From Mycobacterium spongiae (GTDB taxonomy: Bacteria; Actinomycetota; Actinomycetes; Mycobacteriales; Mycobacteriaceae), in NCBI RefSeq assembly GCF_018278905.1, contig NZ_CP046600.1, forward strand, positions 558,001-622,000: a DNA stretch of 64,000 nt, in the 5' to 3' direction. Below are positions 1 through 64,000 of the stretch, one piece after another. Position 1 is the stretch's first letter; the number at the start of each line of letters is the position of its first letter. Position numbers and translations under genes: made by a program. The notes under the pieces are model-generated. The model was not told the DNA's origin. It made no database searches and was given only the letters and a program-made list of their open reading frames with translations.

Positions 1-199
1 CCCGGCCGTCCCGGACGTCCCTGCAGCCTCAGACATCTCAGACATCACGCTGATGGTATCCCGTCGGTCTCGTCAACCGCTGGCAGATTCGACAGTCTTG
101 TCAATTTCTCCCGGTCTGCGCCGGCGCGCGTGCGCGCGCGCGACAATCGGTTTGTCTATAGTCACTCGACGAGCGGCGGTGCCGATCAGGAGGACCGAT

Positions 200-985
200 A
201 TGTGGGATCCCGACGTCTACTTGGCCTTTGCGGATCATCGCAATCGTCCATTCTATGAGATGCTCTCGCGGGTCGGCGCTACGCGGGCGCGGCGCGTGGT
301 GGACCTTGGTTGTGGCCCGGGGCACCTGACGCGCTACCTGGCGCGCCGGTGGCCCGAGGCAGTAGTCGAGGCGGTGGACAGCTCGCCGGAGATGGTTGCG
401 GCCGCTCGGGAACGCGGAGTCGACGCCACTGCCGGTGACTTGCGCAGCTGGAAGCCCAAGCCTGATACCGACGTGGTGGTGAGCAACGCCGCGCTGCATT
501 GGGTGCCGGAGCACCCTGACCTCATGGTCCGATGGGCCGGTGAGTTGGCCCCGGGATCATGGATCGCCGTTCAGATCCCCGGCAACTTCGAGACGCCATC
601 GCACTCGGTGGTCCGCGCGTTGTCGCGCCGCGAGCCCTACGCAAAGATCATGCGCGACATACCGTTTCGAGTAGGTGCGGCGGTGCAGTCCCCGGCGTAC
701 TACGCCGATTTGATGTTGACCGCCGGATGCAAGGTCGATGTCTGGGAAACCACCTACCAGCACCAACTGTCCGGTGAGCGACCGGTGCTGGAATGGATCA
801 ACGGGACCGCGCTGGTCCCCGTGCGGGAACGGCTCAGCGAACAGATGTGGGAGCAGTTCCGTCAGGAGCTGATCCCACTGTTGGACGACGCGTACCCGCC
901 GCGCTCGGATGGTACGACCCTCTTTCCGTTCCGACGGTTGTTCGTGGTTGCCGAGGTTGGGGGCTCGGGTCGTTCACGTCGGTAG
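200..985 (+). CDS. tam: trans-aconitate 2-methyltransferase
   Basis: SAM-dependent methyltransferase expected to methylate trans-aconitate, a by-product that inhibits aconitase, in the cytosol. The class I SAM-binding motif [15 protein letters not shown] lies at residues 33-47 and a post-II segment ([15 protein letters not shown]) follows, as in Tam proteins. The protein is 261 aa, the length of H37Rv Rv0294. The ATG at 200 is chosen over the upstream in-frame ATG at 53 because AGGAGGA (188-194) precedes it and the Tam family begins at MWDPDVYL. Its 3' end overlaps the convergent stf0 gene by 12 bp. The first 199 bases hold an alternating CG tract (about 122-142) but no gene I can support. 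Confidence 0.93.
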
Positions 986-1777
986 CCCGAGGCGTGGCGC
1001 CTCGAGCCGGTAGCGATCGACCCACGCGTCCGAGCGTTGGTTGGCCTGGCGCTCCAGCATCGGCGGCGGCGCCAATGTCGGATCCTGCCCGATTGCCTCC
1101 AGCACGCTGCCCACGATCGCAGTCAGGTTGCGCCACAATACCGGGTAGGCGACGTCGAACGGCGTGATGCCCTCATGGGAGAACCAAGCGCGCCAGCTGC
1201 TTTCCTGATCGCGCAGGTTTCTGATGATGTGGGCGATGGCGCCAGGGTGGTAGGTGGCCTGGGAGTCGCGCTTGGGGTCCGGGTGGCCGCGCCAGACCTG
1301 GGTTTGTACGGCGCGCCAGAAGGACACCGCCTGAGACACCACGTCCGGACGGTGGACGTGGACGAAGACCGGTTCGCTGCCCACCACATCGCGAATCGCC
1401 GCGCGCAATCCGACGCCGGAGCGGTCGGGTAGTTGCGATGCCCGCTGCTGCAGCAGGGCGGTCTGGTTCCACATCAGCTTGCCGCCCCAGACACCGTTGG
1501 GTGTTCGGCCAGAACTGCGGATGTGTTCACGCCAGGCAATCGGTGTCGCGGTGTCCGGTGTGCCCGGCGTCAGCGGATCGAGCAATCGCAAGATCGATTC
1601 ATCGTCAACTTCGGCGAACCATTCCCGAGGCTGGGGTGCCATGCCCGTGCTCGGCAAGTACTGGAAGAACTCTTGCGGCTCCCCAGCACTTCCGGTGGCG
1701 CGCAGCGACTCCACCAGCAGCGTGCTGCCGCTGCGCTGGGTGGCGAGCACCAAGTATGAACTCCCCGGACGGTGCAC
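974..1777 (-). CDS. stf0: trehalose 2-sulfotransferase Stf0
   Basis: PAPS-dependent sulfotransferase that in M. tuberculosis (Rv0295c) transfers sulfate to trehalose, the first step of sulfolipid-1 synthesis. The phosphosulfate-binding loop [18 protein letters not shown] is at residues 8-25, and GEPQEFF puts a Glu at residue 36, the position reported as catalytic base in Stf0. A GTG start at 1777 gives 267 aa, equal to the known protein, with AAGG about 10 bases upstream. The sulfatase gene upstream ends 10 bp before this start, so the two are probably co-transcribed. Whether the organism makes sulfolipid cannot be judged here because pks2/papA genes are elsewhere. Confidence 0.9.
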
Positions 1778-1787
1778 TGGACCGGCC

Positions 1788-3212
1788 TTAGCGACCAGAA
1801 CTGTTGTTGCTCGGCGGGGTGGCTGCCTCGTCGATACCGCGGTCGACGGCGATCGCCGACCTGCTGGTCGGGCTCGCGCGGTGGATCTGCAGATACGTTT
1901 CGGTATAGCGCTGGGCAATGCGGGAACCGGCGAAGTCCGACGGTATGACATCGTTGGTTTGCTGACGCCAATCCCGGAGTCGGACAGCAAGGTCGGCGGC
2001 GATCGCCGCCACGTCGTGACTGCTGTCGTGTTCGGCCAACAGATTGTTGGCTTCGTCGGGGTCGGCCCGCAGATCGTAGAGCTCGCGTTCCGGGCGCGGC
2101 GACGTGACCAGTGGCGCGACAACCAGCCCGGATGGGCTTTCCTCGATATCCCAGGGTAGGTCCAGCAATGGCCGGGGCACATAGTTCTCGATATAGCTGA
2201 ATTCCTTTGTGCGTACTGCCCGCATGGGATCGAACGAGTCGTGGTAGGTCTTCATGGTGTACACGTGGTCGCGCACCGCGCGGGTGTGTACGCCAGGTGC
2301 CAGCAAGGTGTCTGCATGCGACACACCCTCGACGTCGGCGGGTATTTCGAGTTCCAACAAGCCCAATAGGGTGGGGACCAGGTCGACCCCGCTGAACAGC
2401 TCGTCGTAGACGTAGGGCTGTGCCGCCCTGCGGGTCGGCGGGCGAATGATCATCGCGATACCGGTGCCGGCGTCGTACAAGGTGGATTTCGCGCGGGGGA
2501 ATGCCGGTCCGTGATCGGTGAGGAACACCACCCAGGTATTGGCGTCCAGGCCGGTCTGGGTCAGCGTGTCCAATAGCTGGCCAACCGCGGCGTCGGCGGT
2601 GGCGATGGATCCATAGAACTCGGCCAGGTCCGCGCGTACCTCGGGGGTGTCGGGTAGATAGGCAGGCGGATCGACGATGTCGGCATCGGCTGGTTGGTAG
2701 CGGTCCCGCGGATAGGGGCGGTGTGTTTCAAAGAAACCGACCGTCAGCAGAAACGGTTGCGGGGATAGGCTGGGGACGCGCTCTCGCAGCCATTCCTGGG
2801 CCTTGGGGACAACGTATTCGCAGTAGGAATTCGACACATCAAATTCGTCGTAACCCAACCGTTTCGGAAAGGACGTCTCGTGTTGCATGCCGAAAAGCGC
2901 GGAGTACCATCCGTTGTCCGACAGCAGGTGCGGAAGCGTCCGGACTCCTGTTCGGTATTCCCAGCCATGGTGTGCCAGGCCGACCAATCCATTGCTTTGT
3001 GGATAGCGGCCGGTGAACAGCGAGCCGCGCGACGGTGAGCACAGCGGCGCGGTGGCATGGGCCTGGGTGAGCAGAATACCTTGGGCAGCAAGCTGATCCA
3101 GTCGCGGGCTGGAGACGTCGGGGTGGCCGTAGACGCCGAGCTGGCGGCCCACGTCGTGCCAGTGCACGATCAAGACGTTCTCGTGTTCGGTGGTCACGTC
3201 CTCACCCGTCAT
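1788..3212 (-). CDS. type I (formylglycine) sulfatase
   Basis: Arylsulfatase-family hydrolase of sulfate esters, equivalent by context to Rv0296c. The signature C58-S-P-S-R62 (within [15 protein letters not shown]) is where the Cys is converted to formylglycine, and TDHGPAF near the middle supplies metal-binding residues. It is 474 aa from the ATG at 3212, which has GAGAGG 8 bases upstream; a GTG at 3197 is an alternative. No signal peptide is visible, suggesting a cytosolic enzyme. It overlaps the end of the bluB-like gene by 11 bp and is followed by stf0, so sulfate removal and sulfate transfer sit in one transcription unit. The substrate is unknown. Confidence 0.87.
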
Positions 3213-3885
3213 CGTCGTCACCTCTCCAGGCTGCCAGGCCGGCGCCCCATTGGTTCTCCGAGACAAAGTCTGGCAGGGGTCTTGCTAGCGCCCAGCCGTC
3301 CAACTCCAATGCGGGCCGATCCGGAAAAGTGGGGACCGGGCCCAGACACAAGACGGCCACCGGTTCGGCATCGGCCGGCATGGCCAGCAGGGCCGCCAAT
3401 CGCTGCGGATCGAACAGGGACACCCATCCCATACCGAGGCCCTCGGAACGAGCTGCCAGCCAGAGGTTTTGGATGGCGCAGGAAACCGACGCGAGATCCA
3501 TCTGCGGCAGTGTCCGTCGGCCGAAGATGTGGGCATCGCGGTCGTCGCACAATGCCACCACCATCAGCTCGGCGCAATCGAGAATGCCCTCGACCTTGAG
3601 GGCCAGAAACTCCTCCGCCCGCTCACCGAGGGCGCCCGCGGTGAGCATGCGCTCTTCGTCGACGAGTGCGTGGATGTCTTTCCGGAGCTGGTCATCGGTG
3701 ATCCGGATGAAGCGCCATGGTTGCATCAGTCCGACGCTGGGGGCGGCATGCGCGGCGTGCAGCAACCGCGCCAGCACTTCTTCGGGCACTATGCCGCCGG
3801 GGACGAACCTCCGCATGTCGCGGCGCTCGGAGATCACGCGGTAGACGGCTTGTCGCTCTTGCGGGCTAAACGCGTGATCGGTCAC
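3202..3885 (-). CDS. 5,6-dimethylbenzimidazole synthase-like nitroreductase-fold protein
   Basis: Nitroreductase-fold flavoprotein of the BluB type (Rv0306-like, 227 aa). BluB consumes reduced FMN and oxygen to make 5,6-dimethylbenzimidazole, the lower ligand of cobalamin. Visible family motifs are ISERRDMRRFVPG near the N-terminus, HAAPSVGLMQPWRFI, and GLGMGWVSLFDP. The GTG at 3885 is preceded by GGGGAGG; the reading frame upstream to 4185 lies over the neighbouring gene and is not needed. It sits 55 bp downstream of an Rv0307c-like gene and overlaps the sulfatase start. No cobalamin riboswitch was recognised upstream. A general nitroreductase function remains possible, since BluB and nitroreductases share the fold. 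Confidence 0.82.
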   Translation of the reverse strand: MTDHAFSPQERQAVYRVISERRDMRRFVPGGIVPEEVLARLLHAAHAAPSVGLMQPWRFIRITDDQLRKDIHALVDEERMLTAGALGERAEEFLALKVEGILDCAELMVVALCDDRDAHIFGRRTLPQMDLASVSCAIQNLWLAARSEGLGMGWVSLFDPQRLAALLAMPADAEPVAVLCLGPVPTFPDRPALELDGWALARPLPDFVSENQWGAGLAAWRGDDDDG

Positions 3886-3940
3886 TTGCTGGGTTTCCTC
3901 CCCGGGTTGGCGTCGACGGCGATCGGCAGGCAGTTCACCG

Positions 3941-4423
3941 TCAAGGACTGTACGTAACGCCGACAGCGCGAAAGACGTACTCGGCTGGCACGTCGAAGGC
4001 CAGGGATCGCAACGGCAGGCGGGCGAGGACATCGTCATCGATCGCCGCCTTGAAATAAAGCGAGAGCCCACCGCTGAATCGTGGGTCGACGGTGGCCACG
4101 TCGAGATCGAGCCGCAGGCCCGTCGCCGAGATGTGGGCGCTGGCCGCCCCGGCCCCTGCGCCGTCCCAGCGCACATCAACGGCACGGCCGGCCAGCTTCG
4201 GCACCACCGACAGCGTCGCCAGCACTCGTAGCGTGGTGAAAGTCAGCGAACCTACGTAGCTCGCGACACTGTGCGAGGCGCGCAGCCCGGGGATGACACC
4301 GCTAAACCGTCTTGTGACCGCGATCTGTTCGGCGAGGTAGATGAGTCCTTCGCGATCCAGCTCGGCACGCAGATCGGCCGGTAGCCGACCGAGGCCAAAC
4401 AACCGCCGGACAATCACCGCCAT
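3941..4423 (-). CDS. conserved hypothetical protein (Rv0307c-like)
   Basis: A 160-aa protein of unknown function, the same length as Rv0307c. It starts MAVIVRRLFGLGRLPADLR and ends with a stretch of beta-like segments (SLTFTTLRVLATLS, LRLDLDVATV, LSLYFKAAID). It has no signal peptide, transmembrane segment or cysteine cluster that I can see. The ATG at 4423 is 57 bp from the divergent PAP2 gene start at 4481, so the two share a short promoter region. Downstream is the bluB-like gene on the same strand. Confidence 0.75.
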   Translation of the reverse strand: MAVIVRRLFGLGRLPADLRAELDREGLIYLAEQIAVTRRFSGVIPGLRASHSVASYVGSLTFTTLRVLATLSVVPKLAGRAVDVRWDGAGAGAASAHISATGLRLDLDVATVDPRFSGGLSLYFKAAIDDDVLARLPLRSLAFDVPAEYVFRAVGVTYSP

Positions 4424-4480
4424 GACGCAAGTATGCGGCCGTTTCGCCGGCGCTGCATTGGTGCTGGTATCGATTGAGTC

Positions 4481-5188
4481 ATGACCCGGCGCGAGATCAT
4501 CCTGACTGTTTCGTTTGCTGTAGCCGCCTGCGCGGGCTACGCCACGATGTGGGTGGGGTACTCCCAAGAGTGGGTCTGGTTGCACAACCTCGACTGGTCG
4601 TTGTTGGATTCGGCCCACGATATTGGGTCAAAGCATCCGGTGTGGGTGCGTTTTTGGGATGTTGTGTCCGTCGTGATGGGCCCGGGGCTGCGACTGCTGG
4701 GTTTGGCGGCCGCCGTGATTGCGCTGGCAAAGCGCAGGGTGCGGATAGGGTTGCTGTTGTTGGCCTGTCTGCCGCTGAGCGGGTTGATCGGGCTGGTGGC
4801 CAAAGGCCTCGCGGACCGCCCTCGGCCGGCTTCTGCGTTGATTGCGGAACATGGGAGCTCATTTCCGTCCGGGCACGCGTTCGAGGCGACCGCTGGCGTG
4901 CTCGCGCTGTTGACCGTGCTGTTGCCGATGATCAGCAGCGAGGCGATGCGTGTTGCTGCGGTCGCGGTGGGCGCATTCAGTCTGTTGATGACCGGCGTTG
5001 CCAGGGTCGCGTTGAATGTGCATCACCCGTCCGATGTGGTTGCCGGTTACGCGCTCGGATACCTGTACTTCCTGGCCTGCCTGTGGGTATTTCGACCCCC
5101 ACCACTGTTCGGCGACCGGCCCGCGCGTGCGGACTCCTCGCCAGGTTCGGCCGCTGGGCAACCGGTGCCGGACGCCAACGCTCACTGA
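4481..5188 (+). CDS. PAP2-family membrane phosphatase
   Basis: Integral membrane phosphatase of the PAP2 (type 2 phosphatidic acid phosphatase) superfamily, Rv0308-like, 235 aa. The three-part active site is complete: K108-GLADRP-RP116, PSGH at 129-132, and R174...H180/181...D184 (ARVALNVHHPSD). Five to six hydrophobic helices are visible. The likely substrate is a lipid phosphate or polyprenyl pyrophosphate at the membrane's outer face, as known for the family; the actual substrate is unknown. The ATG at 4481 directly begins MTRREIILTV. Its stop is only 16 bp from the convergent end of a PE_PGRS gene. Confidence 0.88.
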   Translation: MTRREIILTVSFAVAACAGYATMWVGYSQEWVWLHNLDWSLLDSAHDIGSKHPVWVRFWDVVSVVMGPGLRLLGLAAAVIALAKRRVRIGLLLLACLPLSGLIGLVAKGLADRPRPASALIAEHGSSFPSGHAFEATAGVLALLTVLLPMISSEAMRVAAVAVGAFSLLMTGVARVALNVHHPSDVVAGYALGYLYFLACLWVFRPPPLFGDRPARADSSPGSAAGQPVPDANAH

Positions 5189-5204
5189 AAGCGCGTTGTG
5201 TCGA

Positions 5205-6839
5205 TCAGCCCGGTGAGCCGGTCGCCCCGGGACTTCCTAGCAGGGACCCGCCGGCACCACCTGCACCACCGTCGCCATCGGCGCCGTCGGTAATGCCCGG
5301 GCCGCCGGACCCGCCGGCGCCACCGTCGCCGCCGTTGCCGATCAGGCCCGCGTTGCCGCCGGCGCCACCGTCACGACCGGCGCCACCGGGACCAGACAGC
5401 GGCGATCCGCTCCCACCGGCACCGCCTGCGCCGCCAGCCCCGCCGTTGCCGTACAACCAGCCGCCAGACCCACCGGTCCCACCGAGGCCGCCATCGCCAC
5501 CGGCAATGCTGGCTTCACGGGTGTCGCTGCCGCCGGCCCCGCCGGCCCCTGCGTCGCCACCGTCACCGATCAGTCTGGCGGCACCGCCAGCGCCGCCGGC
5601 ACCACCGGTCCCGGCGATCCCACTCGCGACATTGTGATCACCGCCGGTCCCGCCATCCCCGCCGGCCCCGCCGTTGCCGTACAGCCACCCGCCGGCGCCG
5701 CCCGCCCCGCCGGCCCCGCCGGCTGCGCCGTTGAGAGCGACGCCCTCGCCGCCGCCGCGCCCGCCGGCCCCACCGGCTCCGATCAGCCCGGCCGCACCGC
5801 CGTCACCGCCAAGCCCACCGGTGGCACCCGGGGCGGACACGAGACCGCCCGCCCCGCCGGCGCCGCCGGCTCCACCTTCGCCCACAAGCCACCCGCCGCG
5901 GCCGCCAGCCCCACCGTCGCCGCCGAAGCCGCCACTCGTGTCGGACGGTCCGGCCCCGCCGGCCCCGCCGGCACCCCCGGCCCCGATCAGCCCGGCCGCA
6001 CCCCCGGCACCACCAAGCCCGCTGCCGCCGCTGCGGGCGCCGACACCGCCGTCCCCGCCGGTGCCGCCGGCGCCGTACAGCCAGCCACCCCTACCCCCGG
6101 CTCCACCCTCGCCACCATCAGCGGAAACACCGCTGGTGGAGTCCCCGCCGGCCCCACCGGCCCCGCCGGCCCCGAACAGCCCGGCGGCACCGCCGCCACC
6201 GCCCAGCCCGCCTGGGGCGCCGCCCGGGGAGATCCCGCCGACCCCGCCGGCGCCGCCGTTGCCGAACAGCCAGCCACCGCTACCCCCGGCACCACCGGCG
6301 GCATTGGCCCCACCGACCCCGCCGGCGCCGCCGTTGCCGATCAGCCCCGCCGCGCCACCCGCGCCGCCAGCAACCCCGGGGTCGACGCCGTCTGCGCCGT
6401 TACCGCCGTTGCCGTACAACAACCCGCCGGCCCCGCCGGCCTGACTCGGCGCGGTGCCGTCGGCGCCGTTGCCGATGAGCGGCCGCCCGAGCAACGCCTG
6501 GGTGGGCGCGTTGATCGCACCCAAAAGGTCGTGCTGCACGGCCTGAAGCGGGGAGGAGTTGGCCGCCTCGGCGGCCGCGTAGGCACGGCCGGCACCGTCG
6601 AGGGCTTGGAGAAACTGGGCGTGAAACCCCGCCGCTTGGGCGCTGAGCGCTTGATAGGTCTGCGCGTGGGCGGAAAACACAGCCGCGACCGCCGCCGACA
6701 CTTCGTCGGCACCCGCGGCCAGCACGGTGGTTGTCGGCATCGCTGCGGCCACGTTGGCCGCGTTGAGCGTCGAGCCGATGCTCGCCAAATCGGTTGCCGC
6801 CGCGGCCAAGACCTCGGGGGCGGCCACCACAAATGCCAT
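5205..6839 (-). CDS. PE_PGRS family protein (first copy)
   Basis: The N-terminal PE domain (about residues 1-93, starting [19 protein letters not shown]) carries the usual conserved residues and a YxxxE-like secretion signal near its end (YAAAEAAN). The linker [11 protein letters not shown] at about 116-126 follows, then roughly 400 residues of GGAGG/GGNGG repeats with recurrent WLYGNGG, GLIGNGG and GWLFGNGG blocks. Total 544 aa. PE_PGRS proteins are exported by ESX-5 and surface-exposed; individual roles are mostly unknown. The ATG at 6839 has GAGGG seven bases upstream. The neighbouring gene at 6954-8369 is a tandem paralogue. Confidence 0.93.
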
Positions 6840-6953
6840 CTCGTTGCCCTCATCCGGTAGCTCGTCGACGCATCGGGGAAAGGCTCAGCCTAGCGGCGGG
6901 TCGCCCAACACATGCGTGCTTCGGCCGAACCCTCGAGAGTCTGCTGAACCCGA

Positions 6954-8369
6954 TCAGCCGGGTAGGCCGGTCGCGCCGGGGCCGCCCAGCAGCGATCCGC
7001 CGGACCCGCCGGCACCCCCGCCGCCGCCGGCACCCTCGACAAGGCCGTCCCCGCCCGCCCCGCCGGGGCCACCGCCGCCGCCGTCGCCGATCAACCGGGC
7101 GTTGCCGCCCACACCACCGTCGCCGCCGTTGCCACCGCTCCCGACCGGAGCGATCCCGCCGGCCCCACCGAACCCGCCGGCCCCACCGGCCCCGTATATC
7201 CACCCGCCAGACCCGCCGGTGCCGCCCACACCACCGCTCCCGGCCGGGGGCCCACCTCCGTTGTTGGTCCCGCCGACCCCGCCGGCCCCGCCGACCCCGC
7301 CGTTGCCGAACAGCCCGGCGGCACCACCGACACCACCGCGCCCACCGTCCCCAGCCTCGGGGGAGCCGCCAAAGTTACCGCCGCCGTTGCCGCCGTGCCC
7401 CCCGGCCCCACCGTCACCCAATAGCCAGCCGCCGGTGCCGCCAGCCCCGCCGTCTCCGCCAGCCTCACCCAAGTCATTCAAGCCCGCCCCGCCGGTCCCG
7501 CCGGCACCGCCGACCCCGATCAGCCCCGCGGCACCGCCAGCACCGCCAAGGCCGCCAGCACCGGCGAGCCCGCTGACTCCACCGTTGCCGCCGGCCCCAC
7601 CGGCACCGTAGAGCCACCCGCCGGCCCCGCCGACTCCACCGGTACCGCCGTTACTCCCGCTCCCCGCATCCCCGCCGCGCCCGCCGTCGCCGCCAAGGCC
7701 GAACAACCCGGTCGCACCGCCGGCACCACCAGGCCCCGCGTCACCGCCGAGGAGGGTGGTCGACCCGCCGGCGCCGCCGAAACCGCCGTTGCCGAACAAC
7801 CATCCACCTCGGCCGCCGAGCCCACCCGCGGCCCCGGCCCCGCCGACTCCGCCGGCCCCGCCGTTACCGATCAACCCCGCCGCGCCCCCGGCACCCCCGG
7901 CCACCCCGGCGTCGACCCCGGCCGCACCGTTGCCGCCGTTGCCATACAACAACCCGCCGGCGCCGCCGGCTTGCCCCGGCGCGGTGCCATTGGCGCCGTT
8001 GCCGATCAGTGGGCGCCCCAACAACGCCTGGGTGGGCGCATTGATCACACCCAACACCTGCTGTTGCACGGCCTGCAGCGGCGAGGCGCTGGCTGCTTCC
8101 GCGGCCGCGTAGGCGCCGCCGGCTCCGTTGAGCGCCTGCACAAACTGGGCATGAAATCCCGCCGCCTGGACGCCGAGCGCCTGATAGGCCTGCGCATGGG
8201 CGGAAAACAGCGCCGCCACCGCCGCCGACACCTCATCGGCACCCGCGGCCAACACCTCCGTCGTAGGCACAGCCGCGGCGACATTCGCGGCACGAAGGGT
8301 AGAGCCGATGCCCGCCAAATCCGTTGCCGCCACCGCTACCACCTCGGGGACTGCCACCACATACGACAT
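6954..8369 (-). CDS. PE_PGRS family protein (second copy)
   Basis: A 471-aa tandem paralogue of the gene just downstream. The PE domain begins [20 protein letters not shown] and ends near residue 93 (YAAAEAAS), the [11 protein letters not shown] linker follows, then GGAGG-type repeats to a C-terminus [12 protein letters not shown] that resembles the first copy's [12 protein letters not shown]. Start ATG at 8369 has GGGAG about 8 bases upstream. The 114-bp gap to the next PE_PGRS allows co-transcription or a separate promoter. No PPE gene accompanies the pair. Confidence 0.93.
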
Positions 8370-8576
8370 CGCTACGCTCCCACCCGGTCATCTTCGACCG
8401 CTACGGAAAACGATCGTTCCGGAGAACTCAGCCTATCGGTGTGTACCCACCACATCCAGAGTCCGCGCGTGAAATCCACCCGCCCTCCGATACGGCGGAT
8501 GTATCACAGCGCAGTGACCCAAATGCATCCCAACCTTGACTTGACCTCGAGGTTCGGTTCGCCTGACGATAATGCG

Positions 8577-9233
8577 ATGCGCCGACTGGTGGCTCTGCTG
8601 TGTGCTGCGGTGTGCATGTGTGGAACGGCTCTCGTGCTGGCGCCGGTGAGCGCTGCGGTCGTCAACCCGTGGTTCGCACACTCGGTCGGCAACGCCACAC
8701 AGGTGGTGTCGGTGGTCGGTACGGGCGGTTCGAAAGCCAAGATGGATATCTATCAACGCACGGCTGCGGGATGGCAAGTGCCGAAGGCCGGGATCCCCAC
8801 CCACATCGGTTCGGCTGGTATGGCGCCGGAGGCCAAGAGTGGGCATCCGGCCACCCCGATGGGGGTCTACAGCCTGGATTCCGCCTTCGGAACCGCGCCG
8901 AATCCGGGTGGCGGGTTGCCCTACACCCAGGTGGGGCCGAATCACTGGTGGAGCGGCGATGACGACAGCCCTACGTTCAACTCCATGCAGGTGTGCCAGA
9001 AGTCTCAGTGTCCGTTCAGTACGGCCGCAAGCGAGAACCTGCAGATCCCGCAGTACAAGCACTCGGTCGTGATGGGCGTCAACAAGGCCAAGGTTCCCGG
9101 CAAAGGCTCGGCGTTCTTTTTCCACACCACCGACGGTGGGCCGACCGCGGGTTGCGTGGCCATCGACGACGAAACACTGGTGCAGATCATCCGCTGGTTG
9201 CGGCCCGGAGCAGTGATCGCGATCGCGAAGTAG
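8577..9233 (+). CDS. exported L,D-transpeptidase/YkuD-like protein (Rv0309-like)
   Basis: A 218-aa secreted protein: hydrophobic signal peptide at residues 1-27 (ending APVSAA), then a catalytic-domain-like region. H183 and C193 in FFHTTDGGPTAGCVAI match the H-x(n)-[ST]-x-GC signature of YkuD L,D-transpeptidases, which cross-link or trim peptidoglycan. The domain seems an atypical subfamily, so the enzymatic activity is inferred. The ATG at 8577 gives the length of Rv0309; an in-frame ATG at 8523 is an alternative, and neither has a strong ribosome site. The gene is divergent from the PE_PGRS pair. Confidence 0.83.
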   Translation: MRRLVALLCAAVCMCGTALVLAPVSAAVVNPWFAHSVGNATQVVSVVGTGGSKAKMDIYQRTAAGWQVPKAGIPTHIGSAGMAPEAKSGHPATPMGVYSLDSAFGTAPNPGGGLPYTQVGPNHWWSGDDDSPTFNSMQVCQKSQCPFSTAASENLQIPQYKHSVVMGVNKAKVPGKGSAFFFHTTDGGPTAGCVAIDDETLVQIIRWLRPGAVIAIAK

Positions 9234-9261
9234 CTGCCGGAGGTTCGAACGTGATTCGAGT

Positions 9262-9307
9262 GTGAACTGTGCGACGGGTCCGCGGGGGGTCTCGTCGCAC
9301 AGTTCAC
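9262..9307. terminator. strong 15-bp stem-loop between convergent genes
   Basis: GTGAACTGTGCGACG (9262-9276) is a perfect inverted repeat of 9293-9307 around a 16-base GC-rich loop. It lies 28 bp after the 8577-9233 stop and 22 bp before the end of the convergent 9330-9821 gene. There is no T-run, in line with many mycobacterial intrinsic terminators, so it probably terminates both genes. Confidence 0.7.
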
Positions 9308-9329
9308 CATCGGGTCTGCGCCGCGGTCG

Positions 9330-9821
9330 TCAGGCCAGGGCGCGGCCCGGTTGTAGCGTGAAGTTGAGGCCCGCCAACGACATTGTCGCCTCGTAGGTTC
9401 GGTCGTAGCCGGTGGCGCTGATCCGCCAGCCATCGGCCGTGCGCCGGTACTGGTCGCGATAGAACGCCGCGCCGATCAACATGAAGTTGAGGTCTGCGGC
9501 GATGACTCGGTCTTGCAGGTACCAGCTGCCCGTCGCGGTATCACCGGTCACGGTGATTTCCGGGTGGGTGACTCGGTGCTCGGTGATGATGTTCGGGCCA
9601 AGCGATGAGCGCATGTAGTCCACCACGTCGGCGCGGTTGGTGAAGTGCAGCTCTTTGCCGAGCGATGGTCCGTAGTCGCCGGCAATGTCCTCGGTGAGCG
9701 TGTCAGCGAAGTCATCCCAGTGTTTGGTGTCAAGTGCCCGCAGGTACCGGTACTTGATTCGTTTGATCGCTTCTACATCGGCGGCCACATCTGGCGGACT
9801 CATTACGCCATTGCAACACAT
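9330..9821 (-). CDS. SnoaL-like / nuclear transport factor 2-fold protein (Rv0310c-like)
   Basis: A 163-aa cytosolic protein with the NTF2/SnoaL cone fold pattern: helix IKRIKYRYLRALDTKHWDDFADTLTEDI, then beta strands ending WYLQDRVIAADL and GWRISATGYDRTYE. Such proteins are small-molecule isomerases, dehydratases or hydroxylase accessories; the substrate is not inferable. The upstream ATG at 9821 gives the Rv0310c length; an ATG at 9803 (MSPPDVAADV) would give 157 aa. Divergent from 9868-11097 with only 46 bp between them. Confidence 0.78.
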   Translation of the reverse strand: MCCNGVMSPPDVAADVEAIKRIKYRYLRALDTKHWDDFADTLTEDIAGDYGPSLGKELHFTNRADVVDYMRSSLGPNIITEHRVTHPEITVTGDTATGSWYLQDRVIAADLNFMLIGAAFYRDQYRRTADGWRISATGYDRTYEATMSLAGLNFTLQPGRALA

Positions 9822-9867
9822 CCAGCCCGGCGCGGCGCGCGAGGCCTGAGCTGGCTACTTTGGGGAC

Positions 9868-11097
9868 ATGAGCCGATCTCGGTATGCGGGGCTGTCCCGC
9901 AGCGAGCTGGCAACGCTGGTGCCCGAACTGCTCCTGATCGGGCAGATGATCGACCGCTCGGGTATGGCCTGGTGTATCCAGGCGTTCGGCCGCGAGGAGA
10001 TGCTGCAGATCGCCATCGAAGAATGGGCGGGCGCGAGCCCCATCTACACCAAGCGGATGCAGCGGGCGCTGAGCTTTGAGGGCGACGACGTACCGACCAT
10101 CTTCAAGGGGCTGCAGCTCGACATCGGTGCTCCGCCGCAGTTCATGGACTTCCGCTTCACCCTCCGCGACCGTTGGCACGGGCAGTTCCACCTTGACCAC
10201 TGTGGCGCGCTGCTCGATGTGGAGCCGATGGGTGACGAGTACGTCACCGGCATGTGCCACACGATCGAAGATCCGACATTCGACGCCACCGCGATCGCGA
10301 CCAACCCGCGCGCGCAGGTGCGCCCCATCCACCGGCCGCCCCGCAACCCTTCGGACAGGCATCCGCACTGTGCGTGGACAGTGATCATCGATGAGTCCTA
10401 TCCCGAAGCTCAAGGCATCCCGGCGCTGGATTTGGTCCGTGAAACCAAGGCCGCAACTTGGGAATTGGACGCGATCGACCCCTCGGACGAGGGATCGGCC
10501 GACTATTCAGGTGCGTTGCTGTCCGATCTTGACTTCGGTGCCTTCTCGCACTCCGCGCTGGTGCGGATCGCCGAGGAAGTATGCCTGCAGATGCACCTGC
10601 TGAATCTCTCGTTTGTCATTGCGGTGGCCAAACGCGCCGCAACCGACGCCGAACTGGCTGTCTCGGTGAACACGCGCCAGTTGATCGGCGTTGCCGGGCT
10701 CGCCGCGGAACGCATTCACCGTGCCCTGGGATCTCCCGGCGGAATCGAAGGTGTGCGGCGGGTATTGGAGTTGCATCCGCTGCTCAACCCTGCCGGCTAC
10801 GTTGCTGCCGAAAACTCGGCCGGCCGGCTGGCGGTCCACCCGTCCCCGGCCCACGTCGACGGTGCCTGGATCTCGCTCTGCACACCCGACAGCGTGGCGC
10901 CGCTGCAGTCCATCGCCACGGCTGTTGACCCGTATGTCCAGGTTCAGGTCACTGGAACGCCCACCGACTGGATCGCAGAACTCACACACACCGATACCCC
11001 GGTGGCCGAGTTACCAGAAGTGCTGGTAGCCAAGGTCAGCGGGGGAGCCGACTTCCGGTTCGAACCGAGGCGCTCGCTGCCGCTGACCGTGGTGTGA
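9868..11097 (+). CDS. conserved hypothetical protein (Rv0311-like)
   Basis: A 409-aa protein of unknown function, the length of Rv0311. No transmembrane helix or signal peptide is seen. The N-terminal third has a His/Cys-rich stretch (FHLDHCGALLDVEPMG, YVTGMCHTIED) that could bind a ligand or metal, and PRPIHRPPRNPSDRHPHC follows, also His-rich. The C-terminal half is mixed alpha/beta without a motif I recognise. It starts ATG at 9868 and lies 154 bp upstream of the Hsp70-like gene on the same strand, heading the Rv0311-Rv0313-like block. Confidence 0.75.
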   Translation: MSRSRYAGLSRSELATLVPELLLIGQMIDRSGMAWCIQAFGREEMLQIAIEEWAGASPIYTKRMQRALSFEGDDVPTIFKGLQLDIGAPPQFMDFRFTLRDRWHGQFHLDHCGALLDVEPMGDEYVTGMCHTIEDPTFDATAIATNPRAQVRPIHRPPRNPSDRHPHCAWTVIIDESYPEAQGIPALDLVRETKAATWELDAIDPSDEGSADYSGALLSDLDFGAFSHSALVRIAEEVCLQMHLLNLSFVIAVAKRAATDAELAVSVNTRQLIGVAGLAAERIHRALGSPGGIEGVRRVLELHPLLNPAGYVAAENSAGRLAVHPSPAHVDGAWISLCTPDSVAPLQSIATAVDPYVQVQVTGTPTDWIAELTHTDTPVAELPEVLVAKVSGGADFRFEPRRSLPLTVV

Positions 11098-11251
11098 GCC
11101 CGACGCCTCCTGTCAAGGCGATTGCGGTACCACTTGGGTGACACCTGGGCATCGAGCGCGTACCAATGAGGTTGGGACCGAACTGGATACGGTGACTGCG
11201 CAGCTAGGGTTAACGCTGGCCGAAACCCCCATCGACGAAAGTCTTCGCTCT

Positions 11252-13228
11252 ATGTACGACCCGCTGGGGTTGTCGATCGGGACCGCGAACCTGGTTGCCG
11301 CTCGAAATGGGATAACGCCGGTGTGCCGACGCGCCGCGCTGACCCTGTATCCGCACTGTGCTCCGAAAATCGGCGCGCTTGGCGAGAACCCGAATGCGAC
11401 CGACTCCGGAACCCGGATCACTGGTTTTGTGGAGCGCATCGTTGACGCGGCGGAGCTGGTGTCTCCAGACGGATCCGTGCACGATCCGGAGCTATTGCTC
11501 GTTGAAGCGCTCGACGCGATGGCGGTCGCCGCCGGCGCGGATACGAGTTCGTCGGAGATTTCGATAGCCGTTCCAGCGCATTGGACTCCGGCAACCGTGC
11601 AGGCGTTACGTAACGGGTTGCGGACGCACATCGGCTTCGTCCGCAGCGGCATGGCGCCGCGTCTGGTGTCGGATGCGGTCGCGGCGCTAGCGGCGGTGAA
11701 CTCTGAGTTGGAACTTCCGCTTAGCGGTGTGGTGGGGCTGCTTGACTTCGGTAGTTCTGGTACGTACGCAACGTTGGTTGAAAGAACTGCCGATTTTGCA
11801 GTGGATTTCGGGGCATCGGATCTCGAGCCGGTCAGCGACACCATGCGCTACGAAGGCTTCTCGGGAAACGGGATCGACCAAGCGCTGCTGGCGTATGCAC
11901 TTGACGAACTAGGACACAGCGACCACCCTGCCACCGCCAACACCGCGGTCGGACAAGTCTGCCAACTCAGAGAGCAGTGTCGTGCGGCCAAGGAACGGTT
12001 ATCGGCCTACGGTGTAACGGAATTGGCTGCGGAACTTCGGGGACGACGGCTCAGCGTACAGGTGACTCGAGCGCAGCTGGAAGACCTGATCTCCGACGGG
12101 CTGAACGGTTTCATCCGCGCGTTCGACGACATGCTGGCGCGCAATCGCGCCGGTTTCGCCGACCTGGCGGCGGTCGTCACCGTGGGTGGCGGTGCCAATA
12201 TCCCGCTTGTCGCGCAACGTCTTTCGAGTCACATCGGCCGGCCGGTGCTGACCGCGTCGCAACCGGCGTATTCGGCGGCTTCGGGCGCATTGCTGCTCGC
12301 CACCCGCGGCCGGGAGCACAATGTCGCGACGCGAGCGTCGATAGGCCTGCTCGCGAAGGCGGCTCCGGGCACCAATGTGATCGAACTGCCGGCCGGTGAC
12401 GTGATGGTCATCGACGCGGAGGCTTTAACGGATCGGGAGTTGGCCTGGTCGCAGACTGACTTCCCGAGCGATGCGCCGGCGCGCTTTGACGAGGATCCCT
12501 ACAACGAAGAGGGTCCCTGCTGGTCGATGCGGTTGAACGCGATCGAGCTGCCCAAGGAACCGCCGTGGCGCCGGTTGCGGGTATCGCAGTTGCTCATCGG
12601 GCTCTCGGCAGCGGTGGCTATGACCGCGATTGGGGGCGTGGGATTCACCGTGACGGCCATCGAAAGGCGCCAGGCCTCCCAGATCCCGATCGTTCCGAGC
12701 ATCGCGCCCGTGCCGCCCTCCCGATTCGGGGAGACTGAGCCGGAAGCTGAGATTTCCCTCCCGCCGAGCCCCACCGCCGTGCCGATCCCCAGTGCGGCTC
12801 CGACCAGCGCTGCCGCGCCACCGATGCCATCGGCGGCAGCGCCGGCGCCCGAGGTGACACCGACAACGGTGCCGCCAGTCACACCCGCGACGACAACCCC
12901 CTCGCAAGCACCGGCGGCGACAACCACCCCAACGACGACTGCGCCGCCGGCCACCACCTCGCCGACGGTCACAACCCCGTCCACTACTCCCATGACTCCC
13001 ACGCTTGAGGGGACTGCGACGACTGCTGCGGCTCCCGAGGCTGCGGCTCCAATGACTCCGGCGAGTCCGCCTGCTGCAACTCCGGCGTCTCCCACGGCGC
13101 CGACGCCGAAGATGAAGACGGAGTGGTTACACATCCCGGGGATACCCATCCCGATCCCGGTCCCGGTCCCGAAGCATTTCGGTGATCTAGCACCAGAGAA
13201 CCCCTTCTTGATTCCTGGCCCTGAATGA
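11252..13228 (+). CDS. Hsp70/actin-fold membrane protein with Pro/Thr-rich tail (Rv0312-like)
   Basis: Residues 1-400 resemble the Hsp70 ATPase domain: LGLSIGTANLVAAR (phosphate-1-like), LLDFGSSGTYATLVE (phosphate-2-like) and VTVGGGANIPLVAQRL (adenosine-motif-like). A single transmembrane helix lies near 445-468 (LLIGLSAAVAMTAIGG), followed by about 160 residues rich in Pro, Thr and Ala and a C-terminal block of IP/VP repeats (GIPIPIPVPVPKHF). The ATPase half should be cytosolic and the tail outside. I chose ATG 11252 (658 aa) because the paralogue at 57608-59473 starts in the same place; a GTG at 11138 would add 38 residues without homology. Function unknown; in H37Rv it is annotated as a Pro/Thr-rich protein. 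Confidence 0.82.
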   Translation: MYDPLGLSIGTANLVAARNGITPVCRRAALTLYPHCAPKIGALGENPNATDSGTRITGFVERIVDAAELVSPDGSVHDPELLLVEALDAMAVAAGADTSSSEISIAVPAHWTPATVQALRNGLRTHIGFVRSGMAPRLVSDAVAALAAVNSELELPLSGVVGLLDFGSSGTYATLVERTADFAVDFGASDLEPVSDTMRYEGFSGNGIDQALLAYALDELGHSDHPATANTAVGQVCQLREQCRAAKERLSAYGVTELAAELRGRRLSVQVTRAQLEDLISDGLNGFIRAFDDMLARNRAGFADLAAVVTVGGGANIPLVAQRLSSHIGRPVLTASQPAYSAASGALLLATRGREHNVATRASIGLLAKAAPGTNVIELPAGDVMVIDAEALTDRELAWSQTDFPSDAPARFDEDPYNEEGPCWSMRLNAIELPKEPPWRRLRVSQLLIGLSAAVAMTAIGGVGFTVTAIERRQASQIPIVPSIAPVPPSRFGETEPEAEISLPPSPTAVPIPSAAPTSAAAPPMPSAAAPAPEVTPTTVPPVTPATTTPSQAPAATTTPTTTAPPATTSPTVTTPSTTPMTPTLEGTATTAAAPEAAAPMTPASPPAATPASPTAPTPKMKTEWLHIPGIPIPIPVPVPKHFGDLAPENPFLIPGPE

Positions 13229-13452
13229 ACTCTGAGCTGGCGGGGGATCGGCCGCGCCGCTCCGACATGTGAGCTTGGCCAGAATTCGGCTTCGGCTGGC
13301 CCCGCACGAAGTAGGCTTGAGCAGGCAAAACTGCACAAAGTTCCAGCTAGTCGGGGTGTCGTCGCCGCATCGATGTGCGGCGTAATTTGTTGCGCGCCAA
13401 ACCCGTTCGCCAAGACCCCATGGCTAGCGAGCCGATGGCCGTGGAGGGCCGG

Positions 13453-14955
13453 ATGGACATCGTACTTGGGGTTTCGATGGAGCCCACGATGGTGCGTTTG
13501 CTGCTGATCGAGGGCGAGAACGCCGACGGTGTCACCGTTGAAGAAGGCAACTTCGACGTCGTCCCGCAATCGGACAAGGCCCCGCGCCCGGCAAGTTCTC
13601 CTGGGGCCGATTCGGCGATGGCCGCGATCATCGGCACCCGAGAAGGCGCTGCCGAGGGCGGCCACCGGCTGTTGACGATCGGTGTGACGTGGACCGACCC
13701 AGCCGAGGTCAGCGCGCTACGAACCCGGCTCGCTACCCACGACGTCGGCAGCGTCATGCTCGTATCCCCGTTGCTAGCGGCGGCCGCTCTGGCGCAGACG
13801 GTCGGCTTCGCGATCGGCTACGAACACATCGCCATGGTGTTCGTCGAGGCGAACAGCGCGACATTGGCCATTGTTGATGTGGCCGACGGTTCGATCGTCG
13901 ATTTGCACCGGCAGCCTTTGGCAGACCCCCAAGGCTCACAAGGTGCCGTCGCGGCCGTACTGGCGACCATGGTCGCCGGTCTGGATGGCCCGGCCTCGCG
14001 GGCCGACGGGTTGCTGCTCGTGGGGTGCGGGGTCGATGTTGTCGCGGTCAAACCCGCACTGGAGGCGGCCACGTCGCTTGTGGTGAACGTGCCCGAGGAA
14101 CCGGCGCTCGCGTTGGCCCGGGGGGCGGCGCTGGCGTCGGCGAACGCGCCGCTGTTCGCGTCGTCCACCGCCGCCCTGGCCTACGCGCTCGATCCCGGTA
14201 CCGGCGAGGTGAACCCTGCAGCCCTGAGTCCGAGCTATCTCGACGTATGTGCCCAGGCCGATCCGGGAGCCAGCGGCCTGGCCTACAGCGCCCTGAACGA
14301 CGACCCGGACGAGTACGAGGAGAGTGGTCGGCGCCGCAGGCCGCTCGTGCTGGCCGGTAGCGCGATGGCCGGGGCCGCGGCCGTCGCGGCGGGATTGCTG
14401 ATGGTCTCGTCTGATGTTCGGCCGTTGGCCGCGCAGCAGCCCGGTTCACCGGCGGGTACACAAAGCATCTCCACCCCTGCGGTCGAGTCCTCGGCGGCCG
14501 ATGTCCCGGCGCGGATCCCGCCCGAGGTTCCAGCCTCGCTGCCGGCGACGATCGACCCGGAAACGCAGGAGGCCGCGCCGCCTGCTCCCAGCCCGGTGCC
14601 GGTAGCACCCGCGGCGGAGGTGCTGAACCCGCCCGAGCCGCCGCCCCCACTACCGCGGGCGCCGCGCACCGCGGCGAACGTGGTACCGGCCACACCGCGT
14701 CCGGTGCCGACTCGGCGCTCGGTGCCCATCCCGGTCCAACAGACCCCGCTTCCGGTCGCCCCGCAAACCACACCCCCGGCCGCAATACCCGCACCGCCGC
14801 CACCGGCGCCACTACCGCCACCTACCCCGATGATGACGGTCTACCTGCACTTGCCCTTCGTCACGATCCCGATTCCGATTGCACCGCCGCCACCGCCACC
14901 GCCACCACCGCCGCCACCGCCGCCGATCGAGCCGGGCCTAGTGCCCCTCCCGTAG
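13453..14955 (+). CDS. DUF7159-like membrane protein with proline-rich tail
   Basis: The N-terminal domain (MDIVLGVSMEPTMVRLLLIE...) matches a mycobacterial family that I recall as DUF7159, itself a shortened actin-like fold. A transmembrane helix lies near 296-320 (VLAGSAMAGAAAVAAGLLMV), then about 180 Pro/Ala-rich residues ending in a run of 14 or more prolines at DNA 14879-14930. The tail shares the IPIPIAPP theme with the Hsp70-like protein encoded 224 bp upstream, suggesting joint function at the membrane. ATG 13453 (500 aa) has GGAGGG four bases upstream; in-frame ATGs at 13420 and 13435 are alternatives. Function unknown. Confidence 0.75.
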   Translation: MDIVLGVSMEPTMVRLLLIEGENADGVTVEEGNFDVVPQSDKAPRPASSPGADSAMAAIIGTREGAAEGGHRLLTIGVTWTDPAEVSALRTRLATHDVGSVMLVSPLLAAAALAQTVGFAIGYEHIAMVFVEANSATLAIVDVADGSIVDLHRQPLADPQGSQGAVAAVLATMVAGLDGPASRADGLLLVGCGVDVVAVKPALEAATSLVVNVPEEPALALARGAALASANAPLFASSTAALAYALDPGTGEVNPAALSPSYLDVCAQADPGASGLAYSALNDDPDEYEESGRRRRPLVLAGSAMAGAAAVAAGLLMVSSDVRPLAAQQPGSPAGTQSISTPAVESSAADVPARIPPEVPASLPATIDPETQEAAPPAPSPVPVAPAAEVLNPPEPPPPLPRAPRTAANVVPATPRPVPTRRSVPIPVQQTPLPVAPQTTPPAAIPAPPPPAPLPPPTPMMTVYLHLPFVTIPIPIAPPPPPPPPPPPPPPIEPGLVPLP

Positions 14956-15020
14956 CGCGTGGCGGATTGCGTCGACTGAGCGCACACTGGGCATAGCGGT
15001 ACGAGCGATGAGGAGGTCGC

Positions 15021-15434
15021 GTGGGCGACGATGATCGGTTCGGATTTGATCCCGACGAATTCGAGCGGGTGATCAGGGAGGGAAGTGAGGGACTGCGCGA
15101 CGCATTCGAGCGGATCGGCAGGTTCCTCAGCGGACCCGGAGTCCGGTCGGGGTGGTCGGGGATCTTCGAGGACTTGTCAGCGCGGTCGCGCCCCGCGCCG
15201 GAAACAACTGGCGAGGCGGGTGATGGCATCTGGGCCATCTACACCACGGATGCCGATGGTGGTGCCCGCGTCGAGCAGGTCTATGCGACCGAATTGGATG
15301 CCCTACGCGCCCACAAAGACAACACGGACCCGACGCGTAAGGTCCGTTTTCTCCCGTACGGCATCGCGGTCAGCGTGCTCGACGATCCATCAGAGCCGAC
15401 CGGTCCGACCGGTCCGACGGACGAGACGCCCTAA
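15021..15434 (+). CDS. small conserved protein (Rv0313-like)
   Basis: A 137-aa acidic protein with no signal or membrane segment. The N-terminal half is helical (FDPDEFERVIREGSEGLRDAF, IGRFLSGPG) and the C-terminal half beta-like (GIWAIYTTDADGGARVEQVYATELDALRAH). It ends in a short repeat of Pro-Thr-Gly (PTGPTGPTDETP). GTG start at 15021 with AGGAGG four bases upstream. It lies 65 bp after the DUF7159-like gene, on the same strand, and converges on the DUF3060-like gene 9 bp away. Function unknown. Confidence 0.78.
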   Translation: MGDDDRFGFDPDEFERVIREGSEGLRDAFERIGRFLSGPGVRSGWSGIFEDLSARSRPAPETTGEAGDGIWAIYTTDADGGARVEQVYATELDALRAHKDNTDPTRKVRFLPYGIAVSVLDDPSEPTGPTGPTDETP

Positions 15435-15443
15435 GCCGCCGGG

Positions 15444-16145
15444 TCAGCCCTGCTCGACGACGTTCGCTCTGCCGGATTTGGTGATCTTCGGCGCGCCTGA
15501 GTGATACGTGACCTGGTTGTTGAGACCAGACGCGATGATGGTGTCGGAGCTATCGACGGTGACCGAGTTCTGCATGCCGGACACGGTGAGGGTCGCGCAG
15601 TGGCCGGTGATGATCACCGTGTTGGACATCCCGCTGACGGTGACGATGCTGTCGTTGCAGACGATCGTCTTGTCGGCGTTGACGCCGGACACGCTGAGCC
15701 GACCACCAAGGGGCGGGAGCGAAGTGGCCGGTCCCGCAGTCGGCGTCGCAGTCCCGCGGTCGGAGGGGGGCGAGCCAGGGGGGTTCTCCTTGGGCCACGC
15801 GGTCGCACCCGGGGCACTCGGAGACGGAGACAGGCTGATTACGCCGTCACCGGAGAGTTGGCGGGCGGTGAACGCGGCGATGCCGCCCACCAGAGCCAGC
15901 ACGCCAAAAACTCCGACTGCGGCCACGATCCACCAGACCCGATTACCCGTCGATGATCTCGGCGTTGCCCCGGGGAACGGGGAGCCATAGCTCGGCGGCG
16001 GTGGCGCCGGTGGGTAGGTGTAACCGTCGGATGAGTAGGAGTAGTCGCCCGGTTGCGTACTTCCGATTTCGGATGCACGGGCCACGTCGGCCAGTGGTCG
16101 CTCCAGCTCCCGAATCCGGGCCTCCGGGTCATCCTCTGGGTTCAT
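15444..16145 (-). CDS. DUF3060-like membrane protein (Rv0314c-like)
   Basis: A 233-aa protein: charged N-terminus (MNPEDDPEARIRELERPLAD), a Tyr/Pro-rich stretch at 37-58, one transmembrane helix at about 70-94 (VWWIVAAVGVFGVLALVGGI), a Ser/Pro linker, then a C-terminal beta-helix-like DUF3060 domain (about 155-233) built of short repeats such as SIVTVSGMSNTVIITGHC and TLTVSGMQNSVTVDSS. The domain should face outside the membrane. ATG at 16145 is the start; the longer frame upstream runs through the 19-bp repeats and the divergent gene and is spurious. It may belong functionally with the adjacent Hsp70-like block. Confidence 0.78.
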   Translation of the reverse strand: MNPEDDPEARIRELERPLADVARASEIGSTQPGDYSYSSDGYTYPPAPPPPSYGSPFPGATPRSSTGNRVWWIVAAVGVFGVLALVGGIAAFTARQLSGDGVISLSPSPSAPGATAWPKENPPGSPPSDRGTATPTAGPATSLPPLGGRLSVSGVNADKTIVCNDSIVTVSGMSNTVIITGHCATLTVSGMQNSVTVDSSDTIIASGLNNQVTYHSGAPKITKSGRANVVEQG

Positions 16146-16191
16146 GCACAGATGCTCCCACACAGGGGCGGGCCTCGAATAGCTCGAATAG

Positions 16192-16267
16192 GTTGACTGG
16201 GTAGTTTCGGCCTGACTGGGTAGTTTCGGCCTGACTGGGTAGTTTCGGCCTGACTGGGTAGTTTCGG
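16192..16267. repeat. four tandem 19-bp repeats in a divergent promoter region
   Basis: Unit CCTGACTGGGTAGTTTCGG occurs at 16211-16229, 16230-16248 and 16249-16267, with a first copy at 16192-16210 differing at two bases (GTTGACTGG...). The array fills most of the 126 bp between the DUF3060-like gene and the oxidoreductase, and the last copy ends five bases before the GTG at 16272. It behaves like a minisatellite and may alter the promoter or ribosome site of the oxidoreductase. Confidence 0.93.
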
Positions 16268-16271
16268 CAGA

Positions 16272-17291
16272 GTGGCCGAATTGTCGAATCGCCAGATCGT
16301 GTTGCGCCGACGCCCCACCGGACTCGTTGCGCCCGGCGACACCGAATTGGTCGTCTCGGCGGCCCCCGAGCCGGCCGCTGGCGAGGCGCTCGTGCGCACG
16401 ACATACGTGGGCATTGACGCAGCCGCCCGGACCTGGCTCGATGACCAGGCCGGCTACCTTCCGCCGGTGCAACTCGGCGAGGTTGTGCGGGCGGCCGGGA
16501 TCGGCCAGGTCGTCGAGTCGCGCTGTGCGGCTTACGCCGTCGGCGACGTGGTCACCACGCTGACAGGCTTTCAGGAGTACGTCATCGTGCGCGACGACGT
16601 ATTCAGCACACCGATCCCGGGCGAGGATGACCAGCTGGCGATCATGTCGGTATACGGTCCGACCGGCGCCACCGCCTACTTCGGGATGACCGACATCGGC
16701 CGCCCGCAGCCGGGGGAAACGGTGGTGGTCTCGGCAGCGGCCGGTGCAACCGGATCGGTGGCTGGTCAGATTGCCAAGATCGCCGGAGCCCGGGTCGTAG
16801 GGATCGCGGGCGGGCCGGCCAAGTGCCGCGCGGTGGTCGACGACTTCGGGTTTGACGCCTGCATCGACTACAAGGCGGGCAACCTGGCCGCTGCACTCAA
16901 AGAGCAGTGTCCGCGACGGGTCGATGTCTACTTTGACAACGTCGGTGGTCCGATCCTCGACGCGGTCTTGGGCCGGTTGGCATCGAGAGCGAGAGTCGTG
17001 TTGTGCGGCGTCATCTCCAGCTATCTGACCGGTGAGCATCCGGGACCGGCCAACTACGTGAACCTGCTGGCCAAGACCGCACTCATGCAGGGTTTCAATG
17101 CTCTGGACCAGTGGGGCCGTTTCGACGAAGCCTTCGCCGCGCTTCGCCAGTGGGAGGCGCAGGGGCGGCTCGTGCACCGCCAAACCATCTTCGAGGGAAT
17201 CGAGTCGTGCGTCGACGCCCTCAATGGCCTGTTCACCGGCGTCAACATCGGCAAGACGCTGGTCAAGCTCAGCGATCCCACACCGCGCTGA
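16272..17291 (+). CDS. NADP-dependent zinc-independent alcohol dehydrogenase/quinone oxidoreductase family protein
   Basis: Medium-chain dehydrogenase of the leukotriene B4 12-hydroxydehydrogenase/CurA type, 339 aa, acting on alpha,beta-unsaturated ketones with NADPH in related enzymes. Visible are the catalytic-domain segment LVRTTYVGIDAAARTWLDD, and the Rossmann motif VVVSAAAGATGSVAGQIAKI (AxxGxxG) near residues 153-172, then VYFDNVGGPILDAVL. No zinc-binding cysteines, as expected for the subgroup. GTG at 16272 lacks a clear Shine-Dalgarno because the 19-bp repeat array ends there. I know no H37Rv equivalent at this position, so it may be an insertion relative to that genome. Confidence 0.87.
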   Translation: MAELSNRQIVLRRRPTGLVAPGDTELVVSAAPEPAAGEALVRTTYVGIDAAARTWLDDQAGYLPPVQLGEVVRAAGIGQVVESRCAAYAVGDVVTTLTGFQEYVIVRDDVFSTPIPGEDDQLAIMSVYGPTGATAYFGMTDIGRPQPGETVVVSAAAGATGSVAGQIAKIAGARVVGIAGGPAKCRAVVDDFGFDACIDYKAGNLAAALKEQCPRRVDVYFDNVGGPILDAVLGRLASRARVVLCGVISSYLTGEHPGPANYVNLLAKTALMQGFNALDQWGRFDEAFAALRQWEAQGRLVHRQTIFEGIESCVDALNGLFTGVNIGKTLVKLSDPTPR

Positions 17292-17391
17292 ACCCGTCGG
17301 GCGTCGGGCGCTGAGCCGGGGGTTCCTTCCGATCTCGATCGCCGCCCGATCGCCGAGTTCTTCGTGATTCGGGTTGGCCTGCTATCGTCCC

Positions 17392-18276
17392 ATGCTTATG
17401 CCTCAGATGGATCGTCGCCACATGATGATGATGGCGGGGTTCGGCGCTCTGGCAGCCGCGATCCCCGCCCCGAAAGCCTCGGCCGACCCGTCGCGACCGG
17501 CGGCACCGGCCGACCCGGCGCCCGCACCTGCCGCACCGGCCGCGGCACCCGGGGGACTCCTGTTCGCCGACGAGTTTGACGGTCCGGCCGGTTCGGCCCC
17601 CGACCCGTCGAAATGGCGGGTGTCGAACCACCGGACGCCCATCAGGAACCCGGTGGGATTTGATCGGCCGCAGTTCTTTGGGGAGTACCGCGACAGCCGC
17701 CAAAACGTGTTCGTCGACGGCAACTCCAACCTCGTTCTGCGCGCCACACGGGAGGGCAACAACTACTTCGGCGGCCTGGTCCATGGCCTGTGGCGGGGCG
17801 GGATCGGAACCACCTGGGAGGCACGCATCAAGTTCAACTGCCTCGCTCCGGGCATGTGGCCCGCCTGGTGGCTGTCCAACGACGATCCCGGTCGCAGCGG
17901 GGAAATCGACCTGATCGAGTGGTACGGCAACGGGAACTGGCCGTCGGGAACGACCGTGCACGCCAACCCCGACGGCACCGCGTTCGAAACCTTCCCCATC
18001 GGCGTCGACGCCGCCTGGCACAACTGGCGCGTCACCTGGAACCCCACCGGCATGTATTTCTGGCTGGACTACGCGGACGGGATGGAGCCGTACTTCTCAG
18101 TTCCGGCGATCGGCATCGAGGATCTGAACGAACCCATCCGCGAGTGGCCGTTCAACGACCCCGGCTACACGGTGTTTCCCGTCTTGAACCTGGCGGTGGG
18201 TGGTTCCGGTGGCGGCGACCCCGCGGCTGGCTCTTATCCGCAAGAGATGCTCGTCGACTGGGTACGCGTCTTCTAG
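17392..18276 (+). CDS. secreted glycoside hydrolase family 16 beta-1,3-glucanase (Rv0315-like)
   Basis: A 294-aa exported endo-beta-1,3-glucanase-like enzyme, matching Rv0315 in length. The catalytic motif EIDLIE is at residues 171-176 (E171 nucleophile, D173, E176 acid/base). The N-terminus has paired basic residues then a hydrophobic run (MDRRHMMMMAGFGALAAAIPAP), a probable signal peptide, possibly twin-arginine-like, followed by a Pro/Ala linker at 30-55. Aromatic substrate residues (WPAWWLSND, WHNWRVTWNP) are intact. ATG at 17392 is used; upstream in-frame codons give only a six-residue extension. Confidence 0.9.
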   Translation: MLMPQMDRRHMMMMAGFGALAAAIPAPKASADPSRPAAPADPAPAPAAPAAAPGGLLFADEFDGPAGSAPDPSKWRVSNHRTPIRNPVGFDRPQFFGEYRDSRQNVFVDGNSNLVLRATREGNNYFGGLVHGLWRGGIGTTWEARIKFNCLAPGMWPAWWLSNDDPGRSGEIDLIEWYGNGNWPSGTTVHANPDGTAFETFPIGVDAAWHNWRVTWNPTGMYFWLDYADGMEPYFSVPAIGIEDLNEPIREWPFNDPGYTVFPVLNLAVGGSGGGDPAAGSYPQEMLVDWVRVF

Positions 18277-18444
18277 GACGCACCCTATTGTCGGGTTGCA
18301 CGTGCGCCGGCCTGACTGGTAATCGGTCCAGCAGGCGGGGATGTCGCACGCGTCGCCGCAACCTCAGGTCCGATTCCCGGTAGCCGTGCTGCGTCGCGAG
18401 CCGGGCCACGACAGTGCTATCGGGGCCGGTCGCTGGGAGGCACG

Positions 18445-19779
18445 ATGCACGTCGTAGCCGCGGGCGCGCGATCAGTGTCGGCGCGCACGATTCGCAGCGC
18501 GAGTATCCGCATCGTCCCGTTCTTGATGGCCCTGTACTTCGTCAACTACCTGGACCGCATCAACCTGGGTATCGCCAAGAACGACATCAGCACGCACCTG
18601 CAACTGTCATCGACAATGTTCGGGCTCGTCTCGGGGATCTTCTTCGTCGGGTATGTGCTCGTCGAGGTTCCATCCAACCTTGCCCTGTACCGCTACGGTG
18701 CGCGCCGTTGGCTGGCGCGCATCGCGGTGTCGTGGGGGATCGTTGTCGTGGCCATCGGTTTCGCGCCGAACGTTGCGACGTTGCTAGCCCTGCGGTTTCT
18801 TCTCGGGGTCGCCGAAGCGGGCCTGTTTCCCGGGGTCATCTTCTACCTGAGCCGCTGGTTTCCGCGCGGCTACCGGGCGCGCATGATCGCGCTTTTCATG
18901 ACGGCCAGCCCCATCGCGGCCGCGGTAGGCACACCGGTGTCCGCCTGGTTGATCCAGGTCGGCGATGGGGTTTTCGGGATGGCGGGCTGGCAATTCATGA
19001 TGATCTGCGAGGGCGTCCCGGCCATCGCCCTCGGAGTGATCTGCTGGTTCTATCTGACCGACAGTCCGGATAAAGCGCGGTGGCTACAACCCGACGAACG
19101 GCGCTGGCTCGTCGACGTGCTTGCCCAGGAGCGGCGCCAGGTTCGCAGTGATTTTCGCTTTTCGTTGCGGGGTGCGCTCACCAGCCCACGGGTCTGGGCG
19201 TTGGCACTGGTCTACTTCGGTATTGCCTACGGCCTCTACGCGTTGGCGTTCTATATGCCGTCGATCATCTCGGGGTTCCGGAAGACGTTCCGGATCGAAC
19301 TCTCTATCGTTCAGATAGGCCTGATCACCGCGATTCCCTATGCGTGCGCGGCGGTGGGGATGTACCTCTGGTCGCGCCATGCTGACCGCACCGGCGACCA
19401 CGTGCGGCATGTCGCGATCGCGCTCTTTGTTGGCGGACTGGCCATTCCGGTCGCGCTGTACCTGCACAGCCCAGTGCTGGTCGTGATATTCGTGGCCATC
19501 ACTGCGACGGCGGTGTTCGGTGCCATCCCCAGTTTCTGGGCATTGCCGTCGCGCTTCCTCGCCGGCACCGCGGCAGCGGGAGCGATCGGGCTGATCAACT
19601 CGATCGGCAATCTCGGCGGCTTCGTTGCCCCCTACGTAACCGGTGCGCTTGAACAAGCCACCGGAACGGACAAGGCCGGCATGTGGTTGGTCGGTCTCGT
19701 GATGCTGATGTCGGCGTTGCTGGTTGGAGTCCTGCGCGCCACGCCGACCCGAGACCGGGCGGCAGGTGATACGAACTGA
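18445..19779 (+). CDS. MFS transporter, anion:cation symporter type
   Basis: A 444-aa permease with 12 predicted helices. The N-terminal motif MALYFVNYLDRINLGIAKND matches the anion:cation symporter branch (hexuronate, tartrate, phthalate-like substrates), as do FFVGYVLVEVPSNLALYRYGARRW and GVAEAGLFPGVIFYLSRWF. ATG 18445 is preceded by GGGAGG. The muconolactone-isomerase-like gene starts 23 bp downstream, so transport and ring-cleavage metabolism may be coupled. In H37Rv I recall Rv0315 and Rv0316 adjacent, making this an insertion or a gene lost there. Substrate not known. Confidence 0.85.
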   Translation: MHVVAAGARSVSARTIRSASIRIVPFLMALYFVNYLDRINLGIAKNDISTHLQLSSTMFGLVSGIFFVGYVLVEVPSNLALYRYGARRWLARIAVSWGIVVVAIGFAPNVATLLALRFLLGVAEAGLFPGVIFYLSRWFPRGYRARMIALFMTASPIAAAVGTPVSAWLIQVGDGVFGMAGWQFMMICEGVPAIALGVICWFYLTDSPDKARWLQPDERRWLVDVLAQERRQVRSDFRFSLRGALTSPRVWALALVYFGIAYGLYALAFYMPSIISGFRKTFRIELSIVQIGLITAIPYACAAVGMYLWSRHADRTGDHVRHVAIALFVGGLAIPVALYLHSPVLVVIFVAITATAVFGAIPSFWALPSRFLAGTAAAGAIGLINSIGNLGGFVAPYVTGALEQATGTDKAGMWLVGLVMLMSALLVGVLRATPTRDRAAGDTN

Positions 19780-19802
19780 AGACCGATCGCTCGGGAGACA
19801 GT

Positions 19803-20417
19803 ATGGAGTTCTTGGTAGTCATGACCACCCGGATTCCCGACGGCGCTTCTCAAGACGAGGTCGCCGTGGTCCGCGCTCGCGACGGTGCACGCTTGCGCGA
19901 ACTCGCGGCGCACGGCCAATTGCTGCGGTTGTGGCGCCCGCCGCCGTTGCCGGGCGGGATACGGACCTTCGGTCTGTTTTGCGCCGACGACGACCGCCAG
20001 CTAGAGCGGCTGCTTGCCTCGATGCCGTCGCGCACTTGGCGCACAGACGACGTCACGGCCTTGCGGACACATCCGAATGACCCGGTTTCCGCGGGGATCT
20101 CCGGTGTCCCGGGGAAGGGTCCAGAATTTCTGATCGCGATGACTATGGCGGTGCCGGCCGGGACCCCGGATCATGTCGTCGACGACACAACGGCTCGGGA
20201 GGCTCAACGCCACCGGGCGCTGGCGCAGCGGGGGCACCTGGTGCGGTTGTGGTCGCTAGGTGGTGGGCCGGATGGCCCCCATACCCTCGGCCTGTGGCGT
20301 GCTCGCGATCCGGGCGAGCTGATGGCCATTCTGGAATCGCTGCCGCTGTCTGGCTGGATGACGATCGAGACAACGCCGCTGGGTCCGCATCCCGATGACC
20401 CGATCCGCCGTGGGTGA
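19803..20417 (+). CDS. tandem muconolactone delta-isomerase-like protein (Rv0316-like)
   Basis: A 204-aa protein of two similar ferredoxin-like halves, each about 95 residues: EFLVVMTTRIPDG...LRLWRPPPLP...LGLFCADD and EFLIAMTMAVPAG...VRLWSLGGGP...LGLWRARD, both ending in PHPDDP/THPNDP. Muconolactone isomerase (CatC) acts in the beta-ketoadipate pathway as a decamer of single domains; this fused form is inferred from the internal duplication. ATG 19803 has GGGAG upstream. It shares an operon with the MFS gene just upstream and converges on glpQ2 (32 bp). Confidence 0.82.
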   Translation: MEFLVVMTTRIPDGASQDEVAVVRARDGARLRELAAHGQLLRLWRPPPLPGGIRTFGLFCADDDRQLERLLASMPSRTWRTDDVTALRTHPNDPVSAGISGVPGKGPEFLIAMTMAVPAGTPDHVVDDTTAREAQRHRALAQRGHLVRLWSLGGGPDGPHTLGLWRARDPGELMAILESLPLSGWMTIETTPLGPHPDDPIRRG

Positions 20418-20449
20418 CACGGCGTACTGACCCCAGTCGCCCCCAAGCG

Positions 20450-21244
20450 CTAGGTGGTGTCCCATTCGCCGCGGCCGACGAGAACATCGCGGAGCAGGTC
20501 CGCGCGATCGGTGATGATGCCGTCCACACCCATGTCGAGAAGAGCATGCATGGCGTCGGGGTCGTCGATCGTCCAAGCATGCACCTGGCGTCCCGAATCA
20601 TGAACTTTCTGAACCATTCTCGGCGTGATAATGGGTAGGCCGCCGATCCGCGGCGGCAGCTGAAGGCAATCACTGTCGCGCAACACCCGCCAGGCGTATG
20701 CCTGGCTGGCGGCCGTTCGTGCCGCGAGCAGCGCCAGCAACGCCCCGCTGCCGGCCGACGTGGCCACCCGTTTGGAGAGCAGACGCAACGCTTGCCGGCG
20801 ACGACGATCGGAAAACGAGCCGATCAGCACCCGGCGGTGGGCGTTGAGTCGCTCGATGACGGCGACCGTGGGTTCGATCGCTGACGCGGCTTTGATGTCG
20901 ATGTTGACCCGTATGTCCGGCAGTGCGTCGAGGAGGTCTTCCAGGCGGGGGATCGACTCCCCCGCCCCCAACTGTGCTTGGCGGACATCTCGCCAATACC
21001 GTCGATCGACGGCGCCGGTGACGCCGGATTCGGGTTGGATTCTGCGGTCGTGCAGGATCACCGCTACACCGTCGCGGGTCGCGCGGACGTCGGTCTCGAT
21101 GTAGCGAAACCCCAGACTGGCCGCCTCGCGGAAGGCGCCCATACTGTTCATCGGCACACGAAACGACGTAAATCCCCGGTGCGCCATGGCAATCCGTCCC
21201 GGACTGCGCAAGAACTCGAGGCTAGGCGCACGGGCATCGCCCAT
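20450..21244 (-). CDS. glpQ2: glycerophosphodiester phosphodiesterase
   Basis: Cytosolic GDPD hydrolysing glycerophosphodiesters to glycerol-3-phosphate plus alcohol. The family motif HRG is at residues 22-24 (IAMAHRGFTSFRVPMNSMGAF), the metal residues E-x-D are in FRYIETDVRATRDGVAVILHD, and the C-terminal VHAWTIDDPDAMHALLDMGVDGIITDR is typical. At 264 aa it is close to Rv0317c. ATG at 21244 has no strong ribosome site. The divergent FMN-reductase-like gene starts 158 bp away. Confidence 0.9.
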   Translation of the reverse strand: MGDARAPSLEFLRSPGRIAMAHRGFTSFRVPMNSMGAFREAASLGFRYIETDVRATRDGVAVILHDRRIQPESGVTGAVDRRYWRDVRQAQLGAGESIPRLEDLLDALPDIRVNIDIKAASAIEPTVAVIERLNAHRRVLIGSFSDRRRRQALRLLSKRVATSAGSGALLALLAARTAASQAYAWRVLRDSDCLQLPPRIGGLPIITPRMVQKVHDSGRQVHAWTIDDPDAMHALLDMGVDGIITDRADLLRDVLVGRGEWDTT

Positions 21245-21401
21245 GACGCAAGTATCGCACTCCGCAGAACCGACCGCGCATGGTCGCGGCGGGCCGTGAC
21301 GGCGACGGCGGTTGGGCTACGCTCACCACAGGCGTCAGCGACGCCCCAACAGTGGCGCCGTATCCACCGATACGGTTCAAATACGATGCGGAGAAGCACA
21401 A

Positions 21402-22070
21402 TTGACCCTCAAGGCGCTCTTTCTCAACTGCACGCTGAAGAAGTCACCCGCCGTCTCCAACACCCAGGCCCTCATCGACCTGGTCGCTGGTCTCATGGAG
21501 CCGATGGGCGTCGAATGCGAGACCGTTCGACTGGTTGACTACAACATCGCCTACGGCACCGAGTCCGACATGGGCGATGGCGACGAATGGCCCGAGATCT
21601 ACGCAAAGATCAAGGACGCTGACATTCTGATCCCATCGATGCCGGTGTGGATGGGGGTGCGCAGCTCGCTATGTCAGCTGATGTGCGAGCGGCTCGACGG
21701 TTCGTATCGCGATCTGGACCCCCGCACCGGGCAGTACCCGCTCTACGGGAAGGTCGTGGGGGTTATCGTCACGGGCAACGAGGACGGCGCCCACGACTGC
21801 TGCGCCACCACGCTCTACAACTTCACGCACTACGGGTGCACCGTCCCGCCCAACGCTGACTGCTACTGGGTGGGCGACGCCGGACCCGGGCCCAGCTACA
21901 TCGAAGCCGGCCAGGGACACCTCTACACCAACCGCACCGCCCGGTTCCTCGCCAGCGGCACCGTATGGATGGCGAACATGATCAAGGCGAATGGACCGAT
22001 CGGCACCAACCTGATCGAGCTGACGGCCGAAGCCCAAAAGGTAAGTACCGACACGGCTCCGGCGGGCTGA
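21402..22070 (+). CDS. NAD(P)H-dependent FMN reductase-like flavoprotein
   Basis: Flavodoxin-like fold protein of 222 aa. The N-terminal phosphate loop region is LKALFLNCTLKKSPAVSNTQ (residues 3-22), then ADILIPSMPVWMGVRSSLCQ and VGVIVTGNEDGAHDCCATTL, the usual FMN-contacting segments of the NADPH-dependent FMN reductase (WrbA/SsuE-like) group. A TTG start at 21402 is preferred because GGAGAAG lies six bases upstream and the fold begins there. This is the first gene of an accessory stretch absent, to my knowledge, from H37Rv between glpQ2 and tRNA-Gly. It could supply reduced FMN to the luciferase-like enzymes in the window, but nothing shows this. Confidence 0.83.
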   Translation: MTLKALFLNCTLKKSPAVSNTQALIDLVAGLMEPMGVECETVRLVDYNIAYGTESDMGDGDEWPEIYAKIKDADILIPSMPVWMGVRSSLCQLMCERLDGSYRDLDPRTGQYPLYGKVVGVIVTGNEDGAHDCCATTLYNFTHYGCTVPPNADCYWVGDAGPGPSYIEAGQGHLYTNRTARFLASGTVWMANMIKANGPIGTNLIELTAEAQKVSTDTAPAG

Positions 22071-22456
22071 TCCGGAACGTGGCGCTTCGCCCGCTGGTTG
22101 CGCCGGCTATGCCCGCTTACCGGCCGCGTCACGCCGACCGAGGCCGGTGGTGAACACGACCGCCGCAGTGGTGGTGGGTTTCAGGCGTGGGTGGAACGCC
22201 ATGGGCAGCCGACACGGCTAACGCATTCGCGGCTCGACGAAACAGATTTCTAGCGGGCGAGGCAACACCACGTGCCTTGCTGCCTGGCGACGAAACGCAC
22301 GGCGCGAAGGTATACAGTACCGCGGGTACCGGATTTTAGAACCTGCGGTGGCATCGCTGCGCGGCGACGTGACGATCGTGCTGCAAGCTGCGCGCGAACG
22401 TAGTTGACTTGAACACGTCTGACGATGAATCCGCAGGACAGGCGGGAGGGCCAGGC
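22071..22456. other. intergenic region upstream of the mmpL gene
   Basis: 386 bp with no convincing gene. It contains the palindrome listed at 22312-22334 and a TTG-initiated in-frame extension of the MmpL reading frame from 22409, which lacks a ribosome site. Confidence 0.6.
22312..22334. promoter_or_regulatory. candidate operator palindrome upstream of mmpL
   Basis: GTACC-GCG-GGTAC (22317-22329) is a perfect inverted repeat, and the flanks extend it imperfectly (ATACA / CGGAT). TATAC at 22311-22315 could act as a -10 element. The site lies about 125 bp upstream of the MmpL ATG. It resembles operators of TetR-type regulators that often control mmpL genes; no regulator gene is adjacent. Confidence 0.45.
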
Positions 22457-24694
22457 ATGCTGCACCGTATCGCGACCCTGGCCATCGCCGCACCGCGCCG
22501 CATCCTCGGTCTCGCGGCACTCGTGATGATTGGCGCGGGCGTCTTCGGCGTCCCCGTGGCCGACCATCTGTCCGCCGGCGGCTTCGATGACCCGAGTTCC
22601 CAGTCGTCGCGGGCCACCGCGGTATTGCGCGACACCTTCCACCAAAGCGACCAGCAACTCCTGTTCAGCGTGACGGCGCCGGAGGGCACCACCAGCACTG
22701 CCGCCCGGACCGCCGCCACCCATATCGTCGACGGGCTGCACGCGTCACCGCACGTGCTGAGCGTCACCTCGGCGTGGAGCGCGCCGGCATCGGCCGCATC
22801 GGCCTTGGTGAGCAGGGACGGGAAGACCGGCCTGATCGTCGCCGACCTCGCCGGCGGCGAGAACAAGGCCCAGAAGTATGCGAAGCAACTCGCGGATGAG
22901 CTGACCGTCGACCAGGAGGGGGTTACCGTCCGCGCCGGCGGGTCCGCGATGGTGTACTCGCAGGTCAACGACCAATCCGAGCGTGATTTGGTGCGCATGG
23001 AGTCGATCGCTGTCCCGTTGAGCTTCGTTGTGCTGGTCTGGGTTTTCGGTGGACTGTTGGCGGCCGCAGTTCCGGCTATCGTCGGTATGTTCGCCATTCT
23101 CGGCACGTTGTCGGTCCTACGGCTGATCACGTACGCCACCGACGTGTCGATTTACGCGCTCAACCTCACTACCGCCATGGGCTTGGCGCTGGCCATCGAC
23201 TACACGCTGCTGATCATCAGCCGCTATCGCGAGGAACTCGCCGAAGGCACCGTCCGCGAGCTGGCGCTGGTGCGCACCATGGTCACCGCCGGCCGCACGG
23301 TGTTGTTCTCAGCGACGACCGTCGCCCTATCGATGTCGGCGATGGTGCTGTTTCCGATGTACTTTCTCAAGTCGTTCGCCTACGCCGGAGTCGCGACAGT
23401 CGCGTTCGCGGCGACAAGTGCAATCGTGTTGACGCCAGCGGCCATTGTCCTGCTCGGTGACCGTCTGAGCGCCCTGGACGCGCGTCGACTGCTACGCCGA
23501 GTGTTGCGGCGGCCCGAACCAGAGCGCCGTCAGGCACATCAGCTCTTCTGGTATCGGTCGACGCGGTTTGTCATGCGTCGCTCCGTGCCGATCGGGCTTG
23601 CCGTGGTGGCGCTCCTGCTGCTCGTCGGAGCGCCCTTTCTCGGTGTGCGCTGGGGCTACCCGGACGATCGGGTGCTACCGGTGTCGGCCTCGTCACGTCA
23701 GGTCGGCGACGAGCTGCGCAACGACTTCGTCGACGACACGGAAAAGGCGCTGCAGGTCGTCATCACCGGCGCCACAAACCTGAACCCGCACCAACTCAGC
23801 CACTACGCCACGGCGTTGTCACAGGTGCCCGACGTCTCGGACGTGTCGGCCCCGTCGGGGACGTACGTCGGCGGCAGGTTGGTTGGGCCTCCGACCGGCC
23901 CTACCGGCATGTCCGGAGACAGCGCGTATCTGACCGTGAACAGTGTGGTGGCGCTGTACTCGGACGACTCAGAAAATCAGCTCGATGCGCTACACGCGGT
24001 CAGCCCGCCGGGTAGGTGGACGGTCGAGTTCGCCGGATTGGCCCAGGTCAACCGCGACAGCGTGCACTCGATCATTTCCCGGATACCGTGGGTGCTTGGT
24101 CTGATCGCCGTGATCACCTTCGGGCTGCTGTTCTTGCTGACCGGCAGCGTCGTGCTGCCGGTGAAGGCGGTCATCCTCAACGTGCTGTCGTTGACTGCCA
24201 CGTTCGGCGCGCTGGTGTGGATATTCCAGGAAGGACACCTCGGCGCGCTGGGCACGACGTCGACCGGAACGATCGTGGCCAACATTCCTATTCTGTTGTT
24301 CTGTATCGCGTTCGGGTTGTCCATGGACTACGAGGTTTTCCTGGTCTCGAGAATTCGCGAGTACTGGCTCGAATTGGGTCAGGACACATCGGCGACCAAC
24401 TCCCAGGCGGCTAACGATGAAAGTGTGGCCCTCGGCCTGGCCTATACCGGTCGGGTGATCACGGCCGCAGCGCTGATCATGGCGATCAGCTTCGCGGCGC
24501 TGACCGCTGCCGAGGTCTCGTTCATGCGGATGTTCGGACTCGGGCTGACGATTGCGGTGCTCGTGGATGCCACGGTGGTGCGGATGGTTTTGGTTCCGGC
24601 GTTCATGCATCTCATGGGCAAGTGGAATTGGTGGGCACCACCGCCGTTGGTGCGGCTGCATCAACGCATAGGCATCAGCGAATCCGGGGGCTAG
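22457..24694 (+). CDS. MmpL-family RND transporter
   Basis: A 745-aa RND-superfamily membrane protein. A first transmembrane helix (about 20-40) precedes an outer loop (GGFDDPSSQSSRATAVL...), then helices around VVLVWVFGGLLAAAVPAIVG, the LALAIDYTLLIISRYREEL segment with the conserved Asp-Tyr of the proton relay, and a second half repeating the plan with CIAFGLSMDYEVFLVSRIRE. MmpL proteins export cell-wall lipids or siderophores; this one is shorter than the roughly 950-aa lipid exporters and resembles the MmpL13/ActII-3-like group. ATG 22457 has GGGAGGG six bases upstream. No MmpS partner is nearby. Confidence 0.88.
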   Translation: MLHRIATLAIAAPRRILGLAALVMIGAGVFGVPVADHLSAGGFDDPSSQSSRATAVLRDTFHQSDQQLLFSVTAPEGTTSTAARTAATHIVDGLHASPHVLSVTSAWSAPASAASALVSRDGKTGLIVADLAGGENKAQKYAKQLADELTVDQEGVTVRAGGSAMVYSQVNDQSERDLVRMESIAVPLSFVVLVWVFGGLLAAAVPAIVGMFAILGTLSVLRLITYATDVSIYALNLTTAMGLALAIDYTLLIISRYREELAEGTVRELALVRTMVTAGRTVLFSATTVALSMSAMVLFPMYFLKSFAYAGVATVAFAATSAIVLTPAAIVLLGDRLSALDARRLLRRVLRRPEPERRQAHQLFWYRSTRFVMRRSVPIGLAVVALLLLVGAPFLGVRWGYPDDRVLPVSASSRQVGDELRNDFVDDTEKALQVVITGATNLNPHQLSHYATALSQVPDVSDVSAPSGTYVGGRLVGPPTGPTGMSGDSAYLTVNSVVALYSDDSENQLDALHAVSPPGRWTVEFAGLAQVNRDSVHSIISRIPWVLGLIAVITFGLLFLLTGSVVLPVKAVILNVLSLTATFGALVWIFQEGHLGALGTTSTGTIVANIPILLFCIAFGLSMDYEVFLVSRIREYWLELGQDTSATNSQAANDESVALGLAYTGRVITAAALIMAISFAALTAAEVSFMRMFGLGLTIAVLVDATVVRMVLVPAFMHLMGKWNWWAPPPLVRLHQRIGISESGG

Positions 24695-24818
24695 AGCCGT
24701 CAGCTCGCAACCAAGGGCTCCAATGGCACGGACCACAGATCCTGGCTAGCGGTCCGGGCTTCGAGTGGAGTTAACTTCTCGACCACCATCGGAGCGGGAA
24801 AGGAGTAAAACCGGAATC

Positions 24819-25217
24819 ATGAACAGCGAGAAGGCAAGAGCATTTCTGGACGAGATGGCCAAGGCCGTGTGTGATCCGGACGCTGATTCTACGATCACCG
24901 ACCGCTATTTCACTGAAGATTTTGAGCAGATTATCGACGACACCAGCATCGGCCGGTCGCAACTCGACGCGCGAATCGATCTTCTCCGGAAGGACTACAC
25001 GGACGTCAGCTTCGAGTACCTTTCGGTGATCGCCGAGGGTGATCGGATCGCCGATGTGCATCTCGTTCGTGCGACGGCCAAAGACTGCCAGCAGCTCACA
25101 ATTAAGACGATCAGCCTGTACACGCTGCGAAACGGGAGGATCTGGCGCGCCGAGTCCCTCACCCGCCTTGTCGAAGGGTCGGCGGCGGACCGCCAGTTGC
25201 TTGTGCATGGCGAGTGA
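24819..25217 (+). CDS. SnoaL-like / NTF2-fold protein
   Basis: A 132-aa cytosolic protein with the cone-fold pattern: AFLDEMAKAVCDPDADSTITDRYFTEDFE, GRSQLDARIDLLRKDY, then strands ISLYTLRNGRIWRAESLTRLVEG, typical of SnoaL/DUF4440-like proteins. The ATG at 24819 follows AAGGAGT about 12 bases upstream; the ORF's upstream 18 codons are not needed. It lies 124 bp after the mmpL gene. A role in modifying the transported compound is conceivable but unproven. Confidence 0.75.
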   Translation: MNSEKARAFLDEMAKAVCDPDADSTITDRYFTEDFEQIIDDTSIGRSQLDARIDLLRKDYTDVSFEYLSVIAEGDRIADVHLVRATAKDCQQLTIKTISLYTLRNGRIWRAESLTRLVEGSAADRQLLVHGE

Positions 25218-25433
25218 GGCGACTACCGCAAAGACCTGGCCCAGTAGCTCCCGCAAAATCGAGCCGGCGGGATCGGACACGAATGCAGGCAATCAATGTC
25301 GGCCCACGCTGACGAGGAGTCTTGGCGCATCACCCATCCATGAGCCGTTGTGCACCGAATAGGTATCAGCCTCGTCGTGGCCGGCGATGAACCCCGCAGC
25401 GACGAGTCCTAACTACTTTCACAAGGAGTGCAC

Positions 25434-25865
25434 GTGATTGAGATGCAGCGTGAGTTGGCCACCGATTCCGCACCGGACGCTGTGTTCGCCTACCTGGCCG
25501 ATTTCACCACGACCGAGCAGTGGGATCCCGGCACGGTCCGGACGGTACGCATAGCCGGTGATGGTGGAGTCGGAACTCGCTACGCCAATACCTCGCGGTT
25601 CGCGGGCCGTACCAGCGACCTTGTCTACGAAGTCGTCGATGTGACACCAGGTAGAGCGATCGAACTCCGCGGCGAGAACGCCTCGCTCATTGCCCTGGAC
25701 ACCATCACCGTCACCGCACACCCGAGGGGCAGCCTGGTCGTCTACCGTGTCAGGTTCGCGTTCCAGGGCTGGCTTCGCTGGGTCGAACCGTTTCTGCGAC
25801 CTATAGTCGCAGACCTGCTCGATAAGGGCGCACGAGGACTTCGACGCGAACTGGCACGAATCTGA
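25434..25865 (+). CDS. SRPBCC (START-like) family protein
   Basis: A 143-aa ligand-binding protein of the polyketide cyclase/START superfamily: opens IEMQRELATDSAPDAVFAYLADFTTTEQW, then RTVRIAGDGGVGTRYANTSR, and ends in the long C-terminal helix PFLRPIVADLLDKGARGLRRELA. A GTG at 25434 is preferred over GTG 25428 because AAGGAG (25423-25428) is then five bases upstream. It is the last gene of the accessory stretch and converges on tRNA-Gly (58 bp). Ligand unknown. Confidence 0.8.
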   Translation: MIEMQRELATDSAPDAVFAYLADFTTTEQWDPGTVRTVRIAGDGGVGTRYANTSRFAGRTSDLVYEVVDVTPGRAIELRGENASLIALDTITVTAHPRGSLVVYRVRFAFQGWLRWVEPFLRPIVADLLDKGARGLRRELARI

Positions 25866-25923
25866 AACGCTCATAGTCCCGCACAATGGCGCCTTCCCGG
25901 AACAGCGGTCGCGCGGGTACTAG

Positions 25924-25997
25924 TGGAGCCGATGACGGGAATCGAACCCGCGTATTCAGCTTGGGAAGCTGATGTTCTGCCATTGAACTACATCGGC
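25924..25997 (-). tRNA. glyU: tRNA-Gly (anticodon CCC)
   Basis: On the minus strand the acceptor stem GCCGATG pairs with CATCGGC, discriminator T is followed by an encoded CCA, the T arm reads CGGGTTCGATTCCCG, and the anticodon stem TCAGC/GCTGA encloses loop TTCCCAA with anticodon CCC. Total 74 nt including CCA. In H37Rv a glycine tRNA (glyU) sits in the same place between glpQ2 and Rv0318c. Junctions of tRNA genes are common insertion points; the accessory stretch 21402-25865 ends here. Confidence 0.95.
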
Positions 25998-26025
25998 GCG
26001 GTGCACCGAAGGCTAGCATCTGCGG

Positions 26026-26775
26026 TCATTCCAGCACGCCCAGGCTGTACAAGATCAGGAATCCCGCGAAGAACATCACCGCCATCCACGGCCGCTCGGG
26101 TGTCTCGTGCGCCTCGACGAGGAGTTCCTCCACGACAAGCCACAGCAATGCCGCGGCGGCGAAGGCGAGCACGAAGGTGAGCACCGCCGGTCCGGTCCAG
26201 GCGAGCGCGACCGCGCCCAGCACTGCACCCGCGGCGGTGAGCGTGCTGACTCCCGCGGTGGTCACTGCGGCGCGCGTCCTCGGCACCCCGGAGCCCGTGA
26301 GTCGCAGCGCCACGGCCAGGCCGAGAAACAACACCTCGACCGTCAGCGCGATCGTGATGATGATTGCGGTTCGGGTCGACACCGTTGCGCCCGTAGCGAC
26401 AAGCAACCCGTCGATGAAGAGATCGACCCCGACCACGGCGAGGAACCCGATGGGTAGTCGACCGGCGCCATGGTTTTCGTCATGGTCTGCGCCATCACCT
26501 TGGTGTGCCTCCTCATGGTCTCCATGGTCTTCGAATTGACGAAACCAGACGAGGAGCGCGACACCCGCGGTGAAGCCCACAACGATCAGCCAGAGCGGAC
26601 CCCGCTCGCGCAAGTCTGGGAGCACCTCGCCGGCGAGGGCGGCCATGACGACGCCCGCGGCGAAGTGCTGTACGCCGCTGACCAGCGCCGCGGATGGTCT
26701 ACGCACGACTGCGACAGCGCCGCCGAGGCTCGCCGCGAGAACGGGGAAGACGGCCAACGCGGCGGCCGTTGTCAC
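26026..26775 (-). CDS. ZIP-like metal transporter / integral membrane protein (Rv0318c-like)
   Basis: A 249-aa protein with about eight hydrophobic helices and a His/Asp-rich cytosolic loop at about 82-104 (HGDHEEAHQGDGADHDENH), the mark of ZIP-family zinc/metal permeases. Helices IV-V carry LAVVGVDLFIDGLLVATGA, where ZIP proteins bind metal. GTG start at 26775 with GGAGG about 14 bases upstream, a loose spacing. Metal specificity and direction are not decided by sequence. It ends 28 bp from tRNA-Gly on the same strand. Confidence 0.8.
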   Translation of the reverse strand: MTTAAALAVFPVLAASLGGAVAVVRRPSAALVSGVQHFAAGVVMAALAGEVLPDLRERGPLWLIVVGFTAGVALLVWFRQFEDHGDHEEAHQGDGADHDENHGAGRLPIGFLAVVGVDLFIDGLLVATGATVSTRTAIIITIALTVEVLFLGLAVALRLTGSGVPRTRAAVTTAGVSTLTAAGAVLGAVALAWTGPAVLTFVLAFAAAALLWLVVEELLVEAHETPERPWMAVMFFAGFLILYSLGVLE

Positions 26776-26996
26776 GTTGCTGATGTCAACCTCCCGGGTT
26801 CGGTCGAGGACGCTGCATCGCGCGTGCTTGAACGGTGCTTGAACAACGGTGTTTGAACATTGTGGCGCCTGAACGACGAATGCGGTGACACGACCTGGCC
26901 CGGGGCCCCAGAATCGACGAAAAGCGAGTCGCGATGTTTGGAGGACTCCGGGGTGATACCCACGACCGAGGGTTCATCCGCGTAGAAGGGAGCAGC

Positions 26997-27665
26997 ATGT
27001 CAAAGGTTCTGGTCACCGGATTCGGACCGTATGGCGTGACACCGGACAATCCGGCGCAATTCGTTGCCGAGGCGCTGGATGGTCGCACGATCGCCGGTGC
27101 GACCGTCGTCGCGCGGATCGTGCCCAATACCTACTTTGGGTCGATCGATGCTGCTCAACAGGCCATCGCGGACATTGATCCGGAGTTGGTGATCATGCTG
27201 GGCGAATACACCGGCCGTGCGATGGTCACCGTCGAGAGGCTGGCGCAAAACATCAACGATTGCGGGCGCTATGGCCTCGCCGACGGTGACGGCACGGTTC
27301 TGGTCGGTGAGCCCACGGATCCCGAGGGCCCCGCCGCCTACTACGCGACCGTGCCCGTTCACCGCATGGTCCTGGCCATGCGCAAGGCCGGCATACCTGC
27401 TGACGTCTCCGACGCCGCGGGCACTTTCGTGTGCAATCACCTTATGTATGGGGTGCTGCACCACCTCACCCAGAAAAGCTTGCCCATCCGCGCCGGCTGG
27501 ATTCACCTGCCGTGCTTGCCCAGCGTGGCCGCTCTGGACCGCAACCTCGGCGTACCCAGCATGTCCGTGGAGACCGCAGCCGCCGGAGTCGCCGCCGGAA
27601 TCGAAGCCGCGCTCCGACACACCTCCGATACCAGCGAACCGGTGCCGTCGCGACTACTCGTTTAG
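26997..27665 (+). CDS. pcp: pyrrolidone-carboxylate peptidase
   Basis: Cytosolic family C15 cysteine peptidase removing N-terminal pyroglutamate. The triad is visible as E80 (VTVERLAQN), C146 (AGTFVCNHLMYG) and H170 (RAGWIHLPCLP), close to the known positions 81, 144 and 168. It starts MSKVLVTGFGPYG, the family opening, at ATG 26997 with AAGGGAG five bases upstream and is 222 aa, the length of Rv0319. Alone on its strand between the divergent metal transporter and the 13E12 gene. Confidence 0.94.
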   Translation: MSKVLVTGFGPYGVTPDNPAQFVAEALDGRTIAGATVVARIVPNTYFGSIDAAQQAIADIDPELVIMLGEYTGRAMVTVERLAQNINDCGRYGLADGDGTVLVGEPTDPEGPAAYYATVPVHRMVLAMRKAGIPADVSDAAGTFVCNHLMYGVLHHLTQKSLPIRAGWIHLPCLPSVAALDRNLGVPSMSVETAAAGVAAGIEAALRHTSDTSEPVPSRLLV

Positions 27666-27719
27666 TCGAAACCTAGTCGGCCGCCGGAAGTTGTCGTAGG
27701 CGGCTGCGATGATGCAGGT

Positions 27720-28970
27720 ATGTCCTCGACCGCATCGTCTGGCGCCGCTGTCATGCCCCTTGACCAGCGCCTGGAGGTGCTGTTCGACGAGCTGGCGGAG
27801 TTGACCGGTCAGCGCAACGCGATTGATTCGCGCATCGTGGAGATCGTCGCCGAACTCGACCGCGACGAGCTGTGCGGTGCCACCGGCGCGCGGTCCGTGG
27901 CAGCGTTGGTGGCCTGGAAGACCGGCACCTCCTCGGCAACCGCTCACACCATCACCACCGTCGCCAAACGGCTGCCGGCGTTTCCCCGCTGCGCCCAAGG
28001 CATGCGCGAGGGCCGGCTGTCGCTGGATCAGGTCGGTGTCATCGCCGGGCGCGCACCCGAGGGATCCGATGAGCACTACGCGCAGTTGGCCGGCTGTGCC
28101 ACGGTCAACCAGCTGCGCACCGCGCTAAAGCTCGAACCGCGACCCGAACCCGATTCTCGACCCGAACCGCAGCCGTCGATCACCACCAGCAGTGACGAGG
28201 AGTTCACCTGCTGGCGGATCAGACTTGCCCATCCGGACGCGGCGAAGTTCGATGCAGCATTGGCCTCGCATCGTGATGCGCTGATCGCCGAGTGGAAACG
28301 CGATCACGACACTGGGGACCGCGTATCGGATCAGGTGCCGCCGTTGCCGGGCACCGTTGAGGCGTTTCTGCGGCTGGTCGAGGCCGGATGGGACGCCGAA
28401 GTCGCCCGCCGCCCACACGGGCAGCACACCACCGTGGTGATGCATCTCGACGTGCACCAGCGTGCGGCGGCGCTGCACTTGGGCCCGGTGCTGTCGGAGT
28501 CTGAGCGCCGCTACCTGATGTGCGATGCCACCTACGAAGCCTGGTTCGAACGTGACGGTGAGGTCATCGGCTCGAGCCGTGCGAGTCGTCAGATCAACCG
28601 CCGGCTTCGCCGTGTGCTTGAGCACCGCCACCGCAGCTGCGCGGTACCCGGCTGCGGCGCCACCCGCGGTTTGCATGCACACCACATTCAGCATTGGGAA
28701 GATGGCGGCCCCACCGAGTTGGCCAACTTGGTGCTGGTCTGCCCCTATCACCACCGGCTACATCACCGCGGCAGCATCACCATCACCGGACCCGCACCCA
28801 ACATCACCGTCACCGATCGCGCCGATCGACCCCTCAGCGCGGGATCGCTGGCGCGCCCACCGACGAAACCCCCGCCCGCGGTCCCGCCTTGTCCTGGACC
28901 TATGGGCGAACGCGCCAACTGGTGGTGGTACCAACCGTTCCAGCCGCACCCACCACCAACAGCCAACTAA
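27720..28970 (+). CDS. 13E12-repeat (DUF222 + HNH) protein
   Basis: A 416-aa member of the mycobacterial 13E12 family, multi-copy in H37Rv. The N-terminal DUF222 domain (about 10-290) opens LDQRLEVLFDELAELTGQR, and the HNH nuclease-like domain is near 300-350: CAVPGCGATRGLHAHHIQHW then LVLVCPYHHRLHH, with the CxxC...H-H...H pattern complete. The C-terminus is Pro-rich. These genes are often linked to mobile or repeat sequences, but no transposase or inverted repeats are seen here. ATG 27720 lacks a clear ribosome site; ATG at 27750 (MPLDQRLE) is an alternative. Confidence 0.88.
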   Translation: MSSTASSGAAVMPLDQRLEVLFDELAELTGQRNAIDSRIVEIVAELDRDELCGATGARSVAALVAWKTGTSSATAHTITTVAKRLPAFPRCAQGMREGRLSLDQVGVIAGRAPEGSDEHYAQLAGCATVNQLRTALKLEPRPEPDSRPEPQPSITTSSDEEFTCWRIRLAHPDAAKFDAALASHRDALIAEWKRDHDTGDRVSDQVPPLPGTVEAFLRLVEAGWDAEVARRPHGQHTTVVMHLDVHQRAAALHLGPVLSESERRYLMCDATYEAWFERDGEVIGSSRASRQINRRLRRVLEHRHRSCAVPGCGATRGLHAHHIQHWEDGGPTELANLVLVCPYHHRLHHRGSITITGPAPNITVTDRADRPLSAGSLARPPTKPPPAVPPCPGPMGERANWWWYQPFQPHPPPTAN

Positions 28971-29012
28971 CGTCTGGTGGCCAGCGTATCGACCGCTGCC
29001 GCGTCAGCCTCC

Positions 29013-30047
29013 TCATACCATTTCGGCCGCATCCCCGGGGGAGTCCCCGATCGCCTCTTTGAGCCGCGGCATGGTGCTTTTCAGAAGCTCCAGGCTCTTC
29101 CAGCCTTCCTGGGGCGACAGGCCGCCCAGCAGCGGCTGAAATGAGAATCCGCCACGGTCGGGAAGTGAAGCCAGCTTCTCGATCAGCTGGTCCGGCGTCC
29201 ACGCCGCAAAAAGACCCGATTGGCGCAGGATCTGGGGATCCGCCAGCCCATGAAAGGGCGAGGCCGATGCTCCGTTTTCCTGGCCTTCCTGCTCGGCCCA
29301 TTTCGCATATTCGGTCATGACGTGGACGGCGTGCTTCTCAATCGCGGCCCAGCCCGCATCGGGATCCTCGCAAAGGTGGATGCTGAGCGGCAATCCCGCC
29401 CGGTAGTACTGCCTGGGCCGCCGGTCGAGCGCGCGGCATTCGTCGAGATAGACGTCGACCAGCTCGGGATTCATTGGCAGGAAACCGATATCAAAATGCG
29501 CGGCGCGCTTCGCCGCGGCCACCACCCCGCCACCAACCATCACAATATCCTCGGGCTCTTGCAGCGGCAGCGGGCGAACATAGACCGGCCGCCCGTCGAA
29601 TTCGAATCTCTCGCCCCGGAGTGCACGCAGGATGGTCTCGATCCCGCGATCCATTAGCTTTGCCCGGTCCTTGAGCGACTTGCCGAACATCGCGAATTCG
29701 GTGGGCACATATCCGGCGCCCACAACGACAGAGATCCGACCATTCGACATGAGGTCGGAGACCGCGATGTGTTCGGCGATAGTAATCGGATCATGCAGCG
29801 GCAGAACTACCGCACACAGCAACACTCGGGCTTTCTTCGTGACCGCCGCCACACCGCCTGCCAGCGTGAAGGGCTGCGGCAGGTAGCCGTCGTCGGAGCC
29901 GTGGTGCTCCATCAGGCCGATGAAATCGATCCCAATCTCGTCAGCGAACTCCGCCATTTCCAGTGCGGCGCGATAGAGTTCCGCTCGCGGTGTGCCCCAT
30001 TCGGGTGCCCGCATGTCGAAGGAGACGTGCGTTGTGATTTCGCGCAT
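29013..30047 (-). CDS. luciferase-like (F420/FMN-dependent) monooxygenase
   Basis: A 344-aa TIM-barrel flavin-dependent oxidoreductase of the bacterial luciferase superfamily: IDFIGLMEHHGSDDGYLPQP near 40-60 and LMSNGRISVVVGAGYVPTEF near 100-120 are the hallmark HH and G-R-I/V-x4-G-x-G segments. Start ATG at 30047 with AAGGGG six bases upstream; the longer frame to 30494 covers the divergent gene's promoter and coding sequence and is rejected. It is not in H37Rv at this place as far as I recall. Substrate and cofactor choice (FMN or F420) cannot be told. Confidence 0.85.
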   Translation of the reverse strand: MREITTHVSFDMRAPEWGTPRAELYRAALEMAEFADEIGIDFIGLMEHHGSDDGYLPQPFTLAGGVAAVTKKARVLLCAVVLPLHDPITIAEHIAVSDLMSNGRISVVVGAGYVPTEFAMFGKSLKDRAKLMDRGIETILRALRGERFEFDGRPVYVRPLPLQEPEDIVMVGGGVVAAAKRAAHFDIGFLPMNPELVDVYLDECRALDRRPRQYYRAGLPLSIHLCEDPDAGWAAIEKHAVHVMTEYAKWAEQEGQENGASASPFHGLADPQILRQSGLFAAWTPDQLIEKLASLPDRGGFSFQPLLGGLSPQEGWKSLELLKSTMPRLKEAIGDSPGDAAEMV

Positions 30048-30255
30048 TTCAACCCCTTGACCGCTGCTCTTCACGCCGGGCACCGCAGACAAACTGAAGG
30101 CATTCAAGCAGATGACGCCCGGACCGCAGCGGTTGACTATCGAAAGTGATGGTCCAACACGGATGGGGTCCGACTTGCGGCCTTGACGCTGGTCGACCGC
30201 TTGGGCGGAAGGCTGATTCTTTATTCTTTCGTTATCGTGTCGTAATCTGCTTGCC

Positions 30256-30918
30256 GTGGGCCGACATGAATTGACCAAGGACCGACGCAGGGGGCGCCGG
30301 GGGTCGGTATTGCTGGGGTCGGTGCTCGGTGCTGCCGCCGTGCTTCTCGCCGCCGGAGCCGACGTGTATCCGGTCGCCGACCGCGAGGAGGTCAAGCCGG
30401 CCGACGACGCTGGAGCCTGCTGCTTAGAGATCGTGGCGGCAGTACCGGGTTTCTCGCCGGATATCGCCGGTGGCGATGGCGAGGGTGTGATCACCGGCCG
30501 GCTGACGGCCGCATCCCGACTTCACACGCGGTCGCGCTTCTTGCCGGCTGGAGTCGCACCGGAGCGGGGTCTGCAGATCAGAACCATCTTGGCTGCGCGG
30601 AGCATCAGCGATGAATTCCCGCAGATTCATCAGATCGGCGGGGTTCGACCGGATCCGCTTCCGTGGCATCCGAACGGTTTGGCGCTTGATGTGATGATTC
30701 CTAATCCCGGCAGCGCGGAGGGGATCGCGCTCGGAGATGCGATCGTCGCATTCGTGCTGAAGAACGCGGCGCGATTCGGGATGCAGGACGCGATCTGGCG
30801 AGGTGTTTACTACACGCCCCAGGGCGCGCACCGGACCGGAGCCGGCCACTATGACCACGTCCACGTCACCACTACCGGAGGCGGATACCCGACGGGTCGG
30901 GAAGTCTACGTGCGCTGA
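30256..30918 (+). CDS. exported protein with M15-like zinc-site motif (Rv0320-like)
   Basis: A 220-aa protein, the length of Rv0320. The N-terminus (RRRGRRGSVLLGSVLGAAAVLLAAGADV) is a signal peptide or anchor. The C-terminal domain holds LPWHPNGLALDVMI (H-x6-D) and HYDHVHVTT (H-x-H), the spacing seen in the zinc sites of M15-type D-Ala-D-Ala peptidases and related catalytic folds, so a peptidoglycan role is plausible but inferred. GTG start at 30256. Divergent from the luciferase-like gene and followed 32 bp later by dcd. Confidence 0.8.
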   Translation: MGRHELTKDRRRGRRGSVLLGSVLGAAAVLLAAGADVYPVADREEVKPADDAGACCLEIVAAVPGFSPDIAGGDGEGVITGRLTAASRLHTRSRFLPAGVAPERGLQIRTILAARSISDEFPQIHQIGGVRPDPLPWHPNGLALDVMIPNPGSAEGIALGDAIVAFVLKNAARFGMQDAIWRGVYYTPQGAHRTGAGHYDHVHVTTTGGGYPTGREVYVR

Positions 30919-30950
30919 GCCAGCGGACCGGCGGCAGCTAGGCTCGTCGG

Positions 30951-31523
30951 GTGCTGCTCTCCGATCGCGATCTTCGGGCCGAAATATCGGCGGGGCGGGT
31001 GGGCATCGACCCGTTCGACGACTCCCTGATCCAGCCTTCCAGCGTCGACGTCCGGCTCGATTGCATGTTCCGGGTATTCAACAACACCCGCTACACCCAC
31101 ATCGACCCCTCGCAGCAGCAGGATGAGTTGACCAGCCTGGTGGAGCCGGCCAAGGGTGAACCGTTTGTCCTACACCCCGGCGAGTTCGTGCTCGGGTCCA
31201 CGCTGGAGCTCTTTACCTTGCCCGACGACCTGGCAGGTCGGCTGGAAGGCAAATCGTCCCTGGGCCGGCTGGGACTGCTCACGCACTCGACCGCGGGTTT
31301 CATCGATCCCGGCTTCAGCGGCCATATCACCCTGGAGCTATCCAATGTTGCCAACCTGCCGATCGCATTATGGCCAGGCATGAAGATCGGCCAGCTGTGC
31401 ATCCTGAAACTGACCAGCCCCTCCGAGCATCCGTACGGCAGCAGCGGGGTGGGCTCGAAATACCAGGGCCAGCGGGGTCCCACGCCCTCGCGCTCATACC
31501 AGAATTTCATCAGGTCGACCTAG
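30951..31523 (+). CDS. dcd: dCTP deaminase (dUMP-forming type expected)
   Basis: Cytosolic trimeric enzyme of 190 aa deaminating dCTP; the M. tuberculosis enzyme also hydrolyses the dUTP to dUMP. Family motifs are [23 protein letters not shown] with the catalytic Glu in [10 protein letters not shown], and PSSVDVRLD near the N-terminus. The C-terminal lid [16 protein letters not shown] is intact. GTG start at 30951. It lies 32 bp downstream of the Rv0320-like gene and 157 bp upstream of udgA, on the same strand, as in H37Rv (Rv0321). Confidence 0.95.
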
Positions 31524-31680
31524 CCTCGGCTGCAGTGACGCATCGGTTTGTGCGGCGATTACCGCACGGTACCCGCGTATTACCCACCGTTCATGTCGCC
31601 CGAAGGCTGTCACCTACAGTTCGCCTATCGCTCAGCGTCGCGATGCAGTGAGCTCATCGCGACCACCTACACACGGTGGT

Positions 31681-33012
31681 ATGCGATGTACCGTCTTCGG
31701 TACCGGCTATCTGGGTGCCACCCATGCCGTCGGAATGGCGCAGCTGGGGCACGAAGTCGTCGGAGTCGATATCGATCCAGGTAAAGTGGCCAAGCTCGCC
31801 GGCGGCGACATCCCGTTCTACGAGCCCGGCTTGCGAGAGCTCTTGACGGAAAACCTCGCCGCTGGACGTCTGCGGTTCACCACCGACTACGACATGGCGG
31901 CCGAGTTCGCCGACGTGCATTTCCTGGGGGTTGGCACCCCGCAAAAGAAGGGCGAGTACGGCGCCGACCTGCGACATGTCCATGCGGTCATCGATGCGCT
32001 AGTGCCGCGCTTGTCCAGGACGGCGGTCCTCGTTGGCAAGTCGACGGTTCCTGTCGGTACCGCTGCGGACTTGGGACGCCGAGCTGCGGCGCTGGCGCCC
32101 AAGGGGGTTGACGTCGAAGTTGCCTGGAATCCGGAATTTCTTCGCGAGGGGTTGGCGGTGCATGACACCCTCGAACCCGACCGCATTGTCCTTGGGGTAC
32201 AACAGGGCTCAGAGTGCGCCGAGGTAGCGGTCCGCGAGCTGTACCGGCCGCTGTTGGAGTCCGGTGTGCCGTTTCTGGTGACCGACCTGCAGACCGCAGA
32301 GTTGGTCAAGGTATCCGCCAACGCCTTTCTCGCCACGAAGATTTCGTTTATCAATGCCGTCTCCGAGGTGTGTGAGGCGGCCGGTGCCGACGTCAGTCTG
32401 TTGGCTGATGCGCTCGGTTACGATCCGCGGATCGGACGCCAATGCCTCAACGCGGGTTTGGGTTTCGGCGGCGGTTGCTTGCCCAAAGACATCCGCGCCT
32501 TCATGGCCCGCGCGGGCGAACTGGGAGCAAACCAGGCGCTGACATTCCTGCGCGAGGTCGACAGCATCAACATGCGCAGGCGGACAAGGATGGTCGAACT
32601 GGCCACCACCGCATGTGGTGGCTCGCTGCTGGGCGCCAACATTGCCGTGCTCGGCGCGGCGTTCAAACCAGAATCCGATGATGTTCGCGACTCGCCGGCG
32701 CTCAATGTGGCGGGTCAGCTACAGCTCAACGGTGCCGCGGTCAATGTGTACGATCCGAAAGCCCTGGACAATGCAAACCGGCTGTTCCCCACGTTGAACT
32801 ACGCGGTCTCGGTCGCCGAGGCGTGCGAGCGTGCGGACGCGGTGCTGGTGCTTACCGAATGGCGGGAATTCATCGACCTCACGCCCGCTGACCTAGCCGA
32901 CCGGGTGCGGGCGCGCGTCATTGTTGACGGCCGTAACTGCCTCGACGTCGCTCGATGGGAAAACGCAGGTTGGCGAGTACTGCGGCTGGGCGCGGGGCGA
33001 TCAGGGCGCTAG
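31681..33012 (+). CDS. udgA: UDP-glucose 6-dehydrogenase
   Basis: Oxidises UDP-glucose to UDP-glucuronate with two NAD+. The N-terminal Rossmann motif is CTVFGTGYLGATHAVGMAQL (residues 3-22); the catalytic Cys is in LGFGGGCLPKDIRAFMARA near 260-278; the C-terminal domain has GAAFKPESDDVRDSPAL, binding UDP. The protein is 443 aa, matching Rv0322. ATG 31681 chosen because the Rossmann strand starts at residue 3. Ends 67 bp from the convergent cytochrome P450 gene. Confidence 0.94.
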   Translation: MRCTVFGTGYLGATHAVGMAQLGHEVVGVDIDPGKVAKLAGGDIPFYEPGLRELLTENLAAGRLRFTTDYDMAAEFADVHFLGVGTPQKKGEYGADLRHVHAVIDALVPRLSRTAVLVGKSTVPVGTAADLGRRAAALAPKGVDVEVAWNPEFLREGLAVHDTLEPDRIVLGVQQGSECAEVAVRELYRPLLESGVPFLVTDLQTAELVKVSANAFLATKISFINAVSEVCEAAGADVSLLADALGYDPRIGRQCLNAGLGFGGGCLPKDIRAFMARAGELGANQALTFLREVDSINMRRRTRMVELATTACGGSLLGANIAVLGAAFKPESDDVRDSPALNVAGQLQLNGAAVNVYDPKALDNANRLFPTLNYAVSVAEACERADAVLVLTEWREFIDLTPADLADRVRARVIVDGRNCLDVARWENAGWRVLRLGAGRSGR

Positions 33013-33079
33013 CGCGAACTCACAACGTTGGGCCTTCGCCGGCAGGGAGCCCGTCGGTGTCACGCGGCCGAGTGGGCCG

Positions 33080-34420
33080 TCAGACCAACGCCGTTTTATG
33101 TCGTGGGGTAATCAGCAAGTTTGCACCATGTTTGGGAACGCTGGTGATGTTGCGCACCCGTGGACTCTCGCCCTTTCCTGGTTCCGACGCGGTGATGGTG
33201 AACCGGCGGAAGATTTCTTCCAGTATGACCGAGCCTTCCGTGAGCGCGAATCCGAAACCGAGGCATCGACGCACCCCGCCGCCGAAGGGGAGCCAGGTGT
33301 TGGGCGCCACGCTGCTATCGAGGAACCGGCTGGGCCGAAACTCCGTGGGCAAAGGGTGGGAGTCCTTGCGAGCATGGGCCAGCAGGATCGAGGTGCTGAT
33401 CACCGTTCCCACCGGGAGTCGCCAGCCGCCGATCTCCGTGGGCGCGACGACTTTCCGGGACGCAGAAGCGATGACCGTGTGCAGGCGCATCCCTTCTTTG
33501 AGGACAGCCTCCAGGAACGCGTTATCCCCACTCATGGCGGCTGAGGCCACCTGAGCTTGGATGTCCTGGTCCTGCGCAAGTTCCCATAGGGTCCAGGACA
33601 GGGCGGCAGCGGTTGTCTCGTGGCCGGCGAGCAGCAAGGTGATGAGCTGGTCGCGGAGCTCGGAATCGGTCAATGCCGTCGCGGACACGTCGTCTGCCTG
33701 CAGAAGTCTCGACAACACATCGCTGCGGTCTGCTAGATCGGAAGCGCCACGGCGCGAACCGATTTCGCGGTAGAGCAACTCGTCGATCCTGCGCTGGTTG
33801 TCGGCGAAGCCCTTCCACGGGTTCACCCGCCTGAGTGCAGGATAGGGAATCCCAGCGAAGATGACGGGGGATATGTTGATGATGTCTTGCACGCTGCTTG
33901 TCAACTCGGCCTTGACTTTTGGGTCAGTGACCCCGAAGACCACCCGCAGAATGATGTCGAGGGTGAGTGCGTTCATGCGCTCGAGGGCATTGATTTGTGA
34001 TCCGACAGGCCATCGTGCCAGGTGCTCACACGTGACGGCGCTGATCATGTCGCGATATCCGCGTAGCGCGGCCCGAGTGAACGCCGGCATGAGCAGCGAT
34101 CGCAACCGCGCATGCTCGTCTTCGTCGGTAGTCAGCACGGAGTGCTCGCCCATGACGAAGCCGAGAATGTGGTTGCCTTCGCCCGCGTGCAGCACCTTGG
34201 GGTCGGCCGCGAAGATCTCTTTGATGTGCTCGGGGCGGGTATAGATCACGACCTTGTCCGCATATGGCGGTACCTGCAGGGTGAACACGTCTCCGTATCT
34301 GCGGTGCATCGCGGGCAGAAACCGTTCCCGAAACCTCAGGTACAGCACGCTTTGTAGGTAGCGCGGTAGCCGCGGCCCGGGTGGCAGGGCAGCTCTCCCC
34401 GATTCCCGGTTGATCGTCAT
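33080..34420 (-). CDS. cyp135A1: cytochrome P450 (CYP135A-like)
   Basis: A 446-aa haem-thiolate monooxygenase. The I-helix LLLAGHETTAAALSWTLWEL, the K-helix ExxR (KEGMRLH) and the haem loop LPFGGGVRRCLGFGFAL with the Cys ligand are all complete. Length and position correspond to Rv0327c. ATG at 34420 has GGAG six bases upstream; a longer frame to 34498 crosses the operator and the regulator start. It is divergent from a TetR gene with a 31-bp palindrome between them, so repression by that regulator is very likely. Substrate unknown. Confidence 0.9.
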   Translation of the reverse strand: MTINRESGRAALPPGPRLPRYLQSVLYLRFRERFLPAMHRRYGDVFTLQVPPYADKVVIYTRPEHIKEIFAADPKVLHAGEGNHILGFVMGEHSVLTTDEDEHARLRSLLMPAFTRAALRGYRDMISAVTCEHLARWPVGSQINALERMNALTLDIILRVVFGVTDPKVKAELTSSVQDIINISPVIFAGIPYPALRRVNPWKGFADNQRRIDELLYREIGSRRGASDLADRSDVLSRLLQADDVSATALTDSELRDQLITLLLAGHETTAAALSWTLWELAQDQDIQAQVASAAMSGDNAFLEAVLKEGMRLHTVIASASRKVVAPTEIGGWRLPVGTVISTSILLAHARKDSHPLPTEFRPSRFLDSSVAPNTWLPFGGGVRRCLGFGFALTEGSVILEEIFRRFTITASEPGKGESPRVRNITSVPKHGANLLITPRHKTALV

Positions 34421-34432
34421 GAGCGCTCCGTA

Positions 34433-34463
34433 GATAAACGAATGTTTGAAACATTTGTTTATC
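34433..34463. promoter_or_regulatory. 31-bp palindromic operator between cyp135A1 and the TetR gene
   Basis: Arms GATAAACGAATGTTT (34433-34447) and AAACATTTGTTTATC (34449-34463) flank one G; 14 of 15 arm positions are complementary. It fills half of the 59 bp between the divergent starts, overlapping where both promoters must be. Size and symmetry suit a TetR-family dimer pair, so binding by the adjacent regulator is inferred. Confidence 0.85.
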
Positions 34464-34479
34464 ACGCTACGATGAGCGT

Positions 34480-35091
34480 GTGCAAGAGCCACGGACAAAC
34501 CGGGACAAACTGCTTGACGGCGCGCTGGTTTGCCTACGGGAACGCGGCTACGGCAACACCAGCTCGCGCGACATCGCGCGGGCGGCGGGCGTGAACGTCG
34601 CGTCCATCAACTACCACTTCGGCGGCAAGGACGCGTTGCTTGACGACGCGCTCGGCCAGTGCTTTTCCGGCTGGAACCAACGGGTTCGGGAGGCCTTCGA
34701 TAGGACCGCGGCCACCAGTTCCCACGAACTGATCCGTGCCGTTCTCGAGGCCACCGTCGATTCGTTCGAACAGATCCGTCCTGCCGTCTACGCGTGCTTG
34801 GAGTCATACGCTCCGGCGCTGCGTTCAGAGCTCCTCCGGGAACGCCTCGCCGCCGGATATGCCAGCGTGCGTGAACATTCAGTCGAGCTGGCTCGCGCTG
34901 CCCTCGCCAGCACGGATGTGGGCTCGCCTGACGGCCTGCCGAACATTGTCTCGGTATTGATGGCAGTTATCGATGGCCTCATGATCCAGTGGATTGTCGA
35001 CCCGACGGCGACTCCCCGATCGGCCGAGGTTCTTTCGGCGCTTGCCGACATCGGCGCGTCCGTCACCGTGGACCCAGCAAAGCTGCCGTGA
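34480..35091 (+). CDS. TetR-family transcriptional regulator (Rv0328-like)
   Basis: A 203-aa repressor-type protein. The N-terminal helix-turn-helix spans about 10-55: TNRDKLLDGALVCLRERGYG, then TSSRDIARAAGVNVASINYHF, a canonical TetR signature. The C-terminal ligand domain is all helical. GTG start at 34480, 16 bp after the palindromic operator, so it likely represses itself and cyp135A1, and an inducer (perhaps the P450 substrate) would release it. Confidence 0.92.
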   Translation: MQEPRTNRDKLLDGALVCLRERGYGNTSSRDIARAAGVNVASINYHFGGKDALLDDALGQCFSGWNQRVREAFDRTAATSSHELIRAVLEATVDSFEQIRPAVYACLESYAPALRSELLRERLAAGYASVREHSVELARAALASTDVGSPDGLPNIVSVLMAVIDGLMIQWIVDPTATPRSAEVLSALADIGASVTVDPAKLP

Positions 35092-35239
35092 GCCACCGCG
35101 CCTCCTGGTTCGCCGGTGTGCGCAGGATCTAGCGGTCGATGAAGCCGGTACGACTTTGTCGCGGCAGCTGTCGGCAACCAGCCGCAAGGCTCAGCCATGG
35201 CAACCACGATGGATCCTTGTGGACCGGTGCCCCCTGTCC

Positions 35240-35495
35240 ACTAGGGTCAACAGCGTGTGGGCTATCGGTGACGCCGTTGTGGGGACCCTGCCGAGTGGAA
35301 AACCATCCACGATGGCAGCGGCACCGAATCCCGGGCCGCCCACCTTGCCACCCACGACGTCGCGCGCCGTCTCGGCGACGACGCGCCCGAGCGCTGGTTC
35401 ATCGCGGAGCGTGCCCGCCAGGTCGCGACCGCCGATCGTCCGGTCGCCCGCGGCGATGTGTTACCCGCCCTGAGCCGCGTTCCACAAGGAGAAGG
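35240..35495 (+). pseudogene. probable decayed gene fragments in three frames
   Basis: Between the TetR gene and 35496 lie 404 bp without an intact gene but with coding-like DNA. Positions 35240-35284 read TRVNSVWAIGDAVVG, close to the C-terminal FAD-binding motif of pyridine-nucleotide disulfide oxidoreductases. From 35293, in another frame, codons with very high third-position GC read HDGSGTESRAAHLATHDVA and on through ERWFIAERARQVATADRP to a TGA at 35554. Neither has a start or full domain. I infer remnants of one or two deleted or frameshifted genes, related to the divergence of this locus from H37Rv. The rest of the gap (35092-35239) shows nothing. Confidence 0.4.
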
Positions 35496-36356
35496 TTGCC
35501 GAAGAACACGCCTGGTTGGACCATTGAGACGGATGCCCCTGGCATCAATGGGATGACCGATCGCCGAGACGGCTATCCGCTGGTTGCGCCAAAGGAGTTC
35601 GATGCGCCTTCGGTGTTTCGCCCGGTAAACCTGCTGCGCGAATCCCGCCGTCAGAAAGCCCTGCCGGACACTCCGGTCCCCGAGGTCTGCGTTTTGGATC
35701 CCGACGGCGACATCGTCCGCCACCTGGCGCGCACCGGGACGGGCTACCGCCACTCGGGCTGGGCCTGCTACCACACCGACATGTGGGTCACCCAGACCAA
35801 TGGAGTTGAACTCGGGGTTGTCGGGATGGCCGTGGGCGCGCCGTTTGCGGTGTTGGTGGCCGAGCAGCTCGCCGCTTGCAACGCGGCGTTGGTGGTGAGC
35901 ATCACCTCCGCCGGCCGCATTTCCGGAACCGACACACCACCGTATTTCGTCCTTATCGAGCGGGCGCTCCGCGACGAGGGAACAAGCGCGCACTACGTCG
36001 CACCCGGCGAATGGAGCTATCTCGCCCCGGGGTTGCGGCAAGGACTCCGAAATGCGTTCGATGACAACGGTATCCCGGTAATCTCGGGAAGCTCGTGGAC
36101 GACCGACGCGCCGTACCGGGAAACCGCGGCGGCAATCAAAGAGGCCGAGAGGCGGGGAATCACCTGCGTCGAAATGGAGGCAGCGGCGTTGTACGCCTTC
36201 GCCACCCGGGTTGGCCACAACGTCGTCTGTCTGGCGCATATCACCAACACGATGGCGGTCAACGGTGACGACTTCGAAAAGGGTGTCGACAACGGGGTCA
36301 ACGTTTCCTTGGTGGTCGCATCCGCGGTTGCCACGGCGGTACTAGGACGGCCCTAA
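35496..36356 (+). CDS. nucleoside phosphorylase-superfamily protein
   Basis: A 286-aa member of the PNP/UDP phosphorylase superfamily: RHSGWACYHTDMWV, GVVGMAVGAPFAVLVAEQLAAC, ALVVSITSAGRIS, and RRGITCVEMEAAALYAFATR near the C-terminus, where the conserved Met-Glu pair contacts ribose. The family includes purine/uridine phosphorylases and AMP or MTA nucleosidases; which reaction applies is not clear. TTG at 35496 has AAGGAG four bases upstream; ATG at 35553 (MTDRRDGYPL) is an alternative giving 267 aa. It lies 400 bp upstream of narG on the same strand. No H37Rv equivalent recalled here. Confidence 0.78.
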   Translation: MPKNTPGWTIETDAPGINGMTDRRDGYPLVAPKEFDAPSVFRPVNLLRESRRQKALPDTPVPEVCVLDPDGDIVRHLARTGTGYRHSGWACYHTDMWVTQTNGVELGVVGMAVGAPFAVLVAEQLAACNAALVVSITSAGRISGTDTPPYFVLIERALRDEGTSAHYVAPGEWSYLAPGLRQGLRNAFDDNGIPVISGSSWTTDAPYRETAAAIKEAERRGITCVEMEAAALYAFATRVGHNVVCLAHITNTMAVNGDDFEKGVDNGVNVSLVVASAVATAVLGRP

Positions 36357-36756
36357 GAGGCCACTGCTCGCACCGGCCCGCACCCCCCGCATGCGGTTTT
36401 GTGCGTGGTTGTGAGTTTTCGCAGGTCGAGCGCAAATCCACGACGAACCGGCAGCGTCGCCGAGCCGCGCCCAGGCCGAAAAAGAATGTGTTAACAGCAA
36501 GAAAAATGCTTCATTCCGCACCATGACGATCGGGCGGTTCGTTGCGGGTGCCACGAGCCCAACCCCATCGCTCTAGCAGTGGCTTTTCGGTCCAAACGGC
36601 AACAGCCCGGGCTGGCTTCGACAACGCAATATAACCGTGGTGTTAAAGCAATCGCACAGCCACGCGGGCGGGTCGGTGCGATGTTCTTTTCGACCGAAAA
36701 CCTCCCTTACGCTCAGTCAATGACCGCGCGGTAGTCGTTGTTCGAGAGGAGGCGCC
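36357..36756. other. 400-bp regulatory region upstream of narG
   Basis: No gene visible. AT content rises in 36470-36520 (AAAAAGAATGTGTTAACAGC) and 36620-36650. It contains related motifs around TTTTCGGTC, listed separately. No DosR box (GGGACT-type palindrome) was recognised, and no convincing CRP/FNR dimer site. Confidence 0.6.
36584..36700. promoter_or_regulatory. repeated TTTTCGGTC(G/C)AAA motifs upstream of narG
   Basis: TTTTCGGTCCAAAC at 36584-36597 and, on the opposite strand, TTTTCGGTCGAAAA at 36687-36700 match at 12 of 14 bases. The second is itself an inverted repeat TTTTCG-AC-CGAAAA on the plus strand. A half-copy CCGAAAAA lies at 36476-36483. They sit 57 to 173 bp before the narG start, a place suited to a nitrate- or oxygen-responsive regulator. 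The binding protein is not known. Confidence 0.5.
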
Positions 36757-39700
36757 GTGGTTGATCTGAACCAGAATCGCCAGACCGCCGCCGACACCTT
36801 GCTCGGATTCGGCAAATACTTTCATCAGGGCGAGATCTCCCCGGACTACCGAACGCTGCACAAGATCGGTGGCCGGTCGGCGGACGACTTTTACCGGGAC
36901 CGCTGGGCGCACGACAAAGTGGTCCGCTCAACACACGGTGTCAACTGCACCGGCTCGTGTTCGTGGAAGATCTACGTCAAAGACGGCGTGATCACCTGGG
37001 AGTCCCAGCAGACTGACTACCCGACGGTCGGTGCCGACAAACCAGAGTACGAGCCGCGCGGTTGCCCGCGCGGTGCCTCCTTCTCCTGGTACACCTATTC
37101 ACCGGCGCGGGTGCGCTATCCGTATGTGCGCGATGTCCTGCTCAAGTACTACCGCGAAGCCAAGGAGCGGCTCGAAGATCCCGTGCTGGCGTGGGCGGAC
37201 ATCGTCGACGACCCGGTGAAGTCGAGTCGCTACAAGGCCGCGCGCGGCAAGGGTGGATTTGTTCGGGCCGAGTGGTGGGAGGCCGCGGAGATCGCCGCGG
37301 CGGCGCACGTGCACACCGTTAAGCGGTACGGCCCCGATCGGGTCGCCGGCTTCTCGCCGATACCGGCGATGTCGATGGTCAGTCATGCGGTGGGGGCGCG
37401 ATTCATTTCCCTACTCGGCGGGTCGATGCTGTCGTTCTACGATTGGTATGCCGACCTTCCGGTGGCCTCGCCACAGGTCTTCGGCGACCAGACCGATGTA
37501 CCGGAGTCGGCCGACTGGTTCGACGCCGGCTACCTGATCATGTGGGGCTCCAACGTTCCGGTCACCCGCACGCCCGATGCGCACTATATGACGGAGGCGC
37601 GCTACCGCGGCCAGAAGGTGGTCGTGGTCTCGCCGGACTACGCCGACAACACGAAGTTTGCCGATGACTGGCTTCCCGCGCATCCGGGTACCGATGCCGC
37701 GCTGGCGATGTCGATGGGGCACGTCATCCTCAAGGAGTTCTTCGTCGAGCGGACGACCCCCTACTTCTCCGACTATGTCAAGCGATACACGGATCTGCCG
37801 TTTCTGGTCACGCTGACCGAGCGCGACGGGCAATGGCTGCCCGGGAAATTCCTCACCGCAGCCGATCTCGGCGACACCAGCGAAGGTAGTCAATCCAAAA
37901 CGGTGCTCCTCGACGCGCAGGCCAACCCCGTGGTGCCCAACGGCTCGTTGGGCCACCGATTCACGGCATCGGGCGAAGGAAAGTGGAACCTCGATCTGCA
38001 CGGCACCGACCCCCTGCTTTCGCTGCACGGCAGCCACACCGACGTGGCCGCGGTGCAACTGCCTCGCTATGACGGTGATCGGCCCGGCGTGCTGACGCGC
38101 GGGGTCCCAACGAGGATCGTTGGTGGACAACGGGTCACAACGGTCTTCGATCTGCTCATGGCGCAGTACGGGGTGCACCGAGAAGGCCTGCCGGGCGACT
38201 GGCCTTCGGGCTACGACGACTCCACGCAGCCATACACCCCGGCGTGGCAGGAACCCATCACCGGCGTGCCGGCCAAGGCGGCGGAACGGATCGCGCGGGA
38301 ATTCGCCGACAATGCCGAACGCTCACGCGGCAGGTCGATGATTCTGATGGGCGCGGGAACCAACCACTGGTACCACTCGGATCAGATCTACCGCTCATTT
38401 CTGACGTTGGTGATGCTCACCGGCTGTCAAGGTGTCAACGGCGGTGGCTGGGCGCATTACGTCGGCCAGGAGAAATGCCGACCTATCACAGGCTGGTCGA
38501 CACTGGCTTTCGGATTGGACTGGCAGCGGCCGCCGCGCCAGATGCAAGGCACGGTGTTCTGGTACCTGGCGACCGACCAGTGGCGCTACGACGGGTTCAC
38601 CTCCGAGGCGATGGCGTCCCCGCTGGCCGAAGGTCGATTTGCCGGCCGAACGGCAGCCGACAACATCGCGCAGGCGAGCCGAATGGGTTGGATGCCTAGC
38701 TATCCGACCTTCAATCGCAATCCGCTGGATCTGGTCGACGAGGCCGCGCGGCTGGGCAAGGACGCGTCGGCACACGTCGTCGACGGGCTGAAGTCCGGCC
38801 ATCTGTCGTTCGCGTGCGAAGACCCGGATGCGCCGGAGAATTTTCCCCGCTGCCTGACGGTGTGGCGGTCGAACTTGCTCGGCTCGTCGGCGAAGGGCAA
38901 CGAGTACTTCCTCAAACACCTGCTCGGTACCGACTCCAACGTCGCCGCACGTGACGAGGATGGCGTGCGTCCCACCGATGTGCGTTGGCGAGACGAGGCG
39001 CCGGTCGGAAAGCTGGACCTGCTGTTGTCGCTCGACTTCCGCAATACCAGCACCACACTGTATTCCGACATCGTGTTGCCGGCTGCCACGTGGTACGAGA
39101 AGCACGATCTGTCCAGCACCGACATGCACCCGTTCGTCCACGCATTCTCACCGGCGATCTCGCCGCCGTGGGAGACCAAGACCGACTTTGAGGCGTTCCA
39201 CCGGATCGCGCGAGGCTTCTCCTGGCTGGCCGAAAAGCACTTGGGCAAGCGAAAAGATATCGTCGCGGTCCCGCTGCAGCACGACAGCGCCGACGCCACC
39301 GCCCAGCCCGGCGGGCGGGTGCTGGATTGGAAAGCTGGTGAGTGCGAGCCGATTCCCGGCAAGACGATGCCACGGCTCGTTGTCGTTGAGCGGGATTACG
39401 CGACGATCGCGGAAAAGATGGCCGCACTCGGGCCGATGGTGGAAACCGTCGGACTCACCACCAAGGGGGTGACGACGCATCCGGACGCCGAAGTTGAGTA
39501 CTTGCGGGGCGTCAACGGTGCCGTGGTGAGTGGTTCGGCTATCGGGCGGCCGTCGCTGGCCAAGGACATCCACGCGGCGGAGGCAATCCTGGCCCTGTCC
39601 GGAACAACAAATGGGCGCTTAGCGGTCGATGGGTTCGAGGCGCTGCAGCGCCGCACCGGCACGGAGCTGGCCGACCTCGCCAAGGAGAACGAAGGTCGCC

Positions 39701-40434
39701 GTATCACGTTCGCAGACACGCAGTCTCGGCCGGTGCCGGTGAACACATCACCGGAATGGTCCGGCTCGGAGACCGGGGGTCGTCGGTATGCACCGTTCAC
39801 GATCAACACCGAACGACTCAAGCCGTGGCACACGCTGACCGGACGCCAGCACTTCTACCTTGATCACGACTGGATGGGTGAACTTGGCGAGCAATTGCCG
39901 ATCTTCCGTCCGCCGCTGGACATGACGGCATTGTTCAACGAGCCCGTGGTGGGTCACAAGGCCGGCGACAACGGTGCCGCGATCACGGTGCGGTATCTGA
40001 CCCCGCACTCCAAGTGGTCCATCCATTCCGCCTATCAGGACAACTTGTACATGCTCACCCTTTCCCGTGGCGGGCAGTCGATTTGGATGTCGGATGTGGA
40101 TGCCGCGAAGATCGGCGTCAAAGACAACGACTGGATCGAATGCACGAACCGCAACGGCGTGGTGAACGCGCGTGCGATCGTCAGCCATCGGATGCCCGAA
40201 GGCCTGGTGTTCATGTACCACGCGCAAGACAAGGCGGTCGATGTGCCCCGCACCGAAAAGACCGGGAAGCGTGGCGGTATTCACAACGCGCTCACCCGGA
40301 TCATGATCAAACCGTCACACCTGATCGGGGGCTACGCGCAGCAGTCGTTCGCCCTGAACTACCACGGACCCACCGGGAACCAGCGCGACGAGGTCACCAC
40401 GATCAGACGGCGTTCACAGGAAGTGGAGTACTGA
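36757..40434 (+). CDS. narG: respiratory nitrate reductase alpha subunit
   Basis: Molybdopterin-guanine dinucleotide and FS0 [4Fe-4S] catalytic subunit reducing nitrate to nitrite at the cytoplasmic face. The FS0 ligands are H60, C64, C68 and C103 (STHGVNCTGSCSWK; EPRGCPRGAS). FYDWYADLPVASPQVFGDQT at 227-246 contains the Asp expected to ligate Mo. At 1225 aa it is complete and near the H37Rv NarG (1232). No TAT motif leads the protein. GTG 36757 has AGAGGAGG upstream. Sequence differs clearly from my memory of Rv1161 (for example the first 45 residues), so this may be a distinct paralogue. narH begins two bases later. Confidence 0.96.
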   Translation: MVDLNQNRQTAADTLLGFGKYFHQGEISPDYRTLHKIGGRSADDFYRDRWAHDKVVRSTHGVNCTGSCSWKIYVKDGVITWESQQTDYPTVGADKPEYEPRGCPRGASFSWYTYSPARVRYPYVRDVLLKYYREAKERLEDPVLAWADIVDDPVKSSRYKAARGKGGFVRAEWWEAAEIAAAAHVHTVKRYGPDRVAGFSPIPAMSMVSHAVGARFISLLGGSMLSFYDWYADLPVASPQVFGDQTDVPESADWFDAGYLIMWGSNVPVTRTPDAHYMTEARYRGQKVVVVSPDYADNTKFADDWLPAHPGTDAALAMSMGHVILKEFFVERTTPYFSDYVKRYTDLPFLVTLTERDGQWLPGKFLTAADLGDTSEGSQSKTVLLDAQANPVVPNGSLGHRFTASGEGKWNLDLHGTDPLLSLHGSHTDVAAVQLPRYDGDRPGVLTRGVPTRIVGGQRVTTVFDLLMAQYGVHREGLPGDWPSGYDDSTQPYTPAWQEPITGVPAKAAERIAREFADNAERSRGRSMILMGAGTNHWYHSDQIYRSFLTLVMLTGCQGVNGGGWAHYVGQEKCRPITGWSTLAFGLDWQRPPRQMQGTVFWYLATDQWRYDGFTSEAMASPLAEGRFAGRTAADNIAQASRMGWMPSYPTFNRNPLDLVDEAARLGKDASAHVVDGLKSGHLSFACEDPDAPENFPRCLTVWRSNLLGSSAKGNEYFLKHLLGTDSNVAARDEDGVRPTDVRWRDEAPVGKLDLLLSLDFRNTSTTLYSDIVLPAATWYEKHDLSSTDMHPFVHAFSPAISPPWETKTDFEAFHRIARGFSWLAEKHLGKRKDIVAVPLQHDSADATAQPGGRVLDWKAGECEPIPGKTMPRLVVVERDYATIAEKMAALGPMVETVGLTTKGVTTHPDAEVEYLRGVNGAVVSGSAIGRPSLAKDIHAAEAILALSGTTNGRLAVDGFEALQRRTGTELADLAKENEGRRITFADTQSRPVPVNTSPEWSGSETGGRRYAPFTINTERLKPWHTLTGRQHFYLDHDWMGELGEQLPIFRPPLDMTALFNEPVVGHKAGDNGAAITVRYLTPHSKWSIHSAYQDNLYMLTLSRGGQSIWMSDVDAAKIGVKDNDWIECTNRNGVVNARAIVSHRMPEGLVFMYHAQDKAVDVPRTEKTGKRGGIHNALTRIMIKPSHLIGGYAQQSFALNYHGPTGNQRDEVTTIRRRSQEVEY

Positions 40435-40436
40435 CG

Positions 40437-42056
40437 ATGAAAGTCATGGCTCAGCTCGCGATGGTGATGAACCTCGACAAATGCATTGGCTGCCACACCT
40501 GCAGCGTGACCTGCAAGCAAGCTTGGACCAACCGCGGAGGGATGGAGTACGCCTGGTTCAACAATGTGGAAACCCGCCCGGGACAGGGATATCCACGCGG
40601 ATACCAAGACCAGGAGAAGTGGAAGGGCGGCTGGAAACTCAACAAACGCGGCAAGTTGACGCTCAAGTCGGGATCAAGACTGCGGCGGCTGCTGAGTATT
40701 TTCGCCAACCCGGACCTGCCCACCGTGTCGGACTACTACGACCCGTGGACCTACGACTACGAGAACCTGCTGTCCGCGCCGGCCATGGACACCACACCGG
40801 TCGCGCGCCCCAAATCGCTGATCACCGGCGAAGACACCAAGGTGACCTGGGGCGCGAACTGGGATGACGACCTCGGTGGCGGGCCGGAGCAGATTGGCCG
40901 CGATCCGCTCCTGGCCAAGGTGTCCGACAAGGTGAAACTCGAGTTCGAGCAGACCTTTATGTTCTACCTGCCGCGCATTTGTGAGCACTGCCTCAACCCC
41001 TCATGTGCGGCGTCGTGTCCTTCCGGCGCGATCTACAAGCGCAGCGAGGACGGCATCGTGCTGGTTGATCAGGACCGGTGTCGCGGTTGGCGGCAGTGTG
41101 TTACGGGATGCCCGTACAAGAAGATCTATTTCAACCACAAGACCGGCAAAGCCGAAAAGTGCACGTTCTGCTACCCGCGGGTGGAGGTGGGCATTCCGAC
41201 GGTGTGCTCGGAGACCTGTGTTGGTCGGTTGCGCTATATCGGTGTGCTGCTCTACGACGCTGACGCAGTGGCGGCGGCGGCGTCGGTGCCCGACGAGACG
41301 GAGCTCTATCCAGCCCAGCTCGGGGTATTCCTCAACCCGCACGACCCGCGGGTCGTTGCCGAGGCGGAGCGCGCGGGGATCTCGAGCGAATGGATCGAGG
41401 CCGCGCAGAATTCGCCGGTGTACCGACTCATCGTCGATTACCAGCTCGCGCTTCCGCTGCACCCCGAATACCGGACGATGCCGATGGTCTGGTACATCCC
41501 GCCGCTGTCCCCGGTCGTCGACATCCTGGCTGAGACTGGTCATGACGGTGAGAATTCGAACAATCTTTTTGGTGCTATCGACGCTCTTCGCGTCCCGATC
41601 GAGTATCTGGCCGAGTTGTTCACCGCTGGCGACCCCGGTCCGGTTCGCCTTGCGCTGCAACGGCTCGCCGCCATGCGGTCGTACATGCGGGCGGCGAACC
41701 TGGGAGAGGACTTCGACGACACCATCCCGGCATCGGTGCGACTGCGCGGGGAAGAGATCGAGTCGATGTACCGGTTGCTGGCCATCGCCAAGTACGCCGA
41801 CCGTTACGTGATCCCCAATGGTGCGGGATCGGACGCTCATCGCCTGGATGCGCTGGCCACCGGATGCAGCCTGGACACCGACGGCGGTCCAGGGATGACG
41901 GCGTTCGACGCCATGGCAGACAAGTTCCATCTCACCAACACCAACGGCGCCGCCCCGGAAGAAAACTCGGAAGAAAACTCGGAAGAAAAGCCAGTCCGGG
42001 TCAACCTGTTCAACTGGGATGGCAAGAGCACCGATGGCCTAGTGCCCTCGAAGTGA
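40437..42056 (+). CDS. narH: respiratory nitrate reductase beta subunit
   Basis: Electron-transfer subunit carrying four iron-sulfur clusters between NarI haems and NarG. C16-x2-C-x2-C-x3-C26 (CIGCHTCSVTCKQ), CEHCLNPSCAASCPSG, CRGWRQCVTGCPYKK and CTFCYPRVEVGIPTVCSETC supply ligands; the Trp in the third set marks the [3Fe-4S] cluster, as in other NarH. It is 539 aa; the C-terminus ends with a short repeated ENSEENSEE stretch, 41959-41990. ATG 40437 follows the narG stop by two bases with GTGGAG upstream. Confidence 0.96.
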   Translation: MKVMAQLAMVMNLDKCIGCHTCSVTCKQAWTNRGGMEYAWFNNVETRPGQGYPRGYQDQEKWKGGWKLNKRGKLTLKSGSRLRRLLSIFANPDLPTVSDYYDPWTYDYENLLSAPAMDTTPVARPKSLITGEDTKVTWGANWDDDLGGGPEQIGRDPLLAKVSDKVKLEFEQTFMFYLPRICEHCLNPSCAASCPSGAIYKRSEDGIVLVDQDRCRGWRQCVTGCPYKKIYFNHKTGKAEKCTFCYPRVEVGIPTVCSETCVGRLRYIGVLLYDADAVAAAASVPDETELYPAQLGVFLNPHDPRVVAEAERAGISSEWIEAAQNSPVYRLIVDYQLALPLHPEYRTMPMVWYIPPLSPVVDILAETGHDGENSNNLFGAIDALRVPIEYLAELFTAGDPGPVRLALQRLAAMRSYMRAANLGEDFDDTIPASVRLRGEEIESMYRLLAIAKYADRYVIPNGAGSDAHRLDALATGCSLDTDGGPGMTAFDAMADKFHLTNTNGAAPEENSEENSEEKPVRVNLFNWDGKSTDGLVPSK

Positions 42057-42074
42057 GGGAGCGATGAGCGAGCG

Positions 42075-42749
42075 ATGAAGATGCTGACCTTGGCGCGCCG
42101 GCGGTCCGACTATGGAGTCGGTCTGTCCCAGCGCGACCAGCGCCTGGTGTGGCGGATCGCGGCGCTGCTGCTGGACTATCCCGGCGCGCAGACGCTTGCT
42201 ATGACCGATCAACTCCACGCCGCGGCTACCGAACTACCCGAATCCGTAGGCGCGCCGCTGATCGAATTCCTGGACGCAGTGTTTGATGCGGATCCGCTAC
42301 AGCTCGCCGCGCGCTATGTGGAAACGTTTGACATGCGTCGTCGTTCGAGCCTGCACTTGACGTACTACGCCTACGGGGACACCCGAAAGCGGGGCATGGC
42401 GCTGCTGCGGTTCAAGCACGCCTACCGCCAGGCCGGGATGCAGATCGGCGATGGCGAACTACCCGACTACCTACCGCTGGTTCTCGAGTTCGCCGCAACC
42501 GTCGATCATGTGCAGGGCGAGCGGTTGTTGGGCGAACATGTTCCGGTTCTGGAGCTGCTGCGACTGTCCCTACTGGACAACGGTTCTCCCCACGCACTGG
42601 TGGTGGCCGCGGTGCTGGCGACGCTACCGCCGATCAGTACCGCGGACCGCCGTCGGATTGCCGAGCTGGCTGCACAGGGACCGCCCGACGAGCACGTCGG
42701 CCTGGAACCGTTCGCCTTGGATCCGCTCACCACGGAGGGCCGCCGGTGA
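42075..42749 (+). CDS. narJ: nitrate reductase assembly chaperone
   Basis: Dedicated chaperone (224 aa) that inserts molybdenum cofactor into NarG and holds apo-NarGH until membrane attachment; not part of the final enzyme. All-helical TorD/NarJ-like fold: LVWRIAALLLDYPGAQTLAM near the N-terminus, YVETFDMRRRSSLHLTYYAYGDTRKRG in the centre (the family signature with D-x-x-x-x-x-x-L-Y-L-T-Y), and GELPDYLPLVLEFAATV. ATG 42075 is 18 bp after narH; its TGA overlaps the narI GTG by four bases. Confidence 0.94.
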   Translation: MKMLTLARRRSDYGVGLSQRDQRLVWRIAALLLDYPGAQTLAMTDQLHAAATELPESVGAPLIEFLDAVFDADPLQLAARYVETFDMRRRSSLHLTYYAYGDTRKRGMALLRFKHAYRQAGMQIGDGELPDYLPLVLEFAATVDHVQGERLLGEHVPVLELLRLSLLDNGSPHALVVAAVLATLPPISTADRRRIAELAAQGPPDEHVGLEPFALDPLTTEGRR

Positions 42750-43489
42750 CTACCCTGCTGTGGATGACCGCGCCATACGTCGCGTTCACATCGTTTGTGC
42801 TGGGACATATCTGGCGCTACCGCACCGACCAGTTCGGCTGGACCACAAGGTCTTCGCAGATTTACGAGAGCCGGCTGCTACAGCTGGGAAGCCCGCTGTT
42901 CCACTTCGGCCTGCTTGGCGTCTTCGGCGGTCACGTCGTGGGCCTGCTCATTCCGCAGTCCTGGACCGCGGCGGTCGGCATCTCCGAGTCTGCCTACCAT
43001 CTGATGGCTGTCACGATGGGCTCGCTTGCGGGTTTTGCCGTCGTGACCGGACTCGGAATCCTGCTCTATCGGCGCATTACGGTGTCTGCGGTGCGAAAGG
43101 CCACCACCCGCAGCGACAAACTGATGTATTTGCTTCTGGTGGGCGCCTTGGTGACCGGCATGCTCAACACCTTGACTAACGTGTTCGCCCGCTACAACTA
43201 TCGCGACACGGTGTCGCCGTGGTTCCGCAGCCTGTTCTCGGTGCACCCGTCGGTGGACTTGATGGCCCAAGCGCCGTTGACGTTTCAATTACACGCGCTG
43301 ATTGTTCTTGCCCTGCTCAGTATTTGGCCCTACACGCGGCTGGTGCATATGTTCAGCGCGCCGATCGGATACCTGGTGCGTCCCTATGTCGTCTACCGCA
43401 GTCGCGACCCCCAGAAGGCCTCCAGCAACCGTTACGCAAAAGCCTGGGTGGCACCCGAGGCTCCGCCCGCGCGAAGCCGCTGGGTGTGA
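42746..43489 (+). CDS. narI: respiratory nitrate reductase gamma subunit
   Basis: Membrane cytochrome b subunit (247 aa, about five transmembrane helices) that oxidises menaquinol and feeds NarH through two b haems. Family segments: FVLGHIWRYRTDQFGWTTRS near residue 16, FHFGLLGVFGGHVVGLLIP with haem-ligand histidines, and the C-terminal FQLHALIVLALLSIWPYTRLVH with further histidines. GTG 42746 overlaps the end of narJ (GTGA), so translation is probably coupled. No nitrate/nitrite transporter (narK) follows. Confidence 0.95.
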   Translation: MTTLLWMTAPYVAFTSFVLGHIWRYRTDQFGWTTRSSQIYESRLLQLGSPLFHFGLLGVFGGHVVGLLIPQSWTAAVGISESAYHLMAVTMGSLAGFAVVTGLGILLYRRITVSAVRKATTRSDKLMYLLLVGALVTGMLNTLTNVFARYNYRDTVSPWFRSLFSVHPSVDLMAQAPLTFQLHALIVLALLSIWPYTRLVHMFSAPIGYLVRPYVVYRSRDPQKASSNRYAKAWVAPEAPPARSRWV

Positions 43490-43527
43490 CGTTGATGCTC
43501 GGCGCCGGGCAAATGACGGAGACATAG

Positions 43528-43689
43528 CTAGCGTCGTCGCAAGGCCTGTCTGATCTGCGGATCCAGCGGGAAACCGATTGTCCGACGGATGGTCGCAGCT
43601 ACCGGCTCGGCCATCGTGCGAGTGACGGCGATCACAGTTCGCAACCATGGGGCACCCATAAAATCAATCTCACAGGTTTCAACCCTCAC
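43528..43689 (-). CDS. possible small protein or gene remnant
   Basis: A 53-codon frame from GTG 43689 reads VRVETCEIDFMGAPWLRTVI and ends TIGFPLDPQIRQALRRR. The codon pattern looks protein-like and the ending is compact, and GAGGG lies about 11 bases upstream. ATG at 43659 would give 43 aa. It occupies most of the gap between narI and the SsuD-like gene on the opposite strand. I do not recognise it; it could be the 3' end of a lost gene. Confidence 0.35.
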   Translation of the reverse strand: MRVETCEIDFMGAPWLRTVIAVTRTMAEPVAATIRRTIGFPLDPQIRQALRRR

Positions 43690-43761
43690 GCGCTGCGCTG
43701 CCCTCGCGCACCATCCCGGTAGCAAACAGAGCACCAGAAGCGGTGCGGAACGGGAGGGTAT

Positions 43762-44907
43762 ATGAGCCTGGCATTTCACTGGTTTCTGCCGACCTACGGC
43801 GATTCCCGGAACCTGGTCCCGGGTGGCCATGGCACGCCGATGTCCGGGGACCGGCCTGCGACGCTGCGTTACCTGCGCCAGATTTGTGCGGCCGCCGAAA
43901 CCAATGGTTTCGAGGCGGTATTGACGCCCACCGGATTGTGGTGCGAGGACGCCTGGCTGACCACGGCGATGCTGATCGAGGACACCGACACGCTGAAGTT
44001 TCTGGTCGCGGTCCGACCGGGGCTGACCAGCCCGACCCTGGCCGCCCAGATGGCGGGGACTTTCCAACGGCACTCAGGCGGACGACTGCTGCTCAACGTC
44101 GTCACCGGTGGCGAGTCGCATGAGCAACAGGCCTACGGGGATTTCCTGGACAAGCAGTCGCGGTACGCCCGTACCGCCGAATTCCTCCAGGTCGTCCGCC
44201 GACTATGGGCTTCAAGTGATCCGGTGACCTTCGCGGGCGATCACATCCGCGTCGAGGGTGCCGAGCTGACCAATCGGCCCGACCCGGTGCCGGCGGTCTT
44301 CTTCGGCGGATCGTCAGAACCCGCCGGGTCGGTCGCGGCTAGGCACGCCGACGTCTACCTCACCTGGGGCGAGCCGTTGGTCGCTGTCGGTGAGAAACTG
44401 GACTGGATTCGCGGGCTTGCCGCAGGTAGTGGCCGGGTTCTCCAGTACGGCTTGCGGATCCACGTGATCAGTCGCGACACCGCTGAGGAGGCGTGGCGCG
44501 AGGCGGACAGGCTGCTGGCCGGTGTCGATGCGGCCGACGTCGAACGGCTGCAGGCCAGCCTGGCGCGCAGCGAATCGGTAGGGCAGCGGCGGATGCTGGA
44601 GTTGCACGGCGGAAGCGTCAGCGAGCTGGTGGTCGCGCCCAACTTGTGGGCCGGGGTAGGACTGGTACGAGGCGGGGCTGGCACGGCCCTGGTCGGGTCG
44701 CACGACGAGGTCGCCCAACGGCTGGTCGAGTACTCCAACCTGGGCATCACCCATTTCATCTTGTCGGGATATCCGCACCTGGAGGAGGCCTACCGGTTTG
44801 GCGAAGGCGTGCTGCCGCTGCTAGAACGCCGCGGCCTCTGGAAGCGGCCGAACGCCGCGGCCGAACCCGAACCCGCGGTTCCGTTCGCGGTCGCCGCCGC
44901 GCACTGA
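43762..44907 (+). CDS. alkanesulfonate monooxygenase (SsuD-like)
   Basis: Luciferase-superfamily FMNH2-dependent monooxygenase, 381 aa, the same length as E. coli SsuD, which releases sulfite from alkanesulfonates. Family features are FHWFLPTYGDSRNLVPGG at the start, the active-site Cys region GFEAVLTPTGLWCEDAWLT near 50-68, QRHSGGRLLLNVVTGGESHEQQAYGDFLD and YPHLEEAYRFGEGVLPLL at the end. ATG 43762 has GGGAGG upstream. The MHS transporter gene starts five bases after the stop, so the pair is an operon. No SsuABC transporter or flavin reductase adjoins; the reductase-like gene at 21402 is distant. Confidence 0.87.
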   Translation: MSLAFHWFLPTYGDSRNLVPGGHGTPMSGDRPATLRYLRQICAAAETNGFEAVLTPTGLWCEDAWLTTAMLIEDTDTLKFLVAVRPGLTSPTLAAQMAGTFQRHSGGRLLLNVVTGGESHEQQAYGDFLDKQSRYARTAEFLQVVRRLWASSDPVTFAGDHIRVEGAELTNRPDPVPAVFFGGSSEPAGSVAARHADVYLTWGEPLVAVGEKLDWIRGLAAGSGRVLQYGLRIHVISRDTAEEAWREADRLLAGVDAADVERLQASLARSESVGQRRMLELHGGSVSELVVAPNLWAGVGLVRGGAGTALVGSHDEVAQRLVEYSNLGITHFILSGYPHLEEAYRFGEGVLPLLERRGLWKRPNAAAEPEPAVPFAVAAAH

Positions 44908-44912
44908 CCCCG

Positions 44913-46241
44913 ATGGCGACAGCACTACCGGTGCGCCCGACCGGCGCGGGTGAGTCGCAACGGCAGCAGTCCCGGCGCCTGCGCATTGTCGTGGTAGCAA
45001 GCTTGCTGGGCACCACCGTGGAGTGGTACGACTTCTTCCTCTACGCCACCGCAGCCGGTCTGGTGTTCAACCGGGTGTTCTTTCCCGGCGAAAGTTCCCT
45101 GGTGGGCACCCTGCTGGCGTTCGCGACATTCGCGCTCGGGTTCGTGATGCGGCCAATCGGCGGGTTGGTGTTCGGGCATATCGGCGACCGCGTCGGCCGC
45201 AAACGCAGTCTGGCGCTGACGATGCTGATCATGGGCGGCGCTACCACGTTGATTGGGGCCTTGCCCACCGCGGCCCAGGTCGGGGTCTGGGCACCGGTGG
45301 GCTTGCTGGCACTGCGCTTGGTGCAGGGTTTCGCGCTCGGCGGTGAGTGGGCCGGTGCGATGCTGCTGGCTGTCGAACACAGCCCAGCTCACCGGCGGGG
45401 CCGCTTCGGGGCGATTCCCCAGATGGGGTTGGCGCTCGGTCTCGCGCTTGGGACGGGCGTGTTCGCGTTCCTCCAGCTGGTTCTAGGCCCGGATTCCTTC
45501 CTTGCTTATGGCTGGCGTCTGGGGTTCCTACTGAGCCTCGGGCTGGTCATCGTCGGGGTCGTGGTGCGGTTGCGGGTCGAAGAAACGCCCGCCTTCCGTC
45601 AGCTGCACGACCTCGAGGTGGCCTCCTCCATGCCCATTCGGCAGATCCTTCGGGAACCCCGCAGCAGGCGCAACACGGTGCTCGGGCTGCTGTCGCGCTG
45701 GGCCGAGGGCTCGGCGTTCAACACCTGGGGCGTCTTCGCCATCAGCTACGCCACCGGCGCGTTGGGACTGAATAGGGTGTCGGTTCTGGTGGTGGTGACG
45801 GTTGCCGCACTGCTCATGGCGCTGCTGCTCCCCGTTTCGGGGGCACTGACAGATCGTTTCGGCGCGCGGCGGGTCTATCTGATCGGCGTAGCCGGCTACG
45901 GTGTTGCAGCTTTTCCGGCATTCGCCTTGTTCGGCACCAAGAACCTGGTCTGGTTCGGGCTGGTGATGATCATGGTGTTCGGCGTCGTCCACGCGATTTT
46001 CTACGGAGCGCAGGGCACGCTGTACTCGGCGTTGTATCCCACGGGCACCCGCTACACGGGGCTGTCGTTGGTCTACCAGCTCTCGGGCGTCTACGCGTCC
46101 GGGGTGACACCGATGATTCTGACCGCACTAATCGCGGTCCGCGGGGGAACGCCGTGGGCCGCGTGCGGATATCTGGTTGCGACCGCCGCGATAAGCGTGC
46201 TGGCCACCGCGTTGATCCGAGAGCATGACCTGCAGCTTTGA
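44913..46241 (+). CDS. MHS-family MFS transporter
   Basis: A 442-aa permease of the metabolite:H+ symporter (MHS) branch: IVVVASLLGTTVEWYDFFLY, the loop motif GHIGDRVGRKRSLALTMLIM, and GFALGGEWAGAMLLAVEHSP are diagnostic. Twelve helices expected. The ATG at 44913 is five bases past the SsuD-like stop, so it should import that enzyme's substrate or export its product. Substrate unknown; MHS members carry dicarboxylates, betaine, aromatic acids and similar. Confidence 0.87.
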   Translation: MATALPVRPTGAGESQRQQSRRLRIVVVASLLGTTVEWYDFFLYATAAGLVFNRVFFPGESSLVGTLLAFATFALGFVMRPIGGLVFGHIGDRVGRKRSLALTMLIMGGATTLIGALPTAAQVGVWAPVGLLALRLVQGFALGGEWAGAMLLAVEHSPAHRRGRFGAIPQMGLALGLALGTGVFAFLQLVLGPDSFLAYGWRLGFLLSLGLVIVGVVVRLRVEETPAFRQLHDLEVASSMPIRQILREPRSRRNTVLGLLSRWAEGSAFNTWGVFAISYATGALGLNRVSVLVVVTVAALLMALLLPVSGALTDRFGARRVYLIGVAGYGVAAFPAFALFGTKNLVWFGLVMIMVFGVVHAIFYGAQGTLYSALYPTGTRYTGLSLVYQLSGVYASGVTPMILTALIAVRGGTPWAACGYLVATAAISVLATALIREHDLQL

Positions 46242-46322
46242 GCCGGCCCGCGGCTTCCGGAAACCCCTGGCATCGCCGTCCCGGCGGGCTCGACCACACC
46301 GGCGCGACGGTAATCTGAGCAG

Positions 46323-47078
46323 GTGGATCACGCGGCGCTATTCGTCGAGCACAACCGCCTCTTTTCGGAAGTGATCCACAACGCTGATGAGTCCACGCCG
46401 CTGCCCACCTGTCCGGACTGGACGCTCGGCCAACTGATCCGCCATGTCGGCCGGGGGGATCGCTGGGCCGCCCAGATCGTCGGCGATCGACTTGAACATT
46501 TCCTCGATCCACGCAGCGTTCACGATGGCAAGCCACCGCCGGACCCCGATGGCACGGTCGCCTGGTTGCACGACGGTGCCCAGCGGTTGCTCGACGCCGT
46601 CAACCAGGCGGGCGGTGATACACCGGTGTGGACCTTCCTCGGGACCCGCCCCGCGAAATGGTGGGTTCGACGCCGGCTACACGAGGTGGCGGTACATCGA
46701 GCCGACGCCGCGATCGCACTGAAGCGTGATTTCGCGCTGCAACCCGAGACGGCGGCCGATGGGATCAGCGAATGGCTGGAGCGCCTCGCGATCCAGGCCG
46801 GAAGTGGGGACGCGGCAGCGCCTCTCGACGGCGACACCACCATGCACCTGCACTGCACTGATCCCGGTCTCGATAAGGCAGGGGAATGGACGATCCGACG
46901 TTGTGGAACCGGGATCGCCTGGTCGCACGAGCACGGCAAGGGCACTCTGGCGCTGCGCGGCGGCGCCACCGACTTGCTGTTGGCGATGGTGCGTCGAGTG
47001 CGCGTCACCGACACTGCGATCCAGATGTTCGGTGACGATGGCGTGTGGGAAAAATGGCTGGAACGTACCCCGCTGTAA
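46323..47078 (+). CDS. maleylpyruvate isomerase/mycothiol-dependent (DinB-like) family protein (Rv0332-like)
   Basis: A 251-aa member of the actinobacterial TIGR03083/TIGR03086 group. The N-terminal DinB-like four-helix domain holds STPLPTCPDWTLGQLIRHVG (the metal-binding His) and RRRLHEVAVHRADAAIAL (the second His-x3-His pair), while the C-terminal part is an SCP2-like domain. Such proteins use mycothiol with a divalent metal in some cases. GTG start at 46323. Position before the Rv0333-like gene and rmlA matches H37Rv. Substrate unknown. Confidence 0.82.
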   Translation: MDHAALFVEHNRLFSEVIHNADESTPLPTCPDWTLGQLIRHVGRGDRWAAQIVGDRLEHFLDPRSVHDGKPPPDPDGTVAWLHDGAQRLLDAVNQAGGDTPVWTFLGTRPAKWWVRRRLHEVAVHRADAAIALKRDFALQPETAADGISEWLERLAIQAGSGDAAAPLDGDTTMHLHCTDPGLDKAGEWTIRRCGTGIAWSHEHGKGTLALRGGATDLLLAMVRRVRVTDTAIQMFGDDGVWEKWLERTPL

Positions 47079-47118
47079 ACCTGTGATCAGCCCGGGTCCA
47101 CACGGTAATTTGCAGAAC

Positions 47119-47493
47119 ATGACCACATCGGAGATCGCCACGGTTCTCGCCTGGCACGACGCCCTCAACGACTCCGACCTCGACACCTTGGTGGCTTTGT
47201 CCAGTGACGATGTCGATATCGGTGACGCGCACGGAGCCGCACAGGGCCACCAGGCACTGCGCCAGTGGGCCGCCTCGCTCAACGCGACGGCGCAGCTTGG
47301 CAGGATGTACGTGCACGACGGCGTCGTGATCGTCGAGCAAGAGATCAGCAATCGGGAGGACCCGGACGCTGTGACTACCGCCGCGTCGGCGTTCCGGGTG
47401 GTCCGCGATCACATCACCTCAGTTTTCCGTCATGATGACTTGGCGTCGGCGTTGGCAGCCACCGAGCTGACCGAGGCCGACCGGGTCGAGTGA
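47119..47493 (+). CDS. SnoaL-like / NTF2-fold protein (Rv0333-like)
   Basis: A 124-aa protein, same length as Rv0333. Cone-fold pattern: [20 protein letters not shown], then [20 protein letters not shown] and strands [34 protein letters not shown]. No catalytic residues can be assigned with confidence. ATG 47119 is 40 bp after the previous gene and its stop is 25 bp before rmlA, so it may be co-transcribed with rmlA. Confidence 0.82.
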
Positions 47494-47518
47494 GATCAGC
47501 GAGCCACGAGGAGCGACT

Positions 47519-48385
47519 ATGCGGGGGATCATCCTGGCGGGCGGTTCGGGCACCCGGCTGTACCCGATCACGTTGGGCATCAGCAAGCAGTTGTTGCCCG
47601 TGTACGACAAACCGATGATCTACTACCCGCTGACCACGCTGATGATGGCCGGCATCCGCGACATACAGCTCATCACCACCCCCCACGACGCTCCCGGTTT
47701 TCACCGACTCATTGGCGACGGCGCTCAATTCGGCATCAACGTCAGCTATGCAACCCAGGACGAACCCGATGGTCTGGCGCAGGCATTTGTTATCGGTGCC
47801 AATCACATTGGCAATGAGCCGGTGGCATTAGTGTTGGGGGACAACATCTTCTATGGGCCAGGGTTGGGAACCAGCCTGAAGCGCTTTCAATCTATAAGTG
47901 GTGGAGCTGTTTTCGCGTATTGGGTGGCTAATCCGGCAGCGTACGGCGTCGTCGAATTCGGCGCCGACGGCATGGCACTATCCCTGGAGGAGAAGCCCGC
48001 CACGCCGAAATCCCACTATGCCGTGCCGGGTCTCTATTTCTACGACAACGACGTGATCGAGATCGCGAAGGGCCTGAAGAAGTCGGCCCGTGGCGAGTAC
48101 GAGATCACCGAGGTCAATCAGATCTATCTGAACCAGGGCCGGCTGGCGGTGGAGGTGCTGGCCCGCGGGACGGCGTGGCTGGACACCGGGACGTTCGATT
48201 CCCTGCTGGACGCTGCCGACTTTGTCCGCACGCTGGAACGACGGCAGGGTCTCAAGGTCAGCATCCCGGAGGAAGTGGCGTGGCGGTTAGGCTGGATCGA
48301 CGACGAGCAGTTGGCCCAGCGCGCCCATTCGCTGAAGAAATCCGGATACGGCAACTACTTGCTGGAGCTGTTGGAGCGGAACTGA
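47519..48385 (+). CDS. rmlA: glucose-1-phosphate thymidylyltransferase
   Basis: First enzyme of dTDP-L-rhamnose synthesis, making dTDP-glucose; rhamnose links arabinogalactan to peptidoglycan, so it is essential in M. tuberculosis (Rv0334). The nucleotide loop [20 protein letters not shown] is at residues 7-26, followed by [10 protein letters not shown], and sugar-binding [18 protein letters not shown] near 142-159. Length 288 aa. ATG 47519 has GAGGAG six bases upstream. It converges on the aminotransferase gene with a stem-loop between. Confidence 0.96.
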
Positions 48386-48391
48386 TGTCAG

Positions 48392-48431
48392 GCCGCCAGA
48401 TACGCGGGTGACCCGCTCTCGATTTGGCGGC
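48392..48431. terminator. stem-loop between rmlA and the aminotransferase gene
   Basis: GCCGCCAGAT (48392-48401) pairs with ATTTGGCGGC (48422-48431) with one G-T pair, and the loop contains a second inverted repeat GCGGGT-G-ACCCGC. It lies six bases past rmlA and reaches the stop codon of the convergent gene, fitting a bidirectional terminator. Confidence 0.6.
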
Positions 48432-49702
48432 TACTGCCGGTAGCTGACCAGGAAGTTACCCAGCCGCTCGATCGCTGCCGCCAGATCACGGGACCACGGC
48501 AGCGTTACGAGCCGCAGGTGATCCGGCGTCGGCCAGTTGAAACCGGTGCCTTGAGTGACCAAAATCTTCTCCGACAGCAGCAGGTCCAGGACGAGTTGTT
48601 CGTCGTCGACGATGTCGTAAACCTCGGGGTCCATCCGGGGGAACACATACAACGCACCTTCCGGCTTGACGCACGAGACCCCGGGGATTTCGTTCAGTTT
48701 GGCCCAGGCGAGATCGCGCTGCTCCAGCAGCCGACCGCCGGGAAGCACCAGGTCTTCGATGCTTTGGTGGCCGCCGAGGGCAACCTGGATGGCGTGCTGT
48801 GCGGGGACATTGGGGCACAAGCGCATATTGGCGAGCAAGCTGATCCCCTCGATAAAGCTGCTCGCGTGGTCTTGGGGTCCGGTGATTGCCAGCCAGCCGG
48901 CCCGGTACCCGGCAACGCGGTAGGCCTTCGATAGGCCGTTGAACGTTAGGCACAACAGATCAGGCGCGACGGTCGCGACGCTGATGTGCTCGGCGTCGTC
49001 ATAGAGGATCTTGTCGTAAATTTCGTCGGCCAACAGAAGCAGCTCATGCTTGCGCGCCAAATCAGCTATCTGGGTGAGGATTTCGCGGCTGTAGACCGCG
49101 CCGGTGGGATTATTGGGGTTGATCACGACCAGTGCCTTGGTGCGCTCGGTGATCTTGGATTCGAGGTCGGCGAGATCGGGTTGCCAGCTTTGGGTCTCGT
49201 CGCACAGGTAGTGCACCGGGGTACCGCCCGCCAACGAGGTCGACGCCGTCCACAGCGGGTAGTCCGGTGAGGGGATCAACACCTGGTCACCGTTGTCCAG
49301 CAAGGCTTGCAGCGTCATGGTGATCAGCTCGGAAACCCCGTTGCCCAGGTAGACGTCGTCCACGTCGAATCGGGGGAAGCCGTCGACCAGCTCGTAGCGA
49401 GTAACCACCGCGCGGCGGGCAGGCAGGATGCCCTGCGAGTCGGAGTATCCCTGCGCATAGGGCAGCGCCTGGATCATGTCACGCATGATCACGTCGGGTG
49501 CCTCGAAACCGAACGGGGCCGGGTTGCCGATGTTCAGCTTCAGGATTCGGTGACCTTCGGCTTCCAACCGCGCGGCGTGCTGATGCACCGGTCCGCGGAT
49601 CTCGTACAGGACGTCTTGAAGTTTGGACGACTGCGCAAACGCGCGCTGTCGGTGGTGCCCCGAGGCGTGCCAGTGCAGCTGGTGTGTAGTCACGTCAACC
49701 AT
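48431..49702 (-). CDS. aspC: PLP-dependent aminotransferase (alanine/aspartate type)
   Basis: Class I fold-type I transaminase, 423 aa, annotated in H37Rv as AspC (Rv0337c) though close to alanine transaminases (AlaA). The PLP lysine is in FNGLSKAYRVAGYRAGWLA near 250, with ADEIYDKILYDD carrying the Asp and Tyr that hold the ring, and INPNNPTGAVYS. ATG at 49702; no strong ribosome site. Downstream of Rv0338c on the same strand (48 bp), and convergent with rmlA. Cytosolic. Confidence 0.92.
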   Translation of the reverse strand: MVDVTTHQLHWHASGHHRQRAFAQSSKLQDVLYEIRGPVHQHAARLEAEGHRILKLNIGNPAPFGFEAPDVIMRDMIQALPYAQGYSDSQGILPARRAVVTRYELVDGFPRFDVDDVYLGNGVSELITMTLQALLDNGDQVLIPSPDYPLWTASTSLAGGTPVHYLCDETQSWQPDLADLESKITERTKALVVINPNNPTGAVYSREILTQIADLARKHELLLLADEIYDKILYDDAEHISVATVAPDLLCLTFNGLSKAYRVAGYRAGWLAITGPQDHASSFIEGISLLANMRLCPNVPAQHAIQVALGGHQSIEDLVLPGGRLLEQRDLAWAKLNEIPGVSCVKPEGALYVFPRMDPEVYDIVDDEQLVLDLLLSEKILVTQGTGFNWPTPDHLRLVTLPWSRDLAAAIERLGNFLVSYRQ

Positions 49703-49750
49703 GGTGCCATCACTGTCCAGTGAAATTTGCTGAACGGTGTCAAACCGTGA

Positions 49751-52696
49751 TCAGCGCTTACCTGGCGGACGCGCGCCACGCGCGATACCCAGACCTTTGA
49801 CCGGCGTCGGCGGCGGGGTCGGCGCGCCGTCGGCCGTCGCGGATGCCTCCGACTCCGGCTGAGCTTCTGGCTTTGCTTCTGGTTCCGGCGGGGCCGCCGT
49901 GGTTGCCTCCGCCGGGGCCGCGGAAGCCCTTTTTGCCCCAGGGCGCTTGGCGCCCGCAGCGATACCCAGACCCTTAACGGGCGCTGCAGGCGCCGCGGGC
50001 TTGGCCGGGGGAGCCTCGGGTGCCGCGGCGGTGTCAGCCGGCTGCGGGGGTGCAGGTGCTGCCCTGTTGGCGCCGGGTCGCTTGGCGCCGGGGGCCATGC
50101 CCAGGCCTTTGGCGGGTGGGGCGGGTGCGGCGGGTGCGGCCGGGGCCGCTTCGGTTGTCTCCGCTGCCGAGGTGGTGGTTTTCTTCGCGCCGGGTCGCTT
50201 GGCGCCGGGGGCCATGCCCAGGCCTTTGGCGGGTGCGGCGGGTGCGGCCGGGGCCGCTTCGGTTGTCTCCGCTGCTGGGGTGGTGGTTTTCTTGGCGCCG
50301 GGTCGCTTGGCGCCGCCTGCGATGCCCAGCCCTTTCACCGGCGCCGCAGCAGCTGGTGCCGCGGGTGCCTTGGCCGGCGTCGCGGCTGGCGCGCTTGGCG
50401 CGGCGGCCTTTGGCGCAACCGTTTCTGCCTCCGGGGCTGGTGCTTGCGAGGCTCGTGCGGCGGCTTCTTGAGCAGCCGTGCCCTTGGCCGGGAGCTTCGC
50501 CGTATCGCGGTCGAGCGACTCCAGGAGCACCTGGGCCACGTCAAGCACCTCAACGCCGCTGCGACCGGCCTCTTCGGAGCGGTCGTTGACACCGTCGGTC
50601 ACCATCACCCGACAGAACGGGCAGCCGGTCGCGATCGTCGCCGCATTGGTGGCCAGCGCTTCGTCGACGCGTTCATGGTTGATCCGCTTGCCGATGTGCT
50701 CTTCCATCCACATGCGCGCGCCGCCCGCGCCACAGCAAAAGCTTCGTTCGGCGTGGCGCGGCATTTCGGTGAGGTTGGCGCCCGTGACGCCGATCAGCTC
50801 GCGCGGGGCCTCGTAAACCTTGTTGTGCCGACCCAGATAGCAGGGGTCGTGGTAGGTGATGTCTTGAGATATTGGCGCGACAGGCACCAACCTCTGGTCG
50901 CGGACCAGCCGATTGAGCAGCTGGGTGTGGTGCAGAACGGTGTAGTTGCTGCCCAGCTGCCGGTATTCCTTGCCGATGGTGTTGAAGCAGTGCGGGCAGC
51001 TGACCACAATCTTGCGGTCGACGGCCTCCACACCCTCGAACAGATCATCCAGAGTCTCGACAGCCTGCTGGGCCAGTTGCTGGAACAGAAACTCGTTGCC
51101 CGACCTGCGCGCGGAATCACCGTTGCAGGTCTCTCCGGCGCCCAAGACCAGGTACTTCACCCCGGCGATGGCCAGCAGTTCGGCCACGGCTTTGGTGGTC
51201 TTCTTCGCCTTGTCGTCGTAGGCACCGGCGCAGCCGACCCAGAACAGGTACTCGTAGCCGGCGAAGCTGTCCACATCGTCGCCATACACGGGCACATCGA
51301 AGTCGACCTCGTCGATCCAAGCGGTGCGGTCCGCGGCGTTCTGCCCCCACGGATTCCCCTTGGTCTCCAGGTTCTTGAACAGTGTGGACAGCTCGGAAGG
51401 AAACTCCGACTCCATCATCACCTGGTAGCGGCGCATATCGACGATGTGGTCGATGTGCTCAATATCGACCGGACATTGCTCGACGCATGCGCCGCAGGTG
51501 ACGCAGGACCACAGCACGTCGGGATCGATCACGCCGCCCTGTTCGGCGGTGCCGACCAACGGGCGGGCCGCCTGCTCGGGGCCGTGACCCGGGACCCGGC
51601 CGAAGCCGGATTCCGGCACATGGTGGCCCTCGTGTTCGGCTGTTTCGAGGTCGAGACCCTCGAGCGGCTCAGCCTTGTTCGTACCGAGGATGTAGGGCGC
51701 CTTGGCCATCCAATGGTCGCGCAGATCCATGATGACCAGCTTGGGCGAAAGGGGTTTTCCGGTATTCCAGGCTGGGCACTGCGATTGACAGCGCCCGCAC
51801 TCGGTGCAGGTGGCGAAGTCGAGGTTGGCCTTCCAGGTGAAGTCCTCGATCTTGCCGCGGCCGAAAGTGGCGTCGTCGCTGGGATTCTCGAAGTCGATCG
51901 GCTTGCCGTCGGACTCCATCGGCAGGAGCGGGCCCAACCCGTCGGGTAGCCGTTTGAACGTCACGTTGATGGGTGCGGTGAAGATGTGCAGGTGCTTGGA
52001 GTGCAACACAATCACCAGAAAGGCGAGCATGACGCCGATGTGCAGCATCAGCGCGACGGTCTCGATGATCTCGTTGGCGTTGTGGCCCAACGGTTGTAGC
52101 AGTGCGCCCATGGCGTGGGAGAAGAATGCCCCTCCGCCGTAAGGGAATTCATCGCCAAGGGCATTCACCGATGCACCCCGGAAGACGGCGTAGGTCCAGA
52201 TGACGTTGAAGATCATGAACAGGACCAGCCACGCACCACCGGTGTGCGAACCATAGAAACGGGACTGGCGGCCGTATTCTTTCGGCTCGCTGCGCATCCG
52301 GATGATCGCAAACGCGATAATGCCGGTCAGCACGGCCAGCGCAAAGAAGTCCTGCAAGGCACCTAGCGCATCCCAGCGACCGATGATCGGGAGGTGGAAG
52401 TTGGGTTGGAAAAGCACTCCGTATGCCTCGATGTACACGGTGAGCAGAATGAAAAAGCCCCACATCGTGAAGAAGTGCGCCAGCCCTGGTAGTGACCACT
52501 TGAGCAGCCTTCGCTGCCCGAACACCTCGGAGATCTGAGTCCAAACGCGGGCGCCGAGATCCGTGGTGCGCCCACTGGCCGGCTGGCCGGACATGGTGAG
52601 TTTGTATAGCCACCAGACACGCCGCGCAGCGAATACTCCCACGATCGCTGTCATGCTCATGCCCAGTATCAGTCTGATCAGCGTCTGGGTGGTCAC
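49751..52696 (-). CDS. membrane iron-sulfur oxidoreductase with HdrD-like domains (Rv0338c-like)
   Basis: A 981-aa protein. Residues 1-270 form about six transmembrane helices with a NarI-like cytochrome-b fold; two [4Fe-4S] motifs follow at C297-C307 (CTECGRCQSQC) and C398-C408 (CVTCGACVEQC). Two CCG domains come next (VGCAGAYDDKAKKT...GETCNGDSARR; DPCYLGRHNKVYEAP...RSFCCGAGGARMW), like heterodisulfide reductase HdrD. It likely passes electrons between quinone and a cytosolic donor; substrate unknown. The C-terminal 200 residues are Ala/Pro-rich with five repeats. GTG 52696 has GGGGAG seven bases upstream. H37Rv Rv0338c is shorter (about 882 aa) and essential; the extra length is in the tail. 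Confidence 0.9.
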   Translation of the reverse strand: MTTQTLIRLILGMSMTAIVGVFAARRVWWLYKLTMSGQPASGRTTDLGARVWTQISEVFGQRRLLKWSLPGLAHFFTMWGFFILLTVYIEAYGVLFQPNFHLPIIGRWDALGALQDFFALAVLTGIIAFAIIRMRSEPKEYGRQSRFYGSHTGGAWLVLFMIFNVIWTYAVFRGASVNALGDEFPYGGGAFFSHAMGALLQPLGHNANEIIETVALMLHIGVMLAFLVIVLHSKHLHIFTAPINVTFKRLPDGLGPLLPMESDGKPIDFENPSDDATFGRGKIEDFTWKANLDFATCTECGRCQSQCPAWNTGKPLSPKLVIMDLRDHWMAKAPYILGTNKAEPLEGLDLETAEHEGHHVPESGFGRVPGHGPEQAARPLVGTAEQGGVIDPDVLWSCVTCGACVEQCPVDIEHIDHIVDMRRYQVMMESEFPSELSTLFKNLETKGNPWGQNAADRTAWIDEVDFDVPVYGDDVDSFAGYEYLFWVGCAGAYDDKAKKTTKAVAELLAIAGVKYLVLGAGETCNGDSARRSGNEFLFQQLAQQAVETLDDLFEGVEAVDRKIVVSCPHCFNTIGKEYRQLGSNYTVLHHTQLLNRLVRDQRLVPVAPISQDITYHDPCYLGRHNKVYEAPRELIGVTGANLTEMPRHAERSFCCGAGGARMWMEEHIGKRINHERVDEALATNAATIATGCPFCRVMVTDGVNDRSEEAGRSGVEVLDVAQVLLESLDRDTAKLPAKGTAAQEAAARASQAPAPEAETVAPKAAAPSAPAATPAKAPAAPAAAAPVKGLGIAGGAKRPGAKKTTTPAAETTEAAPAAPAAPAKGLGMAPGAKRPGAKKTTTSAAETTEAAPAAPAAPAPPAKGLGMAPGAKRPGANRAAPAPPQPADTAAAPEAPPAKPAAPAAPVKGLGIAAGAKRPGAKRASAAPAEATTAAPPEPEAKPEAQPESEASATADGAPTPPPTPVKGLGIARGARPPGKR
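49754..50337 (-). repeat. five KGLG(I/M)AxGAKRPGAK repeats in the Rv0338c tail
   Basis: Within the Rv0338c-like coding sequence the block KGLGIAGGAKRPGAK recurs as KGLGMAPGAKRPGAK, KGLGMAPGAKRPGAN, KGLGIAAGAKRPGAK and KGLGIARGARPPGKR, separated by Ala/Pro/Glu linkers. The two central DNA units (about 50079-50190 and 50191-50293) are nearly identical, showing recent duplication in frame. Confidence 0.9.
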
Positions 52697-52919
52697 AGAA
52701 GATCTCCCCAATACCTCGTTACTCTGGGTTCGCGCCGGCGTTGCCGCGCGGCACCCCATCGGTGTCGTCGCGGACAACGCACCCGCGTTGCCCGCTTGAC
52801 CTGCTCATAGTGACATCTGTGCGGTTTTCACCGCGAGAAAGGCTGTCCTAAGTTAGCCCACGAAAGCTGGGCATGGGTACCGCAGTCCGCTGTTCGGCAA
52901 GGCCGGGCGCCGATCGCGG

Positions 52920-53741
52920 TCACCTGCCGGTAAAGCGTGGTTCGCGCTTGGCGGCGAAAGCGGCCAGGCCTTCTCGGGCGTCGTCGGAGCGGACCACCTC
53001 GATCACGAAGCGCTGCTCGATTCTGCGTGCCTCTTCCTCGTCGATCCATCCGCTTTGGAGCACAGCGGCTTTCGCATTGCGTACGGCTAGTGGGCCGTTC
53101 GCAGCCACCCGCGTTGCGATCTCGCGCGCTTTGTCCAGAGACTGGCCCGTGGGCACGACATGGCCGACGAGGCCGAAGTGGTATGCCTCAGCTGCGGTGA
53201 GTGGTTCGCCGGTCAGGATCATTTCCATCGCTTTGGTGTAGGGAATCTGGCGTTTCAGCCGCACCGTAGAGCCGGCCCCGGCGATGAGCCCTAGCCGTGC
53301 CTCGGGCAGGCCGAAGGTTGCGTGTTCTTCGGCGATTCGAATGTCAGTCTGCTGCAACATTTCGCACCCACCGCCCAGGCACGGCCCGTTGACCGCGGCG
53401 ATCAACGGCTTGGTCAGCGTTCGGGTCAGGAGCAGCCCCTGGCTGATGATGCTCCCGGGCGATGTGCCCGCTGGCACGGCTGCATTGGGTTTGGCTGCGT
53501 TGGCTGGCTTCGAGCCCTTGACCATCCACCCATCCGCCAGGTCGCCGCCGACGCAGTAGGACGACCCTTGGCCTGTGATGATCGCCACACGAATGGCGTC
53601 GTCGCTGTCGATTTCGTCCCACGCCTGCGCCATGAGCGCGATCATGTTTGGTGTCAACGCGTTTTTCCGGCGCGGGTTGTTCATCGTCAGAATCACCACG
53701 TGGCCGTCGCGTTCCACCTTCAACTGCGGTTCGTCTACCAC
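52920..53741 (-). CDS. enoyl-CoA hydratase/isomerase family protein
   Basis: A 273-aa crotonase-fold protein hydrating, isomerising or cleaving CoA thioesters. The oxyanion-hole segments are GQGSSYCVGGDLADGW and PLIAAVNGPCLGGGCEMLQQ; FGLPEARLGLIAGAGSTVRL follows, where a catalytic Glu is expected. An unusual insertion (KGSKPANAAKPNAAVPAG) sits between the two oxyanion segments. GTG 53741 with AAAGGAG upstream. It is the last gene of a four-gene minus-strand operon, 72 bp after the carboxymuconolactone decarboxylase gene. Confidence 0.88.
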   Translation of the reverse strand: MVDEPQLKVERDGHVVILTMNNPRRKNALTPNMIALMAQAWDEIDSDDAIRVAIITGQGSSYCVGGDLADGWMVKGSKPANAAKPNAAVPAGTSPGSIISQGLLLTRTLTKPLIAAVNGPCLGGGCEMLQQTDIRIAEEHATFGLPEARLGLIAGAGSTVRLKRQIPYTKAMEMILTGEPLTAAEAYHFGLVGHVVPTGQSLDKAREIATRVAANGPLAVRNAKAAVLQSGWIDEEEARRIEQRFVIEVVRSDDAREGLAAFAAKREPRFTGR

Positions 53742-53813
53742 GGAAGCTCCTTTGCTGCTCGATCGGGTCGCTCGCGGGAGCCGGTGACTCCAGCGGCCGC
53801 ATTGTTGTGCTGC

Positions 53814-54383
53814 TCAGCGCAGCGGATCGGGCGGTGTCGGTAGGCCGTCCTCGATGGGGATGTCGAACGCGAACACCATGTAGCTCATCGTCGCGTACAG
53901 CCCGCACAACACGACGAGCTCGACCACCCCGGCGAGGCCGTGGGCGGCCACAATTCGATCTTGGGTCTCCTGAGGTATCGACCTGTTTGCGGTCACCGCA
54001 TCAACCGCCGCTAGCACCGCCCGGGACGCGTCGGGGAGGGCCGCGGGGATCTCGCCGGCGGTGAGCTCGGCGATCGTATCGGCCGAGATGCCGGCCAAAG
54101 CGGCGGGACGCTGATGATGGCTCCACTCGTAGCCGGAGCCCAGACGGGTTGCGTAGCGCAGGATTACCAGCTCGCGAACATCGTCCGGGAGCGTGCCGTG
54201 GAAGCGCAGGTGTTCGCCGAGAGCGCCGACTTTGCCGGCCACAGCCGGATTGTTGAACATCCGCACGTACACCTCGCCGAGTTGCGGACGGCCCTCGGCG
54301 TGGGCGCGCACCGAGGCCATCCGGTCGAAGATGGCCCGGTCATCACCGGTGAGCTGGTCTGTGGGATCCGGTAGCGCCGCCAT
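53814..54383 (-). CDS. carboxymuconolactone decarboxylase/AhpD-fold protein
   Basis: A 189-aa all-helical protein of the CMD family: PQLGEVYVRMFNNPAVAGKVG, LPDDVRELVILRYATRLGSGYEWSHH, and a second helix pair with VVELVVLCGLYATMSYMV. The CxxC of AhpD is absent (SGYEWSHH holds His residues instead), so it is more like decarboxylase/unknown CMD members than a peroxidase. ATG at 54383 shares its A with the TGA of the preceding gene (TGATG), giving coupled translation with the ThDP enzyme. Confidence 0.87.
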   Translation of the reverse strand: MAALPDPTDQLTGDDRAIFDRMASVRAHAEGRPQLGEVYVRMFNNPAVAGKVGALGEHLRFHGTLPDDVRELVILRYATRLGSGYEWSHHQRPAALAGISADTIAELTAGEIPAALPDASRAVLAAVDAVTANRSIPQETQDRIVAAHGLAGVVELVVLCGLYATMSYMVFAFDIPIEDGLPTPPDPLR

Positions 54384-56092
54384 CAATCGTTGTCCTCCCA
54401 CTCGCGCTGACGTTGACGCCAGGGTCCGACCGGAGTCGGGTGGGTCTTGTCGATGACGAGATCCAGGAGATAGGGGCCGTCCGTGGCCAGCGCGCGGGAC
54501 ACCGCAGCGGCGATCTCGGTCGGTTCCTCCACCCGCTCGCCGTCCGCGCCCACCGAGCGAGCGAACCCCACCCAGTCCATTCCGGCGATATCGGTGAGTC
54601 GCTCCGGTCCCGGGCCCATCGCATGAGCCCGGTAGTAGATGTTGCCGTACGACGAGTTGTTCATGACCGCGACGACGATCGGGATCCCTTCGCGGGCGGC
54701 CGTGTGCAATTCCATGCCGTGCATCAACATGCAACCGTCACCGGTGGCTACCAGCAGAGGCTGTTGTGGCCGGGCCAGCTGGACGCCGATACCGAGCGGG
54801 ATGGCACCACCCATGGGGCCCAGATTGGTCAATGAGTAGTGCGTCCCCGGCTGCCGGACATCCCAGTACTCGGCAAACCAGGCACGGTGGGCACCGGAGT
54901 CGACGCACAGGACCCCATCGTCGGGGAACGCCGCACGCAGCTCGCTGACCGCGCGGGCGGGATGCATTGGGACGGCGTCGCTGGTGGTGTCCTCAGCCCT
55001 CAGATGGCGCGGCCCGCGCCCGCGAACGGTATCGAGAAATGCGCGGCGAGCTGCGCGGCCCGAGTCGAGTGCCTGCGCGTCGACGAACTCGAGAAGCCAA
55101 GCCAGCGCCGTCGCCGGGTTGGCGACGACGGCGTGCTCCGACGGCCAGGTCCGACCGATCCGCAGCGGGTCGGGGTCGATGTGGGCCATCCTCTTCGACG
55201 GCAGCATTGCCGGGTCCCACTGCAGGGTGTCCCGCTGGGACAGCCCCGAACCGACGACGATCAAGACGTCGACGTCGTCGGAGCGGATGGCGTCGATCGC
55301 CCATCGCGAACCGCCGTACCCGAAGACCCCGAGCGCGAGCGGATGATCTTCTTCGATCAACCCCTTGCCGGACAGCGTGGTGGCAACGGGGATATCGAAT
55401 CGCTCGACGAACGCCCGCAGCTGGGCGGTGCCATCCGCATGGAGCACTCCGGGGCCGGCGAGGACCACGATCCGCTGGTGGTCCGGCTCGGCAAGCGCCG
55501 CGGCCAGGTTCGCCAACGCTCGCTCGTCCACGATCGCCGGTGACACGAGATCACGACCGATCCGATGCCACGTCGCGTCGATATCGGCGCGTTGCACGTC
55601 GACCGGCACCGAGATATGGGTTGGCACGCGCTGGGTCAGGGCGTGTGTCATCGCGTGGCGAAGATGATGCGGTACGACCGCAGGCGAGGATAGCGACACC
55701 GACAACCCGGTCACCGCGCGCAGCGCGGAGATGTCGTCGATCCCGGCCCCCGACGCATCCTGGAACCCGCCCATGCCCTCCCACGACCGTGCCACCTCGC
55801 CGCTGATCGCGAGAACCGGTGTCCGGTCGGTCATCGCGGCGGTAAGAGGGGTGACCATGTTGAGCACCCCCGGACCGCCGATACCCATGCACACGCCCAG
55901 ACCGCCGCCGGCTCGGGCGTATCCGTCGGCCATGTAGGCGGCGCCGCCTTCGAACGCGGCGACGATCGGCCGCACGCCCGAGGTGCCGGTCAGCGCGGGC
56001 ATGAATGCATCGTTGAGCCCACCAAGGTCAAGAAAAATGTGGCCGACACCTTGCTCGCCCAGCGAACTGATCAGGTAATCCGCGACCTTCAT
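54383..56092 (-). CDS. thiamine-diphosphate-dependent decarboxylase/synthase-like enzyme
   Basis: A 569-aa enzyme of the acetolactate synthase/benzoylformate decarboxylase superfamily. The catalytic Glu is in VAAFEGGAAYMADGYARAGG, the central domain is FAD/UDP-binding-like (VVLAGPGVLHADGTAQLRAF), and the ThDP motif begins VATGDGCMLMHGMELHTAAR and ends with Asn-Asn (VVAVMNNSSYGN). The substrate, a 2-oxo acid or acyl-CoA, is not clear. ATG 56092 has AAGGAG seven bases upstream; a longer frame to 56131 is rejected. It is coupled to the CMD gene. Confidence 0.88.
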   Translation of the reverse strand: MKVADYLISSLGEQGVGHIFLDLGGLNDAFMPALTGTSGVRPIVAAFEGGAAYMADGYARAGGGLGVCMGIGGPGVLNMVTPLTAAMTDRTPVLAISGEVARSWEGMGGFQDASGAGIDDISALRAVTGLSVSLSSPAVVPHHLRHAMTHALTQRVPTHISVPVDVQRADIDATWHRIGRDLVSPAIVDERALANLAAALAEPDHQRIVVLAGPGVLHADGTAQLRAFVERFDIPVATTLSGKGLIEEDHPLALGVFGYGGSRWAIDAIRSDDVDVLIVVGSGLSQRDTLQWDPAMLPSKRMAHIDPDPLRIGRTWPSEHAVVANPATALAWLLEFVDAQALDSGRAARRAFLDTVRGRGPRHLRAEDTTSDAVPMHPARAVSELRAAFPDDGVLCVDSGAHRAWFAEYWDVRQPGTHYSLTNLGPMGGAIPLGIGVQLARPQQPLLVATGDGCMLMHGMELHTAAREGIPIVVAVMNNSSYGNIYYRAHAMGPGPERLTDIAGMDWVGFARSVGADGERVEEPTEIAAAVSRALATDGPYLLDLVIDKTHPTPVGPWRQRQREWEDND

Positions 56093-56167
56093 GCGGATCT
56101 CCTTCCGTCGTGAAGGTGGGCCGCATGCCATGTTTCCATAGCCCGGAAGCCAATGGCCGTGCGCCGT

Positions 56168-57472
56168 CTAGGCGCTCACCCGGCTGGTTAGCGATGTTCC
56201 CCTGGTTTCGGGAAGTCGGTAGGTACTGACCAGGCTGATCAGCACCAGAATGGCCATCATGAAGCCGATGGTCCAGCTGCCGTAGTGGTTACGCAGTGGG
56301 TCAGCCACCATCGGTGGGATCGCGCCGCCGATGATGCCGGCAAGGTTGAGTGCCAGCCCGGCGCCGGTATAGCGATGCCGGGTGTGGAACAACTCGGGTA
56401 CGAACGCCGCCATGGGAGCGAACGCCAGCGCCACGATGGCGTAGATACCGAGAATGGCCACCGTAAACAGGATGGGACTGCCGGTGTCGATCAACGCAAT
56501 GGCCGCGAACGACCACGGCACACCCAATGCCCAGCCGGACAGGATGACAGGGCGGCGGCCCCATCGGTCGCACGCGCTGGCTGAACACATGGCGACGGCG
56601 ATCCAGACCACGCCGCCCAGCATCCCGGCGAACAAGATCGCGTTCTGCGAGAGCCCACGGTCGTGATGGGCGTACGTCGTCAGGTAAGTGCTGGCCATGA
56701 AGACAAATGTGAACGCCCCAACCATGCTGCCGGCAGCGAGCGCAACGTTGCGCGGCTGGCGTCGGAAGACCCCGGCGATCGGCGCGCGTGACGGCGTGGT
56801 GGTTGCCAATTGGGTCTTGAACACCGGGGTTTCGTCGATGGTGAGTCGTACATACAACGCGATCGCGATCAGTAGTGTGCTCAGGAGAAACGGAACGCGC
56901 CATGCCCACTGGATGAAGGTGGCACTGGTGTCGCCGATGGTCAGTTTGACCCCGAGAAAAGTCAGGCTGGTCAGGACCAACGCAATACCGACGCCGAGCG
57001 ATGTGAACATCCCGTACCACCCGCGCTTGGCCGTCGGCGCATATTCTGCGGCCAACAGTGCAGAACCCGCCCACTCACCGCCAACGGCAAATCCCTGCGC
57101 CAGCCGCAGGGCAACCACGATCAACGGTGCGGCCACACCGATCGTCGCCGCGCCTGGGGTCAGCCCCACGGCCACGGTGGACAAACCCATAATCAGCAAC
57201 GTTGCGATCAATGTCACTTTGCGCCCAAGGCGGTCACCGAAATGCCCGAAGAAGGCCGCACCCAGTGGCCGGGAGAAGAAGGCCGCGGCAAACGTTCCCA
57301 TTGACGCGACGGTGGCCGTGGCGGGGCTCATATTGGGGAAGAAGACGGTGGGAAACACCAAAGCCGCGGCGGTGCCATAGATGTAGAAGTCGTAGAACTC
57401 GATCGCCGTACCTACTGTGGAGGCAACCGCAACGCGACGGAGATCCCGCCGCCCAGGTTCCGGTAAAGTCAC
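56168..57472 (-). CDS. MHS-family MFS transporter
   Basis: A 434-aa permease with the MHS signature: VAVASTVGTAIEFYDFYIYG, HFGDRLGRKVTLIATLLIMG and AQGFAVGGEWAGSALLAAEY, about 12 helices. GTG 57472 is preferred since GAGG lies five bases upstream; GTG 57529 would add 19 poorly conserved residues. It heads the operon with the ThDP enzyme 75 bp downstream, so it should import that pathway's substrate, likely an organic acid. A related transporter is at 44913-46241. Confidence 0.85.
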   Translation of the reverse strand: MTLPEPGRRDLRRVAVASTVGTAIEFYDFYIYGTAAALVFPTVFFPNMSPATATVASMGTFAAAFFSRPLGAAFFGHFGDRLGRKVTLIATLLIMGLSTVAVGLTPGAATIGVAAPLIVVALRLAQGFAVGGEWAGSALLAAEYAPTAKRGWYGMFTSLGVGIALVLTSLTFLGVKLTIGDTSATFIQWAWRVPFLLSTLLIAIALYVRLTIDETPVFKTQLATTTPSRAPIAGVFRRQPRNVALAAGSMVGAFTFVFMASTYLTTYAHHDRGLSQNAILFAGMLGGVVWIAVAMCSASACDRWGRRPVILSGWALGVPWSFAAIALIDTGSPILFTVAILGIYAIVALAFAPMAAFVPELFHTRHRYTGAGLALNLAGIIGGAIPPMVADPLRNHYGSWTIGFMMAILVLISLVSTYRLPETRGTSLTSRVSA

Positions 57473-57607
57473 TTCCGCCTCGCCGCCGCGCCGGTCGGCT
57501 CTGGCTACCTGGGACCCGTTGGCAAGCACCGCATGATGCTACCAAATTCCAAACAAAACAGAATGGTCTGGAATGGACTCGGGTGCGGCCGAGAGCACCG
57601 AGGCACG

Positions 57608-59473
57608 CTACTGCCCGGACGCCGCTGAGGTAGGTGTGATGGGCGCCGCGGTTGTCGTTGGCTGTGTGGTCGTCGGTGGCGCGGTGGTGGTTGCCTGCGA
57701 GGACGTGGTTGGTGGGGCCGTGGTGGTCGACGGAGCGGTTGTGGTGGTCGGTGGGGCCGTGGTGGTCGACGCAGCGGTGGTGGTCGTTGTAGCTGTCGTT
57801 GTCCCTGTCGTTGTGGTTGTGGTGACAGGCTGGCTGGTCGTTGTGATCGCGGAGGGCGGCGTGGCGGTGGGGGATGGCGTGATCACCGTGACGGTCGGGA
57901 GATGGTCCTGCCCGGTCACGGTCACCGTCTCCGGAGACGGCGGCGGCACGGGTTCGGGCGAGCTCGTATTGACCGGTGTGCTGTTGTCTGTGCCCAGGGT
58001 CAGTGCCAATACCGCGGCGATCAGGATGGCAACACCAGCGGCGGCCAGGCCGAATATCACGGCTGCGCGCTGATACCACGGCAGCTGCTCAGGTTCGGCG
58101 CCGGATCGGTCCCGATCCGCCTGGCCGTATGCCGGTGCGTAGTCGGTTGTGGTTGCGTCTCGCGTGTATTCGCCCGTGGCATCGGGGCCGGTGTAGGGGA
58201 CCGGTTCGTTGCCGGTGGCGGTGTCCTCGGACCAGGCGAGGGCGCGGTAGGTCGCCGATGCGTCATTGTCGGAGGCCGATTCGTTGGCGGCTGCGCTCGC
58301 GGCCCGGTTTGCCCACGCCGTCGGCGAAACCTCAGTCGCAGAGCCGATGCCGCCGACGATGTTGGTGGGCGCGTCCACGGCCGAGCCCGCACCGGTCGGG
58401 GCGCTCGCGGCCGATTGCTCCTGGCCGATCAGTGCGGCGCCGATAGCGGCGGTGAACATGGGTTCCGCCACGGTGAGGACGGGCACATGCAGGCGCTCAG
58501 ACAGTCGAGTCTCGATGAGAGGGATGCTGGCGCCGCCGCCGACAGTCGCCACTGCTGCCACGGTGGCCGGCGGAATACCGTTGCGCTGCAACATGTCTTC
58601 GACAGCCGTGGCGAAGTGGTCCAGTGGATCCGAGATCAGTTGCTCGAATTCGCCGCGGGATAGCCGGACATCGTTGCCAGAACTTGGCAGTCCTGCCGCC
58701 CCGACCGGGCTCGTCGCGATGGTCGCCATCGTGGCGGTTGAGAGTTGTTCCTTGGCGCGTCGGCAGTGGCCAAGCAGGCGGGTCAATGACCCCATCCGTG
58801 TCGCGGTGCCCGAAGTATCGGTGGCATCGGCATCGGGAACGGTGGTGAGAACGTGGTTGACGATGAGCTGATCGATGTCGTCGCCGGAGAACTCGCGATA
58901 GCGGACGGTGGGACCGATCGTTTGCAGATCATCCGCGGCTCTCGACGGGGGGTGTGCCAGAGTGACGCTGGTGCCGCCGGCGCCAAAGTCGCACAGTACG
59001 ACGACGCCGGCGGCGGGCAATCCAGCCCTGGTGCGCACCGCCGAAAGCGCGGCAGCGGCGTCGGAGATCAATCCTGGCGATACCCCGTCGGGCGACAGGC
59101 CCGGCTGCGCAATCAACGCCTCTCGCAGCGCCGCTACCTGGTGCTCGGACCAATACGCCGGGGTCGCGACCATGATCGGCGCGCCGTAGCCAACGGCGCG
59201 TGCCATTGCATCTAGCGCCTGGACCGTCAGCGCTTCGCCGTGGTACTTCGTCCCGTCGGCCGCGACCAGCGGAGCATGGTCGCCGACCCGCTCCACGAAT
59301 CCCCGCAGCACCAGGTTGGGTTCAGCCGGGCTCGGATTCTGTTCGGGCAGACCGACTTCAGCCGCGCGCCGGTCGAACAGCCGCAACACCGATGCCCGGG
59401 CTACCGGGTCGCGACCCACTCGGGCTGCGACCAGGTTGGCCACTCCGATCGACAACCCGAGCGACTCGGTCAT
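57608..59473 (-). CDS. Hsp70/actin-fold membrane protein with Thr-rich tail (second copy)
   Basis: A 621-aa paralogue of the protein at 11252-13228. Same order: SLGLSIGVANLVAARVG at the N-terminus, VVLCDFGAGGTSVTLAHPPS, VATVGGGASIPLIETRL, then a transmembrane helix at about 466-488 (AVIFGLAAAGVAILIAAVLA). The tail is nearly pure Thr/Pro (TTTTTTGTTTATTTTTAA and so on), unlike the Pro/Ala tail of the first copy. ATG 59473 has GGGGGG/GGGAG signals upstream. It precedes a Thr-rich membrane protein and the LpqJ-like gene on the same strand. Chaperone or peptidoglycan-sensing role unproven. Confidence 0.82.
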   Translation of the reverse strand: MTESLGLSIGVANLVAARVGRDPVARASVLRLFDRRAAEVGLPEQNPSPAEPNLVLRGFVERVGDHAPLVAADGTKYHGEALTVQALDAMARAVGYGAPIMVATPAYWSEHQVAALREALIAQPGLSPDGVSPGLISDAAAALSAVRTRAGLPAAGVVVLCDFGAGGTSVTLAHPPSRAADDLQTIGPTVRYREFSGDDIDQLIVNHVLTTVPDADATDTSGTATRMGSLTRLLGHCRRAKEQLSTATMATIATSPVGAAGLPSSGNDVRLSRGEFEQLISDPLDHFATAVEDMLQRNGIPPATVAAVATVGGGASIPLIETRLSERLHVPVLTVAEPMFTAAIGAALIGQEQSAASAPTGAGSAVDAPTNIVGGIGSATEVSPTAWANRAASAAANESASDNDASATYRALAWSEDTATGNEPVPYTGPDATGEYTRDATTTDYAPAYGQADRDRSGAEPEQLPWYQRAAVIFGLAAAGVAILIAAVLALTLGTDNSTPVNTSSPEPVPPPSPETVTVTGQDHLPTVTVITPSPTATPPSAITTTSQPVTTTTTTGTTTATTTTTAASTTTAPPTTTTAPSTTTAPPTTSSQATTTAPPTTTQPTTTAAPITPTSAASGQ

Positions 59474-59519
59474 CTCCCACACCCCCCGTGTCCGTTGTCG
59501 TTGCTGTTAGGCGCTGCCG

Positions 59520-60041
59520 CTAGGGAATGTTGGGCAACGTGATAACCGTCGGCACTTGCGGGATTGTGATTTCCGTCGGCAGTTCCGGCAGGTTCGGCAG
59601 CTCGGTCGGCAGGCGGGGGATTCTGGGTGCGGGTCGCGTTGGCTGCTGAGCCGGCGGCTGAGCTCCTGGCGCGGTGGTCGGCGCAACGGTGGTGGTCGCG
59701 GTCGGTGGCGTGGTGGTTGTGATCGAGGGGGTCGTGGTGGTCGTGGTGGTCGTGGTGGTAGTGGTGGCTGGCTCCTTGCCGGTTCCCTGGTCGCCACCGA
59801 CCAGCTCGATGATGCCGTAGCTAATAAGCGCGATCAGGATCAAGACGAGCAGTGCCCAGGCGATGACCATTGCGGGCCGGCGATACCAAGGGCTGGGCTC
59901 GGCATCCGGGTCGTAGAGGTCGGGTGGCTCGACATAATCCGGCGGTGGGGGCGGCGTCGATCGCTGGTATTCGCCGGTGCCGACGTCGGCGTGCTGGCCG
60001 TGTTGGTTGTTGACGTCATCTGGTGGGCCGTACCGTGCCAC
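59520..60041 (-). CDS. single-pass membrane protein with Thr/Pro-rich tail
   Basis: A 173-aa protein: polar N-terminus with PPPPPDYVEPPD, a transmembrane helix at about 58-80 (MVIAWALLVLILIALISYGI), a run of about 12 Thr, then Pro-rich sequence ending in PTEITIPQVPTVITLPNIP. The architecture mirrors the tails of the Hsp70-like proteins. GTG 60041 is the start; the ribosome site is weak. It is 46 bp before the Hsp70-like gene and 36 bp after the lipoprotein gene, so all three form one unit. Function unknown. Confidence 0.75.
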   Translation of the reverse strand: MARYGPPDDVNNQHGQHADVGTGEYQRSTPPPPPDYVEPPDLYDPDAEPSPWYRRPAMVIAWALLVLILIALISYGIIELVGGDQGTGKEPATTTTTTTTTTTTPSITTTTPPTATTTVAPTTAPGAQPPAQQPTRPAPRIPRLPTELPNLPELPTEITIPQVPTVITLPNIP

Positions 60042-60077
60042 GGCACCGATGGTACTGGGGTAGCTGTGCGAGCTATC

Positions 60078-60653
60078 TCAGTACGTGTCGACCTTCTCGA
60101 TGCTGACAAACATGCCATGGCCGGTGCCGTTGTTCGTGAAGCGAGTGCCGTCGACGGTGGCGTCGATGGTCCAGCCCACGGCGTCATAGGTCGCGTAGTC
60201 GATGGTCACGGTCGGGATTGCGCCGAGATTGCCCAACACCCATTGCACGGAGCCGCTGGCGGTGATGTGGACACCGTTGGCGTGCTCGCCATCCTGCATG
60301 GGGGAGTCGGTGAACGGCGCTTCGCACCCGACGCTTTCCTCGTTGATCTGGCAGCGCGTCTGGCCGGATTTCGTTTCGATGAAGACATACCCTCTCTCGT
60401 CGGGCGGCAGAGGGATGGCGCCGCCCGGCACGGTGGGGCTGGTCGGTGCCGTCGGTTGCGCCGGGGAGGTGGTGGCTGGGGGCGAGATGCTCGGCCGCGG
60501 CGTGGGGAACGCCGGCTCGGCGGGTCCTGCCCCTGGTGCCGCGACCGGTCTGCCGGCGATGGTTTCGCTGCAGCCGGACACCGCAACAGTGACCGCCAGC
60601 AAGCCCGCCAGGAGGCCGCGAGCCGTCGCCGGCCCTGTTCGCTGCGGAGACAT
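60078..60653 (-). CDS. lpqJ: lipoprotein LpqJ-like
   Basis: A 191-aa lipoprotein: basic start, hydrophobic core LLAGLLAVTVAVSGC with a lipobox-like VSGC at 25-28, then a Pro/Ser/Thr linker and a C-terminal domain of about 110 residues. YVFIETKSGQTRCQINEESVGCEAP has two Cys that could form a disulfide, and GWTIDATVDGTRFTNNGTGHGMFVS closes the domain. It matches my memory of Rv0344c (186 aa). ATG 60653 has a weak ribosome site. Heads the three-gene unit with the Thr-rich protein and Hsp70-like protein. Confidence 0.82.
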   Translation of the reverse strand: MSPQRTGPATARGLLAGLLAVTVAVSGCSETIAGRPVAAPGAGPAEPAFPTPRPSISPPATTSPAQPTAPTSPTVPGGAIPLPPDERGYVFIETKSGQTRCQINEESVGCEAPFTDSPMQDGEHANGVHITASGSVQWVLGNLGAIPTVTIDYATYDAVGWTIDATVDGTRFTNNGTGHGMFVSIEKVDTY

Positions 60654-60768
60654 ATTGAAATCAGCCTACGCACCGAGTGACGCAAGTGACCGCAGTGACG
60701 CGCCTCGATGCCCGGGATTGGTCGTCATTCGGCGACCGAGTTTCCCGCGGTGACTTCCGCGCTCTGTG

Positions 60769-61494
60769 CTAGTCGGCCATCGCGGCGTATCCGTCGGATA
60801 GGCGACGCAACTGCGCGGCGCCGTCGCCGGCGAACGAAGCACCGTGCATCAGCGCCAAAGTGGTTGGCTGTAGCTGCGCCAGCCGCTCGAGGGTAGGCGC
60901 GAGATTCGTGGTCAGCCCAGTGGCGTGAAAAAGCGACTCGGCCTCCAGCGCGGGCGCGACACAGTCGGATTCGGTCACTGGCTGGCATTGCCCGGTATGC
61001 GCGAGGAGGTCGCCCGCCAGCAGCGTCGACGTTGCCTCGTCGAACCACAGCCCGCTTTCCCAGTTGTGTGGAACATGAGGCGTGGCAATGAACCGCAGCC
61101 GGTGGCCGCCGATGTCGTGTGCGTCGTCTTGCGGTGCGACAACTGGTGAGCGGTCGCACATGTCATTCAGCGACAGCATGCACGCCAATGGACCGTGGAT
61201 AACTTGCGCGTTCGGAGCGGCGTCGAGCAGCAGGTTAACCGCCCCGCACTCGTCGGCCTCGACATGGGCAAAGGAGATCCAACGCAGCCGCTTCAGGGGG
61301 ATGACTTTGCCGATCGCCGCGGACACGAGCGGAAAGAGTTGCCGCATCCCGCAGTGGAACAAGAAAGGCTCCTCGCCCGTCAACAGGAATTGGTTGAAGG
61401 TGAAGCCCTTTTCGGTGATCCCCGGCACCCAGGTGGATATCCGAAAAACGTTAGGCGCGACCTCGTCGAGTTTGGTCTCCAGCCCCGGATTCAT
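60769..61494 (-). CDS. metallo-beta-lactamase-fold (ODP/flavodiiron-like) protein
   Basis: A 241-aa protein resembling the oxygen-binding diiron domain of flavodiiron and ODP proteins rather than classic HxHxDH lactamases: [20 protein letters not shown] carries H-x-E-x-[21 protein letters not shown] a further His, and [12 protein letters not shown] an Asp bridge; [10 protein letters not shown] gives the last His. Related proteins bind oxygen or reduce O2/NO. ATG 61494 is preferred over TTG 61524. No flavodoxin domain is attached. Function inferred from fold only. Confidence 0.8.
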
Positions 61495-61547
61495 AGCCCT
61501 ATCGTGCACCCTTCGGGTGGACAACAGCTCAAACCCGGGGAATCAAC

Positions 61548-63014
61548 TCAGCGGGGCGGCTCGACCGGCTGTGTGGCAGCGGCATCCGCGGTGCCGGCAA
61601 TGTTGTTTTCAGCAGCTAACCGCACCCGCTGGCGGACCATGTACCAGCCGAAGACCAGGGCGGGGATGCCGACGATCATCGCGGCGAGCATCCAGCGGCC
61701 ATATGCGTCGTCGACGAGCATCAGTATCAGCACGCCCGCGAGGAAGGCCAGGGTGAGATAGCCGCTGTACGGCGACATCGGCATTCGGAAGTGCGGCCGC
61801 TCCAGCTCGCCAGCTTTGGCCAACTGATGGAACTTGAGCTGGCATGCCACGATAGTGCCCCAGGCCACGATGACGCCGGTGGCAGCGATGTGGAGCACGA
61901 TTTCGAAGGCCTGGCTCGGTTTGACGGCGTTGAGCACGATGCCGAAGAGGCCGATCGTTGCCGTCAGCAGGATTCCGCCATAGGGCACGCCGCTTTTCGT
62001 CATCGGCGCGGCGAACTTGGGGCCGCTGCCGCTAATCGCCATCGACCGAAGGATCCGCCCGGTGGAGTACAGGCCGGCATTCAGGCTGGAGAGCGCGGCG
62101 GTGAGCACCACCATGTTCATCAGGCTCCCGCTACCGCCGAAGCCGACCTTGGTGAAGAACGTCACGAACGGGCTCTCGTGCTCGTGGTAGGCGGTGTAAG
62201 GCAGCAGCAGGGCGAGCAGGACCGTCGACCCGACGTAGAAGACCGCGATACGGAACACCACTGAGTTGATTGCGCGCGGCATGATCTTTTCCGGTTCAGC
62301 AGTTTCCCCGGCCGCGATGCCGACCAGTTCGACAGCGGCATAGGCGAACACCACCCCCGAGGTGACGAGCACCAACGGCAGCAGACCGGTCGGCATGAGG
62401 CCCCCGTGGGTACTCCAGAGCGAGAACCCGGTCGCCTGGCCGTCCACCTGGAAACGTCCGGCCAGAAAGACCGTTCCGACGATAATGAACGTCACCAGGG
62501 CCAACACCTTGACCAACGACGCCCAGAACTCCAACTCACCGAACAGCTTGACCGAGATCAGGTTCATCGACAGCACCACCACCAGGGCGATCAATGCCAG
62601 GGTCCATTGCGGGATGACCTGCACCTGCCTCCAATAGTGGCAGTAGTGCGCGATTGCGGTGGTGTCCACGATTGTGGTCATTGCCCAGTTCAGGAAGTAC
62701 ATCCAGCCCGCGACGAAAGCCACCTTCTCCCCGAAGAATTCGCGGGCGTAGGACACGAACGACCCGGAGCACGGCCGGTGCAGAACCAGCTCGCCGAGCG
62801 CGCGCAGGACCAGGAAGACGAAGATGCCGCAGACTGCGAAGACGAGGCACAGCGCCGGCCCTGCTGAGGCAAGCCGACCGCCGGCGCCGAGGAAAAGTCC
62901 GGTACCGATCGCGCCGCCGATCGCGATCATCTGAATCTGCCGATTCGAGAGGGACTTGTGATAGCCCGCATCCTCGCGGGTGAGGATCTCGGGGTCGCTG
63001 GCTAGCGGTGGCAT
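61548..63014 (-). CDS. ansP2: L-asparagine permease
   Basis: A 488-aa amino-acid:proton symporter of the APC superfamily (AnsP/AroP/GabP branch), 12 helices. The first helix has [23 protein letters not shown], the substrate-backbone site, followed by [31 protein letters not shown]. Matches Rv0346c in length and position; that protein carries asparagine and possibly other amino acids. ATG 63014 is preceded by three AGGAG copies in tandem. Ends 53 bp from the MBL-fold gene on the same strand. Confidence 0.91.
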
Positions 63015-63016
63015 TT

Positions 63017-63045
63017 AACTCCTGCGAACTCCTGCGAACTCCTGC
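63017..63045 (-). promoter_or_regulatory. triplicated AGGAG ribosome-binding region of ansP2
   Basis: On the minus strand the 10-bp unit CGCAGGAGTT occurs about 2.9 times, giving three AGGAG cores; the last lies four bases before the ATG. Slippage there could change leader length and spacing. Confidence 0.7.
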
Positions 63046-63718
63046 CGTCGTGGCCTCCTGGAACGCCGCGACGCGGGCACATCCGACGAACGGACTGGGT
63101 GTCAGGCTATCGCACGATCACGTGACGGGAGTCACGCGAGCCGTTCGGATCAGACCGCGACTCACTACCGGCAACGGCGATTCTTGCAGTTGGATCGCGC
63201 TGTCGGCGGTGCCTGGCAGAACTGGCTGGGTGGCCCCGAGTGTAGGAAGTCACGGAATCTGTCAAAACCTGGCGGCGCCGGCCTCAGTGTCTTCAGTAAC
63301 GTGTCGCTAGGAGCGAGTCACGACGTTGTCGGATTCCTCAGTACCGGGGAGCAAATCTGTGACATCTACCGGTTGTCGCGGCAGAAGAAGATGGGAAACC
63401 ACACAGCGCGGCTAGATCTTGTGGCGATCGGCTTGACTGTGGCCCCGCGAGTTGGCGCACGATAAGCGAGAGCGTTCATTGGTGGGAACAGGTGGCAGCG
63501 CAACGGCCTTGGTGCCGGGTAACTCAACGATGAATGGCGCCAGTGGCGGTTGTGTCGTGCTTTGCTGGCTGATGGCGGGCCGTCACCAGAAGCTGTTGAC
63601 GTTTATGCAATCGTCGAAGTTCGGGGATTCAGCCAACAGCGACAACCAGACGCGGGCTATCTGCACCGGCCAGCCAGCGCGATGTGCGCAGGGGTATGTC
63701 GGGGTTCTCGCTCGAGGT
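63046..63718. other. intergenic region upstream of ansP2 without a convincing gene
   Basis: About 670 bp. Reading frames exist but show neither mycobacterial codon bias nor recognisable domains. GTCACGCGA/TCACGTGAC motifs near 63118-63137 could be regulatory. Nothing else is supported. Confidence 0.6.
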
Positions 63719-64000
63719 TCAGGATGCGACCGCGCTCTCGCGGACCCATGCCAGGACACCCACAAGCACTGCGTCTCCGGTCAGTGGGGTGGTGCTGGGG
63801 TCGCTGATGATGTCGAGCGTGTCGTCGTGCAGGGCGAAGTTGCGGGCTTGGTCGGTGCCGACCCAAGGGTGGTACCACGCGACGTCGACGGTAGTGATGA
63901 ATCGGTTGGGCGGCTCCAGGCGGTAGTGCCCTGAGTAGGCGACCATCTGTCGAAGCGCGTGCGCCTCTGTACCGTCTGGGCTTGGCGGTTGCTGTCCGTC
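63719..64000 (-). CDS. lipocalin-like domain protein, 5' part outside the window
   Basis: The frame is open from the right window edge to a stop at 63719 and reads DGTEAHALRQMVAYSGHYRL then TTVDVAWYHPWVGTDQARNF and SDPSTTPLTGDAVLVGVLAW. The pattern AYSGxY...HxVxxxxxPxWVGxxQxR is that of the Lipocalin_5 family, small ligand-binding proteins. At least 93 C-terminal residues are present; the start lies beyond 64000. An internal ATG at 63946 is not the real start. Confidence 0.7.
   Translation of the reverse strand, partial: DGQQPPSPDGTEAHALRQMVAYSGHYRLEPPNRFITTVDVAWYHPWVGTDQARNFALHDDTLDIISDPSTTPLTGDAVLVGVLAWVRESAVAS

What the first reader, a model, noticed from the sequence alone, without database searches (positions are those of the whole stretch)
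35496..43489. Complete narGHJI operon at a non-canonical locus, possibly a second nitrate reductase
In H37Rv narGHJI lies at Rv1161-Rv1164, far from tam-ansP2. Here a full operon sits between a TetR/CYP135A1 pair and Rv0332-like genes, where H37Rv has Rv0329c-Rv0331. The NarG N-terminus is clearly not the same as my recollection of Rv1161. A second, diverged nitrate reductase, or a relocated one, would change views of hypoxic nitrate respiration in this species. All cluster ligands are intact, so it should be functional.
Basis: partly seen in the sequence, partly recalled or inferred. Interest (0 to 1): 0.78.

Follow-up and report, generated by a model that had tools for sequence, protein, structure and literature searches.

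The report
Second-lineage nitrate reductase, now only one
This mycobacterium carries a complete nitrate-respiration enzyme that is not the one studied in the tuberculosis bacillus but a separate, Nocardia-like version, and the usual one is missing, so nitrate traits cannot simply be read across from tuberculosis.

Summary
The operon is real: narG 36757-40434, narH 40437-42056, narJ 42075-42749, narI 42746-43489 (+), all above NCBIfam cut-offs, ligand positions conserved, under purifying selection. The quoted start, 35496, belongs to an upstream phosphorylase-superfamily gene. It is neither "second" in this genome nor "relocated". It is the only narG and narI in the 5.58-Mb genome, yet not the Rv1161-type enzyme: 65-66% identity to NarG labelled M. 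tuberculosis or M. canetti, against 88-94% to a separate lineage ("type A") in at least 29 of 248 genomes of the genus, which nests with Nocardia, Saccharothrix and Hoyosella. An AU test rejects one clade of the two mycobacterial lineages. The canonical site (mutT2-typA) is empty here; in the starred typA clade of eight genomes that holds this one, 6 of the 7 others have narI beside typA, so loss is likeliest. In 13 of the 14 other members of its NarG clade narK follows narI at 103-145 bp, mostly behind an NnaR-like box, sometimes with nirBD and nnaR. The window lacks that module; a flavin monooxygenase and an MFS transporter stand there. nirB, narK and an nnaR homologue remain elsewhere. Function is inferred, not assayed.

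The parts
35171..35521 (+). degraded remnant of the C-terminal end of a sulfide:quinone-reductase-like gene (the Rv0331 position, gene number recalled)
   Evidence: tblastn of the intact relative L129:4960-6231: 33% over 129 aa, residues 291-419 of 423, E 7e-13; copies in L114 and L137 are 88% and 81% identical to it
35496..36356 (+). phosphorylase-superfamily (PNP_UDP_1) gene upstream of the operon; start uncertain (35496 or 35553); also beside type A nar in L129 and L114
   Evidence: Pfam PF01048; 82% to L129:6245-7048 from 35553; candidate starts
36488..36756 (+). conserved upstream region of type A narG (blocks include GTGTTAACAGCAAGAAAAATGC at 36488 and GTGTTAAAGCAATCGCAC at 36640); probably promoter and regulator sites, regulator unknown
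   Evidence: MAFFT alignment of 14 upstream regions (window and 13 relatives) whose outer parts do not align; positions; no Rfam match at E<=1
36757..40434 (+). narG, nitrate reductase alpha subunit, type A lineage
   Evidence: TIGR01580 1680.6 bits, cut-off 1084.15; aligned to 1Q16 chain A
40437..42056 (+). narH, beta subunit
   Evidence: TIGR01660 747.9 bits; aligned to 1Q16 chain B
42075..42749 (+). narJ, assembly chaperone
   Evidence: TIGR00684 122.3 bits
42746..43489 (+). narI, gamma subunit (di-heme membrane anchor); GTG start overlaps the narJ stop
   Evidence: TIGR00351 198 bits; aligned to 3EGW chain C
43762..44907 (+). LLM-class flavin monooxygenase (SsuD-like, below the SsuD cut-off), where relatives have narK
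   Evidence: TIGR03565 438.9 bits, cut-off 518.2; no hit to it in the loci shown
44913..46241 (+). MFS metabolite/H+ symporter-like transporter; the NarK model is not among its matches
   Evidence: TIGR00883 368.1 bits, cut-off 443.45; start

Best explanation
The operon encodes a quinol-oxidising molybdenum nitrate reductase NarGHI with its chaperone NarJ. It belongs to a NarG lineage ('type A') distinct from the canonical mycobacterial one and shared with Nocardia, Saccharothrix and Hoyosella. An ancestor probably carried both lineages; this lineage lost the canonical operon from between mutT2 and typA and kept type A. It also lost the module that follows type A in relatives (NnaR-like box, narK, at times nirB, nirD, nnaR); a monooxygenase and an MFS gene stand there now. 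Nitrate import and nitrite reduction would then depend on narK and nirB genes elsewhere in the genome. Shown: gene content, lineage, empty canonical site, missing module, purifying selection. Inferred: order of gain and loss, catalytic activity and its orientation, use in respiration and/or assimilation, regulation.
For: Only narG and narI in the genome. Listed matches in the genus fall at 88-94% (type A) or 64-68% (others); 65-66% to NarG labelled M. tuberculosis and M. canetti. Tree: type A mycobacteria with Nocardia, Saccharothrix and Hoyosella as one group at 100*; mycobacterial A and B held together is rejected, p-AU 2.4e-7. Canonical site empty here; narI beside typA in 6 of the 7 others of its starred eight-genome typA clade and in 4 of 5 of the other starred type A clade. 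narK at 103-145 bp after narI in 13 of the 14 other members of its NarG clade, absent in the window. dN/dS for narG 0.053-0.075 against five relatives.
Against: No activity data. The typA tree is a one-gene stand-in for a species tree, so 'lost' rather than 'never had' is inference. Type A is in the same neighbourhood in only five other fetched genomes; elsewhere it sits at different sites, so transfer is possible. Two other molybdopterin oxidoreductases of this genome (848 and 772 aa) are unassigned: they match the NasC model weakly (165 and 158 bits, cut-off 1100) and Fdh-alpha (217 and 209, cut-off 666), so some other nitrate-reducing enzyme is not excluded. narJ is less constrained (dN/dS 0.12-0.20).
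Confidence: 0.87

Rival explanations
1. Simple relocation of the canonical Rv1161-type operon to a new site.
For: The canonical site is empty and there is exactly one narGHJI.
Against: NarG is only 64-68% identical to the other-lineage NarG listed, while 23 genomes carry type A together with another narG; tree and AU test.
Confidence: 0.02
2. Recent horizontal acquisition of type A into this species, from another mycobacterium or actinomycete, followed by loss of the now redundant canonical copy.
For: Type A sits at several different chromosomal sites in the genus and nests with Nocardia and others.
Against: Same neighbourhood in five relatives, with the same upstream phosphorylase gene in two of them; no near-identical donor among the rows (best 94%; its end branch, 0.057, is the longest of its 12-row group); conserved upstream region.
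Confidence: 0.2
3. The operon is decaying and no longer functional, having lost its transporter and nitrite reductase partners.
For: narK, nirBD, nnaR and the NnaR-like box are absent from the locus; a neighbouring gene is a degraded remnant.
Against: All four frames open, ligand positions conserved, dN/dS about 0.05-0.07 for narG and narH, nirB and narK exist elsewhere.
Confidence: 0.08

Closest known systems
Canonical mycobacterial narGHJI (Rv1161-Rv1164 type, here 'type B')
   Same: Same four genes in the same order, same enzyme class
   Different: Separate NarG clade; 65% identity; site between mutT2 and typA, which is empty in this genome
E. coli NarGHI (PDB 1Q16, 3EGW)
   Same: Full-length or near full-length match of all three subunits; Fe-S, heme and Mo ligand positions conserved
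   Different: Distant sequence; regulation not compared
Type A narG of records labelled M. szulgai, M. angelicum, M. shinjukuense, M. simulans, M. pseudokansasii, M. kansasii, M. nebraskense and M. fortuitum, among others
   Same: NarG 88-93% identical to the window's
   Different: In the window's NarG clade narK follows narI in 13 of 14 others, mostly behind an NnaR-like box; missing here. 23 of 29 type A genomes keep another narG
Nocardia / Saccharothrix / Hoyosella narGHJI
   Same: Nearest groups outside mycobacteria, NarG 80-86% identity
   Different: narK linkage variable

Membership tests
Respiratory nitrate reductase NarGHJI | All four subunits above curated family cut-offs, in the order G-H-J-I | tested here: met
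Respiratory nitrate reductase NarGHJI | FS0 ligands (His, three Cys) and Asp Mo ligand of NarG (E. coli ligand identities recalled) | tested here: met
   alignment to 1Q16_A: THGVNCTGSC, PRGCPRG and the Asp of the SFYDWY-x-DLP stretch conserved
Respiratory nitrate reductase NarGHJI | NarH cysteine groups for four clusters including Cys-x-x-Trp-x-x-Cys (recalled) | tested here: met
Respiratory nitrate reductase NarGHJI | Four heme-ligand histidines of NarI (recalled) | tested here: met
Respiratory nitrate reductase NarGHJI | Quinol:nitrate oxidoreductase activity | not testable with these tools
   no assay possible
Canonical mycobacterial (Rv1161-type) narGHJI | NarG groups with the mutT2-typA lineage | tested here: not met
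   (p-AU 2.4e-7 against one A+B clade, 40 rows chosen by me); 65% to P0009
Canonical mycobacterial (Rv1161-type) narGHJI | Lies between mutT2 and typA | tested here: not met
   mutT2 and typA abut or overlap in this genome
Type A nar cluster of the window's NarG clade | NarG in the type A clade | tested here: met
Type A nar cluster of the window's NarG clade | Conserved upstream region | tested here: met
Type A nar cluster of the window's NarG clade | narK 103-145 bp behind narI | tested here: not met
   13 of the 14 other clade members (L144 has it 1.7 kb on), not the window; no remnant found
Type A nar cluster of the window's NarG clade | NnaR-like box behind narI | tested here: not met
   10 of the 14 other clade members, not the window

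The most novel reading that the evidence does not exclude
Nitrate reduction in the genus rests on at least two independent NarGHI lineages. Type A is, in its fullest form, a nitrate-to-ammonium cluster (narGHJI, then an NnaR-boxed narK-nirB-nirD-nnaR unit) that in some species supplements and in this one has replaced the tuberculosis-type enzyme, here stripped down to the bare reductase; so nitrate-positive phenotypes in different species arise from non-orthologous, differently controlled enzymes.
Probability: 0.6. Interest if true: 0.5.

Novelty: new member of a known kind. Interest (0 to 1): 0.4.

Why it matters
Nitrate reduction is a classical identification test for mycobacteria (recalled; PMC7719681 passages mention it for M. 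tuberculosis against M. bovis) and a model for hypoxic survival. The passages I saw of two reviews describe one NarGHJI plus the fused NarX of M. tuberculosis (PMC7759655, PMC7719681). If species such as this one use a separate enzyme lineage with its own upstream region and, in relatives, its own NnaR-boxed transporter unit, then transfer of the tuberculosis results by gene name fails, and surveys that score 'narG' as one gene mix at least two lineages. The genus also offers natural strains with type A alone, other lineages alone, and two or three operons, in which a division of labour can be tested.

Tried and rejected
Considered and dropped: relocation of the canonical operon; contamination or assembly artefact (single 5.58-Mb contig, same neighbourhood in five relatives, GC 63.3% against 65.3% for the window); a known RNA leader (no Rfam match at E<=1); NarK identity of the downstream MFS gene; an NnaR-like box in the window near narG or behind narI (none); a Nas or Nap enzyme over cut-off elsewhere (none among the five PF00384 places; two remain unassigned). 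A paper search for Rv1160, Rv1161 and Rv1165 together found nothing, so the mutT2-narGHJI-typA order of H37Rv is recalled; I saw that order in seven unnamed relatives. A guess at the place of narG in G096 was wrong: the stretch fetched has none.

Limits: one search scored two candidates per genome and its match list was cut, so 29 type A genomes is a lower bound and copy numbers come (37 genomes chosen by me, not a random set). G005 has only narG fragments. For the 142-row tree I left out eleven loci by name (L001, L025, L026, L131 and seven repeat fetches) and all hits under 1100 aligned residues; the 40 rows were picked from these, and the A and B groups were named after the first tree was seen and leave out the third mycobacterial group. 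The 21 loci are loci already known to have narK near nar; 6 of them have no box within 160 bases of narI. The relatives' narK model protein is itself below the curated NarK cut-off (252.7 against 311.7 bits), its nirD was named by position behind nirB and not scanned, and 'nnaR' rests on a HemD-family match (531.9 bits) and 53% identity to a homologue near this genome's nirB; its DNA-binding part was not tested.
Full report
What is there. The window holds narG (36757-40434), narH (40437-42056), narJ (42075-42749) and narI (42746-43489), all on the + strand and all above NCBIfam cut-offs. The finding's start, 35496, is a candidate start of a separate phosphorylase-superfamily gene. Upstream lie a dCTP-deaminase-like gene, a UDP-glucose/GDP-mannose-dehydrogenase-type gene, a cytochrome P450 and a TetR gene; downstream a flavin monooxygenase, an MFS transporter, then MDMPI, SnoaL, nucleotidyltransferase, aminotransferase and CCG/Fer4 genes. 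Alignments to E. coli NarGHI (1Q16, 3EGW) keep the FS0 motif, the Mo-ligand Asp, the NarH cysteine groups with the Cys-x-x-Trp-x-x-Cys motif, and the four NarI histidines (ligand identities recalled).

Only copy. A TIGR01580 search of the 5,581,157-base single-contig genome finds this narG alone, and TIGR00351 finds this narI alone, which also argues against a NarX-type fusion. Of five PF00384 places, one is this NarG, one NuoG, one an FdhF/YdeP-type protein, and two are unassigned, below the cut-off of every family listed for them. nirB (510622-513036), a NarK over cut-off (519897-521000), a second NarK-like gene below cut-off (3632672-3633832) and an NnaR homologue (53% to that of L129) are elsewhere.

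Lineage. Of 248 genomes of the genus, 138 have a NarG match at E<=1e-100; the matches listed fall at 88-94% or 64-68% identity with none between (the list was cut). At least 29 genomes, this one included, have the high class ('type A'). Re-counting with the family model gives one narG in this genome and in G067, G229, G227 and G246, two fragments in G005, and two or three in the other 23; G087, G239, G097, G136 and G245 have three. The window's NarG is 65% identical to a protein labelled M. tuberculosis (P0009) and 66% to one labelled M. canetti (P0066); P0009 is 83% and P0066 79% identical to the NarG that lies between mutT2 and typA in G016. A FastTree of 142 NarG and an IQ-TREE of 40 chosen from them both place type A mycobacteria with Nocardia, Saccharothrix, Streptomyces luteolifulvus, Hoyosella and Rhodococcus triatomae at 100*, apart from type B; holding mycobacterial A and B together is rejected (p-AU 2.4e-7). 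Records with type A NarG carry the labels M. simulans, M. angelicum, M. szulgai, M. shinjukuense, M. pseudokansasii, M. kansasii, M. nebraskense, M. fortuitum, M. setense, M. conceptionense and M. peregrinum, among others.

The canonical site. Of 19 loci compared with this genome's typA region, seven (G016, G022, G028, G023, G242, G080, G083) have nar between orthologues of mutT2 and typA, G140 matches on the typA side only, and the others, several of them second operons or other lineages, do not match it. Here mutT2 (134 aa) and typA abut or overlap. A typA search of 30 genomes (29 type A carriers and G016) with 1.5 kb of flank shows mutT2 within about 0.65 kb of typA and no narI between in five: this one, G106, G246, G229 and G227. 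In the DNA tree of typA this genome falls in a starred clade of eight (G250, G139, G000, G128, G245, G114, G242, G097); narI is beside typA in 6 of the 7 others, the exception G128 having its other narG elsewhere. In the other starred clade (G028, G087, G023, G136, G239) it is beside typA in 4 of 5; G239's contig ends about 1.1 kb on. Loss in this lineage is the simplest reading.

The type A locus. Five other fetched genomes have type A in this neighbourhood (L129, L114, L031=L131, L135, L137). L129 keeps tetR, two small genes, a sulfide:quinone-reductase-like gene (Rv0331 position), the phosphorylase gene, narGHJI, narK, a nirD-like gene, an nnaR-like gene, a 314-aa gene and then the Rv0332-like gene. 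The window retains the phosphorylase gene and a degraded end of the Rv0331-like gene at 35171-35521 (33% over 129 aa). So in L129, and probably in this genome's ancestor, type A stands at what in H37Rv is the Rv0331-Rv0332 boundary (gene numbers recalled).

The missing module. In the 15-row NarG clade that holds the window (95*), narK follows narI at 103-145 bp in 13 of the 14 others (L112, L114, L129, L130, L132, L133, L134, L136, L137, L031, L135, L032, L033); the 14th, L144, has nnaR directly behind narI and narK 1.7 kb on. L152, outside that clade, has narK too. Over the 32 mycobacterial type A loci examined, narK is within 150 bp in 19. nirB follows in four (L130, L134, L152, and L132 cut by the contig end); a nirD-like gene is seen in five and an nnaR-like gene in six, some cut by the end of the stretch. 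The published NnaR motif (PMC11162112, passages) is approximated by CTCAC-N14-22-GTGAG: it occurs 9-51 bp behind narI, always with spacing 18 or 19, in 15 of 21 narK-bearing loci, 10 of the 14 clade members; these 15 are most of the 22 hits in the 416,489 bases of those loci. L144 has one just ahead of its displaced narK. The window has neither narK nor box, and no narK remnant was found. In 18 kb around this genome's nirB, two one-mismatch boxes lie before nirB and before narK, so NnaR control of those genes is plausible, not shown.

Selection and regulation. dN/dS of the window against five relatives is 0.053-0.075 for narG, 0.047-0.067 for narH, 0.071-0.121 for narI and 0.124-0.202 for narJ (Nei-Gojobori with high dS, so rough; the control pair L129-L114 gives 0.018-0.113). 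About 270 bases before narG align in blocks across 14 loci whose outer flanks do not align; two blocks share GTGTTAA. A TTACC-CTC-GGTAA repeat near the start codon is exact in 5 of the 13 relatives (L129, L032, L033, L031, L135) and not in the window or the other eight, so I draw nothing from it. No Rfam family matches at E<=1. The regulator is unknown.

Literature. Ten searches listed no title or abstract opening on a second narGHJI lineage in mycobacteria; most listed papers were not opened. Passages were read in seven: PMC11022373, PMC11162112, PMC5720804, PMC9846761, PMC4818103, PMC7759655, PMC7719681. They describe NarGHJI of M. tuberculosis as both respiratory and assimilatory, NarX as a second homologue, and M. 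abscessus as lacking NarGHJI; PMC9846761 treats narGHI of the M. fortuitum complex together with those of M. tuberculosis. The library holds open-licence PMC texts only. That Streptomyces coelicolor has several nar operons is recalled, so multiple operons in actinobacteria are a known kind.

Verdict. An ordinary enzyme class of an unexpected lineage: a type A NarGHJI that has become the only Nar-type nitrate reductase of its genome, without its usual transporter unit.

Noticed in passing
L154, L159, L160, L163 (G140, G117, G238, G094): A third, long-branched mycobacterial NarG group with a NarI only 44% identical to the window's; each of these four genomes has two narG in all.
   Followed up: partly
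G087, G239, G097, G136, G245: Five of the 37 genomes re-counted hold three narG each.
   Followed up: partly
L157 (G198:C1:2413000-2432900): A NarG on a very long branch (0.46) outside types A and B.
   Followed up: no
window 43762-46241: SsuD-like flavin monooxygenase plus MFS symporter stand where relatives have narK; no homologue in the loci shown, origin not traced.
   Followed up: partly
G000:C1:3561749-3563080 and 418843-419976 (L211, L212): Two molybdopterin oxidoreductases of 848 and 772 aa below the cut-off of every family listed for them.
   Followed up: partly
window 25927-25997 (-): A tRNA gene, the only Rfam match in the window at gathering score.
   Followed up: no
L144 (G106), L145 (G067): Type A loci with rearranged helpers: nnaR directly behind narI and narK 1.7 kb on in L144; a 41% NarK-like gene upstream in L145.
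   Followed up: no
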